A DNA stretch of 64,000 nucleotides. It comes from Candidatus Acidulidesulfobacter diazotrophicus. Its GTDB lineage: Bacteria > SZUA-79 > Acidulodesulfobacterales > Acidulodesulfobacteraceae. This document shows, piece by piece, positions 1 through 64,000 of the stretch; the first letter of the stretch is position 1, and each line of letters starts with the position of its first letter. Where the stretch lies: positions 1 through 64,000 of the forward strand of contig SGBB01000010.1 of assembly GCA_004195025.1 (NCBI GenBank), in the 5' to 3' direction. The position numbers were made by a program, and so were the translations under genes. The notes beneath the pieces are model-generated. The model worked only from the letters and a program-made list of their open reading frames with translations, was not told where the DNA came from and did no database searches.

Positions 1-137
1 TTATATAAATACGAAAAACTTTTAAAGTTTGGTCAAATTTTATATTGACAAAACATTAAAACTATGTTCTAATATAACAAAATATTATTTTAACACATCA
101 GGTTGACACAAAATATTGAACACTCCCAATCGGATAG

Positions 138-512
138 CTATTTTAAAAAGTGCAGTGCCACCAAAATGGCAAGAACTGCCATTATTAAAGAAAACCCCAG
201 CATAAGCCTTTTATCTACATCATCAATTTTAGACGAAAGCCTTTTATCTACATCATTAATAGTTGCTTCAAGGCTGTCAATCCGCGCATCAAACTTAATC
301 TCTAAGCCGTCTATTCTTGTTTCAAGGCTATCAATCCGCGCATCAAACTTTGTTTCAAGACTGTTGAACCGTTCGTCAAACTGCGCTTTTTGCCCATTAA
401 ATTTTTCGGTAAAGAGTTTTTCTTGACCGTCGAACCTGCTGTCAAAATATTTTTCAGGGGAAACCGATAAACTCATATTCATATAATCTTCGCTTTTTTT
501 AATTTCTTCCAT
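138..512 (-). CDS. coiled-coil protein with C-terminal membrane anchor
   Basis: A 124-residue protein of unknown function. Residues about 28-100 form a long heptad-like helix built of near repeats (SLETKFDARIDSLETRIDGLE, then KFDARIDSLEA), and the DNA carries the repetition too: a 20-base stretch occurs twice near 277-350. The last ~18 residues (LGFSLIMAVLAILVALHF) are a single membrane helix, so the coiled coil probably projects from the inner membrane. The ATG is preceded by an AAGGAG ribosome site. Similar short coiled-coil/TM proteins are common near toxin-antitoxin and phage remnants, but no specific role can be read here. Confidence 0.7.
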   Translation of the reverse strand: MEEIKKSEDYMNMSLSVSPEKYFDSRFDGQEKLFTEKFNGQKAQFDERFNSLETKFDARIDSLETRIDGLEIKFDARIDSLEATINDVDKRLSSKIDDVDKRLMLGFSLIMAVLAILVALHFLK

Positions 513-667
513 TTATAATCGCTCCTTTTTATTATAACATTCAGATTGATATTTTCAATATGGAAAATATAACCTTAAAAATATAATATCATAACGATTG
601 TTAGGGTATTATGACGTAAATGTTGCAAATAGATTAAATTTATGTTGCTTTGAGGTTAAGAATATGT

Positions 668-709
668 GCAAATGCAGATGGGAGTAAGGGAATAAATAAA
701 TCGGATAGC
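668..709 (-). repeat. dispersed 45-bp repeat, copy A (inverted)
   Basis: The reverse complement reads ATCCGATTTATTTATTCCC, then TTACTCCC, then CTGCATTTGC. It closely matches copies at 1533-1580 and 2603-2650, which are in the opposite orientation. It lies just beyond the 3' end of the first PIN module. Confidence 0.75.
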
Positions 710-725
710 TTTTATTTGATAGCTT

Positions 726-911
726 TTATTTTTTTATCTCTTTATATATTGCGTCTATCTTCTCATTTTTAAACAGTTCTTTGCGTTCACGGGTATAGTT
801 TCCATCGCCTGCTTCATAAATCAAGATGAATTTCGTTGCGCCGGCATAACCTAATTCCTTTACCAGCGCCGTCCAGCCTTTCTTTTTTATTTCCGGCAGC
901 GCATATCCCAT
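726..911 (-). CDS. small protein paired with PIN toxin (putative antitoxin partner)
   Basis: A 61-residue protein (MGYALPEIKKKGWTALVKEL at the N-terminus, then a GDGNYTRERKELF segment). It starts one base after the upstream PIN gene ends, so the two are translated together. From memory, short proteins with this KGW.AL.KELG...F...GDYT.ER pattern recur beside PIN-domain genes; a role as antitoxin is inferred from that pairing only. No DNA-binding motif is obvious. Downstream of the toxin is an unusual position for an antitoxin. Confidence 0.55.
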   Translation of the reverse strand: MGYALPEIKKKGWTALVKELGYAGATKFILIYEAGDGNYTRERKELFKNEKIDAIYKEIKK

Positions 912-912
912 T

Positions 913-1374
913 TTATTTCTCCTTATTAACTAATTCAATTACGCTAACAATATTTACTTTTATTGCATTCTTATTTTTATTATATAACTTTAATATTCCA
1001 TCATCACATGTAACAAAATAATTTATATTACCTTTTTCTGCCAGTGCTATATGCAAAGCGTCAATATCGGTAAAACCCAAATCTTTAAGAATTTTCGCCC
1101 TTTTAATATCTGAATTATCTATTTCTATAAGTTCGCTTGCCAAACCGAAATAGGAAAAAATTCTGTCTTTTCTATCTTCTTCCTGATTTTTATTATTTTC
1201 GTAATTTAAAGCATCTGAAATAACAAGATTATAAAACCCATTTTCTATTCTTTCAAGAATGTAAATAAAAGCGCTTGTTTCAAGGGCTATTCGCTCTTGT
1301 CCTTGATAATCAAAAGGTCTATTGTAAACACATAAATCGAGGTAAAGCGTTAATTTTAGCGACTTATTGCTCAT
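913..1374 (-). CDS. PIN-domain protein (VapC-like toxin)
   Basis: A 153-residue PIN-domain ribonuclease candidate. The first acidic residue lies in LTLYLDLCVYNRPF near the N-terminus, a second acidic position is in the middle, and DIDALHIALAEK followed by FVTCDDGIL is the typical C-terminal PIN signature with clustered Asp residues. Family members cut tRNA or other RNA when freed from an antitoxin. It is followed immediately by the 61-residue partner, and both are flanked by copies A and B of a dispersed repeat. Confidence 0.7.
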   Translation of the reverse strand: MSNKSLKLTLYLDLCVYNRPFDYQGQERIALETSAFIYILERIENGFYNLVISDALNYENNKNQEEDRKDRIFSYFGLASELIEIDNSDIKRAKILKDLGFTDIDALHIALAEKGNINYFVTCDDGILKLYNKNKNAIKVNIVSVIELVNKEK

Positions 1375-1974
1375 GTTGTATTGGCCATAAAAACAATAAC
1401 AATAATGTTAATATTTTTAGCTGCTATTATGAATAATTTATAAATTACTTTTTAATTTTTTAAACTTTATATAGTTTTATATTTATTATACTGCATTTCT
1501 TAATTTATTGAAATAATTTTAATTAATTTAAAGTATCCGATTTATTTATTTTCCTACTCCCGCCTGCATTTGCCTGTTTTTTATTATTATTAAAGGATTA
1601 AGATAATAAAATAGTTTAAGGATAATAAATTAATTCTTTGCTTTTTTGTAAAATCATCCATACAGTTCAATTATAAATGCTAAGCAAACCATTACAAATT
1701 CTGTTAGAATTTTTTTAAATAATTTGGTATAATTATTTATAAGGATCATTTTTAAAAAAAATTTAATGTTTTATTATCAAAGAGCAGCCCTGCCGTATAT
1801 TAACAAAATTAAATATTGATAATTTTTATTGTTAATTACAACGGTTTACGGCAGACTTAAATAGACCTAATTTCAAACATTATTATACATTGTTTTTTAA
1901 TGTGATAATATATAAATTCGTTTATAATAAAAAATATATTTTATTATAGAAATAAAAATTATAAGACTAATTTA
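1375..1974. other. gene-free spacer with nested inverted repeat
   Basis: Six hundred bases with no credible gene. It holds repeat copy B (1533-1580) and a nested inverted repeat: CTGCCGTA at 1790-1797 pairs with TACGGCAG at 1847-1854, and inside it TTAACAA at 1800-1806 pairs with TTGTTAA at 1829-1835. The hairpin lies about 120 bases before the DUF4258 gene and may be a leader structure or a terminator; there is no clear T-tract. Confidence 0.5.
1533..1580 (+). repeat. dispersed 45-bp repeat, copy B
   Basis: Starts GTATCCGATTTATTTATT and continues CCTACTCCCGCCTGCATTTG. It differs at only a few positions from copy C at 2603-2650 and, inverted, from copy A at 668-709. It separates the first two toxin-antitoxin modules. 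Confidence 0.8.
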
Positions 1975-2292
1975 ATGATAGATAACATACGAAATTGCTT
2001 TAAATCAGCAAACATACTTTATACTAAGCATGCAATGGTTGAAATGAGGATGGAAGAGTTTGGCGAAATTAGGGAAATAGAAGTTTTTGAGGCTATATTG
2101 AAAGGTCATATTATAGAGAGTTATACCGAGGATGAACCTTATCCGAGCTGTCTTATAAATGGGAAAACAAATTCAAATAAACCCTTACATATTGTTTGCG
2201 CTTACGACAAAGATGACGATTTAGCTATAGTAATAACAGTTTATCAACCTAACCCTGATAAATGGATAGATTTTGAAAGGAGAAAAAAATGA
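1975..2292 (+). CDS. DUF4258 protein (RelE-like toxin candidate)
   Basis: A 105-residue DUF4258-type protein: YTKHAMVEMRMEEFG early (the HA..RM motif), EVFEAILKGHIIESY in the middle, PYPSCLI, and ITVYQPNPDKWIDFERRKK at the end. DUF4258 proteins are often coded next to YgiT-type zinc-finger proteins and are thought to be RelE-fold toxins. The stop overlaps the start of the next gene as ATGA (2289-2292), as expected of a toxin-antitoxin operon. Confidence 0.8.
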   Translation: MIDNIRNCFKSANILYTKHAMVEMRMEEFGEIREIEVFEAILKGHIIESYTEDEPYPSCLINGKTNSNKPLHIVCAYDKDDDLAIVITVYQPNPDKWIDFERRKK

Positions 2293-2525
2293 GATGCGTT
2301 ATATGTAAAAGTTCAGATATTCAAATGAAGAAAGTGGAAGAAGAAATTGAAATTGGAGACGATATTATATTGATTCCCGTAGAGGTTTTAGTTTGTCTGA
2401 ATTGTGGAGAAAGGTATTATGATCGGAAAACCATGAGGAAAATAGAAGAAACAAGGATCAAGTTGATGAGGCATGATTTAAAGGTTGAAGAAGTTGGTAA
2501 AGTTTTACGTGCGAACGTAGCTTGA
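2289..2525 (+). CDS. YgiT-type zinc-finger protein (MqsA-N-like antitoxin)
   Basis: A 78-residue protein with two CxxC knuckles, CVICKSSD at the N-terminus and VCLNCGERYYD at about residues 36-46, as in YgiT/MqsA N-terminal zinc domains. The C-terminal helix (MRKIEETRIKLMRHDLKVEE) is too short to be the full MqsA helix-turn-helix. Translationally coupled to the DUF4258 gene, so likely its antitoxin. Confidence 0.8.
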   Translation: MRCVICKSSDIQMKKVEEEIEIGDDIILIPVEVLVCLNCGERYYDRKTMRKIEETRIKLMRHDLKVEEVGKVLRANVA

Positions 2526-2602
2526 GAGTGGAATTGCTACATTTTTTTGGGACACAAAGTTAAGATATTTAATTTATTTTTAGATAAAGGTATCAGATAA
2601 AG

Positions 2603-2650
2603 GTATCCGATTTATTTATTCCCTTACTCCCGCCTACATTTACCTGTTTT
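2603..2650 (+). repeat. dispersed 45-bp repeat, copy C
   Basis: Begins GTATCCGATTTATTTATT and continues CCCTTACTCCCGCCTACATT. Same orientation as copy B, and it closes the right side of the DUF4258/YgiT module. Confidence 0.8.
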
Positions 2651-2805
2651 GTTCGCCCGTCCTATTTCTGCGGTTAGTTTTATCTGTAAGTTGCACTATG
2701 CGTGATAGCGGCACAGGTTATTAAAAATAAAGGTTTCTTTATTGCTTTTTAATAAAAGTAATACTAAAATAAATAAGTAGGAATTATAATATTTGGAGGC
2801 ATTAA

Positions 2806-3067
2806 ATGTCTATAAGCACTTTAACAAAGAAAGGTCAGGTTACTATACCGAAAGATATAAGAAATATTATGGGAATTAAAGAGCATGATAGGGTAATATT
2901 TATTAAAAAAGACGGCGATATAATCCTAAAACATGTAAAAGGAGATATTTTTGATAAGGGGTAGCTTAAAAGCGAGAAAAGAACCCGAAGATTTAGAAAA
3001 GATTAGGAGTATCACAAGAAAATCCGTTGCAAAAAAAATTATCGAAGAGTCATTAGATAATGAATAA
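2806..3067 (+). pseudogene. frameshifted AbrB/SpoVT-type antitoxin (VapB-like)
   Basis: The first frame encodes 52 residues starting MSISTLTKKGQVTIPKDIRN, a classic SpoVT-AbrB swapped-hairpin DNA-binding domain, and stops at 2962-2964. The family's C-terminal tail continues in the next frame from 2963 (SLKARKEPEDLEKIRS...AKKIIEESLDNE) to a stop at 3065-3067. Removing one G from the run at 2958-2961 joins the two as FDKGSLKAR. The tail frame overlaps the PIN toxin start by 8 bases, typical of intact vapBC pairs. The extra G is either a real mutation, a slippage site or a sequencing error. The ATG has GGAGG upstream (2795-2799). Confidence 0.8.
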
Positions 3068-3461
3068 AAAGATTTTTGTGGATGCCAATATTTTTCTGAG
3101 ATACCTTATAAACGACAATATTTCTATCTCGGATAAAATAGAGGAAATATTTAAAAAGGCGTCTTCCGGAAAGATTTTATTGATTACCAATTCGCTTGTA
3201 ATCGTAGAAATTATATTTGTTTTAGAGTCATACTACGATAAATATAAAAAAGAAATAGAGGCAGCAATTTTAAAGATTATAAATACTAAAGGGCTTGAGG
3301 TGAAAGATTCCGGTCTAATTTTAGATGCGCTGAATTTTTATTTATATAAAAATATAGATTTCGTGGATGCTTATAATGCGTTCTTTATGAAAGAATATAG
3401 TTTAACCGATATATTAACTCTAGATAAAAAACGTATTTACTTTAAAATGAAATGTCATTAA
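3060..3461 (+). CDS. PIN-domain toxin (VapC-like)
   Basis: A 133-residue PIN protein: KIFVDANIFLRYLIND at the N-terminus gives the first catalytic Asp, VIVEIIFVLE the conserved Glu region, and FVDAYNAFFMKE with DILTLDKK the C-terminal acidic cluster. Its start overlaps the end of the broken AbrB antitoxin reading frame. The toxin is intact although its antitoxin is frameshifted, which would be harmful unless the frameshift is an artefact, is bypassed, or the toxin is inactive. Confidence 0.8.
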   Translation: MNKKIFVDANIFLRYLINDNISISDKIEEIFKKASSGKILLITNSLVIVEIIFVLESYYDKYKKEIEAAILKIINTKGLEVKDSGLILDALNFYLYKNIDFVDAYNAFFMKEYSLTDILTLDKKRIYFKMKCH

Positions 3462-3541
3462 CTATTATAATTTTTTATAATTTTTATAACAAAATAACTT
3501 TCATTATATTTATTTATCCCTTTTTATTGCCTTTAATATTA

Positions 3542-3595
3542 CTTCTTTTAAACATATATATTTATTAAATATAATATATATATGTTTAAAAGAAG
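3542..3595. terminator. 20-bp perfect hairpin between convergent genes
   Basis: CTTCTTTTAAACATATATAT (3542-3561) pairs perfectly with 3576-3595 around a 14-base AT loop. It sits between the PIN gene and the oppositely oriented DsrE-like gene, so it is placed to stop transcription from both sides; the arms carry A/T runs rather than a clean T-tract. Confidence 0.55.
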
Positions 3596-3654
3596 ATAAT
3601 AATATTTAAGTTTGTATCAGTTATACTGGTCGTTATTTTATGCTGTTTGTACAG

Positions 3655-4191
3655 TTATCGCGAGTTGGGATTAAAGATAGGAACATATCCCCGCATCTCA
3701 TACTCTGTCACCGACAAAACGCCTGCAGGTATGATGTGCATAAAAGGATAAACGTCGCCAGGTTTTACGTGAAACATCTCCATTGCATTATGACATACGG
3801 TATAAGTAACTCCTTGTTTGTTTAATGCGCGCAAAAGAGAAGCCCATACATCATATTTCATATTAAATTGATCTGCCGCCAAAACACCTCCGCCGTAAAA
3901 CACAATATGTATTTTGTATCGGTATCCTTTAGGTTTTAGATAGCGAATAATCATAGCGGCGTTCAAAAGAACCTCTTTCAATTGCGGACCGACTGCACCC
4001 ACGGCAAGAAGAATCTTCACGGGCTGATGGTGTTTAAAGAAGCCTCCGAAAGACAATTTTGGATTTTGCGGTATCGCAGGGACATTTGGAAACGGTATTA
4101 CGTTAACATTGTTAGTGCTAGCTTTAACTATAGCTGCATAAAATAACAACGATAGGGCAATTGTCATCATCATCAGCATTTTTTTGACCAT
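3655..4191 (-). CDS. exported DsrE/DsrF-like family protein
   Basis: A 178-residue protein with a signal peptide (MVKKMLMMMTIALSLLFYAAIVKAS). The mature part resembles COG1416 DsrE-like proteins: HIVFYGGGVLAADQF, LLRALNKQGVTYTVCHNAM, and PAGVLSVTEYEMRGYVPI at the C-terminus. The Cys in TVCHNAM is in the position where relatives carry a conserved Cys that can bind sulfane sulfur. Export puts it in the periplasm, so it cannot directly serve the cytosolic sHdr complex coded 34 kb away, but it may handle sulfur outside the cytoplasm. It stands alone, with a 21-bp perfect hairpin upstream. Confidence 0.75.
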   Translation of the reverse strand: MVKKMLMMMTIALSLLFYAAIVKASTNNVNVIPFPNVPAIPQNPKLSFGGFFKHHQPVKILLAVGAVGPQLKEVLLNAAMIIRYLKPKGYRYKIHIVFYGGGVLAADQFNMKYDVWASLLRALNKQGVTYTVCHNAMEMFHVKPGDVYPFMHIIPAGVLSVTEYEMRGYVPIFNPNSR

Positions 4192-4229
4192 TGCTTCATC
4201 CTCCTTAAGTTAAATTAATTTGATAAATC

Positions 4230-4275
4230 ATTTAACATATAAATAATATTAGGAAATATTATTTATATGTTAAAT
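4230..4275. repeat. 21-bp perfect hairpin with AGGA loop
   Basis: Positions 4230-4250 and 4255-4275 are exact reverse complements (arm contains TTAACATATAAATAATATT) around a four-base loop AGGA. It lies 39 bases upstream of the DsrE-like start codon, on the leader or promoter side of that gene. It could form in DNA or in the leader RNA. Confidence 0.7.
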
Positions 4276-4479
4276 TTAAGTTTATAATATAATATCATAT
4301 AATATAATATAATATAAACTTAAAAAAGCAAGAATAAAATAAAATATTTTATCTATATATTCAATATATTCAATGCAGTACAGGATAAACGTTTCTTGTA
4401 GAATACAATAAAAATACTTAATGCCTTCGGATGGTTTATTATTATATATAGTTTTAATTCAGCAATAAAATTTTATATA

Positions 4480-4577
4480 CTGGATGACCGCTTCGCGAGG
4501 ATATAAGCCGAGAGTGAAATATAATCCAGAGTTATTTATTAATATAACTTATAAATAGTTTCTATTGCTGGATTAAG
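4480..4577. repeat. REP-like dispersed repeat, copy 1
   Basis: Contains CTGGATGACCGCTTCGCGAG, then ATAATCCAG, and ends TAGTTTCTATTGCTGGATTA. The same end motif and CTGGAT/ATCCAG borders recur at 20937, 28503, 31148 and 62863. Confidence 0.6.
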
Positions 4578-4756
4578 GTATAATTTTTAATGCAATATTA
4601 ATTAAAAATAAGTATAATAATTTATATTTAGTAAATACAAGCAAGATTAAGCGCTAATATCATTATATATAAATATATAATGTAATATATTATATATAGA
4701 GTAATAAAATTAATATTAGGTAAACGATTCAGTAAACAGAATAAAGATTTAGCGCT

Positions 4757-4850
4757 ATAACTATAATTAAACTATAATTAAATTATAATTAAATTATAAT
4801 TATAACTATAACTATAACTATAATTAAACTATAACTATAGTTATAATACG
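4757..4850. repeat. ACTATAATTA degenerate tandem repeats
   Basis: Head-to-tail variants of ACTATAATTAA, AATTATAATTA and ACTATAACTATA immediately upstream of the tamB-like gene. Low-complexity direct repeats; function unknown, possibly an AT-rich promoter region. Confidence 0.55.
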
Positions 4851-4928
4851 ACTATAATAAAATTATAAACAGGCGATACAATCCTTCACGTAAAGTCATA
4901 TTCATATACAGTAAAATATTAAAATATT

Positions 4929-7900
4929 ATGAAATTATTTTCATTATTTAACAAAAGGCGCAATATAATATTATTATTTTTTCTACTTATAATAATATTT
5001 TCTTTAAGTTCTATATTATTTTTAACTTCGCCATATTTTGACAATATAGTAAAAAATTATACGCAAAATTATTTAACGAAAATTTTACATAAAAAAACTA
5101 CTATAAAAAAATTAAAGATTTCTTTTTTTGCTCCTCAAATCTCAATTACTGATTTAAAATTAAAAGGTTTTGCGTCTATAAAAAATATAAATATATATTT
5201 CGGAAGATTCAATTTTTTTGACAGAAAGATAGTGATAAACAAAATTTATGTTGATAATCCTGCCGTAAAAGTAATTTTAAACAATAATAAAATACTTAAT
5301 TATAAAGGTTTTCAAAAAACCGTAAAAGCTTTTTCCAAAAAATCTTCTTTCTCGTTCATTTCGGCATCTGTTAATAATATAACGGTGCATAACGGCGGTT
5401 TAAAATTTAACGATGTCAGCAAAAAACTTAATTTAACCGTAAAAAAATTCACATTAAATTTTTTCGTTAAAAAAGGCAGCCGCGCTTTTTTTAAAGACGG
5501 TTACGGACAATTTTTAAGCTATAATGCCCCGTATATCCATTTAAAAACAGCAAGGTATAATCAATTATTTTCATCGTCTTCAAAATATATTCATATATTT
5601 GATAATTTTGTTAAAGTAAAAAATCTTTCTTTAAGCGCAAATTTTTTTCAAACTTCTACAAGCGGAATAATTTATTTTAAAAAACATTCAAATTTAAATA
5701 AGTATTTGGAAAAAAATAATAAAAATAGTATAAACAATACATACTTATCATTTATTAATTCTATTCCTATTCATAGTTTATATATTACTTCGGATTTAAA
5801 TATTCTGCATTTATCTAAACTTCCCAAAAATATAAAACCGTTTTTGATTAACGGCGGATTAAATTTAAAAATACATGTGGCAGGAAATTTATATAATAAT
5901 TTAAAGATAAGCAGCAAAATAAAGCTGACAAATTTTGTTTTTTCTGGAGCAGATATTAAAAAAGGACTTATACTTGCAAATTATTCCGTTAATAAAGTAA
6001 AAGAAAACGAAAATAATAAAAATCTAATAAATAAAATAAATAAAAATGAAAATAATGCAAATAGAAATATTTTTCCTCTTGGAGGCGTAATAAAATTTCC
6101 TAAAATTAAACTAACAATGTTTAAAGGCAAATTTTATTCACAAGGGCAAATAAATTTAAGAGATATGCAGGGAAAATTTAATTCTGTATTAAATAAGCTA
6201 TCTATAGGGGATATTATAGATTTTTATGATACTGAAAAGACTCCACAATTTACAGGAAATGCTTACGGAAAAGTAAAAACGTTTATCAAAATAGGAAAAA
6301 ATTTTTATGTTGCAAATTTAGAACATATTATAGTTAAAAAACCTGTTGAATTATTTAAATACAGGTCAAAAGGCGTGAGAAAGATTATTTCTGTTAATTA
6401 TTTAAATAATATTAATATATCCGGAAATACTTTAATTAATAATAATTCGGTTGTGCTAAGCAATATTAGAGGAAATTCAAAAACTGAAAATGTAATTTCT
6501 TCCGGTAAAATATCATATCAAAACAAAGATTTATCTATTTTAATACAGGGAAAATATAAATCTATGCCTAAAGTAAGTTTATTCAGCAAATATAAAAGCC
6601 GCTATTTCAGCCCTGCTTCTTCAGGTAATGTAAAAGTGCATTTTAAAGGAAATTTTAATGCAATTTCTTTTTTTATTACAGGGAACTTAAAATCGCTATA
6701 TATCAATAAATATTTTAAAAACTACGGCGGGAAATGTATAATAAATATCTTGCCTCACGGAGCGGTTTATTTTAAAAAAGTCTTATTAAAAGAAAAACAG
6801 GGCGGAAATAACAATAGCAATATTGTTAATGGTAAAAACGACAGAAATATAACAAATAAAACAGCGGTAAAATTGCCGATTATGAAGAATACGAATACAA
6901 ATACGAATACAAATACGAATATCGGAAATAATAATCTGAATAATCGAGGCATAATCAGTTTTTCTGGTAAAATATTTAAAGCTAATAAAACAAGCATGAT
7001 AAAAGGTAATTTTAATGCTTTAAATATTCATTTTTACACTAAGAATATTGCAGGTATGCTGAACGCAAAAGGAAGGATAGGCGGATATTTTTCAAATCCT
7101 AATATTTATATTGCTTTATTTTCTAAAAAAGTAAATATTTATGGACAATATTTATATAATATAAATTCAAACTTAATAATAAATAAACGAAATTTAAAAA
7201 TTAAAACATTATCTGCAGTATATAAAAATTTTACACAAAAAGGACATCTTATTGCGCCTTATATTAAACCTTCTACTACATCTATAAATAATCTTAATAA
7301 TCTAAATGTAAATCAGCAGGCAGGTCAGCCTTCTAGTACATCCGACGTTAAACCTTCTAAGCCGTCTGTTGTTTCATCTATTATTCACGGTTCTGGTATT
7401 ATTAACTTTAAGGTTTCAAAAACAAAAAATTATAATTATGACGCAAATATTTATGCAAACAATATAAAACTTTCAAGTCTAAATTTAATTAAAAATAAAA
7501 ATATTAACATTAGCGGCATACTAAATTTTAATCTCCATATAGGCGGTTTTTTCAAATTGCCGACGGTTAGCGGCAATATAAACGCAGAAAAAATATATTT
7601 AAATAATTATTATTTAAATACCGTCGGCGCAAAGCTTTTATCTTCAAATAAAAAAATAAAAATAAATATAAACGCTTTAAACGGAAAAATAGATACGATT
7701 GCTTCTATAGGGTTAAAAAAAGGATATCCGTTCAAGTTCTTGTCTAAAATAAAAGATGCGAGTATAAATTATAAAAAAACATTGGCTGCCTTAAATGGCA
7801 GTATTTACGGCAGCGGGAAATTAGATTCGCTTAAAAATTCCGATGTTTTTAGTAAATTTGATTATGCGTATATAAAACACGGTTCAATGTTTTTAAAAAA

Positions 7901-9323
7901 CGCGAAAGATATACGCTTGGCATATATAAACCGCAAATTAACAATTAGCGGTTTTGAACTCAAAGGGGATTCTAATTATTTCCAGATAAGAGGAAATATT
8001 ACGGGTAAGCGTTATAATATTGTAGTTAATGATAAGACGAGTCTTTCAGTATTAGATTTACTGTCAAGCAAAATATTAAATTCTTCAGGATTTATTTCAA
8101 GTTCCGCCGTTATTTTCGGTCCGGTAAACGATCCTGAAATTTACGGATTCGCAAATATTAAAAAAGGATTAATTGAAACTTATGCAAATCCTCAATATAC
8201 CGTATCTCGTTTAAGAGGACATATTACTTTCAATAAAAATCTAATTATGCTCAATAAAATTCATCTAAGGCTGCTTAACGGATTTTTTTCGGTAAACGGT
8301 TTTATAAGTATGAAAGATTTTAAGCCTGACTCTTATCATTTAACAACTCAATTTTATTCTGCGGTTTACCGCCAATCCAACTATTTTTATGCAATTACAG
8401 GCGGAGTTTTGAGATATAACGGCAATAACAAAACGGGACTTATATCGGGACATATTAAAATTAAAAAAGCTATTTACGATAAGAAAATTAATTTCACGTC
8501 TTTCCTTACGAAATATAAAAGATATGATTTTATCAGACCTGCAGCCAAAAAAAATATTTTTAATCCTACCCTGAGTATTAAGGTAAAAGCGGATAACACT
8601 ATTTTCATTAAAAATAATATAGCCGATGCCGTTTTTAACGCTGATTTTAATGTTTTAGGTAAGCTTTATAACCCTGTAATAATGGGTTCGGTAACTGCTA
8701 AAAAAGGCGATATTTATTTTAGAGGAGATCAATTTAAACTTTATTACGCTAATATAGATTTTAATAATCCTTATAAAATATCTCCTTCCTTTGCCGTATC
8801 GGCTTATACGCATATAAGCCAGTATATTATAAGATTGAATGCGGACGGTTCGCTTTTAAATTTTAACGTTAATTTTTCATCGACGCCTCCGCTTTCAGAG
8901 CTTTCTATAGTTTCAATGCTTGCGCTTGGAGTTACCAGTAATTCTATTTACGCCAATTCTGCCGGAAGTATTGCCGCTTCCCAGGCAGCTTCCGCAATAG
9001 GAGGAGGTTTTGAACGCAGTATTACAGGAACTATTTCAAGTTATTTCGGTTTTAAAAATTTGTCGGTAACGCCATCGTATTCTGATATAACACATAATGC
9101 GGCGCCTCAAGTTCTCGTTACAAAACAGCTTACTAATAAATTATCTATTGCTTATAGTAATATTATATCGTCGCAATCGTCGCAAACTGTTAAACTTACA
9201 TACAAAGTTGCCAGGCATATATCTTTGATAGGGGAATGGGAAAACAACGAACTTGCGCCAAACAATTCTAATATTTACAGCGAAATAGGCGGGGATATAG
9301 AATTTCATTTTAGATTTTATTAA
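4929..9323 (+). CDS. tamB: TamB/AsmA-like translocation and assembly protein
   Basis: A 1464-residue protein anchored in the inner membrane by an N-terminal helix (about residues 12-34, NIILLFFLLIIIFSLSSILF), then a long beta-rich repetitive body spanning the periplasm, ending in a DUF490/TamB domain (about 1130-1464: GSVTAKKGDIYFRGDQFKLYYANIDF, then PPLSELSIVSMLALG). TamB-family proteins bridge inner and outer membrane and take part in lipid transport and outer-membrane protein assembly. Length is in the family range. The coding region contains Asn-rich stretches, including an NTNTNTNT run (6890-6920) made of ACGAATACAA-type repeats. The Omp85 gene follows after 87 bases, the usual tamA-tamB partnership in swapped order. 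Confidence 0.85.
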   Translation: MKLFSLFNKRRNIILLFFLLIIIFSLSSILFLTSPYFDNIVKNYTQNYLTKILHKKTTIKKLKISFFAPQISITDLKLKGFASIKNINIYFGRFNFFDRKIVINKIYVDNPAVKVILNNNKILNYKGFQKTVKAFSKKSSFSFISASVNNITVHNGGLKFNDVSKKLNLTVKKFTLNFFVKKGSRAFFKDGYGQFLSYNAPYIHLKTARYNQLFSSSSKYIHIFDNFVKVKNLSLSANFFQTSTSGIIYFKKHSNLNKYLEKNNKNSINNTYLSFINSIPIHSLYITSDLNILHLSKLPKNIKPFLINGGLNLKIHVAGNLYNNLKISSKIKLTNFVFSGADIKKGLILANYSVNKVKENENNKNLINKINKNENNANRNIFPLGGVIKFPKIKLTMFKGKFYSQGQINLRDMQGKFNSVLNKLSIGDIIDFYDTEKTPQFTGNAYGKVKTFIKIGKNFYVANLEHIIVKKPVELFKYRSKGVRKIISVNYLNNINISGNTLINNNSVVLSNIRGNSKTENVISSGKISYQNKDLSILIQGKYKSMPKVSLFSKYKSRYFSPASSGNVKVHFKGNFNAISFFITGNLKSLYINKYFKNYGGKCIINILPHGAVYFKKVLLKEKQGGNNNSNIVNGKNDRNITNKTAVKLPIMKNTNTNTNTNTNIGNNNLNNRGIISFSGKIFKANKTSMIKGNFNALNIHFYTKNIAGMLNAKGRIGGYFSNPNIYIALFSKKVNIYGQYLYNINSNLIINKRNLKIKTLSAVYKNFTQKGHLIAPYIKPSTTSINNLNNLNVNQQAGQPSSTSDVKPSKPSVVSSIIHGSGIINFKVSKTKNYNYDANIYANNIKLSSLNLIKNKNINISGILNFNLHIGGFFKLPTVSGNINAEKIYLNNYYLNTVGAKLLSSNKKIKININALNGKIDTIASIGLKKGYPFKFLSKIKDASINYKKTLAALNGSIYGSGKLDSLKNSDVFSKFDYAYIKHGSMFLKNAKDIRLAYINRKLTISGFELKGDSNYFQIRGNITGKRYNIVVNDKTSLSVLDLLSSKILNSSGFISSSAVIFGPVNDPEIYGFANIKKGLIETYANPQYTVSRLRGHITFNKNLIMLNKIHLRLLNGFFSVNGFISMKDFKPDSYHLTTQFYSAVYRQSNYFYAITGGVLRYNGNNKTGLISGHIKIKKAIYDKKINFTSFLTKYKRYDFIRPAAKKNIFNPTLSIKVKADNTIFIKNNIADAVFNADFNVLGKLYNPVIMGSVTAKKGDIYFRGDQFKLYYANIDFNNPYKISPSFAVSAYTHISQYIIRLNADGSLLNFNVNFSSTPPLSELSIVSMLALGVTSNSIYANSAGSIAASQAASAIGGGFERSITGTISSYFGFKNLSVTPSYSDITHNAAPQVLVTKQLTNKLSIAYSNIISSQSSQTVKLTYKVARHISLIGEWENNELAPNNSNIYSEIGGDIEFHFRFY

Positions 9324-9410
9324 TTATTAATTATTGATAATTATTGATATTTATAAGCTATAAAGATAAAATAAAATAAAAATACAATTATACGAATTTA
9401 ATACAATAAT

Positions 9411-12401
9411 GTGAAAAAATATACAAATTATTATATAATACCAAAAACTAATGCATTATTAATTTTTTTGTCAATTTTTTTAATCTTAGCCTATATTTTT
9501 CTTAATTCATTTAATTCTTATGGACTAAGCGTTAAAAATGTTAAAAACAAAAAAACTGCAAATAAAAACAGCGCAGCAGTTTCTTCAGGTTCCGCAGTTT
9601 CTTCAGGTTCCGCAGTTTCTTCAGGTTCCGCAGTTTCTTCAGGTTCCGCAGTTTCTTCAGGTTCCGCAGTTTCTTCAGGTTCCGCAGTTTCTTCAGGTTC
9701 CGCAGTTTCTTCAATAGTCCCTTTAATTTACTCTCTGCCTTTAAAAACAAAAATAGCATCTATATCTTACCGCTTGCCGTCAAATATTAAATTTAAATCA
9801 ATAAAATATAATATTTATATAAAAAAAGGGCAATATTTTTCTATGTATAACATTGAAAAGACAATTAAAGCTCTTTATAAATCAAAACTTTTTTCAAATG
9901 TAATGGTTTTTTATAAATACAAAAATAAACAAATATATTTGAATCTTTTTTTATTTCCGAGAGTTTATATTAAAACAATAACTATAAATGGTCTGAAAAA
10001 TTCAGGTATTAATAAAAAATTAATTTTAAATAAGATTCCGCTGAAAATCGGCAGACAATATTTATATTCGTACAAAAAAGAATCTATCAATATAATAAAA
10101 AAATTTATTGCAGATTTAGGTTATCCCTCTGCAAATGTTTTGATTAATTCTTATGTGCTTAGAGTAAACAAAAAATATGCAATAAATATTAATATAAATT
10201 TAAATAAACCTGTTATAATTTCAAAAGTTTTCATCCATTGGAAGACATTTTATCCTGCAAAAATTCTTTCTTCCGCCATTAAAGAAATTGAAGGCAAACC
10301 GTTAAGTAAGGCATTGATTAAAAAATTCAGAAAACATATTAGGAATATTTATATTAAGCAAGGCTATTTAACTCCTATTATAGAAGCTCCTGCTATAAAA
10401 TATATAAGCAAATATAAAACTATTTTGATGTTTTCTATTCATCCCGGCTATAAAATATTATTTCATTTCAAAGGAATTAAACCTTATAATTCAGTTTTTA
10501 TAAAAAATAAAGTTCTTAACGTGCAGAATGTTTTTGTTTTTGACAGAGGCACATTTTTGGCGTTTAAAAAAGTTTTAAACAATTTTTATACAACAAAAGG
10601 TTATTTTTTTAATAAAGTATTTTTTAAGGAAATAAAAAATAGACAGAGCAGAATAATTAACTTATTTTATAAAATCAATAAAGGACATAAAGTAGCGGTA
10701 AAAAATATAATAATTAAAGGCAATTATCCTTTCAGTCTTGCAAAAATTAGTCATCTTATGAGAACGCATATATCCTCTTTATTTTCTTACGAGTTTTTTT
10801 ACAAAGGAAGATTAAAAGGAGATATTGAAAATATAACAAATTTTTATAATAATCAGGGCTATTTAAGCGCTAAAACAAATTATACACTAAAATTCGGTAA
10901 AAATAAAAAATCGGTAATAATTTATATAAATATAATAAAAAATATAAGAACTTATGTAAAAAGCGTTAGCATAAAAGGTCTTCCTCTAAACGTAAAAAAT
11001 AAAGTTATAAATTATTTTAACAAACTGATAAATAAACCGCTTAAAATAATAAAAGTTGATAACGGAAAAAATTTAATTGAAACGGAACTTTCAAATTCGG
11101 GCTATATTTTTTCTAAAACACGATTGAAAATAATTTATTCAAAAAATAAAAGCGGATGTTATCTTTATTATTCCACTTCAAAAAGTCAAAAAGTTATAAT
11201 TAAACATATTTTTATTACCGGAAATACTATAACAAAAACAGGGTATATAAAATCGCTTATTTTATTTAAAAAAGGTCAGACATACAATCAAAGCAAGATA
11301 ATTAAAACTCAAAACGATTTATATAAAACAGGATTGTTCAATTCTGTTGTTATAAAATTAGAAAATTCAAAAAATATAAAAAAATATAAAAATATACTAA
11401 TTAAGGTAAAAGATTCAAAGCCTATAAGCTTAAGCTTCGGAGCTGGCTACGGAACATATACCAGATATAGAGGATTTTTTCAAATTAGCGACGACAACCT
11501 GTTTGGTTCAGGAAAATCTTTATCTATTCGACTTTCAAAAAGCGCTATATATACGAATCTTTTATTTGATTATTATGACCCTTCTATTTATAATTACAAA
11601 AATCTGGCATTTAACGCTGAAGCATTAGATTTGGATATTATTACGTTGAATTATACTTTACATAAAGAAGGAACATCTTTTTCATTGATAAGAAAATTTA
11701 ATCATAATTTAAAAGGTTTATTGTCTTACGGTATGTTTTACGATAATCTCTCAGGTTTAAACCCCGGCGCTCAAATTACGCCACGCGATATCGGTTTTAC
11801 AAGAATAAGTTCGGTTGAAGCATCTATTGTTTACAATTCAAAGAATAATATATTTAATCCTACATCTGGTAACTTTACCAACATAAGATTGACCTATTCG
11901 TCCGCCATTTTAGATTCGCAGATTAATTTTCTTAAACTGTTTGCGCATACTGAAGAATTTATACCTTTTATCTATGATACGGTTTTAGAATGTTCTTTAA
12001 GATTCGGTTATATAAAACCTATTGCGCCGACAGTGCAGGTTCCTATTAACGAAAGATATTTTCTTGGAGGCAGGACGACGGTTAGAGGCTTTCCGCAATA
12101 TTCAATAGGTGTAATGAATCAATACGGCTATGCGGTAGGAGGAGATGTAATGGAAAATTATAATCTTCAGCTAAATATCCCCGCATATCATAATATTGAT
12201 TTATTTGTTTTTCAGGATGGAGGCAATGTTTTTTTAACTCCTTCCGATATTAAACCTTTAGCTCTATATAAGTCTGCCGGCGCAGGTATAATGTATTTGT
12301 CTCCTATAGGACCTATAAGTGTTTCATACGGCTTTATTTTAACAAGAAAGCCGTACTGGCCTGCGGGAGGAGTTAATTTTACGATAGGGACGTCTTTTTA
12401 A
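9411..12401 (+). CDS. Omp85-family outer membrane assembly protein (BamA/TamA)
   Basis: A 996-residue Omp85 protein. An N-terminal hydrophobic segment (about 14-36) serves for export, followed by seven copies of VSSGSA (about 57-98), several POTRA-like repeats (roughly 110-690, e.g. VFIKTITINGLKN-type strands), and a C-terminal barrel (about 690-996) with the conserved loop motif TVRGFPQYSIG. Having several POTRA domains suits BamA; the adjacent tamB suits TamA, so I give no symbol. GTG at 9411 is the start, as the ATG two bases earlier runs straight into a stop. Confidence 0.88.
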   Translation: MKKYTNYYIIPKTNALLIFLSIFLILAYIFLNSFNSYGLSVKNVKNKKTANKNSAAVSSGSAVSSGSAVSSGSAVSSGSAVSSGSAVSSGSAVSSGSAVSSIVPLIYSLPLKTKIASISYRLPSNIKFKSIKYNIYIKKGQYFSMYNIEKTIKALYKSKLFSNVMVFYKYKNKQIYLNLFLFPRVYIKTITINGLKNSGINKKLILNKIPLKIGRQYLYSYKKESINIIKKFIADLGYPSANVLINSYVLRVNKKYAINININLNKPVIISKVFIHWKTFYPAKILSSAIKEIEGKPLSKALIKKFRKHIRNIYIKQGYLTPIIEAPAIKYISKYKTILMFSIHPGYKILFHFKGIKPYNSVFIKNKVLNVQNVFVFDRGTFLAFKKVLNNFYTTKGYFFNKVFFKEIKNRQSRIINLFYKINKGHKVAVKNIIIKGNYPFSLAKISHLMRTHISSLFSYEFFYKGRLKGDIENITNFYNNQGYLSAKTNYTLKFGKNKKSVIIYINIIKNIRTYVKSVSIKGLPLNVKNKVINYFNKLINKPLKIIKVDNGKNLIETELSNSGYIFSKTRLKIIYSKNKSGCYLYYSTSKSQKVIIKHIFITGNTITKTGYIKSLILFKKGQTYNQSKIIKTQNDLYKTGLFNSVVIKLENSKNIKKYKNILIKVKDSKPISLSFGAGYGTYTRYRGFFQISDDNLFGSGKSLSIRLSKSAIYTNLLFDYYDPSIYNYKNLAFNAEALDLDIITLNYTLHKEGTSFSLIRKFNHNLKGLLSYGMFYDNLSGLNPGAQITPRDIGFTRISSVEASIVYNSKNNIFNPTSGNFTNIRLTYSSAILDSQINFLKLFAHTEEFIPFIYDTVLECSLRFGYIKPIAPTVQVPINERYFLGGRTTVRGFPQYSIGVMNQYGYAVGGDVMENYNLQLNIPAYHNIDLFVFQDGGNVFLTPSDIKPLALYKSAGAGIMYLSPIGPISVSYGFILTRKPYWPAGGVNFTIGTSF
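9579..9713 (+). repeat. 18-bp in-frame minisatellite in the Omp85 gene
   Basis: Seven exact copies of GTTTCTTCAGGTTCCGCA (9579-9704) plus the first nine bases of an eighth. Each encodes VSSGSA, so copy-number change keeps the frame. The repeat lies between the export signal and the first POTRA domain. Confidence 0.95.
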
Positions 12402-12623
12402 ATTAATAATTAAATTAATAATATTAAAAATAAACATAAAATAAAATCGGTTAATATCAATAAATTACATATAAAGATTATGTAAAATAGCGAAGAATTA
12501 ACATACTATTCATTATTGGACAGATAAAGGAATGAATATCGGCTTATATTTGTTAAATTAGGTATTAATATAATTTTGATGTAAATTAAGAATTTCTATT
12601 GCAGAATTAAGGAATATTTAAAA

Positions 12624-14351
12624 ATGGATTTATTGTATTCCAAAGGAGGACTCAAAAAAGGTTTTTCAACGGGAACTGTAAGTGCGGGCGCTATAAAATC
12701 ATCTGTCAGGTATTATTTTTCTAAAAAAAAATTTGAAACTATATCTGTTGATATGCCGGGAGGCGAATCGGTTAATATTGATGTTGCAGATTTATCTTGC
12801 AGATTTTTAAAAAACGGAACTAAGATTTCAACTGCCGTTATTCAAAAATTTTCGGGAGACGATATTGATGTTACCGGCGGGATTAAAATATATGCGGATT
12901 TTATGATTATTGGCAAGAAAAATCAATATAAATATATCAAAAAATCTCCAAGCATAAATTACAGTAATAATGTCAATAATGATAATATAAGTAATGTTAA
13001 CGATAACGATAACGATAATTATAATGATTTAAAGGGTTTAAGCAGCCATGAATATGATAATGGAAGTAATAATGATTTTGATAAAATTAATGCTGAAAAT
13101 ATTAAAGATTATTTAAAAAATTATTTTAATGAATTTTATCATAAGAAATTAATTTTTTATGATATTATTGAAAATGTTAAAAATCAAATTATTCAAGGAA
13201 CAGATTTTAATTTATTTGCCGATAACACTGATTTTTTGTTTTCATCGGCGGAAGGTATAGGTGTCGCAACTAAGCATGGATTGCCTGTAAATATCGGCTC
13301 TCCTGCTATCAACCCTGTTCCGCTTGATATGATAAAAAAAAATGTTTTAAATGAATTTAAAAATATTATTCTCAATGACGGATATGACGGATACATTAGA
13401 AATAGTCTTAAATCCGATATAGGAAAAAATGCAAAAGATGTAAATGTAAACGATGCAAAATTTTTTTTATCAGTATTATATATCCCCGACGGAGAAGATG
13501 TATCAAAAAAAACTTTAAATTCAAGACTAGGAATAGAAGGGGGATTAAGTATTCTCGGAACAACAGGATATGTTATTCCTATATCGGCAAAAGCATGGCT
13601 TGACACTATTAAATCGTCATTACTTTTTTTGCATGAAAACAATATTGATATATGTGTATTTACGCCGGGAAGGTTTAGCGAAAAATGCGCTATAAAAATT
13701 TTTAAAAATTTCTCCGAAGAATATTTTATAGAAATAGGCGATTTTGTGTCATATTCTATAAGAAAAGCGGCAGTTTACGGAATTAAAAATATAATTTTAG
13801 CCGGTCAGTTCGGAAAAATTGTGAAAATATCTCAGGGGGAAAGAAACACTAACGCCAAATATAGCAATTTAAATCTTAATTATATTGGGGAAATAATTAA
13901 AAAATATTTTAATTATAAAAATCAGAATAATAACTTAAATAATAATTATAATCAAAAAAACACTGATACTAATCTATATAATAATCTAGATAATAATCTT
14001 TCAGAAAGTTTTACTTATCATGATGAAGAGTTAATAGATAATAATTTTAATAGAAATAATAGTTTTGATAATAATTTAAATAATAATATATCTAATTTAG
14101 AGCTGAATTATGCCTTTGAAAATGAAATATCAGACTTAAGCGAAATATACGAAAAAGTTATAAACTCAAACACTTCAAGGGAAGCATTTTTATATATTTC
14201 AAGCATAAAAAACGGAAATGTTAAAAAAGAAATTATTAATGAAATACTTTTTAATGCTAAAAAAAATATAGAAAAAATAAATAACGGTATAATAAAATGC
14301 AAAATTATACTTTTATCATATAACGGAGATAAAATATTTGAAACTGAATAA
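12624..14351 (+). CDS. cbiD: cobalt-precorrin-5B C1-methyltransferase
   Basis: CbiD of the anaerobic cobalamin pathway, methylating C1 of cobalt-precorrin-5B with S-adenosylmethionine. The signature GFSTGTVSAGAIKS is at residues 13-26; SAEGIGVATKHGLPVNIGSPAINPVP and PDGEDVSKKTLNSRLGIEGGLSILGTTG follow in the expected order. At 575 residues it is about 200 longer than usual; the excess is in Asn-rich blocks at roughly 113-155 and 430-495, which look like linker expansions. First gene of a cobalamin operon and overlaps the next by 14 bases. Confidence 0.9.
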   Translation: MDLLYSKGGLKKGFSTGTVSAGAIKSSVRYYFSKKKFETISVDMPGGESVNIDVADLSCRFLKNGTKISTAVIQKFSGDDIDVTGGIKIYADFMIIGKKNQYKYIKKSPSINYSNNVNNDNISNVNDNDNDNYNDLKGLSSHEYDNGSNNDFDKINAENIKDYLKNYFNEFYHKKLIFYDIIENVKNQIIQGTDFNLFADNTDFLFSSAEGIGVATKHGLPVNIGSPAINPVPLDMIKKNVLNEFKNIILNDGYDGYIRNSLKSDIGKNAKDVNVNDAKFFLSVLYIPDGEDVSKKTLNSRLGIEGGLSILGTTGYVIPISAKAWLDTIKSSLLFLHENNIDICVFTPGRFSEKCAIKIFKNFSEEYFIEIGDFVSYSIRKAAVYGIKNIILAGQFGKIVKISQGERNTNAKYSNLNLNYIGEIIKKYFNYKNQNNNLNNNYNQKNTDTNLYNNLDNNLSESFTYHDEELIDNNFNRNNSFDNNLNNNISNLELNYAFENEISDLSEIYEKVINSNTSREAFLYISSIKNGNVKKEIINEILFNAKKNIEKINNGIIKCKIILLSYNGDKIFETE

Positions 14352-15684
14352 AATTTACATAATAGGCATATCAAAATGTTATGGCGCAAATATTAATTTA
14401 GAACAGTCAATATTAAAACTTGCCCATATTGACTCTATTTTTGCAAGAAAAGAAGACGAGCCTGTTTTAAAAGAAATTAAGAATAAAAATAATATAATAA
14501 AAAGTTCTCAAATTTTTTACGGCAGCAAAATAAAATTTATATTAGATTATATAAACGAAAATATAGCTAAAAAAAATATATTAATTCTGGCTAACGGAGA
14601 CCCTAATTTTTTTGGAATAGCAGGAGCTATATTTAACAATACCGAAGAAAAACTAAAAAAATATATAGAAGTAATTCCTACAATAAGCTATATGCAAAAA
14701 GGTTTTGCATCTCTTAAAATATCTATGTCCGATTCTGAAATAATAAGTCTTCACGGAAGAAATGCCTCTAATCTGTTTAAAGCTCTTTACACATTTAAAA
14801 ATATAGGTTTATACACCGATGAAATTAATAATCCATATTCAATTTATAAAATTTTAGTAGACAAAGGTTTTGAAAGCTATTATAAATTTCATGTTTTGAG
14901 CAATTTATGTCTTAAGAACGAAAAAATATTGTCTTTAAATATTAAATCCGATAAAAACTTAGAAAATCCAAATATTAAAAAAATATTAGAAGAATTTAAT
15001 CATACAAATAATATAGTAATATTAGAGCGTATTATAAATAGTAATAACTATAATAATTACGATAACAATAAAGAATGTAATAATGTATTAGGAATAAATG
15101 ATGATGATTTTATTCACGGCAAGGGAGAACCGACAAAAAAAGAAATAAGAGCCGTTGCATTAAGCATGCTGAAACTTGAAAGAAACAGTATTATGATAGA
15201 TGTAGGATGCGGAAGCGGAAGCGTTAGCATTGAAGCTGCTGCTATTACGGAATGCGGAATGATTTATTCTATAGATAAAAATAAAATAAAAATAAATAAT
15301 CTGTTAAAGAATATTAAAAAATTTAAAAGACCTAATATTGAACCTATTTTAGGCGAAATGCCTGCAATTTTTAATAATTTAAAAGATAAATTTACGGAAG
15401 AGCATATTAAACCGGATTCAATTTTTATAGGCGGAGGAGGGTCGTCTATTTCAGAAATTTTAGCTGCATCTCTTAAATTATTGAAAGAAAACGGCATTAT
15501 AGTAGTAAATTGCGTTATGATAGATACTTTAAATAAAGCAATGTCATTTATAGAAAATAATAAATTAAAAATAAAATATGAAATAATTTCTTTAAATATT
15601 TCTCGTTTAGAATCAATATCTTACAGCTCATATTTTAAAGCATTAAATCAAGTTTATCTGATAAAAATAATAAAAAATAACTAA
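14338..15684 (+). CDS. cbiET: fused cobalt-precorrin-7 C5-methyltransferase / C15-methyltransferase (decarboxylating)
   Basis: A 448-residue fusion. The N-terminal part (about 1-220) is a CbiE tetrapyrrole methylase with ILANGDPNFFGIAG; the C-terminal part (about 255-448) is CbiT with GEPTKKEIRAVALSML and the SAM-binding MIDVGCGSGSVSIEA (about 285-300). Together they methylate C5 and C15 and decarboxylate the C12 acetate. The TTG start at 14338 is supported by a GGAG ten bases upstream and overlaps cbiD. A short NNYNNYDNNKECNN linker separates the domains. Confidence 0.9.
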   Translation: MKLNKIYIIGISKCYGANINLEQSILKLAHIDSIFARKEDEPVLKEIKNKNNIIKSSQIFYGSKIKFILDYINENIAKKNILILANGDPNFFGIAGAIFNNTEEKLKKYIEVIPTISYMQKGFASLKISMSDSEIISLHGRNASNLFKALYTFKNIGLYTDEINNPYSIYKILVDKGFESYYKFHVLSNLCLKNEKILSLNIKSDKNLENPNIKKILEEFNHTNNIVILERIINSNNYNNYDNNKECNNVLGINDDDFIHGKGEPTKKEIRAVALSMLKLERNSIMIDVGCGSGSVSIEAAAITECGMIYSIDKNKIKINNLLKNIKKFKRPNIEPILGEMPAIFNNLKDKFTEEHIKPDSIFIGGGGSSISEILAASLKLLKENGIIVVNCVMIDTLNKAMSFIENNKLKIKYEIISLNISRLESISYSSYFKALNQVYLIKIIKNN

Positions 15685-15830
15685 AAATAGCATAAAATAA
15701 AACAGAAGAGAAGAGAATAATATTAAAGTTTAATGAAATTAATTTAAAGTATAGATTAAAATATAAAATATAAAATATAAAAAAATAATATAATATACAA
15801 TAATATATATAAAATATATATAATAAATTT

Positions 15831-16607
15831 ATGATAATAAATAATTTTTTGCTTAATATTGTCGGTGTGGGGCCAGGAGACCCTGATTTGATTACCGTTA
15901 AAGCTGTTAAAGCTTTAAAAGGCAGCGATTATGTTTTTTATCCTAAAGTTTTATATTCAAATAATAATTTTGCTTTAGAAATACTTAAAGACAATTTAAT
16001 TAATATTGATGATTCCAAGCTGATACCGTTAGAAATAGAAATGAAAAAGAATTTTAACCTTAATAAAAGACTTTATGATGAAAATGCGCTCAAAATTTTT
16101 CAAAAACTGAAAAAAAATTATGTTTGTTCCTATATAACCATAGGAGACCCTGTTTTTTACAGCACATACGCCGAACTGTATAAATCTTTAAAGCAATTGG
16201 CGAATAATGAAAATATAAGTTTAAATATTAATATAATTTCTGGAATTTCATCTTTAAGCTATTTTTTAAGTTTAATAAAAGAACCTTATATAATAAAAAA
16301 AAGTTCAGTTTTAATTACGGTGCCTATTGGCAAAACCGATTCTGAATTAGAATCTGAAGTTAATTTTATTAACTCTGCCAAAGATAAACCTTCTATAATA
16401 ATGTATATGAAGGCAGGAAATTATATATACGGTATATTGGATATTTATAAGAAGATGTTTTATAATGATTTTAAAAATGGTAAATTAAAATTTTACATAT
16501 TAGAAAAATCACAATTACATGATAACATTGATTTAGATGTTTTAGTTTCAGATGATTTCAGTCCATTTGATTATTTTTCTATTTTAGCTGCGATTTTTAT
16601 TTCATAA
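15831..16607 (+). CDS. cbiL: cobalt-precorrin-2 C20-methyltransferase
   Basis: A 258-residue tetrapyrrole methylase. LNIVGVGPGDPDLITVKAVK near the N-terminus and YITIGDPVFYSTYAEL are the SAM-binding signatures, and VFYPK plus the later IISGISSLSYFLS region fit the CbiL/CobI subgroup. It adds the C20 methyl group to cobalt-precorrin-2. Separated from cbiET by 146 AT-rich bases, so it may have its own ribosome loading but probably the same transcript. Confidence 0.85.
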   Translation: MIINNFLLNIVGVGPGDPDLITVKAVKALKGSDYVFYPKVLYSNNNFALEILKDNLINIDDSKLIPLEIEMKKNFNLNKRLYDENALKIFQKLKKNYVCSYITIGDPVFYSTYAELYKSLKQLANNENISLNINIISGISSLSYFLSLIKEPYIIKKSSVLITVPIGKTDSELESEVNFINSAKDKPSIIMYMKAGNYIYGILDIYKKMFYNDFKNGKLKFYILEKSQLHDNIDLDVLVSDDFSPFDYFSILAAIFIS

Positions 16608-16814
16608 AATAAAAAATATAAATATTAAATATAAATATATATAAATAAACTAAATTAGAACAAAATAAATGCAATTAAATTAAAATAAAAAAATAAGTCT
16701 AATAAAAAGAAAAATTTAAAATATAAAATAAAACTATAATATTAAAATAAAACTATAATATAAAATATATAATAAAATATAAGCATAAAAATTATAAAAT
16801 AAAAATTATAAAAT

Positions 16815-17606
16815 ATGAAATATATTGAAAAAAATAAAATTTATTTTGTCGGCTCTGGTCCGGGAGACCCTGAATTATTAACCATTAGAGCTTATAACAT
16901 TTTAAGGGAATCCGATTGCGTTATTTATGCAGGTTCTTTAATTAATAAAGAGTTATTGCAAATATTAAAATGCGACTGCATATTGTACGATATGAGCGGT
17001 ATGTATTTTAAAGAAATTGCCGAAAAAATTGAAGAAATGTATAAAACAGGCAATTTAACATCAGTTCTTCATGCAGGCGATTCATCGCTTTATTCTTCAA
17101 TAAGCGAACAAATTGCATCTCTTGAAGAAAAATGTATAAGTTATGAAATTGTTCCCGGAGTTACCGCCGCTTTTGCCGCTTGCGCATCAAACAAATCTAC
17201 ATTGACATTACCTGATATTTCTCAGGCGGTTATTTTTTGCAGGGCAGAGGGCAGAACAGGAAAATTACCTGAAGGACAGGATATAAAAAGTCTTGCTTCG
17301 CATAAAGCGACTATGGCTATATATTTAAGTTTCGGATTGATAGATTCCGTAGTGCCGGATCTTTTGGAAAGCTATGATGAAAATACTTATTGTTTAATTG
17401 CAAAAGACGTATCTTTAAAATCGGAAATACTTATAGAATGTAAATTAAAAGACGTCATAAGTATTGTAAAAGATAAATCTATTAAAAATATGGCTGTTTT
17501 AATAGTGGGAAATGCGCTGGCGGGCAAATATTTAAAAGAACATAAATCTAAATTATATGACGAGAATTTTTTTCACTCATTCAGGAAAGCAAAGGAAAGC
17601 CGATAA
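16815..17606 (+). CDS. cbiF: cobalt-precorrin-4 C11-methyltransferase
   Basis: A 263-residue tetrapyrrole methylase with IYFVGSGPGDPELLTIRAY, VIYAGSLIN, HAGDSSLYSSISEQI and VPGVTAAFAACAS, the CbiF/CobM pattern. It methylates C11 of cobalt-precorrin-4. It overlaps the following cbiG by 50 bases. Confidence 0.9.
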   Translation: MKYIEKNKIYFVGSGPGDPELLTIRAYNILRESDCVIYAGSLINKELLQILKCDCILYDMSGMYFKEIAEKIEEMYKTGNLTSVLHAGDSSLYSSISEQIASLEEKCISYEIVPGVTAAFAACASNKSTLTLPDISQAVIFCRAEGRTGKLPEGQDIKSLASHKATMAIYLSFGLIDSVVPDLLESYDENTYCLIAKDVSLKSEILIECKLKDVISIVKDKSIKNMAVLIVGNALAGKYLKEHKSKLYDENFFHSFRKAKESR

Positions 17607-18894
17607 CTTTGGCAATTCTATAAATAAAGCGGCTATATTTGCATTTACCGAAAACGGCATAAAATTAGCATCAGAAATATCCTGCGAACTGCATAGTCGT
17701 TATAACGGTAATTACAAAAGTAATTGTAAAAGTAATTGCAAAAGTAACCGCAATAATAATTATGATAAACATTATGAAAGCGGTTATAAAAGTTTTTATA
17801 CAGGCGGTATTGAATTTTTTAACTACAATAATGTTAATTACCGTGAAAATATAGAATATGCTTTTAATGAATATGATTTTTTGATTTTCTTTCTCTCGTT
17901 AGGAGCAGCTATAAGACTTATATCTCCATTTATAAAAAGCAAGTTATCCGATCCCGGAGTAATAGTTATTGATGAAAAAGGCAATTTTGCTATAAGTGCG
18001 CTTTCTGGACACATAGGAGGAGCTAATGAACTAACCGCCGAAATAGCCGAAATTATAGGCGCAACCCCTGTAATAACGACTGCCACCGATGTTTCAAATA
18101 AGTTTTCGTTTGATTTATTTGCAAAAAAATTTAATTTAAATATTGAAAATAAAAATTGTATAAAATATATTAATAAATCATCGTTAAATAACGAACAATT
18201 TATAATTTTCATTCCTGATTCCGACTGTATTTTAAGTAAAAACGAAGAATTTAAAAATGAAATTAAAAAATATTTTACAGGTTTTGATTCAAAAATACAA
18301 TTGGTATATACTGAAAACGAGATAAAAGAAATATTTAAAAAAAATATAAATATAAATATAAATAAGTTAAATATTATAGTCATTTCTTATAAAACAGACG
18401 CTCTGGAATTATCTGATTTTGCGTTAGATGAATTATTATATGCCGGATTGCATGATGTTAATATATGCAGATTATTTCCAAGAAATTTGACCATAGGAAT
18501 AGGGTGCAATAAAAATACTTCTTTTGAAGAAATTGAAAATTTTATTCAAGAAATATGTAATGAAAATAATTTTTCTATACTGAGCATTAAAAACGTGGCT
18601 ACGATAGATATTAAATCAGAAGAAAAAGGGATTTTAGAATTTGCCAAAAAATACGCTCAATATATTGATTTTTTTTCAAAAGATGAAATTAATAATTTTA
18701 TCTCTGATAAAAATTTAAATAAAAATCCTGATTATGCTTTAAATATAAATATGATTACCGAATCTGCGTGTTTTCGCTACACAGGCGCATACTCGGTCTG
18801 TGAACCGTGCGCGCTTTTATCCTCTAACACAAATAAGGAGTTATTTATATGCAAGAAGAAAAAAGGAAATACTACAATAGCGGTGGCAATATAG
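17557..18894 (+). CDS. cbiG: cobalt-precorrin-5A hydrolase
   Basis: A 445-residue CbiG, which opens the delta-lactone ring and releases the C2 unit as acetaldehyde. The middle has LIFFLSLGAAIRLISPFIKSKLSDPGVIVIDEKGNFAISALSGHIGGANELT (the conserved core), and the C-terminal domain has LTIGIGCNKNTSFEEIENFI and CEPCALLSS. The N-terminal 60 residues include a KSNCKSNCKSN tandem and Asn-rich linker. The ATG at 17557 lies inside the end of cbiF and no better in-frame start is seen. Confidence 0.9.
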   Translation: MTRIFFTHSGKQRKADNFGNSINKAAIFAFTENGIKLASEISCELHSRYNGNYKSNCKSNCKSNRNNNYDKHYESGYKSFYTGGIEFFNYNNVNYRENIEYAFNEYDFLIFFLSLGAAIRLISPFIKSKLSDPGVIVIDEKGNFAISALSGHIGGANELTAEIAEIIGATPVITTATDVSNKFSFDLFAKKFNLNIENKNCIKYINKSSLNNEQFIIFIPDSDCILSKNEEFKNEIKKYFTGFDSKIQLVYTENEIKEIFKKNINININKLNIIVISYKTDALELSDFALDELLYAGLHDVNICRLFPRNLTIGIGCNKNTSFEEIENFIQEICNENNFSILSIKNVATIDIKSEEKGILEFAKKYAQYIDFFSKDEINNFISDKNLNKNPDYALNINMITESACFRYTGAYSVCEPCALLSSNTNKELFICKKKKGNTTIAVAI

Positions 18895-19778
18895 CTGCAA
18901 GTGTAAACAATAATAGTAATTGTAATAATATTAATGATAGTGTCAACAGTAATGATATAAAAAATAGCTGTAATAATTTAAATAATAACGAAAGTAGTGA
19001 TAATAGTAATCTTAATATAAAATACGGCAAAATTACTTTAATCGGAACAGGACCCGGAGATATTAAACATTTAACAAGAACCGCCGTTGAAGCAATAGAA
19101 GAGTGCAGCGTTATTATAGGATATTCTACTTATCTTAAACAAATTAGCAATTTATTGAGAGAAGAACAGAAAAAACTGCATTTTAATATGAAAGATGAAA
19201 TTACAAGATGCGAAGCGGCAATAAGTAAATCTATGGAAGGCGAAAACGTTGCGGTTGTTTCCGGAGGTGATGCAGGTATTTACGGCATGAGCGGACTTCT
19301 CTTAGAGTTATTAGACAAAAAATCGTTAATAGGTAAAATTCCTTTAGATTTTATACCGGGCGTTCCTGCTTTTTGCGCTGCCGCATGTTCTATAGGCGCC
19401 CCGATAATGAATGATTTTTGCGTTATTTCATTGTCAAACCTGCTCACTCCATGGGAAGACATAGAAAAAAGATTAGATTTTGCATCAAAAGGTGATTTTG
19501 TCATAATTATTTATAATCCTAAGAGCGCTAAAAGAAAAGATGAATTGACGAATGCTAAAGAAATTTTATTAAAAAATATTGATAAAAATAGACCTTCCGC
19601 AATTGTGAAAGCAGCTTCAAGACCAGATGAAGAAATAGTTATTACAACCCTCGAACATATAGACGAATTTGATTTAATCAGTATGAATACGACTATTATC
19701 ATTGGCAACAGCACAACATTTGTAAAAGATTTCTACATGATTACAAAAAGAGGGTACGGCAATAAATATAATTTATAA
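18849..19778 (+). CDS. cbiH: cobalt-precorrin-3B C17-methyltransferase
   Basis: A 309-residue tetrapyrrole methylase with KITLIGTGPGDIKHLTRTA, VAVVSGGDAGIYGMSGL, PGVPAFCAAACSIGAPIMNDFCVISLSNLLTPW and IIYNPKSAKRKDEL, all CbiH/CobJ landmarks. It methylates C17 and drives ring contraction. About 60 residues precede the domain and are Asn/Ser-rich; the start at 18849 is supported by AAGGAG at 18836-18841. Overlaps cbiG by 46 bases. Genes for CbiA, CbiC, CbiJ and a cobaltochelatase are not in the window. Confidence 0.9.
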   Translation: MQEEKRKYYNSGGNIAASVNNNSNCNNINDSVNSNDIKNSCNNLNNNESSDNSNLNIKYGKITLIGTGPGDIKHLTRTAVEAIEECSVIIGYSTYLKQISNLLREEQKKLHFNMKDEITRCEAAISKSMEGENVAVVSGGDAGIYGMSGLLLELLDKKSLIGKIPLDFIPGVPAFCAAACSIGAPIMNDFCVISLSNLLTPWEDIEKRLDFASKGDFVIIIYNPKSAKRKDELTNAKEILLKNIDKNRPSAIVKAASRPDEEIVITTLEHIDEFDLISMNTTIIIGNSTTFVKDFYMITKRGYGNKYNL

Positions 19779-19954
19779 AAACAATTTTATAATCTACAAT
19801 CTACAATCTACAATATATAACTTATATAATTAATTGATTCATGCTGCGCAAAATTACTATGTTATTATGATTGTATTATTTTAAATCTTTGTAAAACAGA
19901 ATATTTTAAAAGCCAATACTAAATATATGTATAAATATCGGAGAATTAAATATT

Positions 19955-20887
19955 ATGAAAATTTTGATTACCGGCGGAGCAGGTTTTATCGGATCTAATT
20001 TGTGCGAAAGACTTTTAGGCGAAGGCAATGAAATTTTATGTATGGATAATTTTTTTACGGGGTCTAAGGAAAATATCGCAGAATTTAAAGATAATCCTAA
20101 TTTTGAAATAATAAGACACGATATATCGGAATCTTTTAATATTGAAGCTGATTTCATTATTAATCTTGCCTGTCCTGCTTCGGTTCCATTCTACCAGAAA
20201 GACCCTCTTAAAACAATGAAAGATAATGTTTTCGGTATTTTTAACGTTATGGAAAACGCAAGGAGATTAAGGATTTCCGTATTGCACACTTCTACATCGG
20301 AAGTTTACGGTTCTCCTTCTGTTCATCCTCAGCCTGAGACTTATAACGGAAATGTTAATCCTGCTTCAATAAGGTCTTGTTATGATGAAGGGAAAAGAGC
20401 CGCAGAGACAATTATGTTTGATTATTATAGAACTTACGGTACAGATATTAAAATAGCGCGGGTTTTTAATACATATGGTCCAAAGATGCTTGAAAATGAC
20501 GGAAGAGTGGTTTCAAATTTTATAGTTCAGGCATTAAAAGGGATTGACTTGACAGTTTACGGAGACGGGAAACAAAACCGTTCTTTTTGCTATATTTCCG
20601 ATTTAGTTGACGGGATTATGCTTTTGAAAAACTCAAAAAAATTTACTGGTCCTGTTAATCTTGGAAATACTTATGAGTTTACTATAATAGAATTTGCAAA
20701 ATTAGTATTATCTTTAACTAATTCTAAATCAAAGATAGTATTTAAAGACCTGCCTAAAGATGACCCTATTCAGAGACGGCCTGATTTAACTTTAGCAAAA
20801 GAAAAATTAGGTTATAATCCAAAAATAGATATAGAAACCGGTTTAAAATTAACTATTGAATATTTTAAGAAAAAATTAAAAGTTTAA
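19955..20887 (+). CDS. uxs: UDP-glucuronate decarboxylase (UDP-xylose synthase)
   Basis: A 310-residue extended SDR. ILITGGAGFIGSNLCERLL at the N-terminus binds NAD, and SCYDEGKRAAETI carries the YxxxK catalytic pair; SEVYGSPSVHPQPE and YGPKMLENDGRVVSNFI are typical of UXS. It turns UDP-glucuronate into UDP-xylose for surface polysaccharide. Single gene, preceded by GGAG. Confidence 0.88.
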   Translation: MKILITGGAGFIGSNLCERLLGEGNEILCMDNFFTGSKENIAEFKDNPNFEIIRHDISESFNIEADFIINLACPASVPFYQKDPLKTMKDNVFGIFNVMENARRLRISVLHTSTSEVYGSPSVHPQPETYNGNVNPASIRSCYDEGKRAAETIMFDYYRTYGTDIKIARVFNTYGPKMLENDGRVVSNFIVQALKGIDLTVYGDGKQNRSFCYISDLVDGIMLLKNSKKFTGPVNLGNTYEFTIIEFAKLVLSLTNSKSKIVFKDLPKDDPIQRRPDLTLAKEKLGYNPKIDIETGLKLTIEYFKKKLKV

Positions 20888-20936
20888 ATTTAAAATTAAA
20901 ATTATTAGTCCAAATCCCGATTGATAAATTTATTTT

Positions 20937-21050
20937 CTGGATGAGCCGCCTAAATACCGGCGGCTTTAAACCGTACCCGCCTACGCGGGAATCCAGTGTT
21001 TGTTTAACATTAAAAAGTTTGGATAGTTTCTAATACAGGATTAAGGATAC
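20937..21050. repeat. REP-like dispersed repeat, copy 2 (between convergent genes)
   Basis: Contains GCCGCC (20945-20950) pairing with GGCGGC (20959-20964), then CCCGCCTACGCGGGAATCCAG-like sequence, and ends TAGTTTCTAATACAGGATTA. It separates the 3' ends of the UXS and GspF genes and its hairpins could stop both transcripts. Confidence 0.65.
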
Positions 21051-21064
21051 ATTTCATTATATTT

Positions 21065-22276
21065 TTATTTTTTAACAAAATTTATAACATCTATTATAGG
21101 AAGATAAATAGCAAGCGCTAAAAATAAAACCATTCCGAATATAATAGTTAGGAGTATAGGTTCTATCGAAGCCTGCAATATGCTTAGCTGATGATCTAAA
21201 TCCTCATCAAAATAATCGGCTACTTTGTTAAGCATCTCGTCTATATGCCCTGTTTCTTCGCCAATGCTTATCATTTGGATTATTATAGGAGAAAATATTT
21301 TTGAATCTATAAAACTCTGGGTAATAGAATTGCCTTTTGCAATTTCTTCCTGCAATTCATCTATTTTTTTTGTAAAATATTTATTTTCCACGGCATTTCT
21401 TATAAGTTCAAATGCTCGGTTAACGGGTATGCCGCTTTGAAATAAAAGACCAAAAATTCTTGTAAATTGACCCATCATGGATTTATAAAAAATACTTCCG
21501 AATATAGGTATTTTTAATTTGTATTCATCCCACCATAATCTTCCTTTGGCTGAGTTTAAATAAAGTTTAACGGAAATAATTAATGCTGCAAAAATTGCTA
21601 ACATAATATACCAATAATTAACAAAAAAATTGGAAATGACAACTAAAATTCTGGTTTCAAGGGGAAGCGGCACATTAAAACTACTGTAAAGCATTGCAAA
21701 TTTAGGAATAACAAATCCGATTAATATTGCAGTTGCAATAATTATTGCCGAAATAACCAATTTTGGATAAAATGTAGCGCTTTTAACTTTTGATTTAATC
21801 GTCATTTCTTTTTCCATAAGCAAAGCAATTCTGACTAAAACATCATATAAAAGACCTGTTGACTCCCCTACTTCTACCATATTAACATATATTTCAGAAA
21901 ATATTTTTGGATGGTTGCCGAGACTTTTCGCTAATGTTTGACCGCTTTCAATATCATCTTTGACTTCTTGAAGAATAATTTTTAATTTTTTATTTCTAGT
22001 GAATTCTATCAAAGAAGTTAAGCTTTTGCTGATAGGAACGCCGGATTGATACAAAGTAGCAAGCTGGCGGGAAAAAATAATTATATCTTTTTTTGATACA
22101 GATTGAAAAGAAGGTATAAGTTCGCTCATTGAAATACTTGATTTTTCTTCAACCGATAATGGAATCAGCTTAAGATTTTCAATGTTTTTTTCTGCAGCAA
22201 TCAGAGAAGCGGCGTCAATTTGACCGACAACCAATTTTCCGTATCTGTCTCTTGCCCTGTAAATATAAGTTGACAT
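21065..22276 (-). CDS. pilC: type IV pilus / type II secretion inner-membrane platform protein
   Basis: A 403-residue GspF/PilC protein with the short N-terminal YIYRARDRYGKLVVGQIDA, two GspF domains (about 70-195 and 272-395: FSRQLATLYQSGVPISKSL, then QFTRIFGLLFQSGIPVNRAF) and three membrane segments (about 168-192, 215-238, 370-395). It forms the platform turned by the GspE/PilB motor. The motor gene lies upstream on the same strand, 325 bases away; no pilin or secretin gene is in the window. Confidence 0.9.
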   Translation of the reverse strand: MSTYIYRARDRYGKLVVGQIDAASLIAAEKNIENLKLIPLSVEEKSSISMSELIPSFQSVSKKDIIIFSRQLATLYQSGVPISKSLTSLIEFTRNKKLKIILQEVKDDIESGQTLAKSLGNHPKIFSEIYVNMVEVGESTGLLYDVLVRIALLMEKEMTIKSKVKSATFYPKLVISAIIIATAILIGFVIPKFAMLYSSFNVPLPLETRILVVISNFFVNYWYIMLAIFAALIISVKLYLNSAKGRLWWDEYKLKIPIFGSIFYKSMMGQFTRIFGLLFQSGIPVNRAFELIRNAVENKYFTKKIDELQEEIAKGNSITQSFIDSKIFSPIIIQMISIGEETGHIDEMLNKVADYFDEDLDHQLSILQASIEPILLTIIFGMVLFLALAIYLPIIDVINFVKK

Positions 22277-22601
22277 TTTTAATTATGTTAGTTTTTAAAT
22301 TAATATTATTATTATTCTAATTATTTATGAAGTTATTATGAAGCTAATCGGCATTATATTATATTATATTATATTATATTATTATATTATTATATTATAT
22401 ATAATAATATCCCTTTTCTCAAAATTGCCTATATAAATTATTAAATATATCGCAATGCATTAATAACGTTAGATTATTGCTTTCGCAAGAATGACACCTA
22501 ACGGATGAACTTTTAAAATCCCTCGAAGTCATTCCCGCTTTAGCGGGAATCCAGAAAATAAAATTACTAACGCGGTGATTTAAGAATATAATATTATTTA
22601 T
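22277..22601. other. AT-repeat and REP-containing spacer
   Basis: No gene seen. Holds a TTATA-type simple repeat (about 22345-22410) and REP-like copy 3 (22477-22555). Confidence 0.6.
22477..22555. repeat. REP-like dispersed repeat, copy 3
   Basis: TTGCTTTCGCAAGAATGACA at the left, then CATTCCCGCTTTAGCGGGAA with TCCAG at the right. The 7-bp CCCGCTT/TAGCGGG stem is the clearest version of this family. Confidence 0.75.
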
Positions 22602-24353
22602 TTAAATATCCTGCGTTGCCTGAAGAACTTCTTCTATAGTAGTAAGCCCCTCTAATACTGTTAATATGCCATGTTGTCTTAGTGTAGTAAAACCATTTTT
22701 AACAGCAGTATCCCTCATCATAGAAACATCTGCTTTTTCTAAAATTAGTTTTTGTAAATTTTTGTCCGGAATTAATAATTCATATATAGGAATTCTTCCC
22801 TTAAATCCAGTATCTCTGCATGCAGGGCAACCTTTTTCTTTATAAAAATAAATCGTTTTATCCTCAGGCAAACCTAATTCTTTTAATAATTCGACATCGG
22901 GGCTAAACGGTTCTTTGCATTTATCGCAAAGTTTTTTTAGCAGTCTTTGTCCTATAATGCCGATAATAGAAGAAGATATTAAAAATGGTTCTATTTCCAT
23001 ATCTATCAATCTTGATATTGTGCTTGAAGCATCCTGAGTATGCAGCGTTGAAATAACAAAATGACCTGTAAGCGAAGCTTGTATTGCTATTTTTGCAGTG
23101 TCTATATCTCTTATTTCTCCGACAAGTATAATGTCGGGGTCCTGCCTTAAAACTGATCTTAAAATACTATCAAAAGACATTCCTCCTTTAAGGTTTGCTT
23201 CAACCTGATTGATATATTTTATTTTATATTCAACAGGATTTTCAACCGTAACTAAATTTTTGTTTATTTTATTTAATTCTGTTAAAATGGAATAAGCAGT
23301 TGTTGTTTTGCCTGAGCCCGTTGGCCCGGTTATTAGAAATAAACCGTATTTTTTATTTACGAGTTTTAATATTTTATCTTTTGTTTTATTATCTATATCG
23401 GCGGATTCAGAGATTTTGTGTATCTTAGATGATTTGTCTAATATTCTAAGAACCGCTTTTTCTCCGTTTATAGTGGGAAGAACGGAAACTCTTATGTCAA
23501 GTTCTTTTCCCGAAAGCGTAATATTAAATCTTGAATCCTGAGCATTTCTTTTTTCAGCAATATCCATATTAGACATTATTTTAATTCTTGCAATCAAAGG
23601 ATTAATAAATTGTTTCGGGATTTTTTTAGTTTCAAAAAGTTCGCCGTCTATCCTTTCTCTAATTAAAATTTCGTCTTCTAAAGGTTCTACGTGGATATCC
23701 GAAGCTCTGTTTTTGGATGCCGAAACTATTATATCGTTAACTAATTTAATTATATTTATATCTTCAGATTCCATAATTTCTTTATTTATTTCGGTATTGA
23801 CGGATGATGATGTACCAAAGACTGAATATGCCCCGATATCTTTCTGCGGCTCTTTGTTTAAATTGAGATTTATATGTTCATTTTTATCGGCTTTTATTAT
23901 ATCTTTTGCAGAATAAACAAAATCAATAGCTCTGAGTATTTCATGCTCTCTCGCAACTGCAATTTCTATATCATAGCTGACTGCTTTTTTTAAAGCATCT
24001 ACCGCAAAAACGTTTAAAGGGTCAGACAGCACCACCGTTAGAGTATTTCCGTAAAGATTAATTCCAACCATTTTGAACTGTCTTGAAAGAGTTTCTGACA
24101 AAATTTTACCGACGGCAGGATCAATAGCTATTTTTGATAATTCTATTTTTTTAATGTTTAACTGCTGCGATAAAGCATTAATTATATTGTCTTCCGATAG
24201 AATATTAAGAGCAACTAAAGCAGTGCCGAGTCTCATATTTCTTTTCTTAGCTTCGGTAAGGGCATATTCTAATTGTGTCGCATTAAGAAGCTTGGAATCA
24301 ACTAAAATTTCCCCAAGTTTTTTTGATTTCAACAAATTATTTAAAATTGCCAT
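22602..24353 (-). CDS. pilB: type IV pilus / type II secretion assembly ATPase
   Basis: A 583-residue GspE/PilB ATPase. An MshEN domain occupies about residues 1-150; the motor has Walker A GPTGSGKTTTAYS, Asp box and Walker B ILVGEIRDIDTA, the HTQDAS His box, and a four-Cys zinc site (CDKCKEPF and CPACRDTGFKGR). It powers pilin assembly from the cytoplasm. Paired with the downstream pilC-like gene. Confidence 0.92.
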   Translation of the reverse strand: MAILNNLLKSKKLGEILVDSKLLNATQLEYALTEAKKRNMRLGTALVALNILSEDNIINALSQQLNIKKIELSKIAIDPAVGKILSETLSRQFKMVGINLYGNTLTVVLSDPLNVFAVDALKKAVSYDIEIAVAREHEILRAIDFVYSAKDIIKADKNEHINLNLNKEPQKDIGAYSVFGTSSSVNTEINKEIMESEDINIIKLVNDIIVSASKNRASDIHVEPLEDEILIRERIDGELFETKKIPKQFINPLIARIKIMSNMDIAEKRNAQDSRFNITLSGKELDIRVSVLPTINGEKAVLRILDKSSKIHKISESADIDNKTKDKILKLVNKKYGLFLITGPTGSGKTTTAYSILTELNKINKNLVTVENPVEYKIKYINQVEANLKGGMSFDSILRSVLRQDPDIILVGEIRDIDTAKIAIQASLTGHFVISTLHTQDASSTISRLIDMEIEPFLISSSIIGIIGQRLLKKLCDKCKEPFSPDVELLKELGLPEDKTIYFYKEKGCPACRDTGFKGRIPIYELLIPDKNLQKLILEKADVSMMRDTAVKNGFTTLRQHGILTVLEGLTTIEEVLQATQDI

Positions 24354-24573
24354 ATTATATTATTTTATTAATAAAATACTAAAAGTGAAATTTAAACACA
24401 AACTTTATATGTTATATAGTTGATATGTTATATATTTACAAAAAAAAATAAGAATTAATTTAATAATTTATTAATTTAATAATTTATTGATTTAATAATT
24501 AAAAATAAGAATTAAAATTAATTAAAATTAATGATTTAAAAAATAAAAATAAATAATAAAGAAATTAAAATAA

Positions 24574-25368
24574 TTAAAATATAAGATTGCAAGAATTATA
24601 AACTTTATTAAATAAATTAATATTTAGCTGACCGGGAGCAGTTGATAATCCGTTGTCTGCAGAACAATAAGCCAAAAAAGAACCATAATTTAATGAAAGA
24701 ACTCTCGTTAATTTCCCTTTATCTCCCATGCCGAAAATTATAAATTCAGGATAATTTTCAATATCCGAATTTCTAATTTCATTTATTTTATCACAAATGG
24801 ACAATATATCTAAAGATTCCTGTTTTGATGTAATTATTGCCGCCATTTTAAAGAAATCTGCTTTTAAATAGCTTGCTTCAATATAAAATTGCATTGCTTT
24901 TTCTAAATCAATAAAAGAGTTAAAATCATGTACCGATAAAATAACTTCGGAGTTTTTGCTATGAGCAAATTCTATAAAATCGGCAATTAAATATTTGTCT
25001 GTTGTATCTTGTTCAATATCAACGGTTTTTATTCCGTTATCTATCAATTTTTTTAAAAAAGATAATTTATCGATTATTATATCAGATTTTATATCTGATT
25101 TATTTTCAATATTATTAGCATCTTTGTAAATATTTCTTTTAGTTGCTATTATAGGAAAATTGAATTTTTCGCAATAAGAGATTATTTCTTTAAGATATTT
25201 ATTAAATAACAACTCTTCATTAAAATCATTTAAAAGGTCAAATCTGATTTCAACGCATGAGTAGTTATTGTTTATAGCATATTCAACGGCAGAAATAACT
25301 TTTGAGGTTTCTATGCTTCCGATTGATGCGCAAATGCATGGTTTTTTATTAATTTTGGATAATATCAT
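24574..25368 (-). CDS. aroD: type I 3-dehydroquinate dehydratase
   Basis: A 264-residue class I dehydroquinase of the shikimate pathway, dehydrating 3-dehydroquinate through a Schiff base. CVEIRFDLL, TVDIEQD, VILSVHDF and ADFFKMAAII (its Lys is the Schiff-base residue) are in order, ending in the usual SADNGLSTAPGQLN loop. Apparently monocistronic with AT-rich flanks. Confidence 0.88.
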   Translation of the reverse strand: MILSKINKKPCICASIGSIETSKVISAVEYAINNNYSCVEIRFDLLNDFNEELLFNKYLKEIISYCEKFNFPIIATKRNIYKDANNIENKSDIKSDIIIDKLSFLKKLIDNGIKTVDIEQDTTDKYLIADFIEFAHSKNSEVILSVHDFNSFIDLEKAMQFYIEASYLKADFFKMAAIITSKQESLDILSICDKINEIRNSDIENYPEFIIFGMGDKGKLTRVLSLNYGSFLAYCSADNGLSTAPGQLNINLFNKVYNSCNLIF

Positions 25369-25566
25369 TATTTTATTTTTTTATTTTTATATTAATGATT
25401 ATTTAACATAAAAATTTATATTTTATGATTATTTTAATTTTATTTATTATTTATTATTTATAATTTTTATTAACTATTTTTTAATACAATAATAATATAA
25501 TATAATATAAATTTTTAATTTAAATATATTTTATTATGGAAGTTTATTATATTTTTATAATTTGTT

Positions 25567-25761
25567 TTATTTTTTAATTTTTTCTGAAGCAAGGATTCCT
25601 CCTAATCCCCATTCGTCTTTTGGAAAATCTTCTACGACAACCCAAACATGTGATATATCTAAATCTAAAGAATCGGCAACAGATTTTGATACAGATTTTA
25701 TTAATTTTTCTTTTTGTTCTTTTGTTCTTCCTTCCAGCATTTTAATAGATATAAAAGGCAT
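25567..25761 (-). CDS. 4-oxalocrotonate tautomerase family protein
   Basis: A 64-residue tautomerase. MPFISIKMLEGRTKEQKEKL gives the catalytic Pro after Met removal and the family's GRT motif; DISHVWVVVEDFPKDEWGLGG is the usual C-terminal half. The natural substrate is unknown. Strong GGAGG ribosome site on the minus strand. Confidence 0.88.
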   Translation of the reverse strand: MPFISIKMLEGRTKEQKEKLIKSVSKSVADSLDLDISHVWVVVEDFPKDEWGLGGILASEKIKK

Positions 25762-25805
25762 AATATTTTCCTCCTTAAGAATTAAATATAGTATTAAGAG
25801 TTAAA

Positions 25806-25925
25806 AACTTGACATACTCCCCATGCCTACGAGGCAGGGGATTCTGGTATCAACGGCAGTTGCTGACAAAGTCCGTATTATTCTCCTACTCCAAGAGAAG
25901 ATGTCCCTTCTCGTAAATTAAAGAA
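25806..25925 (-). mobile_element. IS200/IS605-type right-end relic
   Basis: ACTTGACATACTCCCCATGC followed by CTACGAGGCAGGGGATTC forms a hairpin: CCCC-a-TGCCT (25819-25828), loop ACG, AGGCAGGGG (25832-25840). This sequence is the familiar end of IS605/IS1341-type tnpB elements, seen here in reverse. No tnpA or tnpB reading frame remains. It could also be a solitary end or a TnpB guide-RNA remnant. Identification is from memory of such ends, not a search. Confidence 0.5.
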
Positions 25926-26010
25926 TAGCTAATATAAATATTAATGGTTACCGATAATTAATGACAATCGCATTTCTTATTGTTTAGATTTTAGATTAAA
26001 GTTATATTGT

Positions 26011-26173
26011 TTATATAATATCTTATTTATATAATTATAATATTCATGTCATTTATATAATATCTTATTTATATAATTATAATATTCATGTCATTAATAT
26101 AATATCTTATTTATATAATTATAATATTCATGTCATTTATATAATATCTTATTTATATATAATATTTATGTCA
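26011..26173. repeat. 42-bp tandem repeat, four copies
   Basis: Four units of about 42 bases, each with TATAATATCTTATTTATATA and ending AATATTCATGTCA: 26011-26051, 26052-26093, 26094-26135 and a shortened 26136-26173. No spacer variation, so not a CRISPR. It lies directly before the promoter of the candidate small RNA. Confidence 0.85.
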
Positions 26174-26211
26174 ATTAAAAATTTCTATTAATAGATTTAG
26201 CTAAATATATT

Positions 26212-26241
26212 TTGACATTTATATAAATTATATATTACAAT
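26212..26241 (+). promoter_or_regulatory. sigma-70-like promoter of the candidate small RNA
   Basis: TTGACA at 26212-26217 and TACAAT at 26236-26241, 18 bases apart, just downstream of the 42-bp repeats. Confidence 0.55.
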
Positions 26242-26247
26242 AATATC

Positions 26248-26374
26248 AATGAGGGAATATAAATTATTAAATATTTATATTTAAGGTTTTCATCTTTTTA
26301 TTAATTATTAAATTCCTCATTTAATGTCCTCCTACCCGCCGAATTATTTAAACTATTTTTTGGCGGGTTTTTAT
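26248..26374 (+). ncRNA. candidate small RNA with CCUCC-bearing segment
   Basis: About 125 bases bounded by a promoter-like sequence and an intrinsic terminator, with no reading frame. ATGAGGGAAT (26249-26258) can pair with ATTCCTCAT (about 26312-26320) with one bulged G, followed by an unpaired TGTCCTCCTA, then the terminator stem. The exposed CCUCC could bind ribosome sites. No known RNA family is recognised; the call rests on promoter, structure and terminator only. Confidence 0.45.
26334..26373 (+). terminator. intrinsic terminator
   Basis: ACCCGCC (26334-26340) pairs with GGCGGGT (26362-26368) and is followed by TTTTT. Nothing coding ends just before it, which argues for a short non-coding transcript. 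Confidence 0.8.
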
Positions 26375-26420
26375 TTGTCATAGACATTTTAATAGTTGAT
26401 GACCAAAGATAAAAAAATTA

Positions 26421-26449
26421 TTGACATGATAATCTTTTTTAACTATACT
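26421..26449 (+). promoter_or_regulatory. consensus sigma-70-like promoter upstream of tRNA-Asn
   Basis: TTGACA at 26421-26426 and TATACT at 26444-26449 with a 17-base spacer. The next feature downstream is tRNA-Asn, about 150 bases on. Confidence 0.65.
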
Positions 26450-26606
26450 TATTTTATTTAGTTATATTTAAATATATTTATTTAATATTTATATATATAT
26501 TTAGGCTTTATTAGTTTATAATTTATTAGTTTATAAATTGCTTGATTATGTTTTAATTTAATAATATTTTATAAACGCAATTTTGAAATAAAATTATTGA
26601 TTTTAT

Positions 26607-26682
26607 TCCCCGATAGCTCAGCTGGCAGAGCAAGTGGCTGTTAACCACTGGGTCGGCGGTTCGAATCCGTCTCGGGGAGCCA
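26607..26682 (+). tRNA. tRNA-Asn (GTT)
   Basis: A complete 76-base cloverleaf with encoded CCA. The acceptor stem is TCCCCGA/TCGGGGA with discriminator G; the D arm is GCTCAGCTGGCAGAGC; the anticodon stem AGTGG/CCACT holds the loop CTGTTAA with anticodon GTT at 26640-26642; the T arm contains GGTTCGAATCC. The 3' side leads into a gene-poor stretch with decayed coding sequence, as is common next to tRNA integration sites, though no att duplication was found. Confidence 0.97.
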
Positions 26683-27189
26683 TTAAAATCCGCAGCAAAT
26701 AAGCCTTTCAAACGATATTTTTTCTCTTGATGCAATTCTTAAAAATGATAAAATTTAATAAAAATATGGTATATTATTGTCTTAAAATTATCCACATTAG
26801 CCACAACCAAATTTATGAAAAATCTATAAAAAATAGTAAATTTTAAAAATTAAAATATTGACTAATCGGCGTAGTATATTACCTCTATTGGCAGCTTACT
26901 ATATCTTAATATGTAAATTAATTATAACAAAGGTTGAAATTTTATTTTTTCTACTAATATTTATTTTAATATAATTCTTTGACTAAAATTAGAGTTCATT
27001 TCATTATAGTTTTTAATAAATGGTTTAACTTCTTCTGAATCTATCCTTGCATTAAAACCTTATATAAATAAGATATTGTTAAATATTTGGATAAATATCA
27101 ATAATGTAGTATAATTAAAAATGTATTAAAACCATTATAAAAATTCATATATTATTAAATATATGAGGACACAATATAGGATTTGATTA
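26683..27189. other. gene-poor AT-rich stretch
   Basis: No intact gene. The minus strand of 26961-27059 reads as a 30-codon tail (NARIDSEEVKPFIKNYNEMN...) with natural-looking codons but no upstream continuation; possibly the end of a decayed gene. Otherwise nothing recognised. Confidence 0.4.
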
Positions 27190-27581
27190 ATAAAAGATTA
27201 TAGAATTCAAAGATAATGTTAAGAAATTCAGATACAATCAGCATGCAAAGGAACTTGAGGAAGCTAAAGAAAACTTAAAACTTATAAAAAGTATTGCATC
27301 TTTTATTGATGAACATACCGTAAAAGTTATTACGGAAAATTCGGAAAAAATATATAACGAAGACAATATAATAATAGCATGCGTCGTAGAACCTTGTTAT
27401 ACTTCCGATAGAGGGGGCAGAACACTGTATCGCCAGTGCTGATTTATATATTCTTAATCCAAAAATCAAGACTTTCCTAAAATCTATTGCTATATTTAGT
27501 ATTCATACAATTGCAAGTCTTCCTAATCAGCATCCTGCAAGTAGCGAAGGCATAGCTAAAGCTGCAAGAAAACTGTTATAA
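27190..27581 (+). pseudogene. frameshifted gene of unknown function
   Basis: One frame reads FRYNQHAKELEEAKENLKLI, then ASFIDEHTVKVITENSEKIY and NIIIACVVEPCYTSDRG up to a G5 run near 27411-27416; the next frame carries on as AEHCIASADLYILNPKIKTF through ASLPNQHPASSEGIAKAARK to the stop at 27579-27581. Removing one G would give SDRGAEHCIASADLY. No ATG start is visible, so the 5' end is probably lost as well. I do not recognise the family. Confidence 0.6.
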
Positions 27582-27666
27582 TATATATATTATATAATAA
27601 ATTAAATAATAAACCGGATACTAATTAATTTGTTAGATTAATTTTATTATAGGAGGTTTAAAAGAT

Positions 27667-28449
27667 ATGAATATAAATTTAAAAGGCAAAAGAGCTTTAA
27701 TCACAGGCGCAAGTTCAGGACTTGGCGAAGTTATCGCTAAAGAATTTGCTGCTGCAGGAGCAAATATAGGTCTTAACTATCATTCTCATCCTGATGCAGC
27801 GGAAAAAATAGCCGAAGAAATAAAAAAAATAGGGGTAGATGTTCTTACTTTGCAGGCAGATGTTTCCGACAGCACGTCAGTCGCAGGAATGGTAAATGCA
27901 GTTGTAAAAGCATGGGGCGGAGTAGATATTCTTGTGAACAACGCAGGAATTGACGGAACTCATTCTCTTACATGGGAAACAGATATAACAGAGTGGGAAA
28001 AGGTAGTTAAAATTAACCTTTTCGGTCCGTTTTACTGTGCCCGTGAAGTTTTAAAATATATGATAACCAAAAAAAGCGGAGTAATATTAAATATTACTTC
28101 TGTCCATGAAAATATTCCATGGAGCGGTTATAGCGGATATGCTGCTGCGAAAGCGGGATTGTCTATGTTAACAAAAACCATGGCTCAGGAAGTCGGATCT
28201 TCGGGAATCAGAGTATTATCTTTAGCTCCCGGTGCAATTCAGACGCCTATTAATAAAAGCGTTTGGAGCAATTCTGTAAACCTTGACGATCTTCTTAAGA
28301 AAATTCCGCTCGGGAGGTTAGGTTCAACTGAGGAAGTTGCCCGTGTTGCCGCTTTTTTAGTTTCCGACGCCGCTTCTTACATGACTGGAAGTACCGTATT
28401 TGTAGATGGAGCCATGATAGACTATTCAAATTTTACACATGGCGGTTAA
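27667..28449 (+). CDS. SDR oxidoreductase, glucose 1-dehydrogenase-like
   Basis: A 260-residue classical SDR: GKRALITGASSGLGEVIAKEF (NAD(P) site), DILVNNAGIDGT, catalytic Ser in LNITSVHENIPW, and YAAAK at about 158-162. The HENIPW segment and the closing YMTGSTVFVDGAM match glucose 1-dehydrogenases, which oxidise glucose to gluconolactone. A strong AGGAGG precedes the ATG. It lies just upstream of a glucoamylase, which would supply glucose. Substrate is inferred from family and neighbour. Confidence 0.78.
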   Translation: MNINLKGKRALITGASSGLGEVIAKEFAAAGANIGLNYHSHPDAAEKIAEEIKKIGVDVLTLQADVSDSTSVAGMVNAVVKAWGGVDILVNNAGIDGTHSLTWETDITEWEKVVKINLFGPFYCAREVLKYMITKKSGVILNITSVHENIPWSGYSGYAAAKAGLSMLTKTMAQEVGSSGIRVLSLAPGAIQTPINKSVWSNSVNLDDLLKKIPLGRLGSTEEVARVAAFLVSDAASYMTGSTVFVDGAMIDYSNFTHGG

Positions 28450-28757
28450 TTTATGAATTATTGAAGTATCTCAATCGCAAAAGTTATTTAATATATTAAT
28501 TCTTAATCCTGTAATTGGATTTTATATTTATAGATTTCTGTATTTGAAGGAATGACCTTGAAAGATTTTATCCTTTCACTCGTTAGGCGTCATTCCCGTC
28601 TATGCGGGATTTCATAGTTCTTAAAATATTGCTGTGTATTTAATAATTTCTATTGCAGTACTAATGATAATATATAATATATAAAATGATGCAGTGTTAT
28701 ATTTAAGTTAAGTAAGGCAGTTTATTTTCTAAAAATTAAAAAAAGGAGGGACTGAAA
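28450..28757. other. spacer with REP-like repeat copy 4
   Basis: No gene. REP-like element about 28503-28663: TTAATCCTGTAATTGG, GGAATGACC, then CATTCCCGTCTATGCGGGAT and a degenerate end TTTCTATTGCAG. The last 20 bases carry AAAGGAGGGA for the next gene. Confidence 0.6.
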
Positions 28758-31118
28758 ATGGCGGAAGAAATTTATGCTCCCGGATGGCCGGGAATTCCAG
28801 GTCGATGGACAAGCGCAAATAAAAGCGGGGTTGGAACAGCTTTAAAAGGAAGTCCTGTCTGGTTTACTATTTCACACGGCATCTTAAATGAAGTTTACTC
28901 TCCTATAATAGATGAGGCAGCTATCCGTGATCTTGGGTTTATTGTTACTTCCGACGATGGATTTTTTTCCGAAGATAAGCGTCATGCCGTTCATACTACA
29001 ACATTTCTTTATCCGGGGGTGCCTGCTTATCATATTGAAAGTAACTGCACCGATGGGCGTTATCGTATAGAAAAGGACATAATCACCGACCCTAATAGAA
29101 CCGTAGTTCTTTTAAGAGTACGATTTATTCCATTGAAACCGGGTAATTACAGGCTTTATGTAATTGCCGCCTCGCATCTTGATAATCACGGTGCAGGCAA
29201 TACGGCATGGGTAGATGAATATAAAGGAGAGACCGTGCTTTTTGCTTCACGCAAGGCAAACGCTATTTGTCTTATGAGTAATAAGGGTTTTAAAACTTGT
29301 TCTGTAGGTTTTGCCGGATATTCCGACGGATGGCAGGATTTAATTGACCATGGCAACCTTACTTCGTTTTACAAAAGAGCTGAAAATGGCAATGTAGCGC
29401 TTACAGGCGAGATAGATTTAAAAAATAATACTTTTGAGTTAGCCCTTGGATTTAGCCATTATCCCGTTGAAGCCGCACTTATGTCAAGAGCGTCTCTTAG
29501 TGAAGGATTTGAAACTCTTCTTCATAATTATGCCGAACCGTGGCAGCTCTGGCAAAAATCAATTTTATATACTAAAGAACGTAAACTTTTTTCAACAAGC
29601 GCCATGGTTATTCGCGTTCATCAATCCAAAAATATTACAGGGGCTATTTTAGCCAGTCTTGCAATTCCATGGGGATTTTCCAAAGGCGACGGAGATCTTG
29701 GCGGTTACCATTTAGTATGGCCGCGTGATATGGTAGAATCTGCAGGCGGACTTATTGCCGCAGGTATTAAAACGGAAGTACGCGAATCGCTTATATATCT
29801 TGAAGCTACACAGGAATATGACGGACATTGGCCTCAAAATATGTGGATTGACGGTTCATCTTACTGGAGCGGCCTGCAGATGGACGAAACCGCTTTGCCT
29901 ATTCTGCTTTATGACCTTGCACGCAGAGAGAATGCGCTTTTAGACGATGATATTCGTCACTTTTGGCCTATGATAAAAAAAGCGCTCAGGTATATAGCTA
30001 AAAACGGACCTGTTACGCAGCAAGATCGTTGGGAAGAAGACGGCGGATATACGCCATTTACTATTGCTGCAGAAATTGCCGCGCTTATTGCTGGAGCGGA
30101 GCTTGCCGAATTGGCTGACGATGGAGACATAGCCGCTTATTTGCGTGAAACGGCAGACGCGTGGTATTCTTGTATTGACCGCTGGCTTTATGTTAAGAAC
30201 AATGAACTCTCAGGCAAAATAGGAGTAGAAGGTTATTATGTGCTGATTACGGCTGCAGATTTTGAAGAAGGCGATGATTTTATACCTATTAAAAACCGCC
30301 CCTCTGCTTTTAGTCGTATTCCTGCTTCTGATGTTGTATCAGGAGATATATTATCTTTAGTTCGTTTTGGATTGCGCAAAGCGGATGATTCGCGAATATT
30401 AAATACATTAAAGGTTATAGATGCTTTGCTTAAAGTAGAAACTCCAGCAGGCCCCTGCTGGCATCGCTATAACGATGACGGTTACGGTGAACATGAAGAC
30501 GGCAGTCCTTTTGACGGTACAGGCATAGGTCGGCTGTGGCCTTTGCTCACGGGAGAGCGCGCACACTATAATGTAGCTCTTGGAAATTTTAAAGAAGCAT
30601 TGCGCTTGCTTGAAACTATGGAAGGTTTAGCAAGTGACAGCGGACTATTGCCTGAACAGGTATGGGACAGCCCCGACATTCCGGAACATGGTCTTTTTTT
30701 CGGTAAACCCACAGGTTCGGCAATGCCTTTAGTATGGGCACATGCAGAATACCTGAAGTTAGTTCGTTCACTTACGGAAAAAAGGGTATTTGACATGCCT
30801 CCTCAGACGGTTATCCGTTACCTTAAAAACAATATAACATCCAATCTAATGCAATGGCGTTTTAATCATAAACTGCGTAACATGCCGCACGGAAAAATCC
30901 TGCGTATTGAAACCCTTACTCCTGCATTGATTCATTGGAGTAATGACAATTGGCGCACAATTAAAGACACCAAAACTCTGGATTCAGGTCTTGGGGTTTA
31001 TTATGCCGACCTGCCTACTGCGGATATACCTGCCGGCGGCAAGATAATTTTTACATTTCATTGGATAGAGGCTGATAGATGGGAAGAAAAGGATTTTAGC
31101 GTAAATATAACAGCTTAA
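28758..31118 (+). CDS. GH15 glucoamylase / glucodextranase-like glycoside hydrolase
   Basis: A 786-residue GH15 enzyme that releases glucose from chain ends of alpha-glucans. Residues about 1-270 form the N-terminal beta domain (APGWPGIPGRWTSANKSGVG at the start); the (alpha/alpha)6 catalytic domain follows with YHLVWPRDMVES, the general acid in QDRWEEDGGYTPFT (Glu426/427) and the general base in LLPEQVWD (Glu633). No signal peptide, so probably acts inside the cell on storage glycan. GC and codon use are visibly higher than in the neighbours, suggesting transfer. Strong AAAGGAGGG ribosome site. Confidence 0.9.
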   Translation: MAEEIYAPGWPGIPGRWTSANKSGVGTALKGSPVWFTISHGILNEVYSPIIDEAAIRDLGFIVTSDDGFFSEDKRHAVHTTTFLYPGVPAYHIESNCTDGRYRIEKDIITDPNRTVVLLRVRFIPLKPGNYRLYVIAASHLDNHGAGNTAWVDEYKGETVLFASRKANAICLMSNKGFKTCSVGFAGYSDGWQDLIDHGNLTSFYKRAENGNVALTGEIDLKNNTFELALGFSHYPVEAALMSRASLSEGFETLLHNYAEPWQLWQKSILYTKERKLFSTSAMVIRVHQSKNITGAILASLAIPWGFSKGDGDLGGYHLVWPRDMVESAGGLIAAGIKTEVRESLIYLEATQEYDGHWPQNMWIDGSSYWSGLQMDETALPILLYDLARRENALLDDDIRHFWPMIKKALRYIAKNGPVTQQDRWEEDGGYTPFTIAAEIAALIAGAELAELADDGDIAAYLRETADAWYSCIDRWLYVKNNELSGKIGVEGYYVLITAADFEEGDDFIPIKNRPSAFSRIPASDVVSGDILSLVRFGLRKADDSRILNTLKVIDALLKVETPAGPCWHRYNDDGYGEHEDGSPFDGTGIGRLWPLLTGERAHYNVALGNFKEALRLLETMEGLASDSGLLPEQVWDSPDIPEHGLFFGKPTGSAMPLVWAHAEYLKLVRSLTEKRVFDMPPQTVIRYLKNNITSNLMQWRFNHKLRNMPHGKILRIETLTPALIHWSNDNWRTIKDTKTLDSGLGVYYADLPTADIPAGGKIIFTFHWIEADRWEEKDFSVNITA

Positions 31119-31147
31119 ATTTAAAAATTTTTATGCAATGCTTATTT

Positions 31148-31382
31148 AATCCTTAATTCTTCGATATAAATTTATTTTCAGGATTCCTGCCTGAGCAAGA
31201 ATGACTTTTAGAGGAGTTATTGTGCTACCTTACCCGTCAGATGTCATTCCTGCGGAAGCAGGAAAGTTTCGAAGATAGAAACCGCGTGCCGTTTCGTTCA
31301 CAATGCTATAAGCCGAGAGCGAAGCGGTAATCCAATATAGTTATCATCGAAATATCATTAATAGTTTCTATGGATTAAGGTT
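31148..31382. repeat. REP-like dispersed repeat, copy 5 (composite)
   Basis: Two units in tandem: AGGATTCCTGCCTGAGCAAG with AATGAC, then GTCATTCCTGCGGAAGCAGG; followed by CTATAAGCCGAGAGCGAAGC and TAATCC, which resembles copy 1, and the end motif TTTCTATGGATTAAGG. Confidence 0.65.
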
Positions 31383-31406
31383 AATATTTATATTTAAATA
31401 TTTATG

Positions 31407-32207
31407 CTATAGCCATTTGTTTGAGCGTTTTTCTTTAATCTTAAATACTTTATAAGGATCATGCTCAAAATGATAAACTTTAGCTACTTCTATTTTTAAC
31501 CAAGGCGCCCATTTGATTTGCATGACAACGGCAATAAAGGCACCGAAGATTGGACCGATCCAATAAACCCACCATCCGTTCCATGCTCCTGCCACTAATG
31601 AAGGTCCTAAGCTTCGTGCAGGATTAGTGCTTGTCCCTGAAATAGGAGCTTCAAAATAAACCATAATAGCGTATAAAAATGGAAACAAGACAGGAGTAAA
31701 GTGTTTTAGCCGTTTATTACCCAGAAAGAAAAAAAGCCCTATAATAAGACAAAATGTTGTTATAGATTCTCCGAGAACAGCGGCAAACGCTCCCTCTTTT
31801 CCGGGTGTCGTCGATCCGTAAGCCACGCTTGCCCCGATATGTCCCCATAAAAGAAGAGCGAATGCGCCAGTAATGCCTCCGAGAAGTTGAGCTATAACAT
31901 AACCTATCGCCACATGACCTTTGATTTTACCTTTCATCCAGAATGAAAAAGTAACAGCGGGATTGATGTGAGCGCCGCTCCACTTACCTACAGGAGAAAA
32001 AGTGATTAACATTCCCGTGCTTCCAAATAAAAATCCCGTAAGCGCCCGTCTGATTCCATAACTTGAAATCAGAGCAGTTACAGGGCTTCCTTTACCAAAA
32101 TCTAAAATAACAAAAGCAACTCCAACGCCAATAAGTAAGGCAGTTCCTATAAACTCAGAAAGATATAGCCGCCAAATTTTTATAAAATTATCTTTATTGT
32201 ATTCCAT
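31407..32207 (-). CDS. aquaporin / aquaglyceroporin (MIP family)
   Basis: A MIP channel with six membrane helices and two NPA loops: GAHINPAVTF and GTSTNPARSLGPS. I start it at the ATG ending at 32207 (MEYNKDNF...), 266 residues, because AGGGG lies just upstream; an ATG 51 bases earlier would add 17 polar residues without a ribosome site. Passes water or small neutral solutes. Oriented toward the glucoamylase gene and sharing its higher GC. Confidence 0.88.
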   Translation of the reverse strand: MEYNKDNFIKIWRLYLSEFIGTALLIGVGVAFVILDFGKGSPVTALISSYGIRRALTGFLFGSTGMLITFSPVGKWSGAHINPAVTFSFWMKGKIKGHVAIGYVIAQLLGGITGAFALLLWGHIGASVAYGSTTPGKEGAFAAVLGESITTFCLIIGLFFFLGNKRLKHFTPVLFPFLYAIMVYFEAPISGTSTNPARSLGPSLVAGAWNGWWVYWIGPIFGAFIAVVMQIKWAPWLKIEVAKVYHFEHDPYKVFKIKEKRSNKWL

Positions 32208-32370
32208 AAAATTATTTCCCCTGTAAATAAATAAGATATAATCTGATATATAATTCAATAATTAATGGATTATATAAATAAATATTTCATTTAATTTATC
32301 TAAAATTTTAATAATAATTACTTTTTAATTAATATTTATTTTAATTAATGCATATATATCTAACTTTATC

Positions 32371-32399
32371 TTGACATTTTTATAAACATAAATTATATT
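32371..32399 (+). promoter_or_regulatory. sigma-70-like promoter of the RND efflux genes
   Basis: TTGACA at 32371-32376 and TATATT at 32394-32399, 17 bases apart, about 120 bases before the adaptor gene. Confidence 0.7.
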
Positions 32400-32521
32400 A
32401 TATATATATATTTATATTTATATATAATAATTTTATCGCTATATATTTATAAAATCTGATATATTATAATTATAAAGAATTATATATAAAAAAATTATAT
32501 TACATTGTTGAGGTAAAAACT

Positions 32522-33610
32522 ATGGCAGAAATAAAAAATATGAAAATTTCCGAAAAAAAATTTAATTCAAAATCCTTATTTTTTTCTTTAATTTTACTTT
32601 TAATGCTGCCTTTAATTTTTTCAGGATGCGCCAAAAAACCGAAGTCTCTACAAAAAGCTAAATATATACTTAAAGTTTCGGCTATAAAAACAAAATATGC
32701 TATAATTAATAGATATTTAAAATCCCCCGGTAATATATATTCTTTAAACAGCAGTGTGATATCTGCGCGCATAATGGGCTATATTGTTTATAACCCGCTT
32801 CATTCAGGCGAATTGGTCCGCAGAGGCGAACTGCTTCTTAAAATCAGCGCTCCTGCTATCGGATCTAAATATTATGCGGCAAAAGCAGGTTATTTAAATG
32901 CAAAAACTACTTTTAAAAGAATGGAAAAGCTGTACAAAGAAAATTCAATTTCAAAACAGTCGTTTGATAATGCCCGCATGAGCTATATGGTGGCAAAGGC
33001 TAATTTAAATGAAGCTTTAAGTTATCTTAATTATAAAAATATTTATTCGCCTATTACAGGAGTGATTACACAAAAAAATGTTTCCATCGGAAATCTTGTT
33101 TCTCCTGGGCAAACGCTTTTAACGATTCAAACAGTAAACTCAATAATATTTAAATCTAATGTAAATGTTAATTATTATCAAATTTTATTAAAAAATAGAA
33201 ATGTAAATTTAAAAATTAATTCTATTAATAAAAAATTAAAAGGGAAAATTGTTTCAATAGTAAAATCAGCAAACCCATATTCGCATACGGTATTGGTCAG
33301 AATTAAAATCTTAAGCTCTTCTTCAAAAAATATATTGCCGGGAATGTATGGAATAGCTTATTTTAAAATAGGTCAAAAAAAAGCTATGATTATCCCCGCT
33401 TCGGCTGTATTTAGAAAACTTGGAATATCAGGTGTTTATATAGCAGATAAACAAGGTAAGATAACGTTTCAGCCGATTAAAAAAGGGCAGGTTTATAAGA
33501 AAAAATACATAATTATTTTAAATGGATTACAGCCAGGCTTAACTGTTATAACATCAAAAATAAATAAATTAGCGGTTGGAAATTATGTTTCCGCAACATT
33601 TAAAAATTAA
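32522..33610 (+). CDS. RND efflux periplasmic adaptor lipoprotein
   Basis: A 362-residue HlyD/AcrA-type adaptor. The N-terminal signal ends in the lipobox IFSGC (Cys about 37), so it is lipid-anchored in the periplasm. SVISARIMGYIVYNPLHSGELVRRGELLLKI is the first lipoyl-like half, a short helical hairpin follows (YLNAKTTFKRMEKLYKENSISKQSFDNA), then IYSPITGVITQKNVSIGNLVSPGQ is the second half, and a beta-barrel domain ends the protein. Works with the RND pump coded 307 bases downstream. Confidence 0.88.
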   Translation: MAEIKNMKISEKKFNSKSLFFSLILLLMLPLIFSGCAKKPKSLQKAKYILKVSAIKTKYAIINRYLKSPGNIYSLNSSVISARIMGYIVYNPLHSGELVRRGELLLKISAPAIGSKYYAAKAGYLNAKTTFKRMEKLYKENSISKQSFDNARMSYMVAKANLNEALSYLNYKNIYSPITGVITQKNVSIGNLVSPGQTLLTIQTVNSIIFKSNVNVNYYQILLKNRNVNLKINSINKKLKGKIVSIVKSANPYSHTVLVRIKILSSSSKNILPGMYGIAYFKIGQKKAMIIPASAVFRKLGISGVYIADKQGKITFQPIKKGQVYKKKYIIILNGLQPGLTVITSKINKLAVGNYVSATFKN

Positions 33611-33917
33611 ATTTAATAAATTTTGCAATTTTTATATATTATTATAATAATAATTAATAACAATAGAGATTATTATTATTAATTATTTAATTTTTTAATT
33701 TATTTTATATTATTTATTTAATTAATTTATGTATAAAAATTGATTAAATAAATAAAAAATTTATTGATTAAAGGTATATCGCAGATAAAAAAAAATACAA
33801 ACATTAAGCGGTAAGGTAAAATTATTTTTATTAAAGCGATACTTGCAATATTTAATTTTTAATATTTAATATATAAATTATATTTATTATATTTACATTT
33901 CGGAGCTTCTTTATAAT
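33611..33917. other. AT-rich spacer between adaptor and RND pump
   Basis: About 307 bases with short A/T runs and no gene, terminator or clear promoter that I can support. Confidence 0.5.
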
Positions 33918-36900
33918 ATGGAAAAAAATTTTAGCGCTAAGATAACCGAATATTTTATAGAAAATAAAATAACGCTTTTATTAATATTATTTATTATCGC
34001 TTTTGGTATAATTGCGATTTTACTGACTCCAAGACAATATAATCCTCAGATAATTGTTCCTGCGGCAAATATTATCGTACGATTTCCCGGCGCAACCGCT
34101 AATGAAGTTCAAAATTTAGTCAGCGATCCGCTTGAAAGAAAGATGTGGCAGATTCCCGGAGTTAAACATGTTTACTCAATTTCCATGAACTCTGAATCTA
34201 TAGTAACGGTTCAATTCCATGTAAATGCAGATAGAAATAAAAGTTTAGTAGATGTATATAATAAAGTTTTTTCAAATCTTAACGAAATGCCGAAAGGTGT
34301 TATGCGTCCTTTAATAAAGCCTATAGATGTAAATCATGTTCCTATTCTTAATATAACACTATGGAGCAAACGTTTTTCAAACGGCAAATTAACAACTATT
34401 GCCGACAGAATATTAGATAAATTAGACGCCGTTCATGGAACAGGAGTAACATTGCTAAACGGAGCAAGGCATAAACAGCTTAATATTTATTTAAATCCGA
34501 ATAAAATGGCCGCATATAATATTTCTCCGCTTATGGTGGCTGAAGAACTAAAAGGTACAAATATTACTATTCCCATAGGTTTTTTACAAAACAATAATAA
34601 AAAAGAGTTTTTAACAGCTGGCGGCTATTTTCACCATGTTAGTTCTGTTAAAAATTTTATTGTTTCGGTGCATAACGGTCACCCCGTTTATTTAAAAAAT
34701 ATTGCAAAAATTAAATATTCATATAAATCGTTAAATTTTTTATCTGAAATAGGATTTGGGAAAAATTATTCAGAATTAAATCCGCACGATAAAATTATAC
34801 AAAAACAAAAATTAAAGGGTTTATACCCTGCGGTAACCATTGCTATCGCTAAAAGACGAGGTAAAAATGCCGTTGCCGTGGTAAATAATGTATTAAAGAA
34901 ATTTAATCACATTGCAAAAACTCAGATGCCTGCCGGCGTCCATTATGTCATTACAAGAAACGACGGCAAAAAAGCAAATAATGCCGTCAACAATTTATTG
35001 TTTGAATTAATTTTAAGTATTGTTATCGTCATAATATTACTTCTTTTAATATTAGGCTGGAGAGAGGCTTTGGTAGTTGCTTTTACTATTCCGCTAATGC
35101 TTCTTTTAACATTAGGTATAGCTTTTATATTTCATCAAACGCTGAATAGAATAACATTATTTGCTTTAATATTAGCTTTAGGATTATTAGTAGATAACGC
35201 AATAGTCGTAGTTGATAATATTGAAAGAGTTTTCTCGCGGGAAAGAAATATATTGCCTACTTACGTTATAGATGCCGTTAACGAAATAGGTAACCCTAAT
35301 TTTTTTGCGACTCTTGCCGTAATAGCTTCTTTTATACCTATGCTATTTGTTACCGGAATGATGGGACCTTATATGAGACCTATTCCGTTTAACGTACCTA
35401 TTGCGATGATAGTGTCTTTATTTGTAGCCTTATCTATCGTTCCGTGGTTTTATTTAAAATTAATGTCCACAAACAAAGGTTTCGAACTTCTTAAAAAAAA
35501 GGAAAAAAAAGCTGAAAGTAAAAAAGGCAAAAATAATTTATATGCTAAAATTATTACTCCTTTACTTTTAAGCAAGAAAAAAAGATTTGTTTTTATCGGA
35601 GTCATAATAATTCTTTTTTTAGCCTCTATTTCTTTGCCTATTATTAAATTGGTAAAATTTAAAATGCTGCCCGTTGCTAATACTAATACTTTCTTGATAA
35701 CTATAAATGCAAAACCCGGTTCTTCATTTGAAAAAACTAATTTAATTACGATGAAGGTGATTAATTATTTAAAGAAAATAAAAGAAATTAAAAATTACAC
35801 CGTAGATGTCGGAACTCCTTCCGTTATTAATTTTTCAGGACTATTAAGGGGTTCGGATTTTAGAAATGCAAGCTGGTTTTCTGAAATAAGCGTAAATCTG
35901 ATAAACGAAAATAAACGGAGTATATCTTCACATCAACTTGTTTTAAATACTTTACCGATAGTCCATAAAATCGGGAAAGAATATAATGCTACGATTAAAG
36001 TTTTAGAGAGCCCTCCGGGACCGCCTGTTAAATCGACTATTGTTGCGGAAATTTACGGAAATAATTATAAAAAGCAGGAACAGCTTTCCGCTAAAGTTGA
36101 AAAACAGATGAAAATAACAAGAGGCGTAACCGATGTAAATTCATCATATAAAAAACCTATAAGAAAAATTGAAGTTACCATTAGAAGAAGAAAAGCCGCC
36201 TTGCTTGGAATAAATACCGAAATGGTAGCAAAAACTCTGTATTTGCTAAACTATGGAATGCAGGCAGGTACTTTACATATTAAAAATAATTTAAATCAGG
36301 TAGATATTTTTTTGAGAATGTCCGCAAGCTATAGGAAAAGTATCGGTTTTCTGTCAAATATATGGATTTATGCGCCTGCCGCAAATAAACTGATACCGTT
36401 AGATTCGGTTGTCAGAGTAAAATATGCATATTTGACAAATATGATTTATCATAGAGATTTAAAACCCGTTGTATATGTTTACGGGAAAGTCGTAAAAAGA
36501 AGCCCTATGTACGCCAATCTGAGTTTAATATTTCATTTTTTCAAACATCCTTTACCTGAGGGATATCACATAAGATGGGGAGGAGAATGGCATTTAACGT
36601 TGAAAGTGTTTGCTCAATTAGGCGCTGCTATGCTTATAGCTATTTTGCTTATATATGTTCTTTTGGTCGGTTATACGGGTTCATTTATGATGCCCGTTAT
36701 TTTAATGGGAGCGATTCCTCTTGAAATGATAGGTATAATGCCGGGTTTTGCTTTTATAAATGTATATTTTACCGCTACATCAATGATTGGAACAATTGCG
36801 CTTTCAGGAATAGTTATAAGAAACTCTCTTTTACTGCTGGAATTTATAACTAACAAGAAAAAAGAGGGCTATGATATAATAGATGCATTGGTAGAAGCAG

Positions 36901-37112
36901 GTTCAATGAGATTTAGACCGATATTAATTACGGCTCTTGCCGTTATATTCGGGTCGGCAATCCTTGTAACTGATCCTGTATGGAACGGATTAGCCTGGGC
37001 ATTGATTTTTGGAATGTTTGCATCTACTATTTTAACTTTAATCGTTATCCCTGTTATTTATTATATGATTGAAAAAAAGTCATGGCATAAAGAAGAAATT
37101 CATGAAAATTGA
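33918..37112 (+). CDS. RND efflux pump, inner-membrane subunit
   Basis: A 1064-residue AcrB/MdtB-type RND transporter with twelve membrane helices: one near residues 15-33, five between about 355 and 530, one at about 556, and five between about 890 and 1050. ALGLLVDNAIVVVDNIERV carries the TM4 Asp of the proton relay. FPGATANEVQNLVSDPLERKMWQIPGV is the usual porter-domain start. It exports hydrophobic compounds or metals together with the adaptor; no TolC gene is nearby. Confidence 0.92.
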   Translation: MEKNFSAKITEYFIENKITLLLILFIIAFGIIAILLTPRQYNPQIIVPAANIIVRFPGATANEVQNLVSDPLERKMWQIPGVKHVYSISMNSESIVTVQFHVNADRNKSLVDVYNKVFSNLNEMPKGVMRPLIKPIDVNHVPILNITLWSKRFSNGKLTTIADRILDKLDAVHGTGVTLLNGARHKQLNIYLNPNKMAAYNISPLMVAEELKGTNITIPIGFLQNNNKKEFLTAGGYFHHVSSVKNFIVSVHNGHPVYLKNIAKIKYSYKSLNFLSEIGFGKNYSELNPHDKIIQKQKLKGLYPAVTIAIAKRRGKNAVAVVNNVLKKFNHIAKTQMPAGVHYVITRNDGKKANNAVNNLLFELILSIVIVIILLLLILGWREALVVAFTIPLMLLLTLGIAFIFHQTLNRITLFALILALGLLVDNAIVVVDNIERVFSRERNILPTYVIDAVNEIGNPNFFATLAVIASFIPMLFVTGMMGPYMRPIPFNVPIAMIVSLFVALSIVPWFYLKLMSTNKGFELLKKKEKKAESKKGKNNLYAKIITPLLLSKKKRFVFIGVIIILFLASISLPIIKLVKFKMLPVANTNTFLITINAKPGSSFEKTNLITMKVINYLKKIKEIKNYTVDVGTPSVINFSGLLRGSDFRNASWFSEISVNLINENKRSISSHQLVLNTLPIVHKIGKEYNATIKVLESPPGPPVKSTIVAEIYGNNYKKQEQLSAKVEKQMKITRGVTDVNSSYKKPIRKIEVTIRRRKAALLGINTEMVAKTLYLLNYGMQAGTLHIKNNLNQVDIFLRMSASYRKSIGFLSNIWIYAPAANKLIPLDSVVRVKYAYLTNMIYHRDLKPVVYVYGKVVKRSPMYANLSLIFHFFKHPLPEGYHIRWGGEWHLTLKVFAQLGAAMLIAILLIYVLLVGYTGSFMMPVILMGAIPLEMIGIMPGFAFINVYFTATSMIGTIALSGIVIRNSLLLLEFITNKKKEGYDIIDALVEAGSMRFRPILITALAVIFGSAILVTDPVWNGLAWALIFGMFASTILTLIVIPVIYYMIEKKSWHKEEIHEN

Positions 37113-37244
37113 TAATAAAATAATAAAATAAAATATATGTATGTTATTGATTATTATGCAAAAAATAATAAATAATAAAATTAATGCGAGCAATAAATAA
37201 TCAAAAGGTTTATTAATTTTTTTTTTGGCGGACAGGAGGAAATT

Positions 37245-38012
37245 ATGGCAGTTAATTTTGAAGTTAATAAAAATAATATCGGCATCATAGACTTAAATTT
37301 TGGAAATAAAAACGAGTTATATATTCAAGAAATAAATGAAATTATTAAAGTTATCATAGAACAAGTTTTACAACAATACAATATAAGAGCCGTATTGATA
37401 AAAAGCTCAAATCCGGAATACTTTGCAGTAGGTCCGGCTATTAAAAAAATTAAAGATTTAGATAAAAATGACGCGCGATATTTTGCTACGGTTTTAAATA
37501 AAATGATTAATCATATTGAAAATATAGAAATCCCGGTTATTGCCAAAATTGAAGGAATTGTTTCAGGTATAGGCTTTGATATTGCCGCCGCCTGTGATTT
37601 TAAATTTGCAACATTAGATGCCACATTTGCCGATTATTCAGTCAGATGCGGCATTGTTTCTCCATCTGCATTAATAAGCAAGCTTATTTTTTTGATAGGT
37701 GCTCAAAAAGCAAAAGAGATTGTATTATCGGGCAGAAAGTTTTCGGCAAAAGAGATGTATTCCTTTAACTTTTTAACTAAGGTCTTAAATAAAGAAGATG
37801 AAGATATAGATAATTATATTGATAAGTTTTTAAATGATTTTAATGAATCATCCATTCAATCATTAAAAATAACTAAAAAATTTTTTAATGAGATGATGCA
37901 AAATCAGATAAATAATTCTCCATTTTCTTTAGTTGATATATTTTCAGAATTTTTTCATTCCGATCAATCCCTAAAGTCTCATTTTGAATCAATTATTAAT
38001 TTGGATTTATAA
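37245..38012 (+). CDS. divergent enoyl-CoA hydratase/isomerase (crotonase) family protein
   Basis: A 255-residue crotonase-fold protein. IPVIAKIEGIVSGIGFDIAAACDFKFA is the conserved core and oxyanion region. The two Glu residues of classical hydratases are not evident: the first is replaced within GFDIAAACD, and the second region reads FADYSVRCGIVSPSA. It may therefore catalyse another reaction or act without acid-base Glu. Immediately upstream of the sulfur-oxidation locus on the same strand but separated from it by 381 bases with a separate promoter; involvement is unproven. GGAGG precedes the ATG. Confidence 0.78.
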   Translation: MAVNFEVNKNNIGIIDLNFGNKNELYIQEINEIIKVIIEQVLQQYNIRAVLIKSSNPEYFAVGPAIKKIKDLDKNDARYFATVLNKMINHIENIEIPVIAKIEGIVSGIGFDIAAACDFKFATLDATFADYSVRCGIVSPSALISKLIFLIGAQKAKEIVLSGRKFSAKEMYSFNFLTKVLNKEDEDIDNYIDKFLNDFNESSIQSLKITKKFFNEMMQNQINNSPFSLVDIFSEFFHSDQSLKSHFESIINLDL

Positions 38013-38072
38013 ATTTTTTTTGTTTGGCAAATATAAAATAAAATAGAGAACTGACATATAATATTTTATAAT

Positions 38073-38108
38073 ATTCTATATATAGTTGTTTATAATTGTA
38101 TATAGAAT
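38073..38108. repeat. inverted repeat ATTCTATATA / TATATAGAAT
   Basis: Ten-base arms (38073-38082 and 38099-38108) around a 16-base spacer. Downstream of the crotonase gene and upstream of the sHdrR promoter. The half-sites share ATTCTA/TAGAAT with the operator at 38259-38282, so it may be a second binding site or a stem-loop. Confidence 0.5.
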
Positions 38109-38242
38109 TATATTAATCGATACTCATTTTTAATCATTATTAACTAATAACTATTAATTAATAATAATCTTGCAAAAACAACAACTTACCGTGACTTGCA
38201 GTCATTTATAAATTCAAAAATAAAATATTTTTTATTTTTTGC

Positions 38243-38282
38243 TTGACAAACATATTTAGTATATTCTATATTTAGAATATAC
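38243..38282 (+). promoter_or_regulatory. promoter and palindromic operator of the sHdr operon
   Basis: TTGACA at 38243-38248 and TATATT at 38267-38272 (18-base spacer). A perfect inverted repeat GTATATTCTA (38259-38268) / TAGAATATAC (38273-38282) with a four-base centre covers the -10 box. This is where an ArsR-type repressor would block transcription of its own operon. Four TTTCTTA heptamers follow at 38320-38347 in the leader. Confidence 0.75.
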
Positions 38283-38393
38283 GGATATTAAAAATTATAA
38301 TTATTTAATTTAATATTTATTTCTTATTTCTTATTTCTTATTTCTTATTTATAATTTATAATTATAGAATTTTATAAAATAAGGTTTTAAAAA

Positions 38394-38750
38394 GTGGACA
38401 AACATTATTGTTTTGAAGAAAATAATTTAAATGTTAAATGCAAAGAATTATCTAAAATATTTAAACTATTATCAAATCCTACGAGACTCGGTATTCTTTG
38501 TATAATTTGCGATGAAGAAGTCAGTGTAAGCGATATATGTTCGGTATTAGGGAAATCTCAATCAAATATATCTCAGCATTTATCAGTTTTAAGAAATACA
38601 AATATGGTAGATTTTAAACGGGAAGACAATAAACTGCGCTATTATCTAAAAAATACCAATATAAGCAAACTTATTAAAGATATTAAAGATATTAAAAATG
38701 CTAGTGGTTTAAAAGAATTAAAATTATCTAACGATAATTTTCACGATTAG
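38394..38750 (+). CDS. sHdrR: ArsR-family repressor of the sHdr locus (sHdrR-like)
   Basis: A 118-residue winged-helix protein: LSNPTRLGILCIICDEEVSVSDICSVLGKSQSNISQHLSVLRNTNMVDF is the ArsR core. Related sulfur-sensing repressors use two Cys; here Cys sit at 6, 16, 36, 39 and 49, and none in the last helix, so a different Cys pair may be used. GTG start; weak ribosome site. Forty bases before hdrC1, so it is the first gene of the operon and probably autoregulated through the palindrome at 38259-38282. Confidence 0.82.
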   Translation: MDKHYCFEENNLNVKCKELSKIFKLLSNPTRLGILCIICDEEVSVSDICSVLGKSQSNISQHLSVLRNTNMVDFKREDNKLRYYLKNTNISKLIKDIKDIKNASGLKELKLSNDNFHD

Positions 38751-38790
38751 AATATAAATATTAAAGATTATCAAAGGAGGATATTTTAAA

Positions 38791-39525
38791 ATGAGTGAAG
38801 AAGTAAAAAATCCGATTACGGAAAAGATTGAAAGCACTAAAGGCGGACATTTTTATAAAGAAATCATGAAAGATTTCCGCATTAAAGAATCTCTGCACGG
38901 TTGTCTAAATTGCGGTACCTGCGTTGCCAATTGCCCTGCCGCTGCTTTTTATGATTACTCTCCCCGCGAAGTATGTCAGATGATGATTGAAGGCGATGAA
39001 GAAACTATTGAAGAATACATGAACGGCAAAATATGGAACTGCGCTCAATGTTTCAGCTGTAAATACAGATGCCCTAAAGAAAATTCGGCAGCCGATATAG
39101 TTATGACTATGAGAGAAATTGCCGTAAGAGAGGGAATGGCGGGAGAAGCCCTTGCAGGATATACAAGAATAGCCAAGCTAGTTTTAACTCGCGGAAATCA
39201 GCTTGCGCCAGATATGTTATCCCCCGACGCTTTTCCAGATTGGGGTCCAAGAATGATTGAGTTATCCGAAAAAAAAATGGAGATGAGAGAAGAACTTTTT
39301 AAAGGTTTTCCAGGGATGAATGTTGTTGACAGAGCATGGGCGGCCGAAGATTTTACGATTTATGAAATGCAAAAAATTTGGCAAGAAAGCGGAGCATTAG
39401 AAAAAGTGGGAATCGTATTTCCTTTTTTAGTAGATATAGTTCAAGATGATATGGAAGATAAAGCCGATGAAATGGAAGCTAAAATTGCTGAAAAAAAAGC
39501 TAAATTAGCTGCATCAAATAAATAA
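38791..39525 (+). CDS. hdrC1: sHdr iron-sulfur subunit C1
   Basis: A 244-residue heterodisulfide-reductase C-like protein with two ferredoxin motifs: CLNCGTCVANCP (Cys 38, 41, 44, 48) and CAQCFSCKYRCP (Cys 84, 87, 90, 94). It transfers electrons between the HdrB1 catalytic subunit and the flavin subunit HdrA. The last 30 residues are charged and helical. Strong AAAGGAGG ribosome site. First structural gene of the sulfur-oxidising sHdr operon, cytosolic. Confidence 0.9.
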   Translation: MSEEVKNPITEKIESTKGGHFYKEIMKDFRIKESLHGCLNCGTCVANCPAAAFYDYSPREVCQMMIEGDEETIEEYMNGKIWNCAQCFSCKYRCPKENSAADIVMTMREIAVREGMAGEALAGYTRIAKLVLTRGNQLAPDMLSPDAFPDWGPRMIELSEKKMEMREELFKGFPGMNVVDRAWAAEDFTIYEMQKIWQESGALEKVGIVFPFLVDIVQDDMEDKADEMEAKIAEKKAKLAASNK

Positions 39526-39536
39526 TAAATTTGCTA

Positions 39537-39577
39537 TTAATTAAATCAATATTGTTTTTAATTATTGATTTAATTAA
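39537..39577. repeat. 15-bp perfect hairpin between hdrC1 and hdrB1
   Basis: TTAATTAAATCAATA (39537-39551) pairs with 39563-39577 around an 11-base loop. No T-tract follows. It starts 12 bases after the hdrC1 stop, suited to protecting or processing the mRNA end. Confidence 0.6.
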
Positions 39578-39718
39578 GATAAATTTAAGATAAAGATAAA
39601 AATGTTAAAAAATAGTTCCACATTATTATAATTATAATAATAAATAATCTTTTAAATTAAAAAGAAGTTATATTAAATTATCTATTAAATAAATAAATTG
39701 ATAGGGAGGGCATTATTC

Positions 39719-40810
39719 ATGTCTTATGAAATAAATGATGTTAAAACCGCAATTAATCATGGAAAAGGAATGAATTATCATGTACATGATATAAGAGCGG
39801 AAATGAAAAAATTAGAAGAAGAAGGGGAAATAAAAATTGCGCATATTATAGGACCATACAAAGAAGAAGAAGTAATGTACGGAATTAAAAAGAGGGTTCC
39901 TTTAGATATGCATTATCAGCACAAGAGCTGCGGACAGTGTGCTAATCTTCCGGGCGTTCCGAGATCTAATTTTTATTATAGAGATAAACTTGGAATAAAG
40001 TATTATAACGATATGCAGCAAACATCATGCACCGCATGGAATTATCATGCATCCGGACTCGGCAATTTAGTTCAGTTGGGGGCCGTTGCAGCAAGAAATT
40101 GGCACAGAGCTTATGAAGAAGGCTATAATTTTACAATTCACTGCGTAACAAGCTTCGGCAATTATCTTGAAATGAGGCATTTGCTGGTCGGAAATAAAGA
40201 ACTCAGGGACGAAGTAAAAAAAATAATGGCAAAATTAGGCAGAGAGCTTGTAATTCCTGAAGAAATTGTTCATGACAGCGAGATTGCTTATGCTTTAAGA
40301 GATAAAATTCTTGCAAATGCCGATCCGAAACGGCTTGCGGCTATTAAAGGTTTGAAAGCCGTAGAGCATTACGGATGTCATTTCTTTAAACAAGTTTCAG
40401 ATGATATAATAGGCGGTAAAAGACCTATAGTAGTCGGCGGATTAGCTTCGCATTTAGGTGTTCAGATGGAAGAATATTCTAAATGGTTTATGTGCTGCGG
40501 ATTTGGATTTAGACATATTCTTGTTAACAGAGAATTTACGAGATCTGCCCAAAATATTAAATTAAAAGCTATCAAAGAAGAAGTTGATCCTGATATGATA
40601 TTAGTTAATTGTACAGGATGCGGAACTACTTTTGATAAAACTCAATGGATACAAAAAGCCGTTGGAGAAGATTATCATTATCCTGTTATATTTTATTCTC
40701 AGCTTGCGGCATTGGCATTAGGAGCGCATCCGTTCAAAGAAGCAGGATTGAATTTTCATGTTACCCCTGTAGAACCGCTTCTTGATAAAATGGGAATTTC
40801 ATATAGTTAA
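39719..40810 (+). CDS. hdrB1: sHdr subunit B1 (CCG-domain protein)
   Basis: A 363-residue HdrB-like protein. The ATG at 39719 (MSYEINDVK) is chosen because GGGAGGG ends about ten bases before it; the TTG 21 bases upstream lies inside that site. The C-terminal half has a CCG-type cluster motif: HYGCHFFKQ, FMCCGFGF and VNCTGCGTT. The first half has KSCGQC and SCTAW rather than a full CCG, so only one complete non-cubane cluster site is apparent. Part of the complex that oxidises protein-bound sulfane sulfur. Confidence 0.88.
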   Translation: MSYEINDVKTAINHGKGMNYHVHDIRAEMKKLEEEGEIKIAHIIGPYKEEEVMYGIKKRVPLDMHYQHKSCGQCANLPGVPRSNFYYRDKLGIKYYNDMQQTSCTAWNYHASGLGNLVQLGAVAARNWHRAYEEGYNFTIHCVTSFGNYLEMRHLLVGNKELRDEVKKIMAKLGRELVIPEEIVHDSEIAYALRDKILANADPKRLAAIKGLKAVEHYGCHFFKQVSDDIIGGKRPIVVGGLASHLGVQMEEYSKWFMCCGFGFRHILVNREFTRSAQNIKLKAIKEEVDPDMILVNCTGCGTTFDKTQWIQKAVGEDYHYPVIFYSQLAALALGAHPFKEAGLNFHVTPVEPLLDKMGISYS

Positions 40811-41177
40811 TTTATATTAAATTATATGATTGCTTTCGCTAAATATTTAGAGATATTTAGAGATATTTAGATATTAAGATAATTTTTTTAAGATATATTA
40901 TATAATCTAAAAAAAATTAAAGATTAACAAATAATACATAAATTAATTTTATATAATTTTATAAAGAATGGCGTATTCTCATTGAATAGGCAGATTAAAT
41001 TTTGTAAAGCAGGTAGTTGTTGTTGTCCTAATTTATGCCTTTAGGAATGAGGAAGTACATATTCTGGTGTAAATAATATACATCAGAATATGTATAAATT
41101 CCAGCCTTAGGGTATAAGGAATATGCCAAAAAAACTTATTTAAATATATTATTTTATTAACAAGGAGGTATTTTAAG
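40811..41177. other. spacer between hdrB1 and hdrA
   Basis: No gene in 367 bases. It holds three GATATTTAGA-like direct repeats (about 40843-40875) and the 16-bp hairpin at 41056-41094; AAGGAGG at 41163-41168 serves hdrA. Confidence 0.55.
41056..41094. promoter_or_regulatory. 16-bp hairpin between hdrB1 and hdrA
   Basis: TACATATTCTGGTGTA (41056-41071) pairs with TACATCAGAATATGTA (41079-41094), one G-T pair, loop AATAATA. No T-tract. The arms hold ATATTCT/AGAATAT, echoing the sHdrR operator half-sites. Confidence 0.6.
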
Positions 41178-42224
41178 GTGAAAACAGTTTTAGTCATAGG
41201 CGGGGGAGTTACAGGTCTTAAGGCATCATATGAATTAGCAGAAATGGGGTACAATGTTTCATTGGTAGAAAAAGAAGATTATCTCGGCGGACAAGTTGCA
41301 AAGCACAAGTATTATAAACTAGCTCCGGATATGCGTTTGGCAGGAGAAGTTATAGACCCTGTTATTAAAAGCGTAGAGAATAATTCTAATATTAAAGTTT
41401 ATAAGCATTCAACTATCACATCATTATCAGGTGATGCGCCTGAATTTAAAGTTAAAATCAAAAATTCTAAAGGCGAGTCGGAAGAAACTTTTGGAGCCAT
41501 TGTTGTTGCAACAGGTTTCGAGCATTTTGATCCTACCGTTAAGCAGGAATATGGCTATAGCAGATTCAAAGATGTTGTTACAAATGCAGAAATAGAAGAA
41601 ATGCTTAACCCAAACGGTCCTACAAAAGGGGAACTTAAAAGACCTTCAGACGGAAAAATTCCTAAAAAAGTTGCAATATTTCAATGCGTAGGTTCAAGAG
41701 ATAAACAGGTTGGGAATCCGTATTGCTGCAGAGTAGGCTGTGTTGTTTCAACAAAACAGGCTATTGAAATTAAAGAAAAATATCCTGACACCGAAGTTTA
41801 TGTATATTATATGGATATGAGAATGTTCGGCAGAGGATGGGAAGAACTATACGGAAAAGCAATGGAAGAATATGAAGTTATTTTTACAAGAGGCAGGGGG
41901 GCAGAAGTTACATTAAAGAATCAGCAGCTGTCGTTAAGAGCTGAGGAAACTATTATGGATAGACCTATACAACATTCTGTAGATATGATTATTCTTGCGG
42001 CAGGACAGGCACCAGGCGAAGGAACTATTGAAGCGGCTAAAATACTCGGACTTAAACAAAATGATTATGGATATTTAGCGCCAAAAGATGATTTTTTGAG
42101 CCCGAATGAATCTTCCAGGAAAGGAATATTTATCGCAGGAGCGGACAAAGGTCCATTAGATATTGAAAATTGTATAGTTGAAGGTGCTGCCGTAGCTGCA
42201 AAAGTTGCCTCATCTTTAAAATAA
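41178..42224 (+). CDS. hdrA: sHdr flavoprotein subunit A
   Basis: A 348-residue HdrA-like flavoprotein. VLVIGGGVTGLKASYELAEMGYNVSLVEKEDYLGGQVA binds FAD; FQCVGSRD and NPYCCRVGC hold the conserved Cys for an iron-sulfur cluster; GIFIAGADKGPLDIENCIVEGAAVA closes the FAD domain. It lacks the extra ferredoxin domains of methanogen HdrA, as in sulfur-oxidiser sHdrA. GTG start with AAGGAGG ten bases upstream. It is the electron hub between the two HdrB-HdrC pairs. Confidence 0.9.
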   Translation: MKTVLVIGGGVTGLKASYELAEMGYNVSLVEKEDYLGGQVAKHKYYKLAPDMRLAGEVIDPVIKSVENNSNIKVYKHSTITSLSGDAPEFKVKIKNSKGESEETFGAIVVATGFEHFDPTVKQEYGYSRFKDVVTNAEIEEMLNPNGPTKGELKRPSDGKIPKKVAIFQCVGSRDKQVGNPYCCRVGCVVSTKQAIEIKEKYPDTEVYVYYMDMRMFGRGWEELYGKAMEEYEVIFTRGRGAEVTLKNQQLSLRAEETIMDRPIQHSVDMIILAAGQAPGEGTIEAAKILGLKQNDYGYLAPKDDFLSPNESSRKGIFIAGADKGPLDIENCIVEGAAVAAKVASSLK

Positions 42225-42281
42225 TTTTATAATCTAAAAAAATATTAAAAATTTTAACAAAGAAATAAATAAGGAGTTAAT

Positions 42282-42926
42282 ATGGCGGAAAATACTGATA
42301 AAATGGTTATTGACGGCGTAGAACTTGTAGGTATTTGGAAAGAGTTTATGCCGTCAAGAATATTATATGAAGATGTTACTACGGAATTTCTTAATGAAGT
42401 TAAAAAACTGCCGGGCGGAGAAACTATCGCAAAATGCTATCAATGCGGTACTTGCACAGGAGGCTGCACGCTTCCTGAATTTGTTAATAAATTTAATCCC
42501 CGCGGTTTTATAAATTTAGTAAGAAGGGGACATTACGATCTGTTGGTATCAGATTATAAAGAATTAGTATGGAAATGCGTTTCATGCAACAGATGTACAC
42601 ATAGATGTCCTAAAGGAGTCAATACTCAGGAAGTAGTGAGAGCTATTGCTAAATTCCTTGAAGACAGAAAAGTATTTGGAAAACTTACAAATGATGAAGC
42701 ATTTGATGAAGTTTTTATGGATGAAGTTATCAATGAAGGAAGAATCGACGAAGTTAAAATTGTAAAAGATTTTTATGCTAAAACAGGCAGGCTTAAAGAA
42801 ATGATGAGCGGAGATCAATTATCCTTAGGCTTTAAAATGTTTACAAGCGGAAGAATCAAACTATTCGGAGGCAAAATTAAAGATTGGAAAAAAGTGTCTC
42901 AGAGGTTAAAGGAGGAATTACAATGA
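42282..42926 (+). CDS. hdrC2: sHdr iron-sulfur subunit C2
   Basis: A 214-residue HdrC-like protein with ferredoxin motifs CYQCGTCTGGC (Cys 52, 55, 58, 62) and CVSCNRCTHRCP (Cys 99, 102, 105, 109). It follows hdrA after 57 bases, with no reading frame for the small hyp protein found there in many sHdr operons. Its stop overlaps hdrB2 as ATGA. Second electron-transfer arm of the complex. Confidence 0.9.
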   Translation: MAENTDKMVIDGVELVGIWKEFMPSRILYEDVTTEFLNEVKKLPGGETIAKCYQCGTCTGGCTLPEFVNKFNPRGFINLVRRGHYDLLVSDYKELVWKCVSCNRCTHRCPKGVNTQEVVRAIAKFLEDRKVFGKLTNDEAFDEVFMDEVINEGRIDEVKIVKDFYAKTGRLKEMMSGDQLSLGFKMFTSGRIKLFGGKIKDWKKVSQRLKEELQ

Positions 42927-43828
42927 AATTAGGTTATTTTCCAGGCTGTTCATTAAAAGGAATGGCAAGAGCATATGATGAATCTACAAAAATAGTTGCC
43001 GAAGGTTTTGGTATTGAATTGATGGAAGTTGATGATTTTAACTGCTGCGGAGCTCTTGAAGCTAAAGGTTCTAATGAAAAACTTTCATATATGCTTCCTG
43101 CAAGAGTTATGGATTCTGCTAAAGGCAGATTTCATGTCGATGCCATTGTTACCCCTTGCAACGGATGTTATCATAGCTTACTTAGAGCTAACGCTGCTAT
43201 GAATGAAGACTCTGCTGCTAAAAGCGATGTTATAAGTTTTTTGAAAGACGTCGGTTACGGCACTTATGAAGGCGATATAGACGTAAGACATTTTCTTGAA
43301 TTGTTTTATAACGAGGTTGGTCCCGAAAAAGTAAAAAATGCTGTAAAAAAATCGCTTAAAGGTTTAAAAGTCGCTTCTTATTACGGTTGTTTATATGAAA
43401 GACCTAAAACAATAACAAAAACAGGTTATAAAAGCAAAAGAGACGATTCTGAAAATCCATATTTTCAAGATGAACTTTTAGCTGCTACTGGAGCTGAAGT
43501 TGTTAAATTTGAAGCTGCTGCATCATGCTGCGGAGGAGCCCATGCTCTTCAAGACGAATCATTGGCAGCAACACTATCCGCTGCGGTATTGTCAGCTGCT
43601 AAAAAAGCTGGAGCTGATATTTTGGCTCTACCATGTCCATTATGCGGTGCCGCTTTAGATATTAAACAGCCTGAAATAGTTAAGGCTCATGGAAATGATG
43701 CAAAGATTCCCGTTGTTTATTTTACCCAATTAATAGGACTTGCTATGGGAAAATCTGCTAAAGACTTAAAATTAACCGATCCTATTTCTAATCCTATGGA
43801 GATATTAAAATCTAAAGGATTGGTTTAA
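42923..43828 (+). CDS. hdrB2: sHdr subunit B2 (two CCG domains)
   Basis: A 301-residue HdrB-like protein. I start at ATG 42923, preceded by AAAGGAGG and overlapping hdrC2 by four bases; the longer frame upstream begins at a weak TTG. Both CCG domains look complete: Cys9, NCCGALEAKG (Cys41-42), TPCNGC; then YYGCLYERPK, ASCCGGAHALQDE and PCPLCGAA. These bind two non-cubane [4Fe-4S] clusters, the active site in HdrB relatives. Confidence 0.9.
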   Translation: MKLGYFPGCSLKGMARAYDESTKIVAEGFGIELMEVDDFNCCGALEAKGSNEKLSYMLPARVMDSAKGRFHVDAIVTPCNGCYHSLLRANAAMNEDSAAKSDVISFLKDVGYGTYEGDIDVRHFLELFYNEVGPEKVKNAVKKSLKGLKVASYYGCLYERPKTITKTGYKSKRDDSENPYFQDELLAATGAEVVKFEAAASCCGGAHALQDESLAATLSAAVLSAAKKAGADILALPCPLCGAALDIKQPEIVKAHGNDAKIPVVYFTQLIGLAMGKSAKDLKLTDPISNPMEILKSKGLV

Positions 43829-43897
43829 CTTCTAACTTATAAGATTATAATTTATAATTAATTTTCTTATATAATAAAATATACATAATATGTTAAT

Positions 43898-43957
43898 ATG
43901 CCTATTTTTTAATTACTAATGTAATTATTATTAATTAGATTGTAGGCATTTTTTTTA
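43898..43957 (+). terminator. probable terminator after hdrB2
   Basis: ATGCCTA (43898-43904) pairs with TAGGCAT (43943-43949), followed by a run of T. An inner stem TAATTAC/GTAATTA lies in the loop. Suggests that lbpA genes downstream are partly expressed on their own. Confidence 0.65.
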
Positions 43958-44094
43958 AATTTAATTTAAAAAAAATTATTTATTTAATTATTTAATTGTC
44001 AAATAAATAAAAATATAGTAATATAAGTTTTAATAAAACTTATAAGTAATTTCAAATTTAATAAAAAAACATATTTCAAGGAGGAAAGAAACTT

Positions 44095-44532
44095 ATGGCT
44101 AAAATGAACGGGTGTGATATTCCCGAAGATCTTTATTACAATATTGAAAAGCACGTCTGGGGCAAAATTGAATCTGACGGTACTGTTTTAATGGGCATGA
44201 CTAGCGTTGCCGCAAGTCTTGCAGGTAAACTTCTTTATATTACTCCTAAAAAAGTCGGGCAAAAAGTTATTCAATTAAAATCAGTAGCTACGGTTGAAAG
44301 CGGAAAATATGTCGGACCGGTTCCTGCGCCTTTCGGCGGTGAAATTTTAGAAATAAATGAAGATTTGAAAGCTGATGTTTCTTCCATTAACAGCGATCCT
44401 TACGGTAAGGGATGGGTATGCAAAATTAAACCTGCCGATATTGAAGCCGATAAAAAAAATTTACTTACAGGGAAAGAAGCCGTAGAAGCATATAAGAAAA
44501 AAATTGAAGCAGACGGTATTAAATGCGAATAA
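44095..44532 (+). CDS. lbpA1: lipoate-binding protein LbpA (GcvH-like), copy 1
   Basis: A 145-residue GcvH-like carrier. The lipoylation loop is SVATVESGKYVGPVPAPFGG with Lys71 as the lipoyl Lys; DPYGKGWVCKIKP matches the GcvH C-terminal motif. In sHdr organisms LbpA carries sulfur intermediates on lipoate rather than serving glycine cleavage, and no gcvT or gcvP is in the window. AGGAGG ribosome site. Two near-identical-length paralogues lie side by side. Confidence 0.88.
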   Translation: MAKMNGCDIPEDLYYNIEKHVWGKIESDGTVLMGMTSVAASLAGKLLYITPKKVGQKVIQLKSVATVESGKYVGPVPAPFGGEILEINEDLKADVSSINSDPYGKGWVCKIKPADIEADKKNLLTGKEAVEAYKKKIEADGIKCE

Positions 44533-44546
44533 TTTAAATTATAGAC

Positions 44547-44590
44547 GCGGTTTCTTTTACTTGCGGTTTCTTTTACTTGCGGTTTCTTTA
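44547..44590 (+). repeat. 16-bp tandem repeat between the lbpA genes
   Basis: GCGGTTTCTTTTACTT at 44547-44562 and 44563-44578, with a third partial copy from 44579. Flanked by ATAGAC on both sides. Purine/pyrimidine-biased, no coding potential. Confidence 0.85.
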
Positions 44591-44636
44591 ATAGACACAC
44601 GGTTCATAAAATTTTTTAACGGGAGGATATTTAATA

Positions 44637-45083
44637 ATGGCAATTTTAAATGAATGCAATATTCCCGAAGATCTTTACTATGATATTGAAAATCAGGTTT
44701 GGGGGAAAAAAAACGACGATGGAACATTTACTTTTGGAATGACCGATCCTGCTCAATCACTTGCCGGAAAAATATTATATGCCGATGTTAAAGCTGTCGG
44801 TAAAATTATAAAAAAAGGGAAGAGCGCCGCTACTATTGAAAGCGGAAAATATGTCGGTCCGTTTCCTATGCCGTTTGCAGGAGAAATAGTTGAAGTCAAT
44901 ACTGAATTAGAAAAAGATTCGCATATTATTAATTTAGATCCGTACGGAAAGGGTTGGTTAGTTAAATTAAAACCTCTTCCAGAAGCAGTATCAGATATTA
45001 ATTTATTACCGACCGGGGAAACTGCCGTTAATGCTTATAGAAAAAAATTAGAAGAAGAAGATATAGTTTGCAAAAAGAGATAA
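44637..45083 (+). CDS. lbpA2: lipoate-binding protein LbpA (GcvH-like), copy 2
   Basis: A 148-residue paralogue of the preceding gene, starting MAILNECNIPEDLYYDIENQ. The lipoylation loop SAATIESGKYVGPFPMPFAG keeps Lys71, and DPYGKGWLVKLKP is present. The copies have diverged at many positions, so the duplication is not recent. Strong GGGAGG ribosome site. Probably shares the lipoate-assembly enzymes coded next. Confidence 0.88.
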   Translation: MAILNECNIPEDLYYDIENQVWGKKNDDGTFTFGMTDPAQSLAGKILYADVKAVGKIIKKGKSAATIESGKYVGPFPMPFAGEIVEVNTELEKDSHIINLDPYGKGWLVKLKPLPEAVSDINLLPTGETAVNAYRKKLEEEDIVCKKR

Positions 45084-45158
45084 TAAATAAAATAAGTAGA
45101 GATAAAATCAGACATGATAATAAATAATATAATAATATGAATAGAAAGAAATATTAAT

Positions 45159-46160
45159 ATGAGTTATTATGAATTTAACAAAGATATAAGTTCGAAATAT
45201 ATAAATGGTTTTAATATAAGGAAAAATAATTTTGATAATGCTATTCATTTTTATGCACCAAGCATTAAAGCTTATGAGACTGAAGATTTTAAAAATGAAA
45301 AAACAGATTCTTTCCCTCCTTTATCTATAACCGGTAATTCGTGTTCTTTAAAATGCGATCACTGCAATGCCGAAATATTAAAGTCTATGGATTCGGTTAT
45401 TATACCTGATGATTTATATCGCAGGGCAAACCAGATATTTAAATCAAAAGGGAAAGGTTTTTTACTAAGCGGAGGATCTAACGCTAAAGGTATTGTTGAA
45501 ATTTTACCTTATATTGACACGATAAAAAAAATAAAGGCTGATTTCAAACTTAAAGTTATAGTGCATTGCGGTATAATTACCGAAGAAATAGCCGATGGTC
45601 TGCTCGATGCGGGCGTTGATTCGGCTATGCTTGATATAATCGGCGACGAAGACACTATTCGTACCGTTTATCATTTAAAAGCCTCAGTTGATGATTATGA
45701 TAATTCATTAAAATATTTATCGGAAAGAAATATCCCCTGTTCTCCTCATGTGGTAATAGGTTTAAAACACGGTAAAATTTCAGGCGAATTTAATGCCGTT
45801 GATATTATATCAAAACATAACATTTCATCGTTAGTGCTTGTAGGATTTATGCCTATGGGAAATACAAAAATGGAAAATATTACTCCTCCGGAACCTGAAG
45901 AAATTGGAGATGTTTTTATATACGCTCGAGAAAAATTTACCAGGACGCCAGTTCTGCTTGGGTGTGAAAGACCTTACGGAATGAATAAATTTAAAATTGA
46001 AGAACTTGCCGTTAAAGCCGGATTAAACGGAATTGCTTATCCTTCAGAAGGCATTATTCCTTTTAGTAAAGAGCTTAAGTTAAAGCCTTTATATTCAGAT
46101 GTATGCTGTTCTTTGATTTTTGCCGAAGAATCATTATCTGCTATTCATATCGGCGGTTAA
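45159..46160 (+). CDS. radical SAM protein, LipS1/LipS2-type lipoate synthase candidate
   Basis: A 333-residue radical SAM protein with the cluster motif CSLKCDHC (Cys 62, 66, 69; a Cx3Cx2C spacing) and GGSN at about 104-107. The C-terminal half has VLLGCERPYGMNK and DVCCSL, with extra Cys that could bind an auxiliary cluster needed as sulfur donor. It lies between lbpA2 and the lipoate ligase, the expected place for one of the two-protein LipS1/LipS2 pair that inserts sulfur at C6 and C8 of the octanoyl chain. Which of the two it is I cannot decide. Confidence 0.8.
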   Translation: MSYYEFNKDISSKYINGFNIRKNNFDNAIHFYAPSIKAYETEDFKNEKTDSFPPLSITGNSCSLKCDHCNAEILKSMDSVIIPDDLYRRANQIFKSKGKGFLLSGGSNAKGIVEILPYIDTIKKIKADFKLKVIVHCGIITEEIADGLLDAGVDSAMLDIIGDEDTIRTVYHLKASVDDYDNSLKYLSERNIPCSPHVVIGLKHGKISGEFNAVDIISKHNISSLVLVGFMPMGNTKMENITPPEPEEIGDVFIYAREKFTRTPVLLGCERPYGMNKFKIEELAVKAGLNGIAYPSEGIIPFSKELKLKPLYSDVCCSLIFAEESLSAIHIGG

Positions 46161-46286
46161 AATTTTATTATTATTTTTCTCAATTATTTCTAATGCAGAA
46201 TTAAGTATCATATATATTAATACATAAATAAACACAAAATTAAGAATATTTTAAAATTAATAATAAATAATAAAATTAATAATAAA

Positions 46287-47831
46287 ATGTTTAGAGTTAT
46301 AGATACAGGTATTAAAGATTTTTCTTATAATATTGCTATGGATAAAGCTATGCTTGATCTAAGAAAAGATAATATAATTCCCGATACCCTCCGTTTTTTG
46401 ACATTTAACCCTTGCACTTTAGCAGGCTTTCATCAATCGGTGTTTAATGAAATCAGAATTGATTACTGCAAAGATAAAAATATTGATATAGGCCGTCGCA
46501 TAACCGGCGGCGGCGCCATATATTTTGATGAAACGCAATTAGGATGGGAGTTAGTTTTTTCCTCAAAAACTCTTAAAGCCGCAAATTTTCAAAACTTAAC
46601 TGAAAATATATGCAATGCATTTGTATCAGGCATTAATAGATTAGGCATTAATGCAAAATTTAGACCTAGAAATGATATTGAGGTTGAAGGAAAAAAAATA
46701 TCCGGCACAGGAGGAACATATGATTCGTCTATATTTTTTTTTCAAGGCACTTTGCTTTTAGATTTTAATCCTGAATTTATGGTAAAATCATTAAAAATTC
46801 CCGTAGAAAAATTAACTTCCAAAAATTTTGACTCTATATCGGCAAGAATTACTTCTATAAAAAAAATACTCGGATATATTCCTGATATTAAAATTATAAA
46901 GTCTGCAATTATAGGAGGATTTTCGGAATATTTTGATATCCCGTTTAATTACGGAACGCTGACGGAAGAAGAAAATAATTATATCAGACAAAATCAAAAA
47001 TATTATAAATCTGATGAATGGGTATATTCATTAGATAATGAGCTATTAGAAACTAAGACGATTCACGATACATACAGATGCGGCGGAGGCATATTTAAAA
47101 CTTTTGCAAAAGTAGATTATAAAAGAAATATATTAAAGTATATTTATTTTACCGGCGATTATTTTGTCATTCCCGAAAGAGCAATTGCCGACCTTGAAAG
47201 TTTTTTAAAAGATTGCGGTATTGATGAGTTAGTTTTTAAAATAGATGAATTTTTTGAAAAATATAAACCTGAATTTCAAAATGTTTCAAAAGAAGATTTT
47301 TTTAATATAATAAATAATATAGCGGATAAAATAACTTTTCTTAAAGATGCAGGAATTGAAGAAGATGAGCTTTCCCGTTTTATGTTTGTCAATGGAATGC
47401 AATTAAGCGATATAAAATCTGTAAAAGCTATTCTGCTGCCTTATTGCGCTAAAAAAAAGGATTGCGAATTTAGAAATACCGATTACTGTTCAATATGCGG
47501 AGATTGTGAGACGGGCATTGCTTATAAATTTGCAAAAGATTTTAATTTATTGCCCATTACTATAATTAATTATGAAAATCTTGTAGAAACATTAAATAAA
47601 TTAAAAGATGCAAATATAAGTTCGTATATCGGTTTTTGCTGTAAAGAATTTTATATAAAACGCAATAAAGCATTCAAAGATTCAGGTATTAAAGCTTTGC
47701 TTATAGATATATCTTCTCCTTTGTGCTACAATTATAAAAAAGAAGAAGACGCATATAAAGGTATATTTGACGGCGAAACTTTGCTAAATGCAAATATCTT
47801 AAACGATTTATCTAAAATTATAAATAGATAA
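46287..47831 (+). CDS. sLpl(AB)-like lipoate/octanoate ligase fused to DUF116-like domain
   Basis: A 514-residue three-part protein. Residues 1-250 are a lipoate-protein ligase domain with GRRITGGGAIYFDE (69-82), NDIEVEGKKISGTGGTY (129-145; catalytic Lys136 or 137) and FQGTLLLDF. Residues about 262-350 resemble LplB (GGGIFKTFAKVDY, then FTGDYFVIPERAI). Residues 381-482 look like DUF116: ILLPYCAKKKDC, CSICGDCETG, GFCCKEF and PLC, eight Cys in all. It should attach lipoate or octanoate to LbpA. Ordinary sLpl(AB) is expected to lack the Cys-rich tail. Confidence 0.82.
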   Translation: MFRVIDTGIKDFSYNIAMDKAMLDLRKDNIIPDTLRFLTFNPCTLAGFHQSVFNEIRIDYCKDKNIDIGRRITGGGAIYFDETQLGWELVFSSKTLKAANFQNLTENICNAFVSGINRLGINAKFRPRNDIEVEGKKISGTGGTYDSSIFFFQGTLLLDFNPEFMVKSLKIPVEKLTSKNFDSISARITSIKKILGYIPDIKIIKSAIIGGFSEYFDIPFNYGTLTEEENNYIRQNQKYYKSDEWVYSLDNELLETKTIHDTYRCGGGIFKTFAKVDYKRNILKYIYFTGDYFVIPERAIADLESFLKDCGIDELVFKIDEFFEKYKPEFQNVSKEDFFNIINNIADKITFLKDAGIEEDELSRFMFVNGMQLSDIKSVKAILLPYCAKKKDCEFRNTDYCSICGDCETGIAYKFAKDFNLLPITIINYENLVETLNKLKDANISSYIGFCCKEFYIKRNKAFKDSGIKALLIDISSPLCYNYKKEEDAYKGIFDGETLLNANILNDLSKIINR

Positions 47832-47837
47832 TAAGTA

Positions 47838-48959
47838 ATGAATGAAATGGAGAATATTTATATGAATTATCCAGAAACGGCTATGACTATTCAAGAAACT
47901 TCTATAGATGAAAATTTAAATAATTATGCTGCCGAAAATTCGCCTGAATATCTCAAGGTCAGCCTTGCAGCAGCGATGACGCTTGGAATGGTACCCGGAT
48001 TATTTTATAGAAATGCCTGCCTTCATTGCGTTAATGTTCTTTTAACTTATAATGACGGATGCAGAGCAAATTGCGCCTATTGCGGTTTGCAAAAATCACG
48101 CGAAGGAAATTACAATGATAAAAGTTTTATAAGGGTTGACTGGCCGGCATTTAAAACTGAAAATATCATTAAACGCACGCTTGAAAAAAAAGATGTTATT
48201 CATAGAATATGTATATCTATGATTACTCATGAAAAGGCTAAAGAAGACACTTTTGCGATATTACGGAATTTTAGTAAAAATCTTCATTGTCCAACTTCTA
48301 TATTATTAACGCCTACTATCCTCAAACATTCCGATATAGATAAATTTAAAGAATACGGCGCAGATATGGTTACGGTAGCGCTTGACTGCGCAACCCCGGA
48401 ATTATTTGATGAATATAGGGGCACAGGCGTTAAAGGTCCGCATAAATGGGATAAATATAATGATACTTTAGACTATTCCGTTTCTGTTTTTGGAAAAAAT
48501 AAAGTGGGGTGTCATCTTGTAGTAGGTCTTGGAGAAACAGAAAAAGAAATGATTTTTAGAATTCAGGATGTTAGAAATAAAGGAGCGCGTTCACATTTAT
48601 TTTCATTTTATCAAGAGAAAGGGTCAAAATTAGACAGTCATCCTCAGTGCCCGGCGGGTCAATTCAGAAGGGTTCAGGTAGCCCGCCATATTATTGATTA
48701 TGATATGAGTCATGCGGAAGATATGGAATTTGACAATAGCGGCAAAGTAATTGATTTTGGAATTCCTTTTAAAGATGTAGCTAAAATAGTTGAAACGGGA
48801 ACTGCATTTAGAACCACGGGGTGCCCCGGCAAATCGGAAATTTCTGCCTGCAATAGACCTTTCGGCGATTCTTCGCCGAGAAACATAAGAAGTTTTCCGT
48901 TTGAATTAAATGCTTCCGATATTGCAAGAGTCAGGAAAGAACTTTTAGAATACGAATAA
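47838..48959 (+). CDS. second radical SAM protein of the LipS1/LipS2 pair
   Basis: A 373-residue radical SAM protein, biotin-synthase-like. NDGCRANCAYCGLQKSREGNY carries the Cx3Cx2C cluster (Cys 75, 79, 82), preceded by CLHC (61, 64). Other landmarks are GADMVTVALDCATPELFDEYRGTG and a Cys pair near the C-terminus in TTGCPGKSEISACNRPFG, plausible auxiliary-cluster ligands. It follows the ligase after six bases, so the two are coexpressed, and completes a lipoate-assembly set independent of LipA/LipB. Confidence 0.8.
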   Translation: MNEMENIYMNYPETAMTIQETSIDENLNNYAAENSPEYLKVSLAAAMTLGMVPGLFYRNACLHCVNVLLTYNDGCRANCAYCGLQKSREGNYNDKSFIRVDWPAFKTENIIKRTLEKKDVIHRICISMITHEKAKEDTFAILRNFSKNLHCPTSILLTPTILKHSDIDKFKEYGADMVTVALDCATPELFDEYRGTGVKGPHKWDKYNDTLDYSVSVFGKNKVGCHLVVGLGETEKEMIFRIQDVRNKGARSHLFSFYQEKGSKLDSHPQCPAGQFRRVQVARHIIDYDMSHAEDMEFDNSGKVIDFGIPFKDVAKIVETGTAFRTTGCPGKSEISACNRPFGDSSPRNIRSFPFELNASDIARVRKELLEYE

Positions 48960-49072
48960 GCAAAGATGGAATGAAAATATAATGTTAAATTAAAATATTT
49001 ATTAGCTTTAATAGTTAGAATATGAGTAAATAGAAAAGATTATAAAAAAATAAATTTGCAACGGAGAATGAT

Positions 49073-49534
49073 ATGGCGGAAGGAGATAGAGTAGCAGTAA
49101 AAATTAAACATTTGAATAATCTTCAAAATCAGATAATAACGGATAAACATACGATAATTACAGATGAGCCGACAAGTTCCGGAGGAGACGATCTTGCTAT
49201 AAATCCTGTGGAACTTGCTATGGGAGCGGAAGGAGCATGCACAATTTCGGTTATTATGATGTTTGCAAAAAGAATGAAATATGATTTAAGAAATGTGGAA
49301 ATAGATGCAGTTCATGAAAGAGTGAGGGTTGAAGATCTTAAAAATGCGGGCGCAAATGTCGATGACGAACGCGGATATGTTCATAAAATTATTAAAAAAA
49401 TTAAATTTATAGGCAATCTTGATGAGGATCAAATTGAAGAATTGCAGCGGGTATCAAAAAGATGTCCTGTTCACACTATGATAGAAAACAGGTCATATTA
49501 CGATACATCGTTTGAATATGAAGAAATAAACTAA
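49073..49534 (+). CDS. OsmC-family protein
   Basis: A 153-residue OsmC-like protein with the two reactive Cys: AEGACTISVIMMFAKRM (about Cys57) and SKRCPVHTMIEN (about Cys130). OsmC/Ohr proteins reduce peroxides or related sulfur species with this thiol pair. Its place directly after the lipoate-assembly genes suggests a role in coping with oxidants or persulfides there, but this is inferred from position alone. About 114 bases separate it from the radical SAM gene. Confidence 0.82.
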   Translation: MAEGDRVAVKIKHLNNLQNQIITDKHTIITDEPTSSGGDDLAINPVELAMGAEGACTISVIMMFAKRMKYDLRNVEIDAVHERVRVEDLKNAGANVDDERGYVHKIIKKIKFIGNLDEDQIEELQRVSKRCPVHTMIENRSYYDTSFEYEEIN

Positions 49535-49585
49535 CAATAAACTAACAATAAACTAACCTTGCTAACGGAGGATATAATACTATAA

Positions 49586-50215
49586 ATGCATAAATTTAAT
49601 CCTGCAAATCATAAAAGATTAACTTCTGAAGAAAGATATCAATTGATGCCTCCCCATCTTGCAATAGATGAAATTAAAAAAATTGTAGATATTTTACATA
49701 ATAACGGCGAAAAAAAAATTAATATTGCAGATATTGGATGCGGGAGCGGATTTTTTACTATCCCATTATTAAAAACAATTACCGATATTAAAGGTATTAA
49801 TACAAAAATATATGCTTTAGATATTAGCGAAGAAATGATTTCTTGTATAAAAGAAAATATTGACGGCACAGATTTTAGCGAATTTCAAAAAGATTGTGTA
49901 ATTTTAACAAAGTGCGGAGAATCAAGAATTGCATTAAATGACAACTTAATTGATATAGTTTTAATATCTAACGTTTTTCATGAAATAGAACAAAGATTAG
50001 ATTATCTTCACGAAATTAAAAGAGTGCTGAAATCCGGCGGCTATTTATTTCTTATTGATTGGGATAAAGAAGATAAAGTATTGAAAATGGGACCGCCCGC
50101 AGAAGAAAGACTCTCTGCCAATGAAACTATAGAATTGTTGAATGATGCAGGTTTTACGGATATAAATATCATTCCTCTTTACAGTTCTTCATTTACTATT
50201 AGATGTAGAAAATGA
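49586..50215 (+). CDS. class I SAM-dependent methyltransferase
   Basis: A 209-residue Rossmann methyltransferase. NIADIGCGSGFFTIPLL is SAM motif I and IVLISNVFHEIEQRLDYLHEIKRVLKSGGYLFLIDW the middle and post-I region. The HEI.Q..DYL pattern and short length resemble small-molecule (thiol or arsenite) methyltransferases, but the substrate is unknown. GGAGG upstream; close to the OsmC gene. Confidence 0.8.
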   Translation: MHKFNPANHKRLTSEERYQLMPPHLAIDEIKKIVDILHNNGEKKINIADIGCGSGFFTIPLLKTITDIKGINTKIYALDISEEMISCIKENIDGTDFSEFQKDCVILTKCGESRIALNDNLIDIVLISNVFHEIEQRLDYLHEIKRVLKSGGYLFLIDWDKEDKVLKMGPPAEERLSANETIELLNDAGFTDINIIPLYSSSFTIRCRK

Positions 50216-50310
50216 AAAATATATAAATATATGATACGCAAATAGCTGTAAATAATATTTACTCTAAAATTGCCCATAGAGATTATTAAATATATCGCTT
50301 CTAATAATAA

Positions 50311-51888
50311 ATGCTGTCTTATAATAAAAGAACTTCAATATTTCTTAAAAAATTTATTGGCACTATTGAAGAATTTAAGCTTATTGAATGGGGAGAATCT
50401 ATTCTTATTGCAGTAAGCGGCGGCGTTGACTCTGTTTCTTTATTATATTCGCTTTATTTTTCAAGGCATCTATTAGGCATTAAAATTTCCTGCGCCGTAT
50501 TCGACCATGGAATAAGAGAATCGTCATATAAAGAAGTCGAATATTTAGAAAATTTATGCAATGTTTTATCCGTCCCGTTTTACACAGACAAAGCTAATAT
50601 TCTTGTTGAGTCAAAAATTAATAAAAAAAGTATTGAAGAAACAGCCAGAAATTTTAGATATAAATTCCTTTACAAAACGGCAAATGAAATAAATGCCGAT
50701 AAAATTGCGGCAGCTCATCATTTAGATGATTTTGCAGAAAATTTTTTAATGAGAACAATTACAGGCGGCGGAAGCGGATCAATAGCTGGAATAAAAGTTA
50801 AAAACGGTATGATTATCCGTCCTTTTATTAAATTTTCCAAAAAAGAAATTATTGATTTTGCAAAATTAAATTCAATAAAATTTTTTGAAGACTATACAAA
50901 TTATCAAAAAGATATTTTCAGGAATAATATAAGATTAAATATTATTCCTGAATTTAAAAAAATAAATCCTTCTTTCTTAAACACTATATATAAAACTTCT
51001 GAAGTTCTTAGGAAAGATGATGAATTTATTGAAAATTGCGCTAGAGAAATTTTTGCAGGTAGCGTTTCAAATACCGAATATAAAGACTCAGGAATGTTAA
51101 CCTGTAATATTTTTGACTTGTTAAAGATTCCCGAACCTGTTCTTTATAGATTTTTTAAGCTTGCCTTATATGAAATTATAATTAACAAAAACGATAATAA
51201 AGACAATAATAACGATATAGAAAATTTTATTTCATACGGCAATTTTAAAAATTTTTTAAATATTCTAAAAAGCAATAAACCAAACATCTTATTTAACCTT
51301 AATAAAAATATCAGAATAATTAAAACTTATGAAAAAATAATTTTTGAAGAAATTGAAAACAACATATATGTTGGGAAAATAAAAAACACTTATCATCATT
51401 TTCCTTTAGATTTTAAACATTATGAATATTTAATTAACCGCGGCAATATTGTTGAAAATAATTCAGGCAATATAAATACAATTAATAAATTTATTATTAA
51501 TATAAAAGAATTAGATTTAAACTTAATAATCGGCAAATTTGATAATATTAAAACAAAAACTGTTATGGATAAGTTGATAAAAAAAAAATTTAAAAACCCT
51601 TTAAACAATACAATACTATTTGATTTTGATAAATTGTCATTTCCTATAAAAATTAGAAATTTTATGAACGGCGACAGATTTACTCCGCTCGGCATGCAAA
51701 ATGAAAAAAAAGTTAAAAATTTTTTTATAGATAAAAAAATACCTGTATTACTAAGACATAACGTGCCTATTATTTTGTCCGATAATAAAATTGCATGGAT
51801 TGGATTTATTATTATGAGCGATATGATAAAAATAACAGATTCCACAAAAAGCATAGGATATATGAAATTGTTAAATAATAATAAATAA
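50311..51888 (+). CDS. tilS: tRNA(Ile)-lysidine synthase
   Basis: A 525-residue TilS, which makes lysidine at position 34 of the AUA-reading tRNA-Ile; essential for this AT-rich, AUA-using genome. The PP-loop SGGVDSVSLLYSL is at about 35-47, HHLDDFAENFLMRTITGGG follows at about 147-165, and RFTPLGM with the terminal domain at about 455-520 completes the long form. The middle has Asn-rich insertions (NDNKDNNNDIEN). Long-form E. coli-type architecture. Confidence 0.9.
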   Translation: MLSYNKRTSIFLKKFIGTIEEFKLIEWGESILIAVSGGVDSVSLLYSLYFSRHLLGIKISCAVFDHGIRESSYKEVEYLENLCNVLSVPFYTDKANILVESKINKKSIEETARNFRYKFLYKTANEINADKIAAAHHLDDFAENFLMRTITGGGSGSIAGIKVKNGMIIRPFIKFSKKEIIDFAKLNSIKFFEDYTNYQKDIFRNNIRLNIIPEFKKINPSFLNTIYKTSEVLRKDDEFIENCAREIFAGSVSNTEYKDSGMLTCNIFDLLKIPEPVLYRFFKLALYEIIINKNDNKDNNNDIENFISYGNFKNFLNILKSNKPNILFNLNKNIRIIKTYEKIIFEEIENNIYVGKIKNTYHHFPLDFKHYEYLINRGNIVENNSGNINTINKFIINIKELDLNLIIGKFDNIKTKTVMDKLIKKKFKNPLNNTILFDFDKLSFPIKIRNFMNGDRFTPLGMQNEKKVKNFFIDKKIPVLLRHNVPIILSDNKIAWIGFIIMSDMIKITDSTKSIGYMKLLNNNK

Positions 51889-52296
51889 TAAATCAAGGCA
51901 TTAAGTAATATATTTTAAATTATTAATTTAAAACTATTATTATAACTATTTGCAGGAATCGTGAAAATAATAAATAAATAATTAATTATAATAAATATAA
52001 AAATAATAATTAACTATAATAATAAAATAACAATACAATATAAAAACAATATATTTATTCTTGCCGACAATTTAAATTTTAAAATTATTTATATTTGTTT
52101 TTAATAATTTTATTGAAAAAAAAATTTAAATATGCCATATTTAATTATATAAATAATTATTTAATATTTATTTTTTTGCTATTTATCAATTTTTTTTAAT
52201 TTATTTTTTAAATAACAGCACATCAAATTAAGATATAATTAAGAAACAATAAAATAAACAGTTCAAACTTTTAAGTTTTAAGGAGGTTATTCTAAC
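51889..52296. other. AT-rich spacer before ftsH
   Basis: About 400 bases of A/T-rich sequence with no gene. The only identifiable signal is the AAGGAGG ribosome site (52280-52286) of ftsH. Confidence 0.5.
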
Positions 52297-54144
52297 TTGA
52301 ATCCCAAATTTAAAAATATTTTATTATGGGTCTTTATAATTTTTTTAATGATATTTATATTTACAATGTTTAATCACCATAAACCAAAAACACAGAAAAT
52401 AATATTTTCATCATTATTAAGTTATATAAAAGAAGGTAAAATAAAAAGCATAACAATTGAATCTCATAATATAATCGGAGTATTCAAAACAGGTAAAAAA
52501 TTTAAATCATATGCTCCTACGCATCCGGGTTTAGTCAAATTATTAGAAAAACACAATGTTCCGATAACTGCTAAACCTGTACCGAGTTCCCCTTGGTATA
52601 TGTCATTTTTATTATCGTGGCTGCCTATGATTCTTATCTTGTTTGCGTTCTGGTACTTTTTCTGGAGGCAAATGCAGGGTGGGGCTGGAAAAGCTATGTC
52701 TTTTGGCAAATCTAAAGCTAAATTAATGGACGAATCCGCTAAAAAGATAACTTTTGCAGATGTTGCAGGTATTGACGAATCTAAACAAGAACTTGAAGAG
52801 ATTGTTGATTTTTTAAAAGACCCCAAAAAATTTACAAAATTAGGCGGCAGAATACCTCATGGAGTATTGCTTGTCGGACCTCCTGGCACAGGTAAAACAT
52901 TACTTGCAAAAGCAATAGCAGGAGAGGCGGGCGTACCTTTTTTTAGCATTAGCGGATCAGATTTTGTTGAAATGTTTGTCGGGGTAGGCGCATCTCGAGT
53001 TAGAGATCTTTTTGCCCAGGGCAAGAAAAATGCTCCCTGTATAATATTTATAGATGAAATTGACGCAGTCGGAAGACACAGAGGCGCCGGTTTAGGAGGA
53101 GGACATGACGAAAGAGAGCAGACATTAAATCAGCTGCTTGTTGAAATGGATGGATTTGCGCCTAACGACGGTGTAATTTTAATTGCAGCAACTAATAGAC
53201 CCGATGTTTTAGATCCTGCTCTTTTAAGACCCGGCAGATTTGACAGACAGGTGATTGTTCCGAAACCAGATATAAAAGGAAGAGAAGGCATATTAAAAGT
53301 TCATACAAAAAATATTCCTTTAGATAGTGATGTAGATTTGGGAATTATTGCAAGAGGGACACCCGGTTTTTCCGGCGCCGATTTGGCTAATATGGTAAAT
53401 GAAGCTGCTTTACTGGCTGCGAGAAATAACGGGTCAACGGTTAAAATGGAAAACCTTGAAGAAGCTAAAGATAAAGTTATGATGGGAACCGAAAGACGAA
53501 GCATGGTTATTAGCGATAAAGAGAAAAAAATAACCGCGTTTCATGAAGCAGGGCATACTATTGTTGCAAAAATGCTTCCGGGAAGCGATCCTATTCATAA
53601 AGTTACAATTATTCCTCGGGGTATGGCAATGGGATTGACTATGCAGCTTCCCATAGACGAAAAGCATAATTACGATGAAGAATATCTTCTTAACGAGGTA
53701 GCCATTTTACTCGGCGGCAGAAGCGCCGAAGAGCTTATATTTAACTCTATGACCACAGGAGCATCCAACGACATTGAAAGAGCTACCGATATTGCAAGAA
53801 AAATGGTTTGCGAATGGGGAATGAGCAAAAAATTAGGACCTCTTACATTTGGAAAAAAAGATGAACAAATTTTTCTAGGGAGAGAATTTGCCCAGCACAA
53901 AGACTATTCTGAATCAACTGCCGTTGCTATTGATGGTGAAGTAAGAGATATAGTTTCGTCTAATCACGAAAGAGCAATAAAAATTTTAACCGACAATATA
54001 GATATATTGAAGGATCTTGCAAATACGCTGATTGACAAAGAGACTGTCAACGGTAAAGAAATAGACGCTATAATTTTAGCGCATAAACCTGATTATAAAA
54101 ATAGCGATTCAAAAGATATTCCTGCTGAAACTATAGCGGAATAA
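52297..54144 (+). CDS. ftsH: ATP-dependent zinc metalloprotease FtsH
   Basis: A 615-residue membrane AAA+ protease. Two membrane helices (about 7-25 and 105-123), AAA domain with Walker A GPPGTGKT (194-201) and Walker [16 protein letters not shown] near 295-316, and the zinc site HEAGH (416-420). Degrades membrane and regulatory proteins. TTG start supported by AAGGAGG ten bases upstream. Followed by folP after five bases, a common tilS-ftsH-folP order. Confidence 0.97.
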
Positions 54145-54149
54145 AAATT

Positions 54150-55394
54150 ATGCATGCTTATCTTATTGATGTTTTTAATTCTAAATTAGCTATAAGCGAA
54201 TTAGATAAAATAGGCGTTTCAAAATCAGGGAACCTTATTATGTCTGATAAGCTTATATTCATCGTTATTAAGTTAAAAAATATTAATCCTACGGCATTAA
54301 ATATATTAAAGCAGGAGGCATTAAGCATAGGAGCCGAATTAGCAAATCATAGAGACGTTATAACAGGGAAAATTAATATATCTGACGGTATTTTGTTCGG
54401 AACTTTAGTTCAGCTGCGTATCGTCGTAAAAAAGATAAAAAATCAACAATTTGGACTCAAATCACTTTCTTCGGATATTGAGAATATATTAGATGTCGTC
54501 AATATTAATATTGAACATATTGATCCAAATAATTCCGATTTAAAATTTAAGATATTAAAAACAAATAAAAAAGACTTAATATTAGGAAAATATCCATTAA
54601 TAATGGGGATTCTCAATATTACTTCGGATTCGTTTTCAGACGGCGGACAGTATCTGAATTTTAACGCTGCCGTTAATAGAGGAATTGAAATTGAAAAAGA
54701 AGGGGCTGATATAATAGATATAGGCGGAGAGTCCACAAGACCCGGAGCTGATTTTATTGATGAACAGACAGAAATAGACAGGGTGTGTCCCGTAATTAAA
54801 AAATTATCAGAAAGTGTAGATATTCCTATATCAATAGACACCAGAAAGCCTAAAGTCGCAAAAGAAGCTGTTATAGCGGGAGCTTCTATAATAAACGATG
54901 TTTCAGGTTTAACTTATGAAACTGACAGTATGGCGGATGTGTTGTCGTCTTACGATATTCCTTATATTTTAATGCATTCCAGAAATAAAAATCCCCAAAA
55001 TATGCAGACCAATATTGAGCCGTACGGTGATGCCGCGTTTGATATTATTTTATATTTTAATGAGAAAATATCATATTTAAAAACTAAAGGATATGATATA
55101 GATAAAATAATTTTAGACCCTGGTTTCGGTTTTGCGAAATCGGCGAAAGACAATTATAATATCTTAAATTATATATCATCTTTTAAATCATTAAATTTGC
55201 CTGTTTTAGCAGGTATTTCCAGAAAATCTTTTATTAATAATATTACAGGAAAGCAAAAAGAAAATATGCTTATAGGCAATATTGCTTTGGCTTCTTATCT
55301 GATTTTGAAAAATATTGATATAATTAGAGTTCATGATGTAGAACAAACTAAAATAACTTTAAATATTATTACAAAATTAAAAGAAAACTTGTAA
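54150..55394 (+). CDS. folP: dihydropteroate synthase
   Basis: A 414-residue protein. The catalytic DHPS domain (about 150-410) carries MGILNITSDSFSDGGQYLN, ADIIDIGGESTRPGA, ISIDTRKPKVAKEA, ASIINDVSG and LDPGFGFAKSAKDNYNIL. It joins pABA with the pterin pyrophosphate in folate synthesis. About 145 residues precede the domain, a longer N-terminal part seen in some DHPS relatives, role unknown. Third gene of the tilS-ftsH-folP-cdaA run. Confidence 0.92.
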   Translation: MHAYLIDVFNSKLAISELDKIGVSKSGNLIMSDKLIFIVIKLKNINPTALNILKQEALSIGAELANHRDVITGKINISDGILFGTLVQLRIVVKKIKNQQFGLKSLSSDIENILDVVNINIEHIDPNNSDLKFKILKTNKKDLILGKYPLIMGILNITSDSFSDGGQYLNFNAAVNRGIEIEKEGADIIDIGGESTRPGADFIDEQTEIDRVCPVIKKLSESVDIPISIDTRKPKVAKEAVIAGASIINDVSGLTYETDSMADVLSSYDIPYILMHSRNKNPQNMQTNIEPYGDAAFDIILYFNEKISYLKTKGYDIDKIILDPGFGFAKSAKDNYNILNYISSFKSLNLPVLAGISRKSFINNITGKQKENMLIGNIALASYLILKNIDIIRVHDVEQTKITLNIITKLKENL

Positions 55395-55433
55395 AATTTC
55401 ATATCTTAGTTTAATTTAATATATAATTTTTTT

Positions 55434-56270
55434 ATGCTTTCTTTATTGCTTCAAAATTTTAGATGGCAAGACATTGCAGATATATTATTTGTAACTTTTA
55501 TAATATATCGCATATTAATGCTAATAAAAGGCACTGGCGCATTTCAGGTATTAATAGGACTTATTGTTATTTTTTTAATTTTCTTAATAGCCGTGGCTTT
55601 AAAACTTTATGCTACAGAATTTATTTTTGGAGATTTTTTAAGTTCAATAATTATTGTCATAGTCGTACTTTTCAGAAATGAAATAAGAAAAGCTTTAATT
55701 GAAGTTGGAAAAAATCCATTTGCTATCGCACAGAATAAACTTGAGAAAGTGAGTATTATAGAAGAAACTTCGCATGCGGTAATAGAATTGGCAAATAAGC
55801 AAACAGGAGCAATAATCGTTTTTGAAAGAAATGTATTTCTTGGAGATTATTTAAAAATCGGTATTAAATTAGACTCTTTAATTTCACAAGAATTATTAAT
55901 AAGTATTTTTACGCCGCCTTCTCCGCTTCATGACGGTGCGGTTATTATTCAAAAAGGCAGAATTACCGCTGCTTCCTGCTATCTGCCTCTGTCAACCGAA
56001 GAAAATATAGATCAAAATTTTGGCACAAGACATAGGTCTGCCATAGGACTTTCCGAATTAACCGATGCCCTTTCTATCGTTATTTCCGAAGAAACAGGGC
56101 ATATCTCAATAGTAATGCCTAAAAAAATTATTAAAATTTCAAATATAGAAGAGTTGAAAACCGTTTTATTTAAAAATACTTCTGAACAAACTAATGAAAA
56201 TAAGCTCTTATTAAAATCTGTTTATGAATTAATTTTTGGTACAAATAAAAACGATAATAATAATGAATAA
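55434..56270 (+). CDS. cdaA: diadenylate cyclase
   Basis: A 278-residue CdaA/DacA. Three N-terminal membrane helices (about 12-85), then the DAC domain with SPLHDGAVIIQKG (DGA motif) and GTRHRSAIGLSE (RHR motif). It makes the second messenger cyclic di-AMP. Followed by a ybbR-like regulator and glmM, the conserved cdaA-cdaR-glmM arrangement. Confidence 0.95.
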   Translation: MLSLLLQNFRWQDIADILFVTFIIYRILMLIKGTGAFQVLIGLIVIFLIFLIAVALKLYATEFIFGDFLSSIIIVIVVLFRNEIRKALIEVGKNPFAIAQNKLEKVSIIEETSHAVIELANKQTGAIIVFERNVFLGDYLKIGIKLDSLISQELLISIFTPPSPLHDGAVIIQKGRITAASCYLPLSTEENIDQNFGTRHRSAIGLSELTDALSIVISEETGHISIVMPKKIIKISNIEELKTVLFKNTSEQTNENKLLLKSVYELIFGTNKNDNNNE

Positions 56271-56937
56271 AAATTTAAGAAATATAAAAAATATAGTAAA
56301 AGGCAACTCATGGCTTAAAATAATTTCTTTATTTATCGCTATTTTTATATGGATATATGTGATAGGCGGAAAAAAATACGATATTAATCTGCATGCCGGT
56401 CTTAAGATATATGCTTTGCCTAAAGGGCTTGCTATCAGCAATACTCTGCCAAAAAAAATTATAGTAAAATTAAGGGGTTCAAAAGTTTCATTTATGAAAT
56501 TAAATAAAAAAATATATTTTAGAATTAACGGAAGCTCACTTTTAAGTAAAAAAAATACATTGATTTTAAGTCAGTCTTATTTAGATTTACCTTCAAGTAT
56601 AAGAGTTGTAAGTATTTATCCTAAGATTATTCCTGTGATAATAAGCAGAATTGTTGTAAAATATATAAAAGTTCTTCCTTTATTTAAAGGAAAATTGAAA
56701 ATGGGCTACTATCTAAAAAATATTTCTTTTTTTCCGCAATATGTAAAAGTTAAAGGACCGAAAGATATTGTAGATAATCTTTCGGTTATTACTACAAAAA
56801 AAATAAATATCAATAATCTTAAAAGAAATGCATTAGTCAGGATAAATTTAGTTGACCCTACAAAATTCCTTAAAATTTTATACAATAAAAAAATTAATAT
56901 CAACTTAGTTATCGGCAGGATTAAAAAAAATGCGTAA
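56263..56937 (+). CDS. YbbR/CdaR-like protein
   Basis: A 224-residue protein with one N-terminal membrane helix (about 20-38: SWLKIISLFIAIFIWIYVIG) and YbbR-like extracytoplasmic repeats. In the conserved operon the YbbR protein binds and modulates CdaA. I choose ATG 56263 (MNKNLRNIKN), which overlaps the end of cdaA; a TTG 27 bases upstream is possible. The gene overlaps glmM by eight bases. Confidence 0.85.
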   Translation: MNKNLRNIKNIVKGNSWLKIISLFIAIFIWIYVIGGKKYDINLHAGLKIYALPKGLAISNTLPKKIIVKLRGSKVSFMKLNKKIYFRINGSSLLSKKNTLILSQSYLDLPSSIRVVSIYPKIIPVIISRIVVKYIKVLPLFKGKLKMGYYLKNISFFPQYVKVKGPKDIVDNLSVITTKKININNLKRNALVRINLVDPTKFLKILYNKKININLVIGRIKKNA

Positions 56938-58288
56938 ATTGTTTGGTACAGACGGGATTCGCGGTATTGCAAATAAAGATCCGCTTACTCCCGAAAATGC
57001 TTTAAGGCTTGGGATGGCATTGATTTATGTTTTAAATTTAAAATCTCCGGGCAAAAAATTAAAAATCGTCATAGGAAAAGATACAAGAATTTCAGGCTAT
57101 ATGTTAGAAACGGCTCTTTCTTCAGGTATTTGTTCTATGGGTTCCGACGTATATCTCATAGGCCCTATGCCTACTCCGGGCGTTGCTTTTATAACTTCAA
57201 GCATGAGGGCAGACGCAGGGGTTGTAATTTCTGCTTCGCATAATCCGTATTATGATAACGGCATAAAGTTCTTTGACTGTAAAGGATTTAAATTTCCCGA
57301 AGAACTTGAATATAAAATTGAGGATGTATTTTTTTCATCTATACTTGATTCAAGCGAATTAAGACCTGTAAATGCCGATATAGGCAAAGCTCACAGAATT
57401 GATGATGCAACCGGAAGATATGTAATTTTTACAAAATTAACATTTCCAAAATGTCTTACGTTAAACAGACTTAAAATTGTGATTGACTGTGCAAACGGAG
57501 CAGGCTATAAAGCAGCCCCTGAAGTATTTAGCGAGTTAGGAGCGGAAGTTATAATCACGGCATCAAAACCCGACGGCTTGAATATAAATGAAAAATGCGG
57601 CTCTATGCATCCTGAATTTATCAGCTCGGAAGTTTTAAAAAATAAAGCAGATATAGGTATTGCATTTGACGGAGACGGCGATAGAGCAATTTTTTGTGAT
57701 GAAAACGGTAAGATTTTGTACGGCGATGAATTTCTTGCTATTTGCGCTTTATATATGAAAGATATCGGAGAATTAAAAAATAACGGGATTGTGACGACGT
57801 CTATGTCAAACATTGCTCTTGAAATATTAATGAAAAAAAACGGCATTAATATAACTTATGCTGATGTTGGTGATAGATATATAATGGAACAAATGATTAA
57901 AAAAGGATTTAATCTCGGCGGAGAGCAATCGGGCCATATAATTTTTTTAGATGTTGCAAACACGGGGGACGCGACAATATCAGCTTTAAAACTTTTAACT
58001 ATTATGATAAAATTAAATAAATCGTTGTCGGAGTTAAGAAAAATTATAACACCATATCCGCAAGTTTTAATAAATATAGATGTTCCGTATAAAAAGAATT
58101 TAGATGAATTGCCTGAATTCAATAAAAAAATTATTCATTATAATAAAATATTGGAAAATAAAGGAAGAATTTTTATAAGATATTCAGGCACGCAGAATTA
58201 TTTAAGAATTCTTGTGGAAGGCGAAGACAATGAAGAAATTAATAAAATCGGATTAGACTTAAAAGAAGAAATATTGAAAAATTTTTAA
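56930..58288 (+). CDS. glmM: phosphoglucosamine mutase
   Basis: A 452-residue alpha-D-phosphohexomutase: KLFGTDGIRGIANKDPLTPE at the start, catalytic Ser in VVISASHNPYYDNGIKFF (Ser103), metal loop DGDGDRAI and sugar loop GEQSGHIIF. Converts glucosamine-6-P to glucosamine-1-P for cell wall precursors. End of the cdaA-ybbR-glmM unit. Confidence 0.97.
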   Translation: MRKLFGTDGIRGIANKDPLTPENALRLGMALIYVLNLKSPGKKLKIVIGKDTRISGYMLETALSSGICSMGSDVYLIGPMPTPGVAFITSSMRADAGVVISASHNPYYDNGIKFFDCKGFKFPEELEYKIEDVFFSSILDSSELRPVNADIGKAHRIDDATGRYVIFTKLTFPKCLTLNRLKIVIDCANGAGYKAAPEVFSELGAEVIITASKPDGLNINEKCGSMHPEFISSEVLKNKADIGIAFDGDGDRAIFCDENGKILYGDEFLAICALYMKDIGELKNNGIVTTSMSNIALEILMKKNGINITYADVGDRYIMEQMIKKGFNLGGEQSGHIIFLDVANTGDATISALKLLTIMIKLNKSLSELRKIITPYPQVLINIDVPYKKNLDELPEFNKKIIHYNKILENKGRIFIRYSGTQNYLRILVEGEDNEEINKIGLDLKEEILKNF

Positions 58289-58470
58289 CAAAATTTATAA
58301 TATGAAAAAAACTGCCTGATAAATAAATAAATAGATAAATTATATTATAAAACTACAGATAACGGAAATGAGTTTAGTATTCGAATTATATTATAAACCT
58401 ATGGGAGCGTTTAAGTTTAAATTTATAAATATTTAATAAGTGTTTATAAATTTAAAATGACGGATAAGCA

Positions 58471-59214
58471 ATGAAATTAGGGGTTAATATTGATCATATT
58501 GCAACTTTAAGAAATGCACGCGGGGGCGAATTTCCATCCCCTTTGCATGCGGCTTTTACAGTTTTAGAAGCAGGAGCTTTTAATGTAACGTGCCATTTAA
58601 GAGAAGACAGGAGGCATATAAAGGACAATGATATAAGATTAATCTCGGAACAGACAAAAAGATTAAATTTGGAAATGGCTGCAAATGACGAAATAATTTC
58701 TATAGCTCTTGAAGTAATTCCAAGATCAATTACTTTAGTTCCGGAAAAAAGGCAGGAACTTACCACCGAAGGCGGTTTAAACGTAGTTCTTGATATTGAG
58801 AAATATAAAAAAATAAATGATAAATTCAGGTCTAAAGGCATAAATGTATCGGCTTTTATTGAACCTGAAGAACTTCAAATTGAAGCGGCAAAAAAAGCTG
58901 AATTTAATTTTATTGAAATTCACACAGGGAAGTATGCGCAATATCTTGATCCTTTAAAAAGATATGAAGAATTAACCAGAATTAAAAAAGCAGCCGAATT
59001 TGCTTTAAATATTGGACTTAAAGTAAATGCGGGTCATGGATTAAATTATGAAAATACCCGCGATATAGCAGAGATAGCAGGAATTTATGAACTTAATATA
59101 GGTTATTCAATCGTAGCGCATGCTGTATTTACCGGCCTTGATAATGCCGTTAAAGAAATGCTTGATATTATTAAAACAGCCGGATTAATAAATAATTGCG
59201 GAAAATTAAAATAG
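58471..59214 (+). CDS. pdxJ: pyridoxine 5'-phosphate synthase
   Basis: A 247-residue PdxJ: LGVNIDHIATLRNARGG, VTCHLREDRRHIKDND, IEIHTGKYAQ and VNAGHGLNYENT are all present. Last step of DXP-dependent vitamin B6 synthesis. pdxJ followed by acpS is a widely conserved pair. Confidence 0.97.
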   Translation: MKLGVNIDHIATLRNARGGEFPSPLHAAFTVLEAGAFNVTCHLREDRRHIKDNDIRLISEQTKRLNLEMAANDEIISIALEVIPRSITLVPEKRQELTTEGGLNVVLDIEKYKKINDKFRSKGINVSAFIEPEELQIEAAKKAEFNFIEIHTGKYAQYLDPLKRYEELTRIKKAAEFALNIGLKVNAGHGLNYENTRDIAEIAGIYELNIGYSIVAHAVFTGLDNAVKEMLDIIKTAGLINNCGKLK

Positions 59215-59447
59215 TTAATTTTATAACATTAACTATTTTAATCTAGTTTATTTTATTAATATATAATTTATATCTGAATATTTATATACTATTTATTATT
59301 GTATTATTATTATAATAATAAACTTAAGTAAAATAATAAATAAAAAATATAATATAATATAATTATTTATAAAAAATAAAAAGGTATAATAAATTAAAAT
59401 GCAAATTGCAATAATATTTAAAATAATAATACTTAAAGGTTTTATAA

Positions 59448-59840
59448 GTGATTAGCGGAATAGGACTTGATATTGTCAGCATTGACAGGATTAAGTCGTT
59501 AAAAGAAAATTATGGCGACAGATTCTTAAACAGGGTTTTTTCGGCAAAAGAATTAAATAATATTAATAAAATTAAACATAAAAATAAAATTGAACAAAAA
59601 ATAGCAGGGTTTTTTGCGGCAAAAGAAGCCTTTTTAAAGTCTTTACATATCGGTCTTTTTTCTATTCCGTTTAATTCTATAAATGTGTTTAATGAGCAAA
59701 ACGGAGCGCCTTTTTTATTTATAGATGATGAAATTAAAAAATTTATTTTAAATAAATATAACGCTAAAATAAATAAAATTAGTTTATCTATTTCTCATGA
59801 CAATGGTTTTGCTGCAGCAATTGTTATATTAGAAAATTAA
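59448..59840 (+). CDS. acpS: holo-[acyl-carrier-protein] synthase
   Basis: A 130-residue phosphopantetheinyl transferase: GIGLDIVSIDRI with the metal-binding Asp, and FFAAKEAFLKSL with the Glu. Activates ACP for fatty-acid synthesis. Starts with GTG at 59448. Confidence 0.95.
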   Translation: MISGIGLDIVSIDRIKSLKENYGDRFLNRVFSAKELNNINKIKHKNKIEQKIAGFFAAKEAFLKSLHIGLFSIPFNSINVFNEQNGAPFLFIDDEIKKFILNKYNAKINKISLSISHDNGFAAAIVILEN

Positions 59841-59849
59841 AAACATAAA

Positions 59850-61463
59850 ATGAAATTATATTATTCGGAAAATTTAAAACAAATAGATTCTAAAACATAT
59901 TCAGATTTTGGATATTCTGAAACTATTTTAATGGAAAATGCCGGTTCTGCATGCTTTAGAGAATTTGTCAAAATTTATAATAATAATGATTTAAAGTGCG
60001 ATAGTATTATTTCTGTTATTTGCGGTAAAGGAAACAACGGAGGAGACGGTTTTGTATTCTCAAGATATTTATTTAATGCCGGTTATAACGTAAAAACGGT
60101 TATAACGACCGATACTGATAACTATGCAGGTATTGCTAAATTAAATCTTGAAATATTAATTAAATTAAATGCTGAAATAATTCCGGTGACAAAAGAAGAC
60201 GACATAGGTATTTTATCAAATTTATTAGATAAAACAGATATTCTTGCAGATGCTGTTTTCGGTATCGGTATTAATCGGGAAATTACCGGTTTTTATAAAA
60301 ATGTTATTGAAACTATTGATAGCAAAAACAATTATGACGTGTTATGCATAGATAATCCCAGCGGTTTTAACACCGATAGCGGTTTTTATATGGGAGCGGG
60401 CATAAAGAATAATATTAAAAAAATATTTACATTTGGCGGTTTAAAAGTCGGATTATATTTAAATGAAGGAGAAAAATTAAATTTACATAATAAAACAATA
60501 TTAATAGATATAAACCATCCACGGTATTTATTAGAAAAATATTATTCAAATATTGAAACTTTGGATGAAAAAAAAATTGCCGCTCTTTTGCCGGAGAGAA
60601 TGCCTTTTAACACAAAATTTGATTACGGTCATGTATTAATTATAGCAGGGAGTCCCGGAAAAACCGGAGCAGCATATATGTCGTCTTTATCTGCGCTTAA
60701 GGCAGGAGCAGGGCTTGTAACTTTGGCAGTGCCTAACGAACTGAATCAAATTTTAGAAATTAAAACATCAGAAGTAATGACTTACCCTGTAATTAACGAC
60801 GGTTCGGGCTATTTTAACATTAACGGGGTTGACGATATAGCAAAAAACTTATTAAAAAACATAACAGCAGTTGTTATTGGTCCTGGACTCGGATTAAAAA
60901 AGCAGACGGCCGATTTTTTATATAATATTCTTGAAATAATTGAAGTCCCTATTATCATAGATGCCGACGGATTAAATTTAATTTCGGAAGATATGAATTT
61001 TTTTAAAAAATTAACTGCAAAAAAGAAAAATATTATACTGACGCCTCATTATAAAGAAATGGAAAGACTTACTAAAATTGACAGAAAAATAATAGAAAAA
61101 GACCCTATAAAAATCGGCAGCGAGTTTGTTGCAGAATATGGCGTCTATTTACTTCTAAAAGATTCCAGCATGTTTGTTTTTAGCAACAACGCTAAAGATA
61201 AAGCAATTCAATATAAACATAGTTCATTGCTTTCAAGCGGCGGAAGCGGGGATGTTTTAAGCGGTTTAACGGGTTCATTTGCGGCTCAGGGTATAGATTT
61301 ATTTAAATCAATGTGTTTATCTTCATATTTATTAGTGTATTCCGCAAATAACCTTAAATGCAAATTCGGCGAATCAGGCGCCGGAGCAGTTGAAATAGCT
61401 TTAAATATACCGCATTCTATCAATTTGTTAAAAAATCCCGGATTCCTGCTTTCGCAGGAATGA
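59850..61463 (+). CDS. nnrD: bifunctional NAD(P)HX epimerase / dehydratase
   Basis: A 537-residue repair enzyme for hydrated NAD(P)H. The N-terminal epimerase (NnrE, about 1-215) has CGKGNNGGDGFVFSRYL; the C-terminal ADP-dependent dehydratase (NnrD, about 235-525) has GPGLGLKKQTADF, IIDADGLNLIS and SSGGSGDVLSGLTGSFAAQG. The last codons (NPGFLLSQE, stop TGA) are made from a REP-like repeat that has moved into the 3' end. Starts nine bases after acpS. Confidence 0.92.
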   Translation: MKLYYSENLKQIDSKTYSDFGYSETILMENAGSACFREFVKIYNNNDLKCDSIISVICGKGNNGGDGFVFSRYLFNAGYNVKTVITTDTDNYAGIAKLNLEILIKLNAEIIPVTKEDDIGILSNLLDKTDILADAVFGIGINREITGFYKNVIETIDSKNNYDVLCIDNPSGFNTDSGFYMGAGIKNNIKKIFTFGGLKVGLYLNEGEKLNLHNKTILIDINHPRYLLEKYYSNIETLDEKKIAALLPERMPFNTKFDYGHVLIIAGSPGKTGAAYMSSLSALKAGAGLVTLAVPNELNQILEIKTSEVMTYPVINDGSGYFNINGVDDIAKNLLKNITAVVIGPGLGLKKQTADFLYNILEIIEVPIIIDADGLNLISEDMNFFKKLTAKKKNIILTPHYKEMERLTKIDRKIIEKDPIKIGSEFVAEYGVYLLLKDSSMFVFSNNAKDKAIQYKHSSLLSSGGSGDVLSGLTGSFAAQGIDLFKSMCLSSYLLVYSANNLKCKFGESGAGAVEIALNIPHSINLLKNPGFLLSQE

Positions 61464-61475
61464 CTTTCTTCGGAA
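61434..61475. repeat. REP-like repeat at the 3' end of nnrD, copy 6
   Basis: ATCCCGGATTCCTGCTTTCG, then CAGGAATGACTTTC. The stem TCCTGC/GCAGGA spans 61444-61460 and the stop codon falls within GGAATGAC. Confidence 0.7.
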
Positions 61476-61776
61476 TATAGAACAATAAGCAGAAATAAGC
61501 AGAGCGGAATAATAATTGTAGAGTGATAGTTAATATATAATAACAACATATAATATATATAAACATACATAGTTAATATATAATAACAACATATAATATA
61601 TATAAACATACATAGTTAATATATAATAACAACATATAATATATATAAACATACAATGATAAATAAATTAATATAATAATAGAAACAAATAATATAAGAA
61701 TAAGTATTAAATTAAAATATTGTGCATAAATATAATAATAAAAATAAATAAATAATTCAGGAATAGGAGCTTATAT
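61464..61776. other. spacer with 43-bp tandem repeats
   Basis: No gene. Contains the three 43-bp tandem repeats at 61526-61654; the rest is AT-rich. The short GGAGC before the CBS gene is its ribosome site. Confidence 0.6.
61526..61654. repeat. 43-bp tandem repeat, three exact copies
   Basis: Units 61526-61568, 61569-61611, 61612-61654, each starting ATAGTTAATATATAATAACA and ending ATATAAACATAC. Copies look identical, so expansion is recent. No spacers, hence not CRISPR. Confidence 0.92.
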
Positions 61777-62241
61777 ATGATAAAAGCAAAAGATATAATG
61801 AGTACAGATTTGATAACTGTAAATCAAGGCACCGATATTAAAACCTTATCTAAAATATTTATTGATAAAAAAATTAATTCAGTACCCGTAGTTGACGATG
61901 AGGGTAAACTAATGGGCATAGTGTCTGAGACCGATATTGTTTATCAGGATGCAAGTCTTCATATACCTACTGTTTTTACTATATTTGACAGTATTTTCTA
62001 CCTTCAAAGTTCAAAACATTTTAAAGATGATTTAAAAAAGATAACGGGTTCTAAAGTTAAGGATATTATGACCGATAAAGTTGTTTCGGTTAAAGAAGAT
62101 GATTCTATATATGATATTGCCACCATAATTACTGAAAAAAAATTTTATTCTATCCCGGTAGTAGATGATAATAATAATTTAAAAGGGATAGTTTCAAGAT
62201 TTGATATAATAAAATCTATGATGAGCGGAAATCAAAAGTGA
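61777..62241 (+). CDS. CBS-domain pair protein
   Basis: A 154-residue stand-alone CBS pair: MSTDLITVNQGTDIKTLSKIFIDKKINSVPVVDDEGKLMGIVSETDI, then VKDIMTDKVVSVKEDDSIYDIATIITEKKFYSIPVVDDNNNLKGIVSR. Such proteins bind adenine nucleotides and regulate partners. Stop and the tsaE GTG start overlap by four bases. Confidence 0.9.
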   Translation: MIKAKDIMSTDLITVNQGTDIKTLSKIFIDKKINSVPVVDDEGKLMGIVSETDIVYQDASLHIPTVFTIFDSIFYLQSSKHFKDDLKKITGSKVKDIMTDKVVSVKEDDSIYDIATIITEKKFYSIPVVDDNNNLKGIVSRFDIIKSMMSGNQK

Positions 62242-62792
62242 ATTTGCCGTTTAAATATTTATCAAAATTTCCTTCCGAAACGGAACAAATATCAAAAGAA
62301 TTCGCAAGCATTGTGTTTTCTGGAGATTTCATTCTTTTAAAGGGAAGATTAGGCGCCGGAAAAACAAAATTTGTTTCAGGATTTGTTAAAAATTTTTGCA
62401 ATAACACGGATAATAATATTGTAACAAGTCCGACTTTCAGCTTAATAAATAGATATTTTTGCGATGAAAATATAGTAATTGATCATTTTGATTTTTACAG
62501 ACTAAAAAATTTATATGATCTTGAAAATTCTGGATTTTTTGATTCTTTAGCATCCGATTCTATTACAATAGCGGAATGGGGAGATAAAATTGATTTTGAT
62601 TATAGAAATATTTTAAAAAATTATTATTTTGAAGTTACTATAATTACAAAAGAAGATGGTAGTAAAGACATAGATAATAAAAACACGGAGAACATAGCTA
62701 TGAACATAAATAATAATAATGCAGTAAATTTGCCTGAAAATTCGCTGAAAAATTTATATAGAGAAATAATTATTGATAAAAAATATATTTAA
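62238..62792 (+). CDS. tsaE: tRNA threonylcarbamoyladenosine ATPase TsaE
   Basis: A 184-residue TsaE: Walker A LKGRLGAGKTKFVSGF, TSPTFSLINRYF, DHFDFYRLKNLYDLE and ITIAEWGDKI. Works with TsaB/TsaC/TsaD to make t6A37 in ANN-reading tRNAs. GTG start overlapping the CBS gene. The last 50 residues are Asn-rich and beyond the usual end. Confidence 0.92.
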   Translation: MNLPFKYLSKFPSETEQISKEFASIVFSGDFILLKGRLGAGKTKFVSGFVKNFCNNTDNNIVTSPTFSLINRYFCDENIVIDHFDFYRLKNLYDLENSGFFDSLASDSITIAEWGDKIDFDYRNILKNYYFEVTIITKEDGSKDIDNKNTENIAMNINNNNAVNLPENSLKNLYREIIIDKKYI

Positions 62793-62862
62793 ACATGTTA
62801 ATTTTTATTGAATTATACTTGACCTTAATCAATAATAATATTTAGTCAATATAAGATTCATA

Positions 62863-62948
62863 TCTTAATCCGGTAATAGAAACTGTCATTGATATATAAA
62901 TGACAAGCAATACTGGCTGGATTCCCATCTGCGAGGGAATGGCTTTGA
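62863..62948. repeat. REP-like dispersed repeat, copy 7
   Basis: CTTAATCCGGTAATAGAAAC (inverse of the family's end motif), then GGCTGGATTCCCATCTGCGA with GGGAATGGC. Confidence 0.65.
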
Positions 62949-63035
62949 AATGAAAATTAAAAATTAAAATAAAGAAAAACTATAAATTGATAAGTTTAAA
63001 TTAATTAATTAATTAATAAATAAAGGAAATCTATT

Positions 63036-64000
63036 ATGGAAAATTTTGATATCTGCGTAATAGGCGGGGGTCCCGCAGGTTATGTAGCGGCATTGAAATC
63101 AGCGCTTAACGGTATGAAAATTGCTGTAATTGAAAAGGATAAATTAGGCGGAACTTGCCTAAATAGAGGATGTATACCCACAAAAGTATTATACTCAAAA
63201 GCTAAATTTTTAAATAGTTTGAAATCGGGAGTAAGCGGTTTTCATATAGATAAATATAATTATAATTATGAAGATATAATAAACTATAAAGATGAAGTTG
63301 TTTCAACATTGGTAAGCGGCGTAGGTAAATTGCTAAAAGCAAGGAATGTCAGTGTTTTTAACGGTGCAGCTTTTATTGTATCTGCCCCCGATAAAAAAAA
63401 TAATATTTCAGGAGTGATTAAAATAGTTATTAAAAGTCAAGAAAATAACAATAACAATAATAATAATAATAATAAGGAATTAGAAATATCCGCATCTAAT
63501 ATTATAGTTGCGACAGGATCCTCTCCTGCTATGATTCCTGCATTCCATATAGACCATAACAATATTATTACTTCCGACGAAATATTAAATATAAAATCAA
63601 TACCGAAAGATATCGCTATTATCGGAGCAGGGGTTATCGGATGCGAATTTGCGAATATTTTTAACGAATTTGGTTCTAAAGTTACGATGCTTGAACTTTT
63701 GCCGGCTATATTAAGTACGGAAGATAAAGAAATTTCTAAATTTACCAATAAAATACTGGCATCAAAAGACATTGAAATTAGAACTTCTATTGAAGTGGAT
63801 AATATATCGGCCGGCGGCAAAGGCGCAATTGTTTCGCTAAAGACGGGAGAAAAGATTGAAGCGGAAAAAGTATTGGTGTCTATCGGCAGAATTCTTAATA
63901 CGAATAATTTAGGTTTAAAGGAAATAGGAGTAGAATTGGATTCTAAAGGAAAAATAAAAACGGATGTTCATAATGAGACAAATATTGCAGGAATATATGC
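63036..64000 (+). CDS. lpdA: dihydrolipoamide dehydrogenase (partial, runs off right edge)
   Basis: First 321 residues of a Lpd-type flavoprotein. FDICVIGGGPAGYVAALKSA binds FAD, GGTCLNRGCIPTKVLYSKAK has the redox Cys pair CLNRGC, and AIIGAGVIGCEFANIFNEFGSKVTMLE the NAD site. An Asn run of ten or so residues (63447-63476, AAT/AAC triplets) is inserted before the NAD domain. It oxidises protein-bound dihydrolipoate with NAD+; possible partner of the LbpA proteins. AAGGAAA precedes the ATG. Confidence 0.92.
   Translation, partial: MENFDICVIGGGPAGYVAALKSALNGMKIAVIEKDKLGGTCLNRGCIPTKVLYSKAKFLNSLKSGVSGFHIDKYNYNYEDIINYKDEVVSTLVSGVGKLLKARNVSVFNGAAFIVSAPDKKNNISGVIKIVIKSQENNNNNNNNNNKELEISASNIIVATGSSPAMIPAFHIDHNNIITSDEILNIKSIPKDIAIIGAGVIGCEFANIFNEFGSKVTMLELLPAILSTEDKEISKFTNKILASKDIEIRTSIEVDNISAGGKGAIVSLKTGEKIEAEKVLVSIGRILNTNNLGLKEIGVELDSKGKIKTDVHNETNIAGIY

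Follow-up and report, generated by a model that had tools for sequence, protein, structure and literature searches.

A DUF116 domain fused to a predicted lipoate ligase and its probable part in bacterial lipoate assembly

Introduction

The closest described system to the locus reviewed here is that of Tanabe et al. 2023 (PMC10332631), where an sLpl(AB) ligase is encoded in one cluster with lipS1 and lipS2, genes for lipoate-binding proteins (LbpA), and the sHdr genes. Octanoylation or lipoylation of LbpA is established for this ligase family, LipT is proposed as the electron donor, and the sHdr-LbpA sulfur oxidation pathway is described in the same work (PMC10332631). LipS2 acts on the octanoyl chain and LipS1 on the 8-mercaptooctanoyl chain; each carries an auxiliary (second) [4Fe-4S] cluster (PMC9585515). 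In classical lipoyl synthases the auxiliary cluster is the sulfur source (PMC9585515); the same is likely in LipS1/S2.

The ligase described from Hyphomicrobium is an enzyme of about 361 aa, judged from the reported deletion (residues 8-349, last 35 bp kept); it leaves no room for a further domain, and the main text is silent on DUF116 (PMC10332631). This review of one locus and its relatives concerns a variant that is longer. The ligase family and the LipS1/S2 pathway are already known, and the DUF116-tailed variant appears to be new. The initial annotation of this DNA had suspected as much: we found no published description and no paper that mentions DUF116 together with lipoate, in a search that most subscription journals lay outside and that leaves novelty unproven. 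Most of the texts that do mention DUF116 carry titles on unrelated subjects. A literature search for COG1852, the family that corresponds to PF01976 (DUF116), returned a single match, in which uncharacterised membrane proteins of archaea are surveyed. We know of no metal, binding partner, or activity for any DUF116.

A ligase with a DUF116 tail

The window analysed here is a stretch of 64,000 nucleotides from Candidatus Acidulidesulfobacter diazotrophicus (contig SGBB01000010.1, positions 1 to 64,000). It contains an uninterrupted reading frame for a protein in which an LplA catalytic domain and an LplB accessory domain share a single chain, as in sLpl(AB) (Table 1). In the catalytic domain, the RRITGGG segment (residues 70-76) and the K137 region are conserved among aligned relatives, and the predicted full-length model matches 3r07_A in Foldseek (E 3.7e-21). 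In the accessory domain, NF053749 (LplB) covers residues 275-342 with a score of 29 bits against a cut-off of 65, but TIGR00545 spans residues 3-342 and 3r07_C, an archaeal LplB chain in the PDB, matches residues 270-340.

Beyond these domains lies a cysteine-rich tail. The initial annotation had likened its pattern to DUF116 and staked that identification on a profile search, and both points hold. LLPYC lies at residues 383-387, CSICGDC at 401-407, and GFCC at 449-452; PF01976 matches at 29.0 bits in the whole protein against a cut-off of 25, and at 30.6-32.1 bits in the isolated tail. DUF116 is the sole Pfam domain matched there. By these profile matches, the protein is a predicted lipoate ligase with LplB-like and C-terminal DUF116 domains.

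Table 1. Features of the ligase locus (positions in the window; residues of the 514-aa protein)
Feature	Position	Strand	Evidence
sHdr-like C1-B1-A-C2-B2 genes	38791..43828	+	Fer4_8, CCG, and Pyr_redox_2 matches and gene order
lbpA1, GcvH-like lipoate-binding protein and likely substrate of the ligase	44095..44532	+	PF01597, 119 bits
lbpA2, second GcvH-like lipoate-binding protein	44637..45083	+	PF01597, 119 bits
Putative lipS1 (radical SAM)	45159..46160	+	NF053742, 226 bits (cut-off 230)
sLpl(AB)-DUF116 fusion gene	46287..47831	+	514 aa; Pfam and NCBIfam profile matches
LplA catalytic domain, residues 12-212	46320..46922	+	PF21948 (LplA-B_cat), 145 bits
LplB-like accessory domain, about residues 247-342	47025..47312	+	TIGR00545, NF053749 (weak), 3r07_C
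DUF116 domain, residues 368-482	47388..47732	+	PF01976
N-terminal cysteine group C387, C393, C401, C404, C407 (PYCAKKxxCxxR...CxxCGxC)	47445..47507	+	Alignments
C451-C452 pair (GxCC)	47637..47642	+	Alignments
C480, eighth invariant cysteine	47724..47726	+	Alignments
Putative lipS2 (radical SAM)	47838..48959	+	NF053743, 209 bits (cut-off 270)

The tail alone yields a confident AF2 model (pLDDT 85.7, pTM 0.84) with an alternating alpha/beta fold. Foldseek of this model against the PDB and BFVD gave no match at E <= 0.001, and PDB sequence searches with the tail, the fmt-type DUF116 discussed below, and the profiles of both gave nothing significant. With no PDB match for the fold, there is no mechanism to borrow from a known structure. 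The fold of the ligase is reproduced in the full-length model, but with a pTM of 0.62 the placement of the domains is uncertain.

The genes around the ligase run in the order lbpA1, lbpA2, lipS1, ligase, lipS2, all on one strand, and the LipS1 and LipS2 families are by far the best matches for the two radical SAM genes. Further upstream, two genes encode Fer4 proteins, two encode CCG-domain proteins, and one encodes an HdrA-like flavoprotein, in an order that we take to be the sHdr-LbpA sulfur oxidation arrangement. These sHdr-like genes are the apparent users of lipoylated LbpA. Together with the two lbpA genes the set (38791-45083) is apparently complete, and an enoyl-CoA hydratase-like gene precedes it (37245-38012). 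The genome also encodes a LipA homologue, which at 309.5 bits narrowly misses the cut-off of 310.25, and, at a separate locus, a LipT.

Conservation of the tail

Within SZUA-79, the GTDB group that we equate with Ca. Acidulodesulfobacterales, the window protein is matched in 27 of 30 genomes. Alignment of 24 distinct full-length fusions (60-100% identity) places the conservation of the tail about level with that of the ligase. Eight cysteines are invariant in a set of 57 distinct fused proteins that spans several phyla; the set was chosen by a motif that includes Cys 387, 401, 404, and 407, and Cys 393, 451, 452, and 480 lie outside it. The same invariance is seen at A388, K389, F455, K458, and Y481. 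Conservation among these tails extends past the DUF116 boundary, to about residue 498. The DUF116 profile matches the tails of all 22 relatives searched, two of which also give a weak Fer4 match. Ligase and tail distances are correlated (r 0.91), as expected of one gene inherited as a unit.

Lipoate-type and fmt-type DUF116

The tail, which we call lipoate-type, is one of two forms. The same SZUA-79 genome encodes a second, ordinary DUF116 of the membrane type (180 bits). Its gene (L001:1225-1977) adjoins one assigned by inspection as fmt-like, the same neighbourhood as in Firmicutes. A profile of the lipoate-type tail separates the forms sharply in 300 Bacillota genomes: 12 score 173-201 bits, and all other DUF116 proteins score 42 bits or less and sit in ORFs of about 240-370 aa. 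HHalign of the two types gives 96.8% probability (E 2.3e-10); they are homologous.

The fmt-linked form (PF01976/COG1852) has cysteines in LLPHC, C, C, CxxCGxC, ACER, and GPC that align with those of the lipoate-type. When two tails (L079 and L073) are aligned over their full length, seven cysteines are matched to the fmt-type profile; the other tails align mainly over the first five. In contrast to the lipoate-type, the fmt-linked form has a hydrophobic N-terminal part and lacks the YCAKK and GxCC signatures; the DUF116 of the window is a ligase tail, from which the typical N-terminal membrane part and the fmt neighbourhood are absent. The combination YCAKKxxC ... CxxCGxC ... GxCC is a specific marker that separates the lipoate-type from the fmt-linked form.

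Fusions, a split gene, and operons beyond SZUA-79

When the tail alignment was used to scan 84,980 species genomes, relatives outside SZUA-79 appeared in Actinomycetes, Bacillota, Sumerlaeota, CSSED10-310, a 'proteobacterium', and one further metagenome-assembled genome (MAG), where MAG labels are possibly wrong. All are fused to the same kind of ligase (loci L071-L073, L075-L078, and L080), including that on the complete chromosome of Candidatus Formimonas warabiya (Bacillota, L073), with the exception of Sporomusa. In this cultured organism DUF116 is a separate 188-aa gene at the end of the cluster lbpA-lpl-lipT-lipS2-lipS1-DUF116. In the usual operon, ligase-DUF116 is followed by lipT and then by lipS1 and lipS2, whose order varies. 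The Sumerlaeota fusion comes after lbpA, and LipS2 is on a different contig.

LipT is a geranylgeranyl-reductase-like flavoprotein, unrelated to DUF116, and its gene shares an operon with nearly all DUF116 loci outside SZUA-79. LipT is encoded at a separate locus in 19 of 19 good SZUA-79 genomes; there, the gene (L183:6564-7652) stands alone, far from the lipS/ligase cluster, whereas other phyla have it in the same operon.

One Bacillota MAG extends the fusion further. At L077 (2559-5069), a single 836-aa ORF comprises the ligase, LplB-like, and DUF116 domains and a complete LipA, whose part of the protein scores above the LipA cut-off (370 versus 310 bits). Domains for octanoyl attachment and sulfur insertion are here on one chain, and LipS1/S2, LipT, and two lbpA genes are encoded nearby. 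The LplA_LipA fusion family NF053790 likewise joins ligase and lipoyl synthase; its model, however, has 606 positions, and L077 matches it in two stretches, its DUF116 sitting between the ligase and LipA parts. Two apparent larger fusions, ORFs of 1269 aa (L207) and 644 aa (L208), were rejected as N-terminal over-extensions in GC-rich DNA. We also rejected a restriction of DUF116 to sHdr sulfur oxidation, as many DUF116 loci are without sHdr genes in the stretch seen.

Genome G448 has two systems (L229, L230). In one, the ligase carries DUF116 and is accompanied by lipT-lipS1-lipS2; the other has a divergent ligase with no tail, together with lbpA and lipS2 and with neither lipS1 nor lipT nearby.

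Co-occurrence with LipS2 and LipT

Two phylum-wide samples, 300 genomes of Bacillota and 247 from the phylum of genome G041 (547 in total), link the lipoate-type DUF116 to the LipS1/S2 pathway: LipS2 is present in 41 of the 43 genomes that encode it. In Bacillota, LipS2 falls into two NCBIfam score classes, above 280 bits and at about 212-244 bits, and the LipS2 of the window resembles the lower. All 12 Bacillota genomes with DUF116 are among the 20 with the lower class, and in 11 of them the two genes are on the same contig within about 8 kb. The lower class scores below the curated cut-off, and annotation may miss it. In the phylum of G041, lipoate-type DUF116 occurs in 31 genomes, always in long ORFs, and LipS2 in 29 of these; nine genomes have LipS2 without it. 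Fisher p values for the association (1e-16 in Bacillota, 1e-27 in the phylum of G041) come from related genomes and are not true probabilities.

LipT scores above 300 bits in 20/20 DUF116 genomes outside SZUA-79 versus 1/30 others, the next best score being 186; the profile was built partly from 11 of those 20 genomes, and without them the contrast is 9/9 versus 1/30.

The two exceptions, G354 and G439, carry the fusion, and LipS2 was not found in them at E <= 1e-10; the G439 contig is only 3.6 kb long. In G354 (L212), lipS1 is beside ligase-DUF116, LipA is encoded elsewhere in the genome, and lipT is absent from the 16-kb stretch; either the genome is incomplete or the pathway has changed.

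Ligases without the tail

The tail was at first described as foreign to ordinary lipoate ligases, and the comparison bears this out: it is absent from several close sLpl(AB) proteins, and likewise from the enzyme of Hyphomicrobium, with its length of about 361 aa (PMC10332631). Six Bacillota genomes with the same LipS2 class (G072, G089, G117, G154, G155, and G308) encode close tail-less ligases, mostly of 359-392 aa, that of G155 being in an over-extended ORF. Two further candidates, G252 (L161) and G342 (L163), were dropped, as contig ends cut the gene or locus. G346 combines lipT, lipS1, and lipS2 with a tail-less ligase of 370 aa. The ligase tree groups the tail-bearing proteins together and places the tail-less ones at the base, with few changes required; the change counts are upper bounds, with the cut L161 included and the outgroup row L171b falling inside.

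LipT is found without DUF116 in G089 and G346. LipT and LipS1/S2 occur without DUF116 in these genomes and in proteobacterial sulfur oxidisers, so the chemistry does not depend on the domain.

Proposed role and alternatives

Fusion in multiple phyla, the split gene of Sporomusa, the ligase-DUF116-LipA protein, and the near-exclusive co-occurrence with LipS2 and LipT all strongly support the initial proposal that DUF116 takes part in lipoate assembly, and we consider such a part very probable for the lipoate-type. A metal- or sulfur-handling role would fit the cysteines, and the domain probably holds an Fe-S cluster. On balance, we lean towards the tail being a genuine component of the sLpl(AB)-LipS1/S2-LipT pathway, with a metal site that serves sulfur insertion. 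More narrowly, it may be a dedicated Fe-S module that passes LipT electrons, or clusters or sulfur, to LipS1/S2 on octanoyl-LbpA, a reading for which we see an even chance.

In this proposal, the ligase part would join octanoate (or lipoate) to the LbpA lysine, an activity established for its family. First LipS2 and next LipS1 would insert sulfur into the bound chain, at C8 and C6; that each of the two has an auxiliary [4Fe-4S] cluster and needs electrons is known from Thermococcus. The eight cysteines of DUF116 would bind a metal, with an Fe-S cluster as the most likely form, in the service of this insertion, and the fusion would keep the module beside freshly octanoylated LbpA. As a first choice, DUF116 would act as a one-electron relay from the flavoprotein LipT to LipS1/S2; as a second, it would donate Fe-S or sulfur and so rebuild the auxiliary clusters. 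The identity of the domain, its conservation, the pattern of fusion, split, and operons, and the co-occurrence are observed; the kind of metal, the transfer of electrons or sulfur, and all contacts with LipT, LipS1, and LipS2 are what we infer. Because of the LipT link, we rank the relay first, then cluster or sulfur supply, then zinc docking; the relay itself is a tentative assignment. Electron supply and renewal of spent clusters in LipS1/S2 both await a proven protein, and DUF116 fits either.

The strongest alternative, although an unlikely one, is that DUF116 carries Fe-S or sulfur with which it restores the auxiliary [4Fe-4S] clusters of LipS1 and LipS2 (in L077, of LipA) after each turnover, without electron transfer. 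NfuA performs such restoration for LipA. The L077 protein, where DUF116 is fused to a LipA with the same repair need, would be accounted for, as would the invariant CxxCGxC and GxCC motifs and the auxiliary clusters of both LipS enzymes (PMC9585515). What such a carrier leaves unexplained is the pairing of DUF116 with LipT in every genome tested (20/20), and LipS1/S2 systems that lack DUF116 must repair their clusters otherwise.

Less likely again is a role in docking without redox chemistry, in which a zinc-stabilised DUF116 would recruit LbpA, LipT, or LipS1/S2 to the ligase. Fusion and co-occurrence require proximity alone, structural zinc is common in cysteine-rich modules, the eight cysteines could equally bind zinc, and five residues other than cysteine are just as invariant. 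Eight invariant cysteines nonetheless exceed the need of one structural zinc, CxxCGxC is frequent in Fe-S proteins, and the weak Fer4 matches point the same way.

It is very improbable that DUF116 tunes the ligase, for instance by switching octanoate activation in response to redox state or metal, and has no connection with sulfur insertion. The fusion partner is indeed the ligase rather than LipS1/S2 in 11 of 12 Bacillota cases; against this, the Sporomusa gene is separate and adjoins lipS1 at a distance from the ligase, closely related ligases do without the tail, and DUF116 follows the distribution of LipT and of the LipS2 class. The fusion might be suspected of being an artefact of assembly or frame, or a functionless lineage-specific hitchhiker, since the majority of loci come from MAGs, but this is refuted by conservation across cultured and uncultured genomes: eight invariant cysteines in 57 distinct fused proteins, the fusion in the complete Formimonas chromosome, and the split form in cultured Sporomusa.

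Implications

If the lipoate-type is indeed a dedicated Fe-S module of LipS1/S2 lipoyl synthesis, this would give a first function to DUF116, a domain for which we found no solved relative. Neither an electron donor nor a cluster-repair partner is proven for the LipS1/S2 pathway, and DUF116 is a concrete candidate. Its own candidate partners are LipT, LipS1, LipS2, and LbpA, and cultured Sporomusa makes the domain available as a separate gene.
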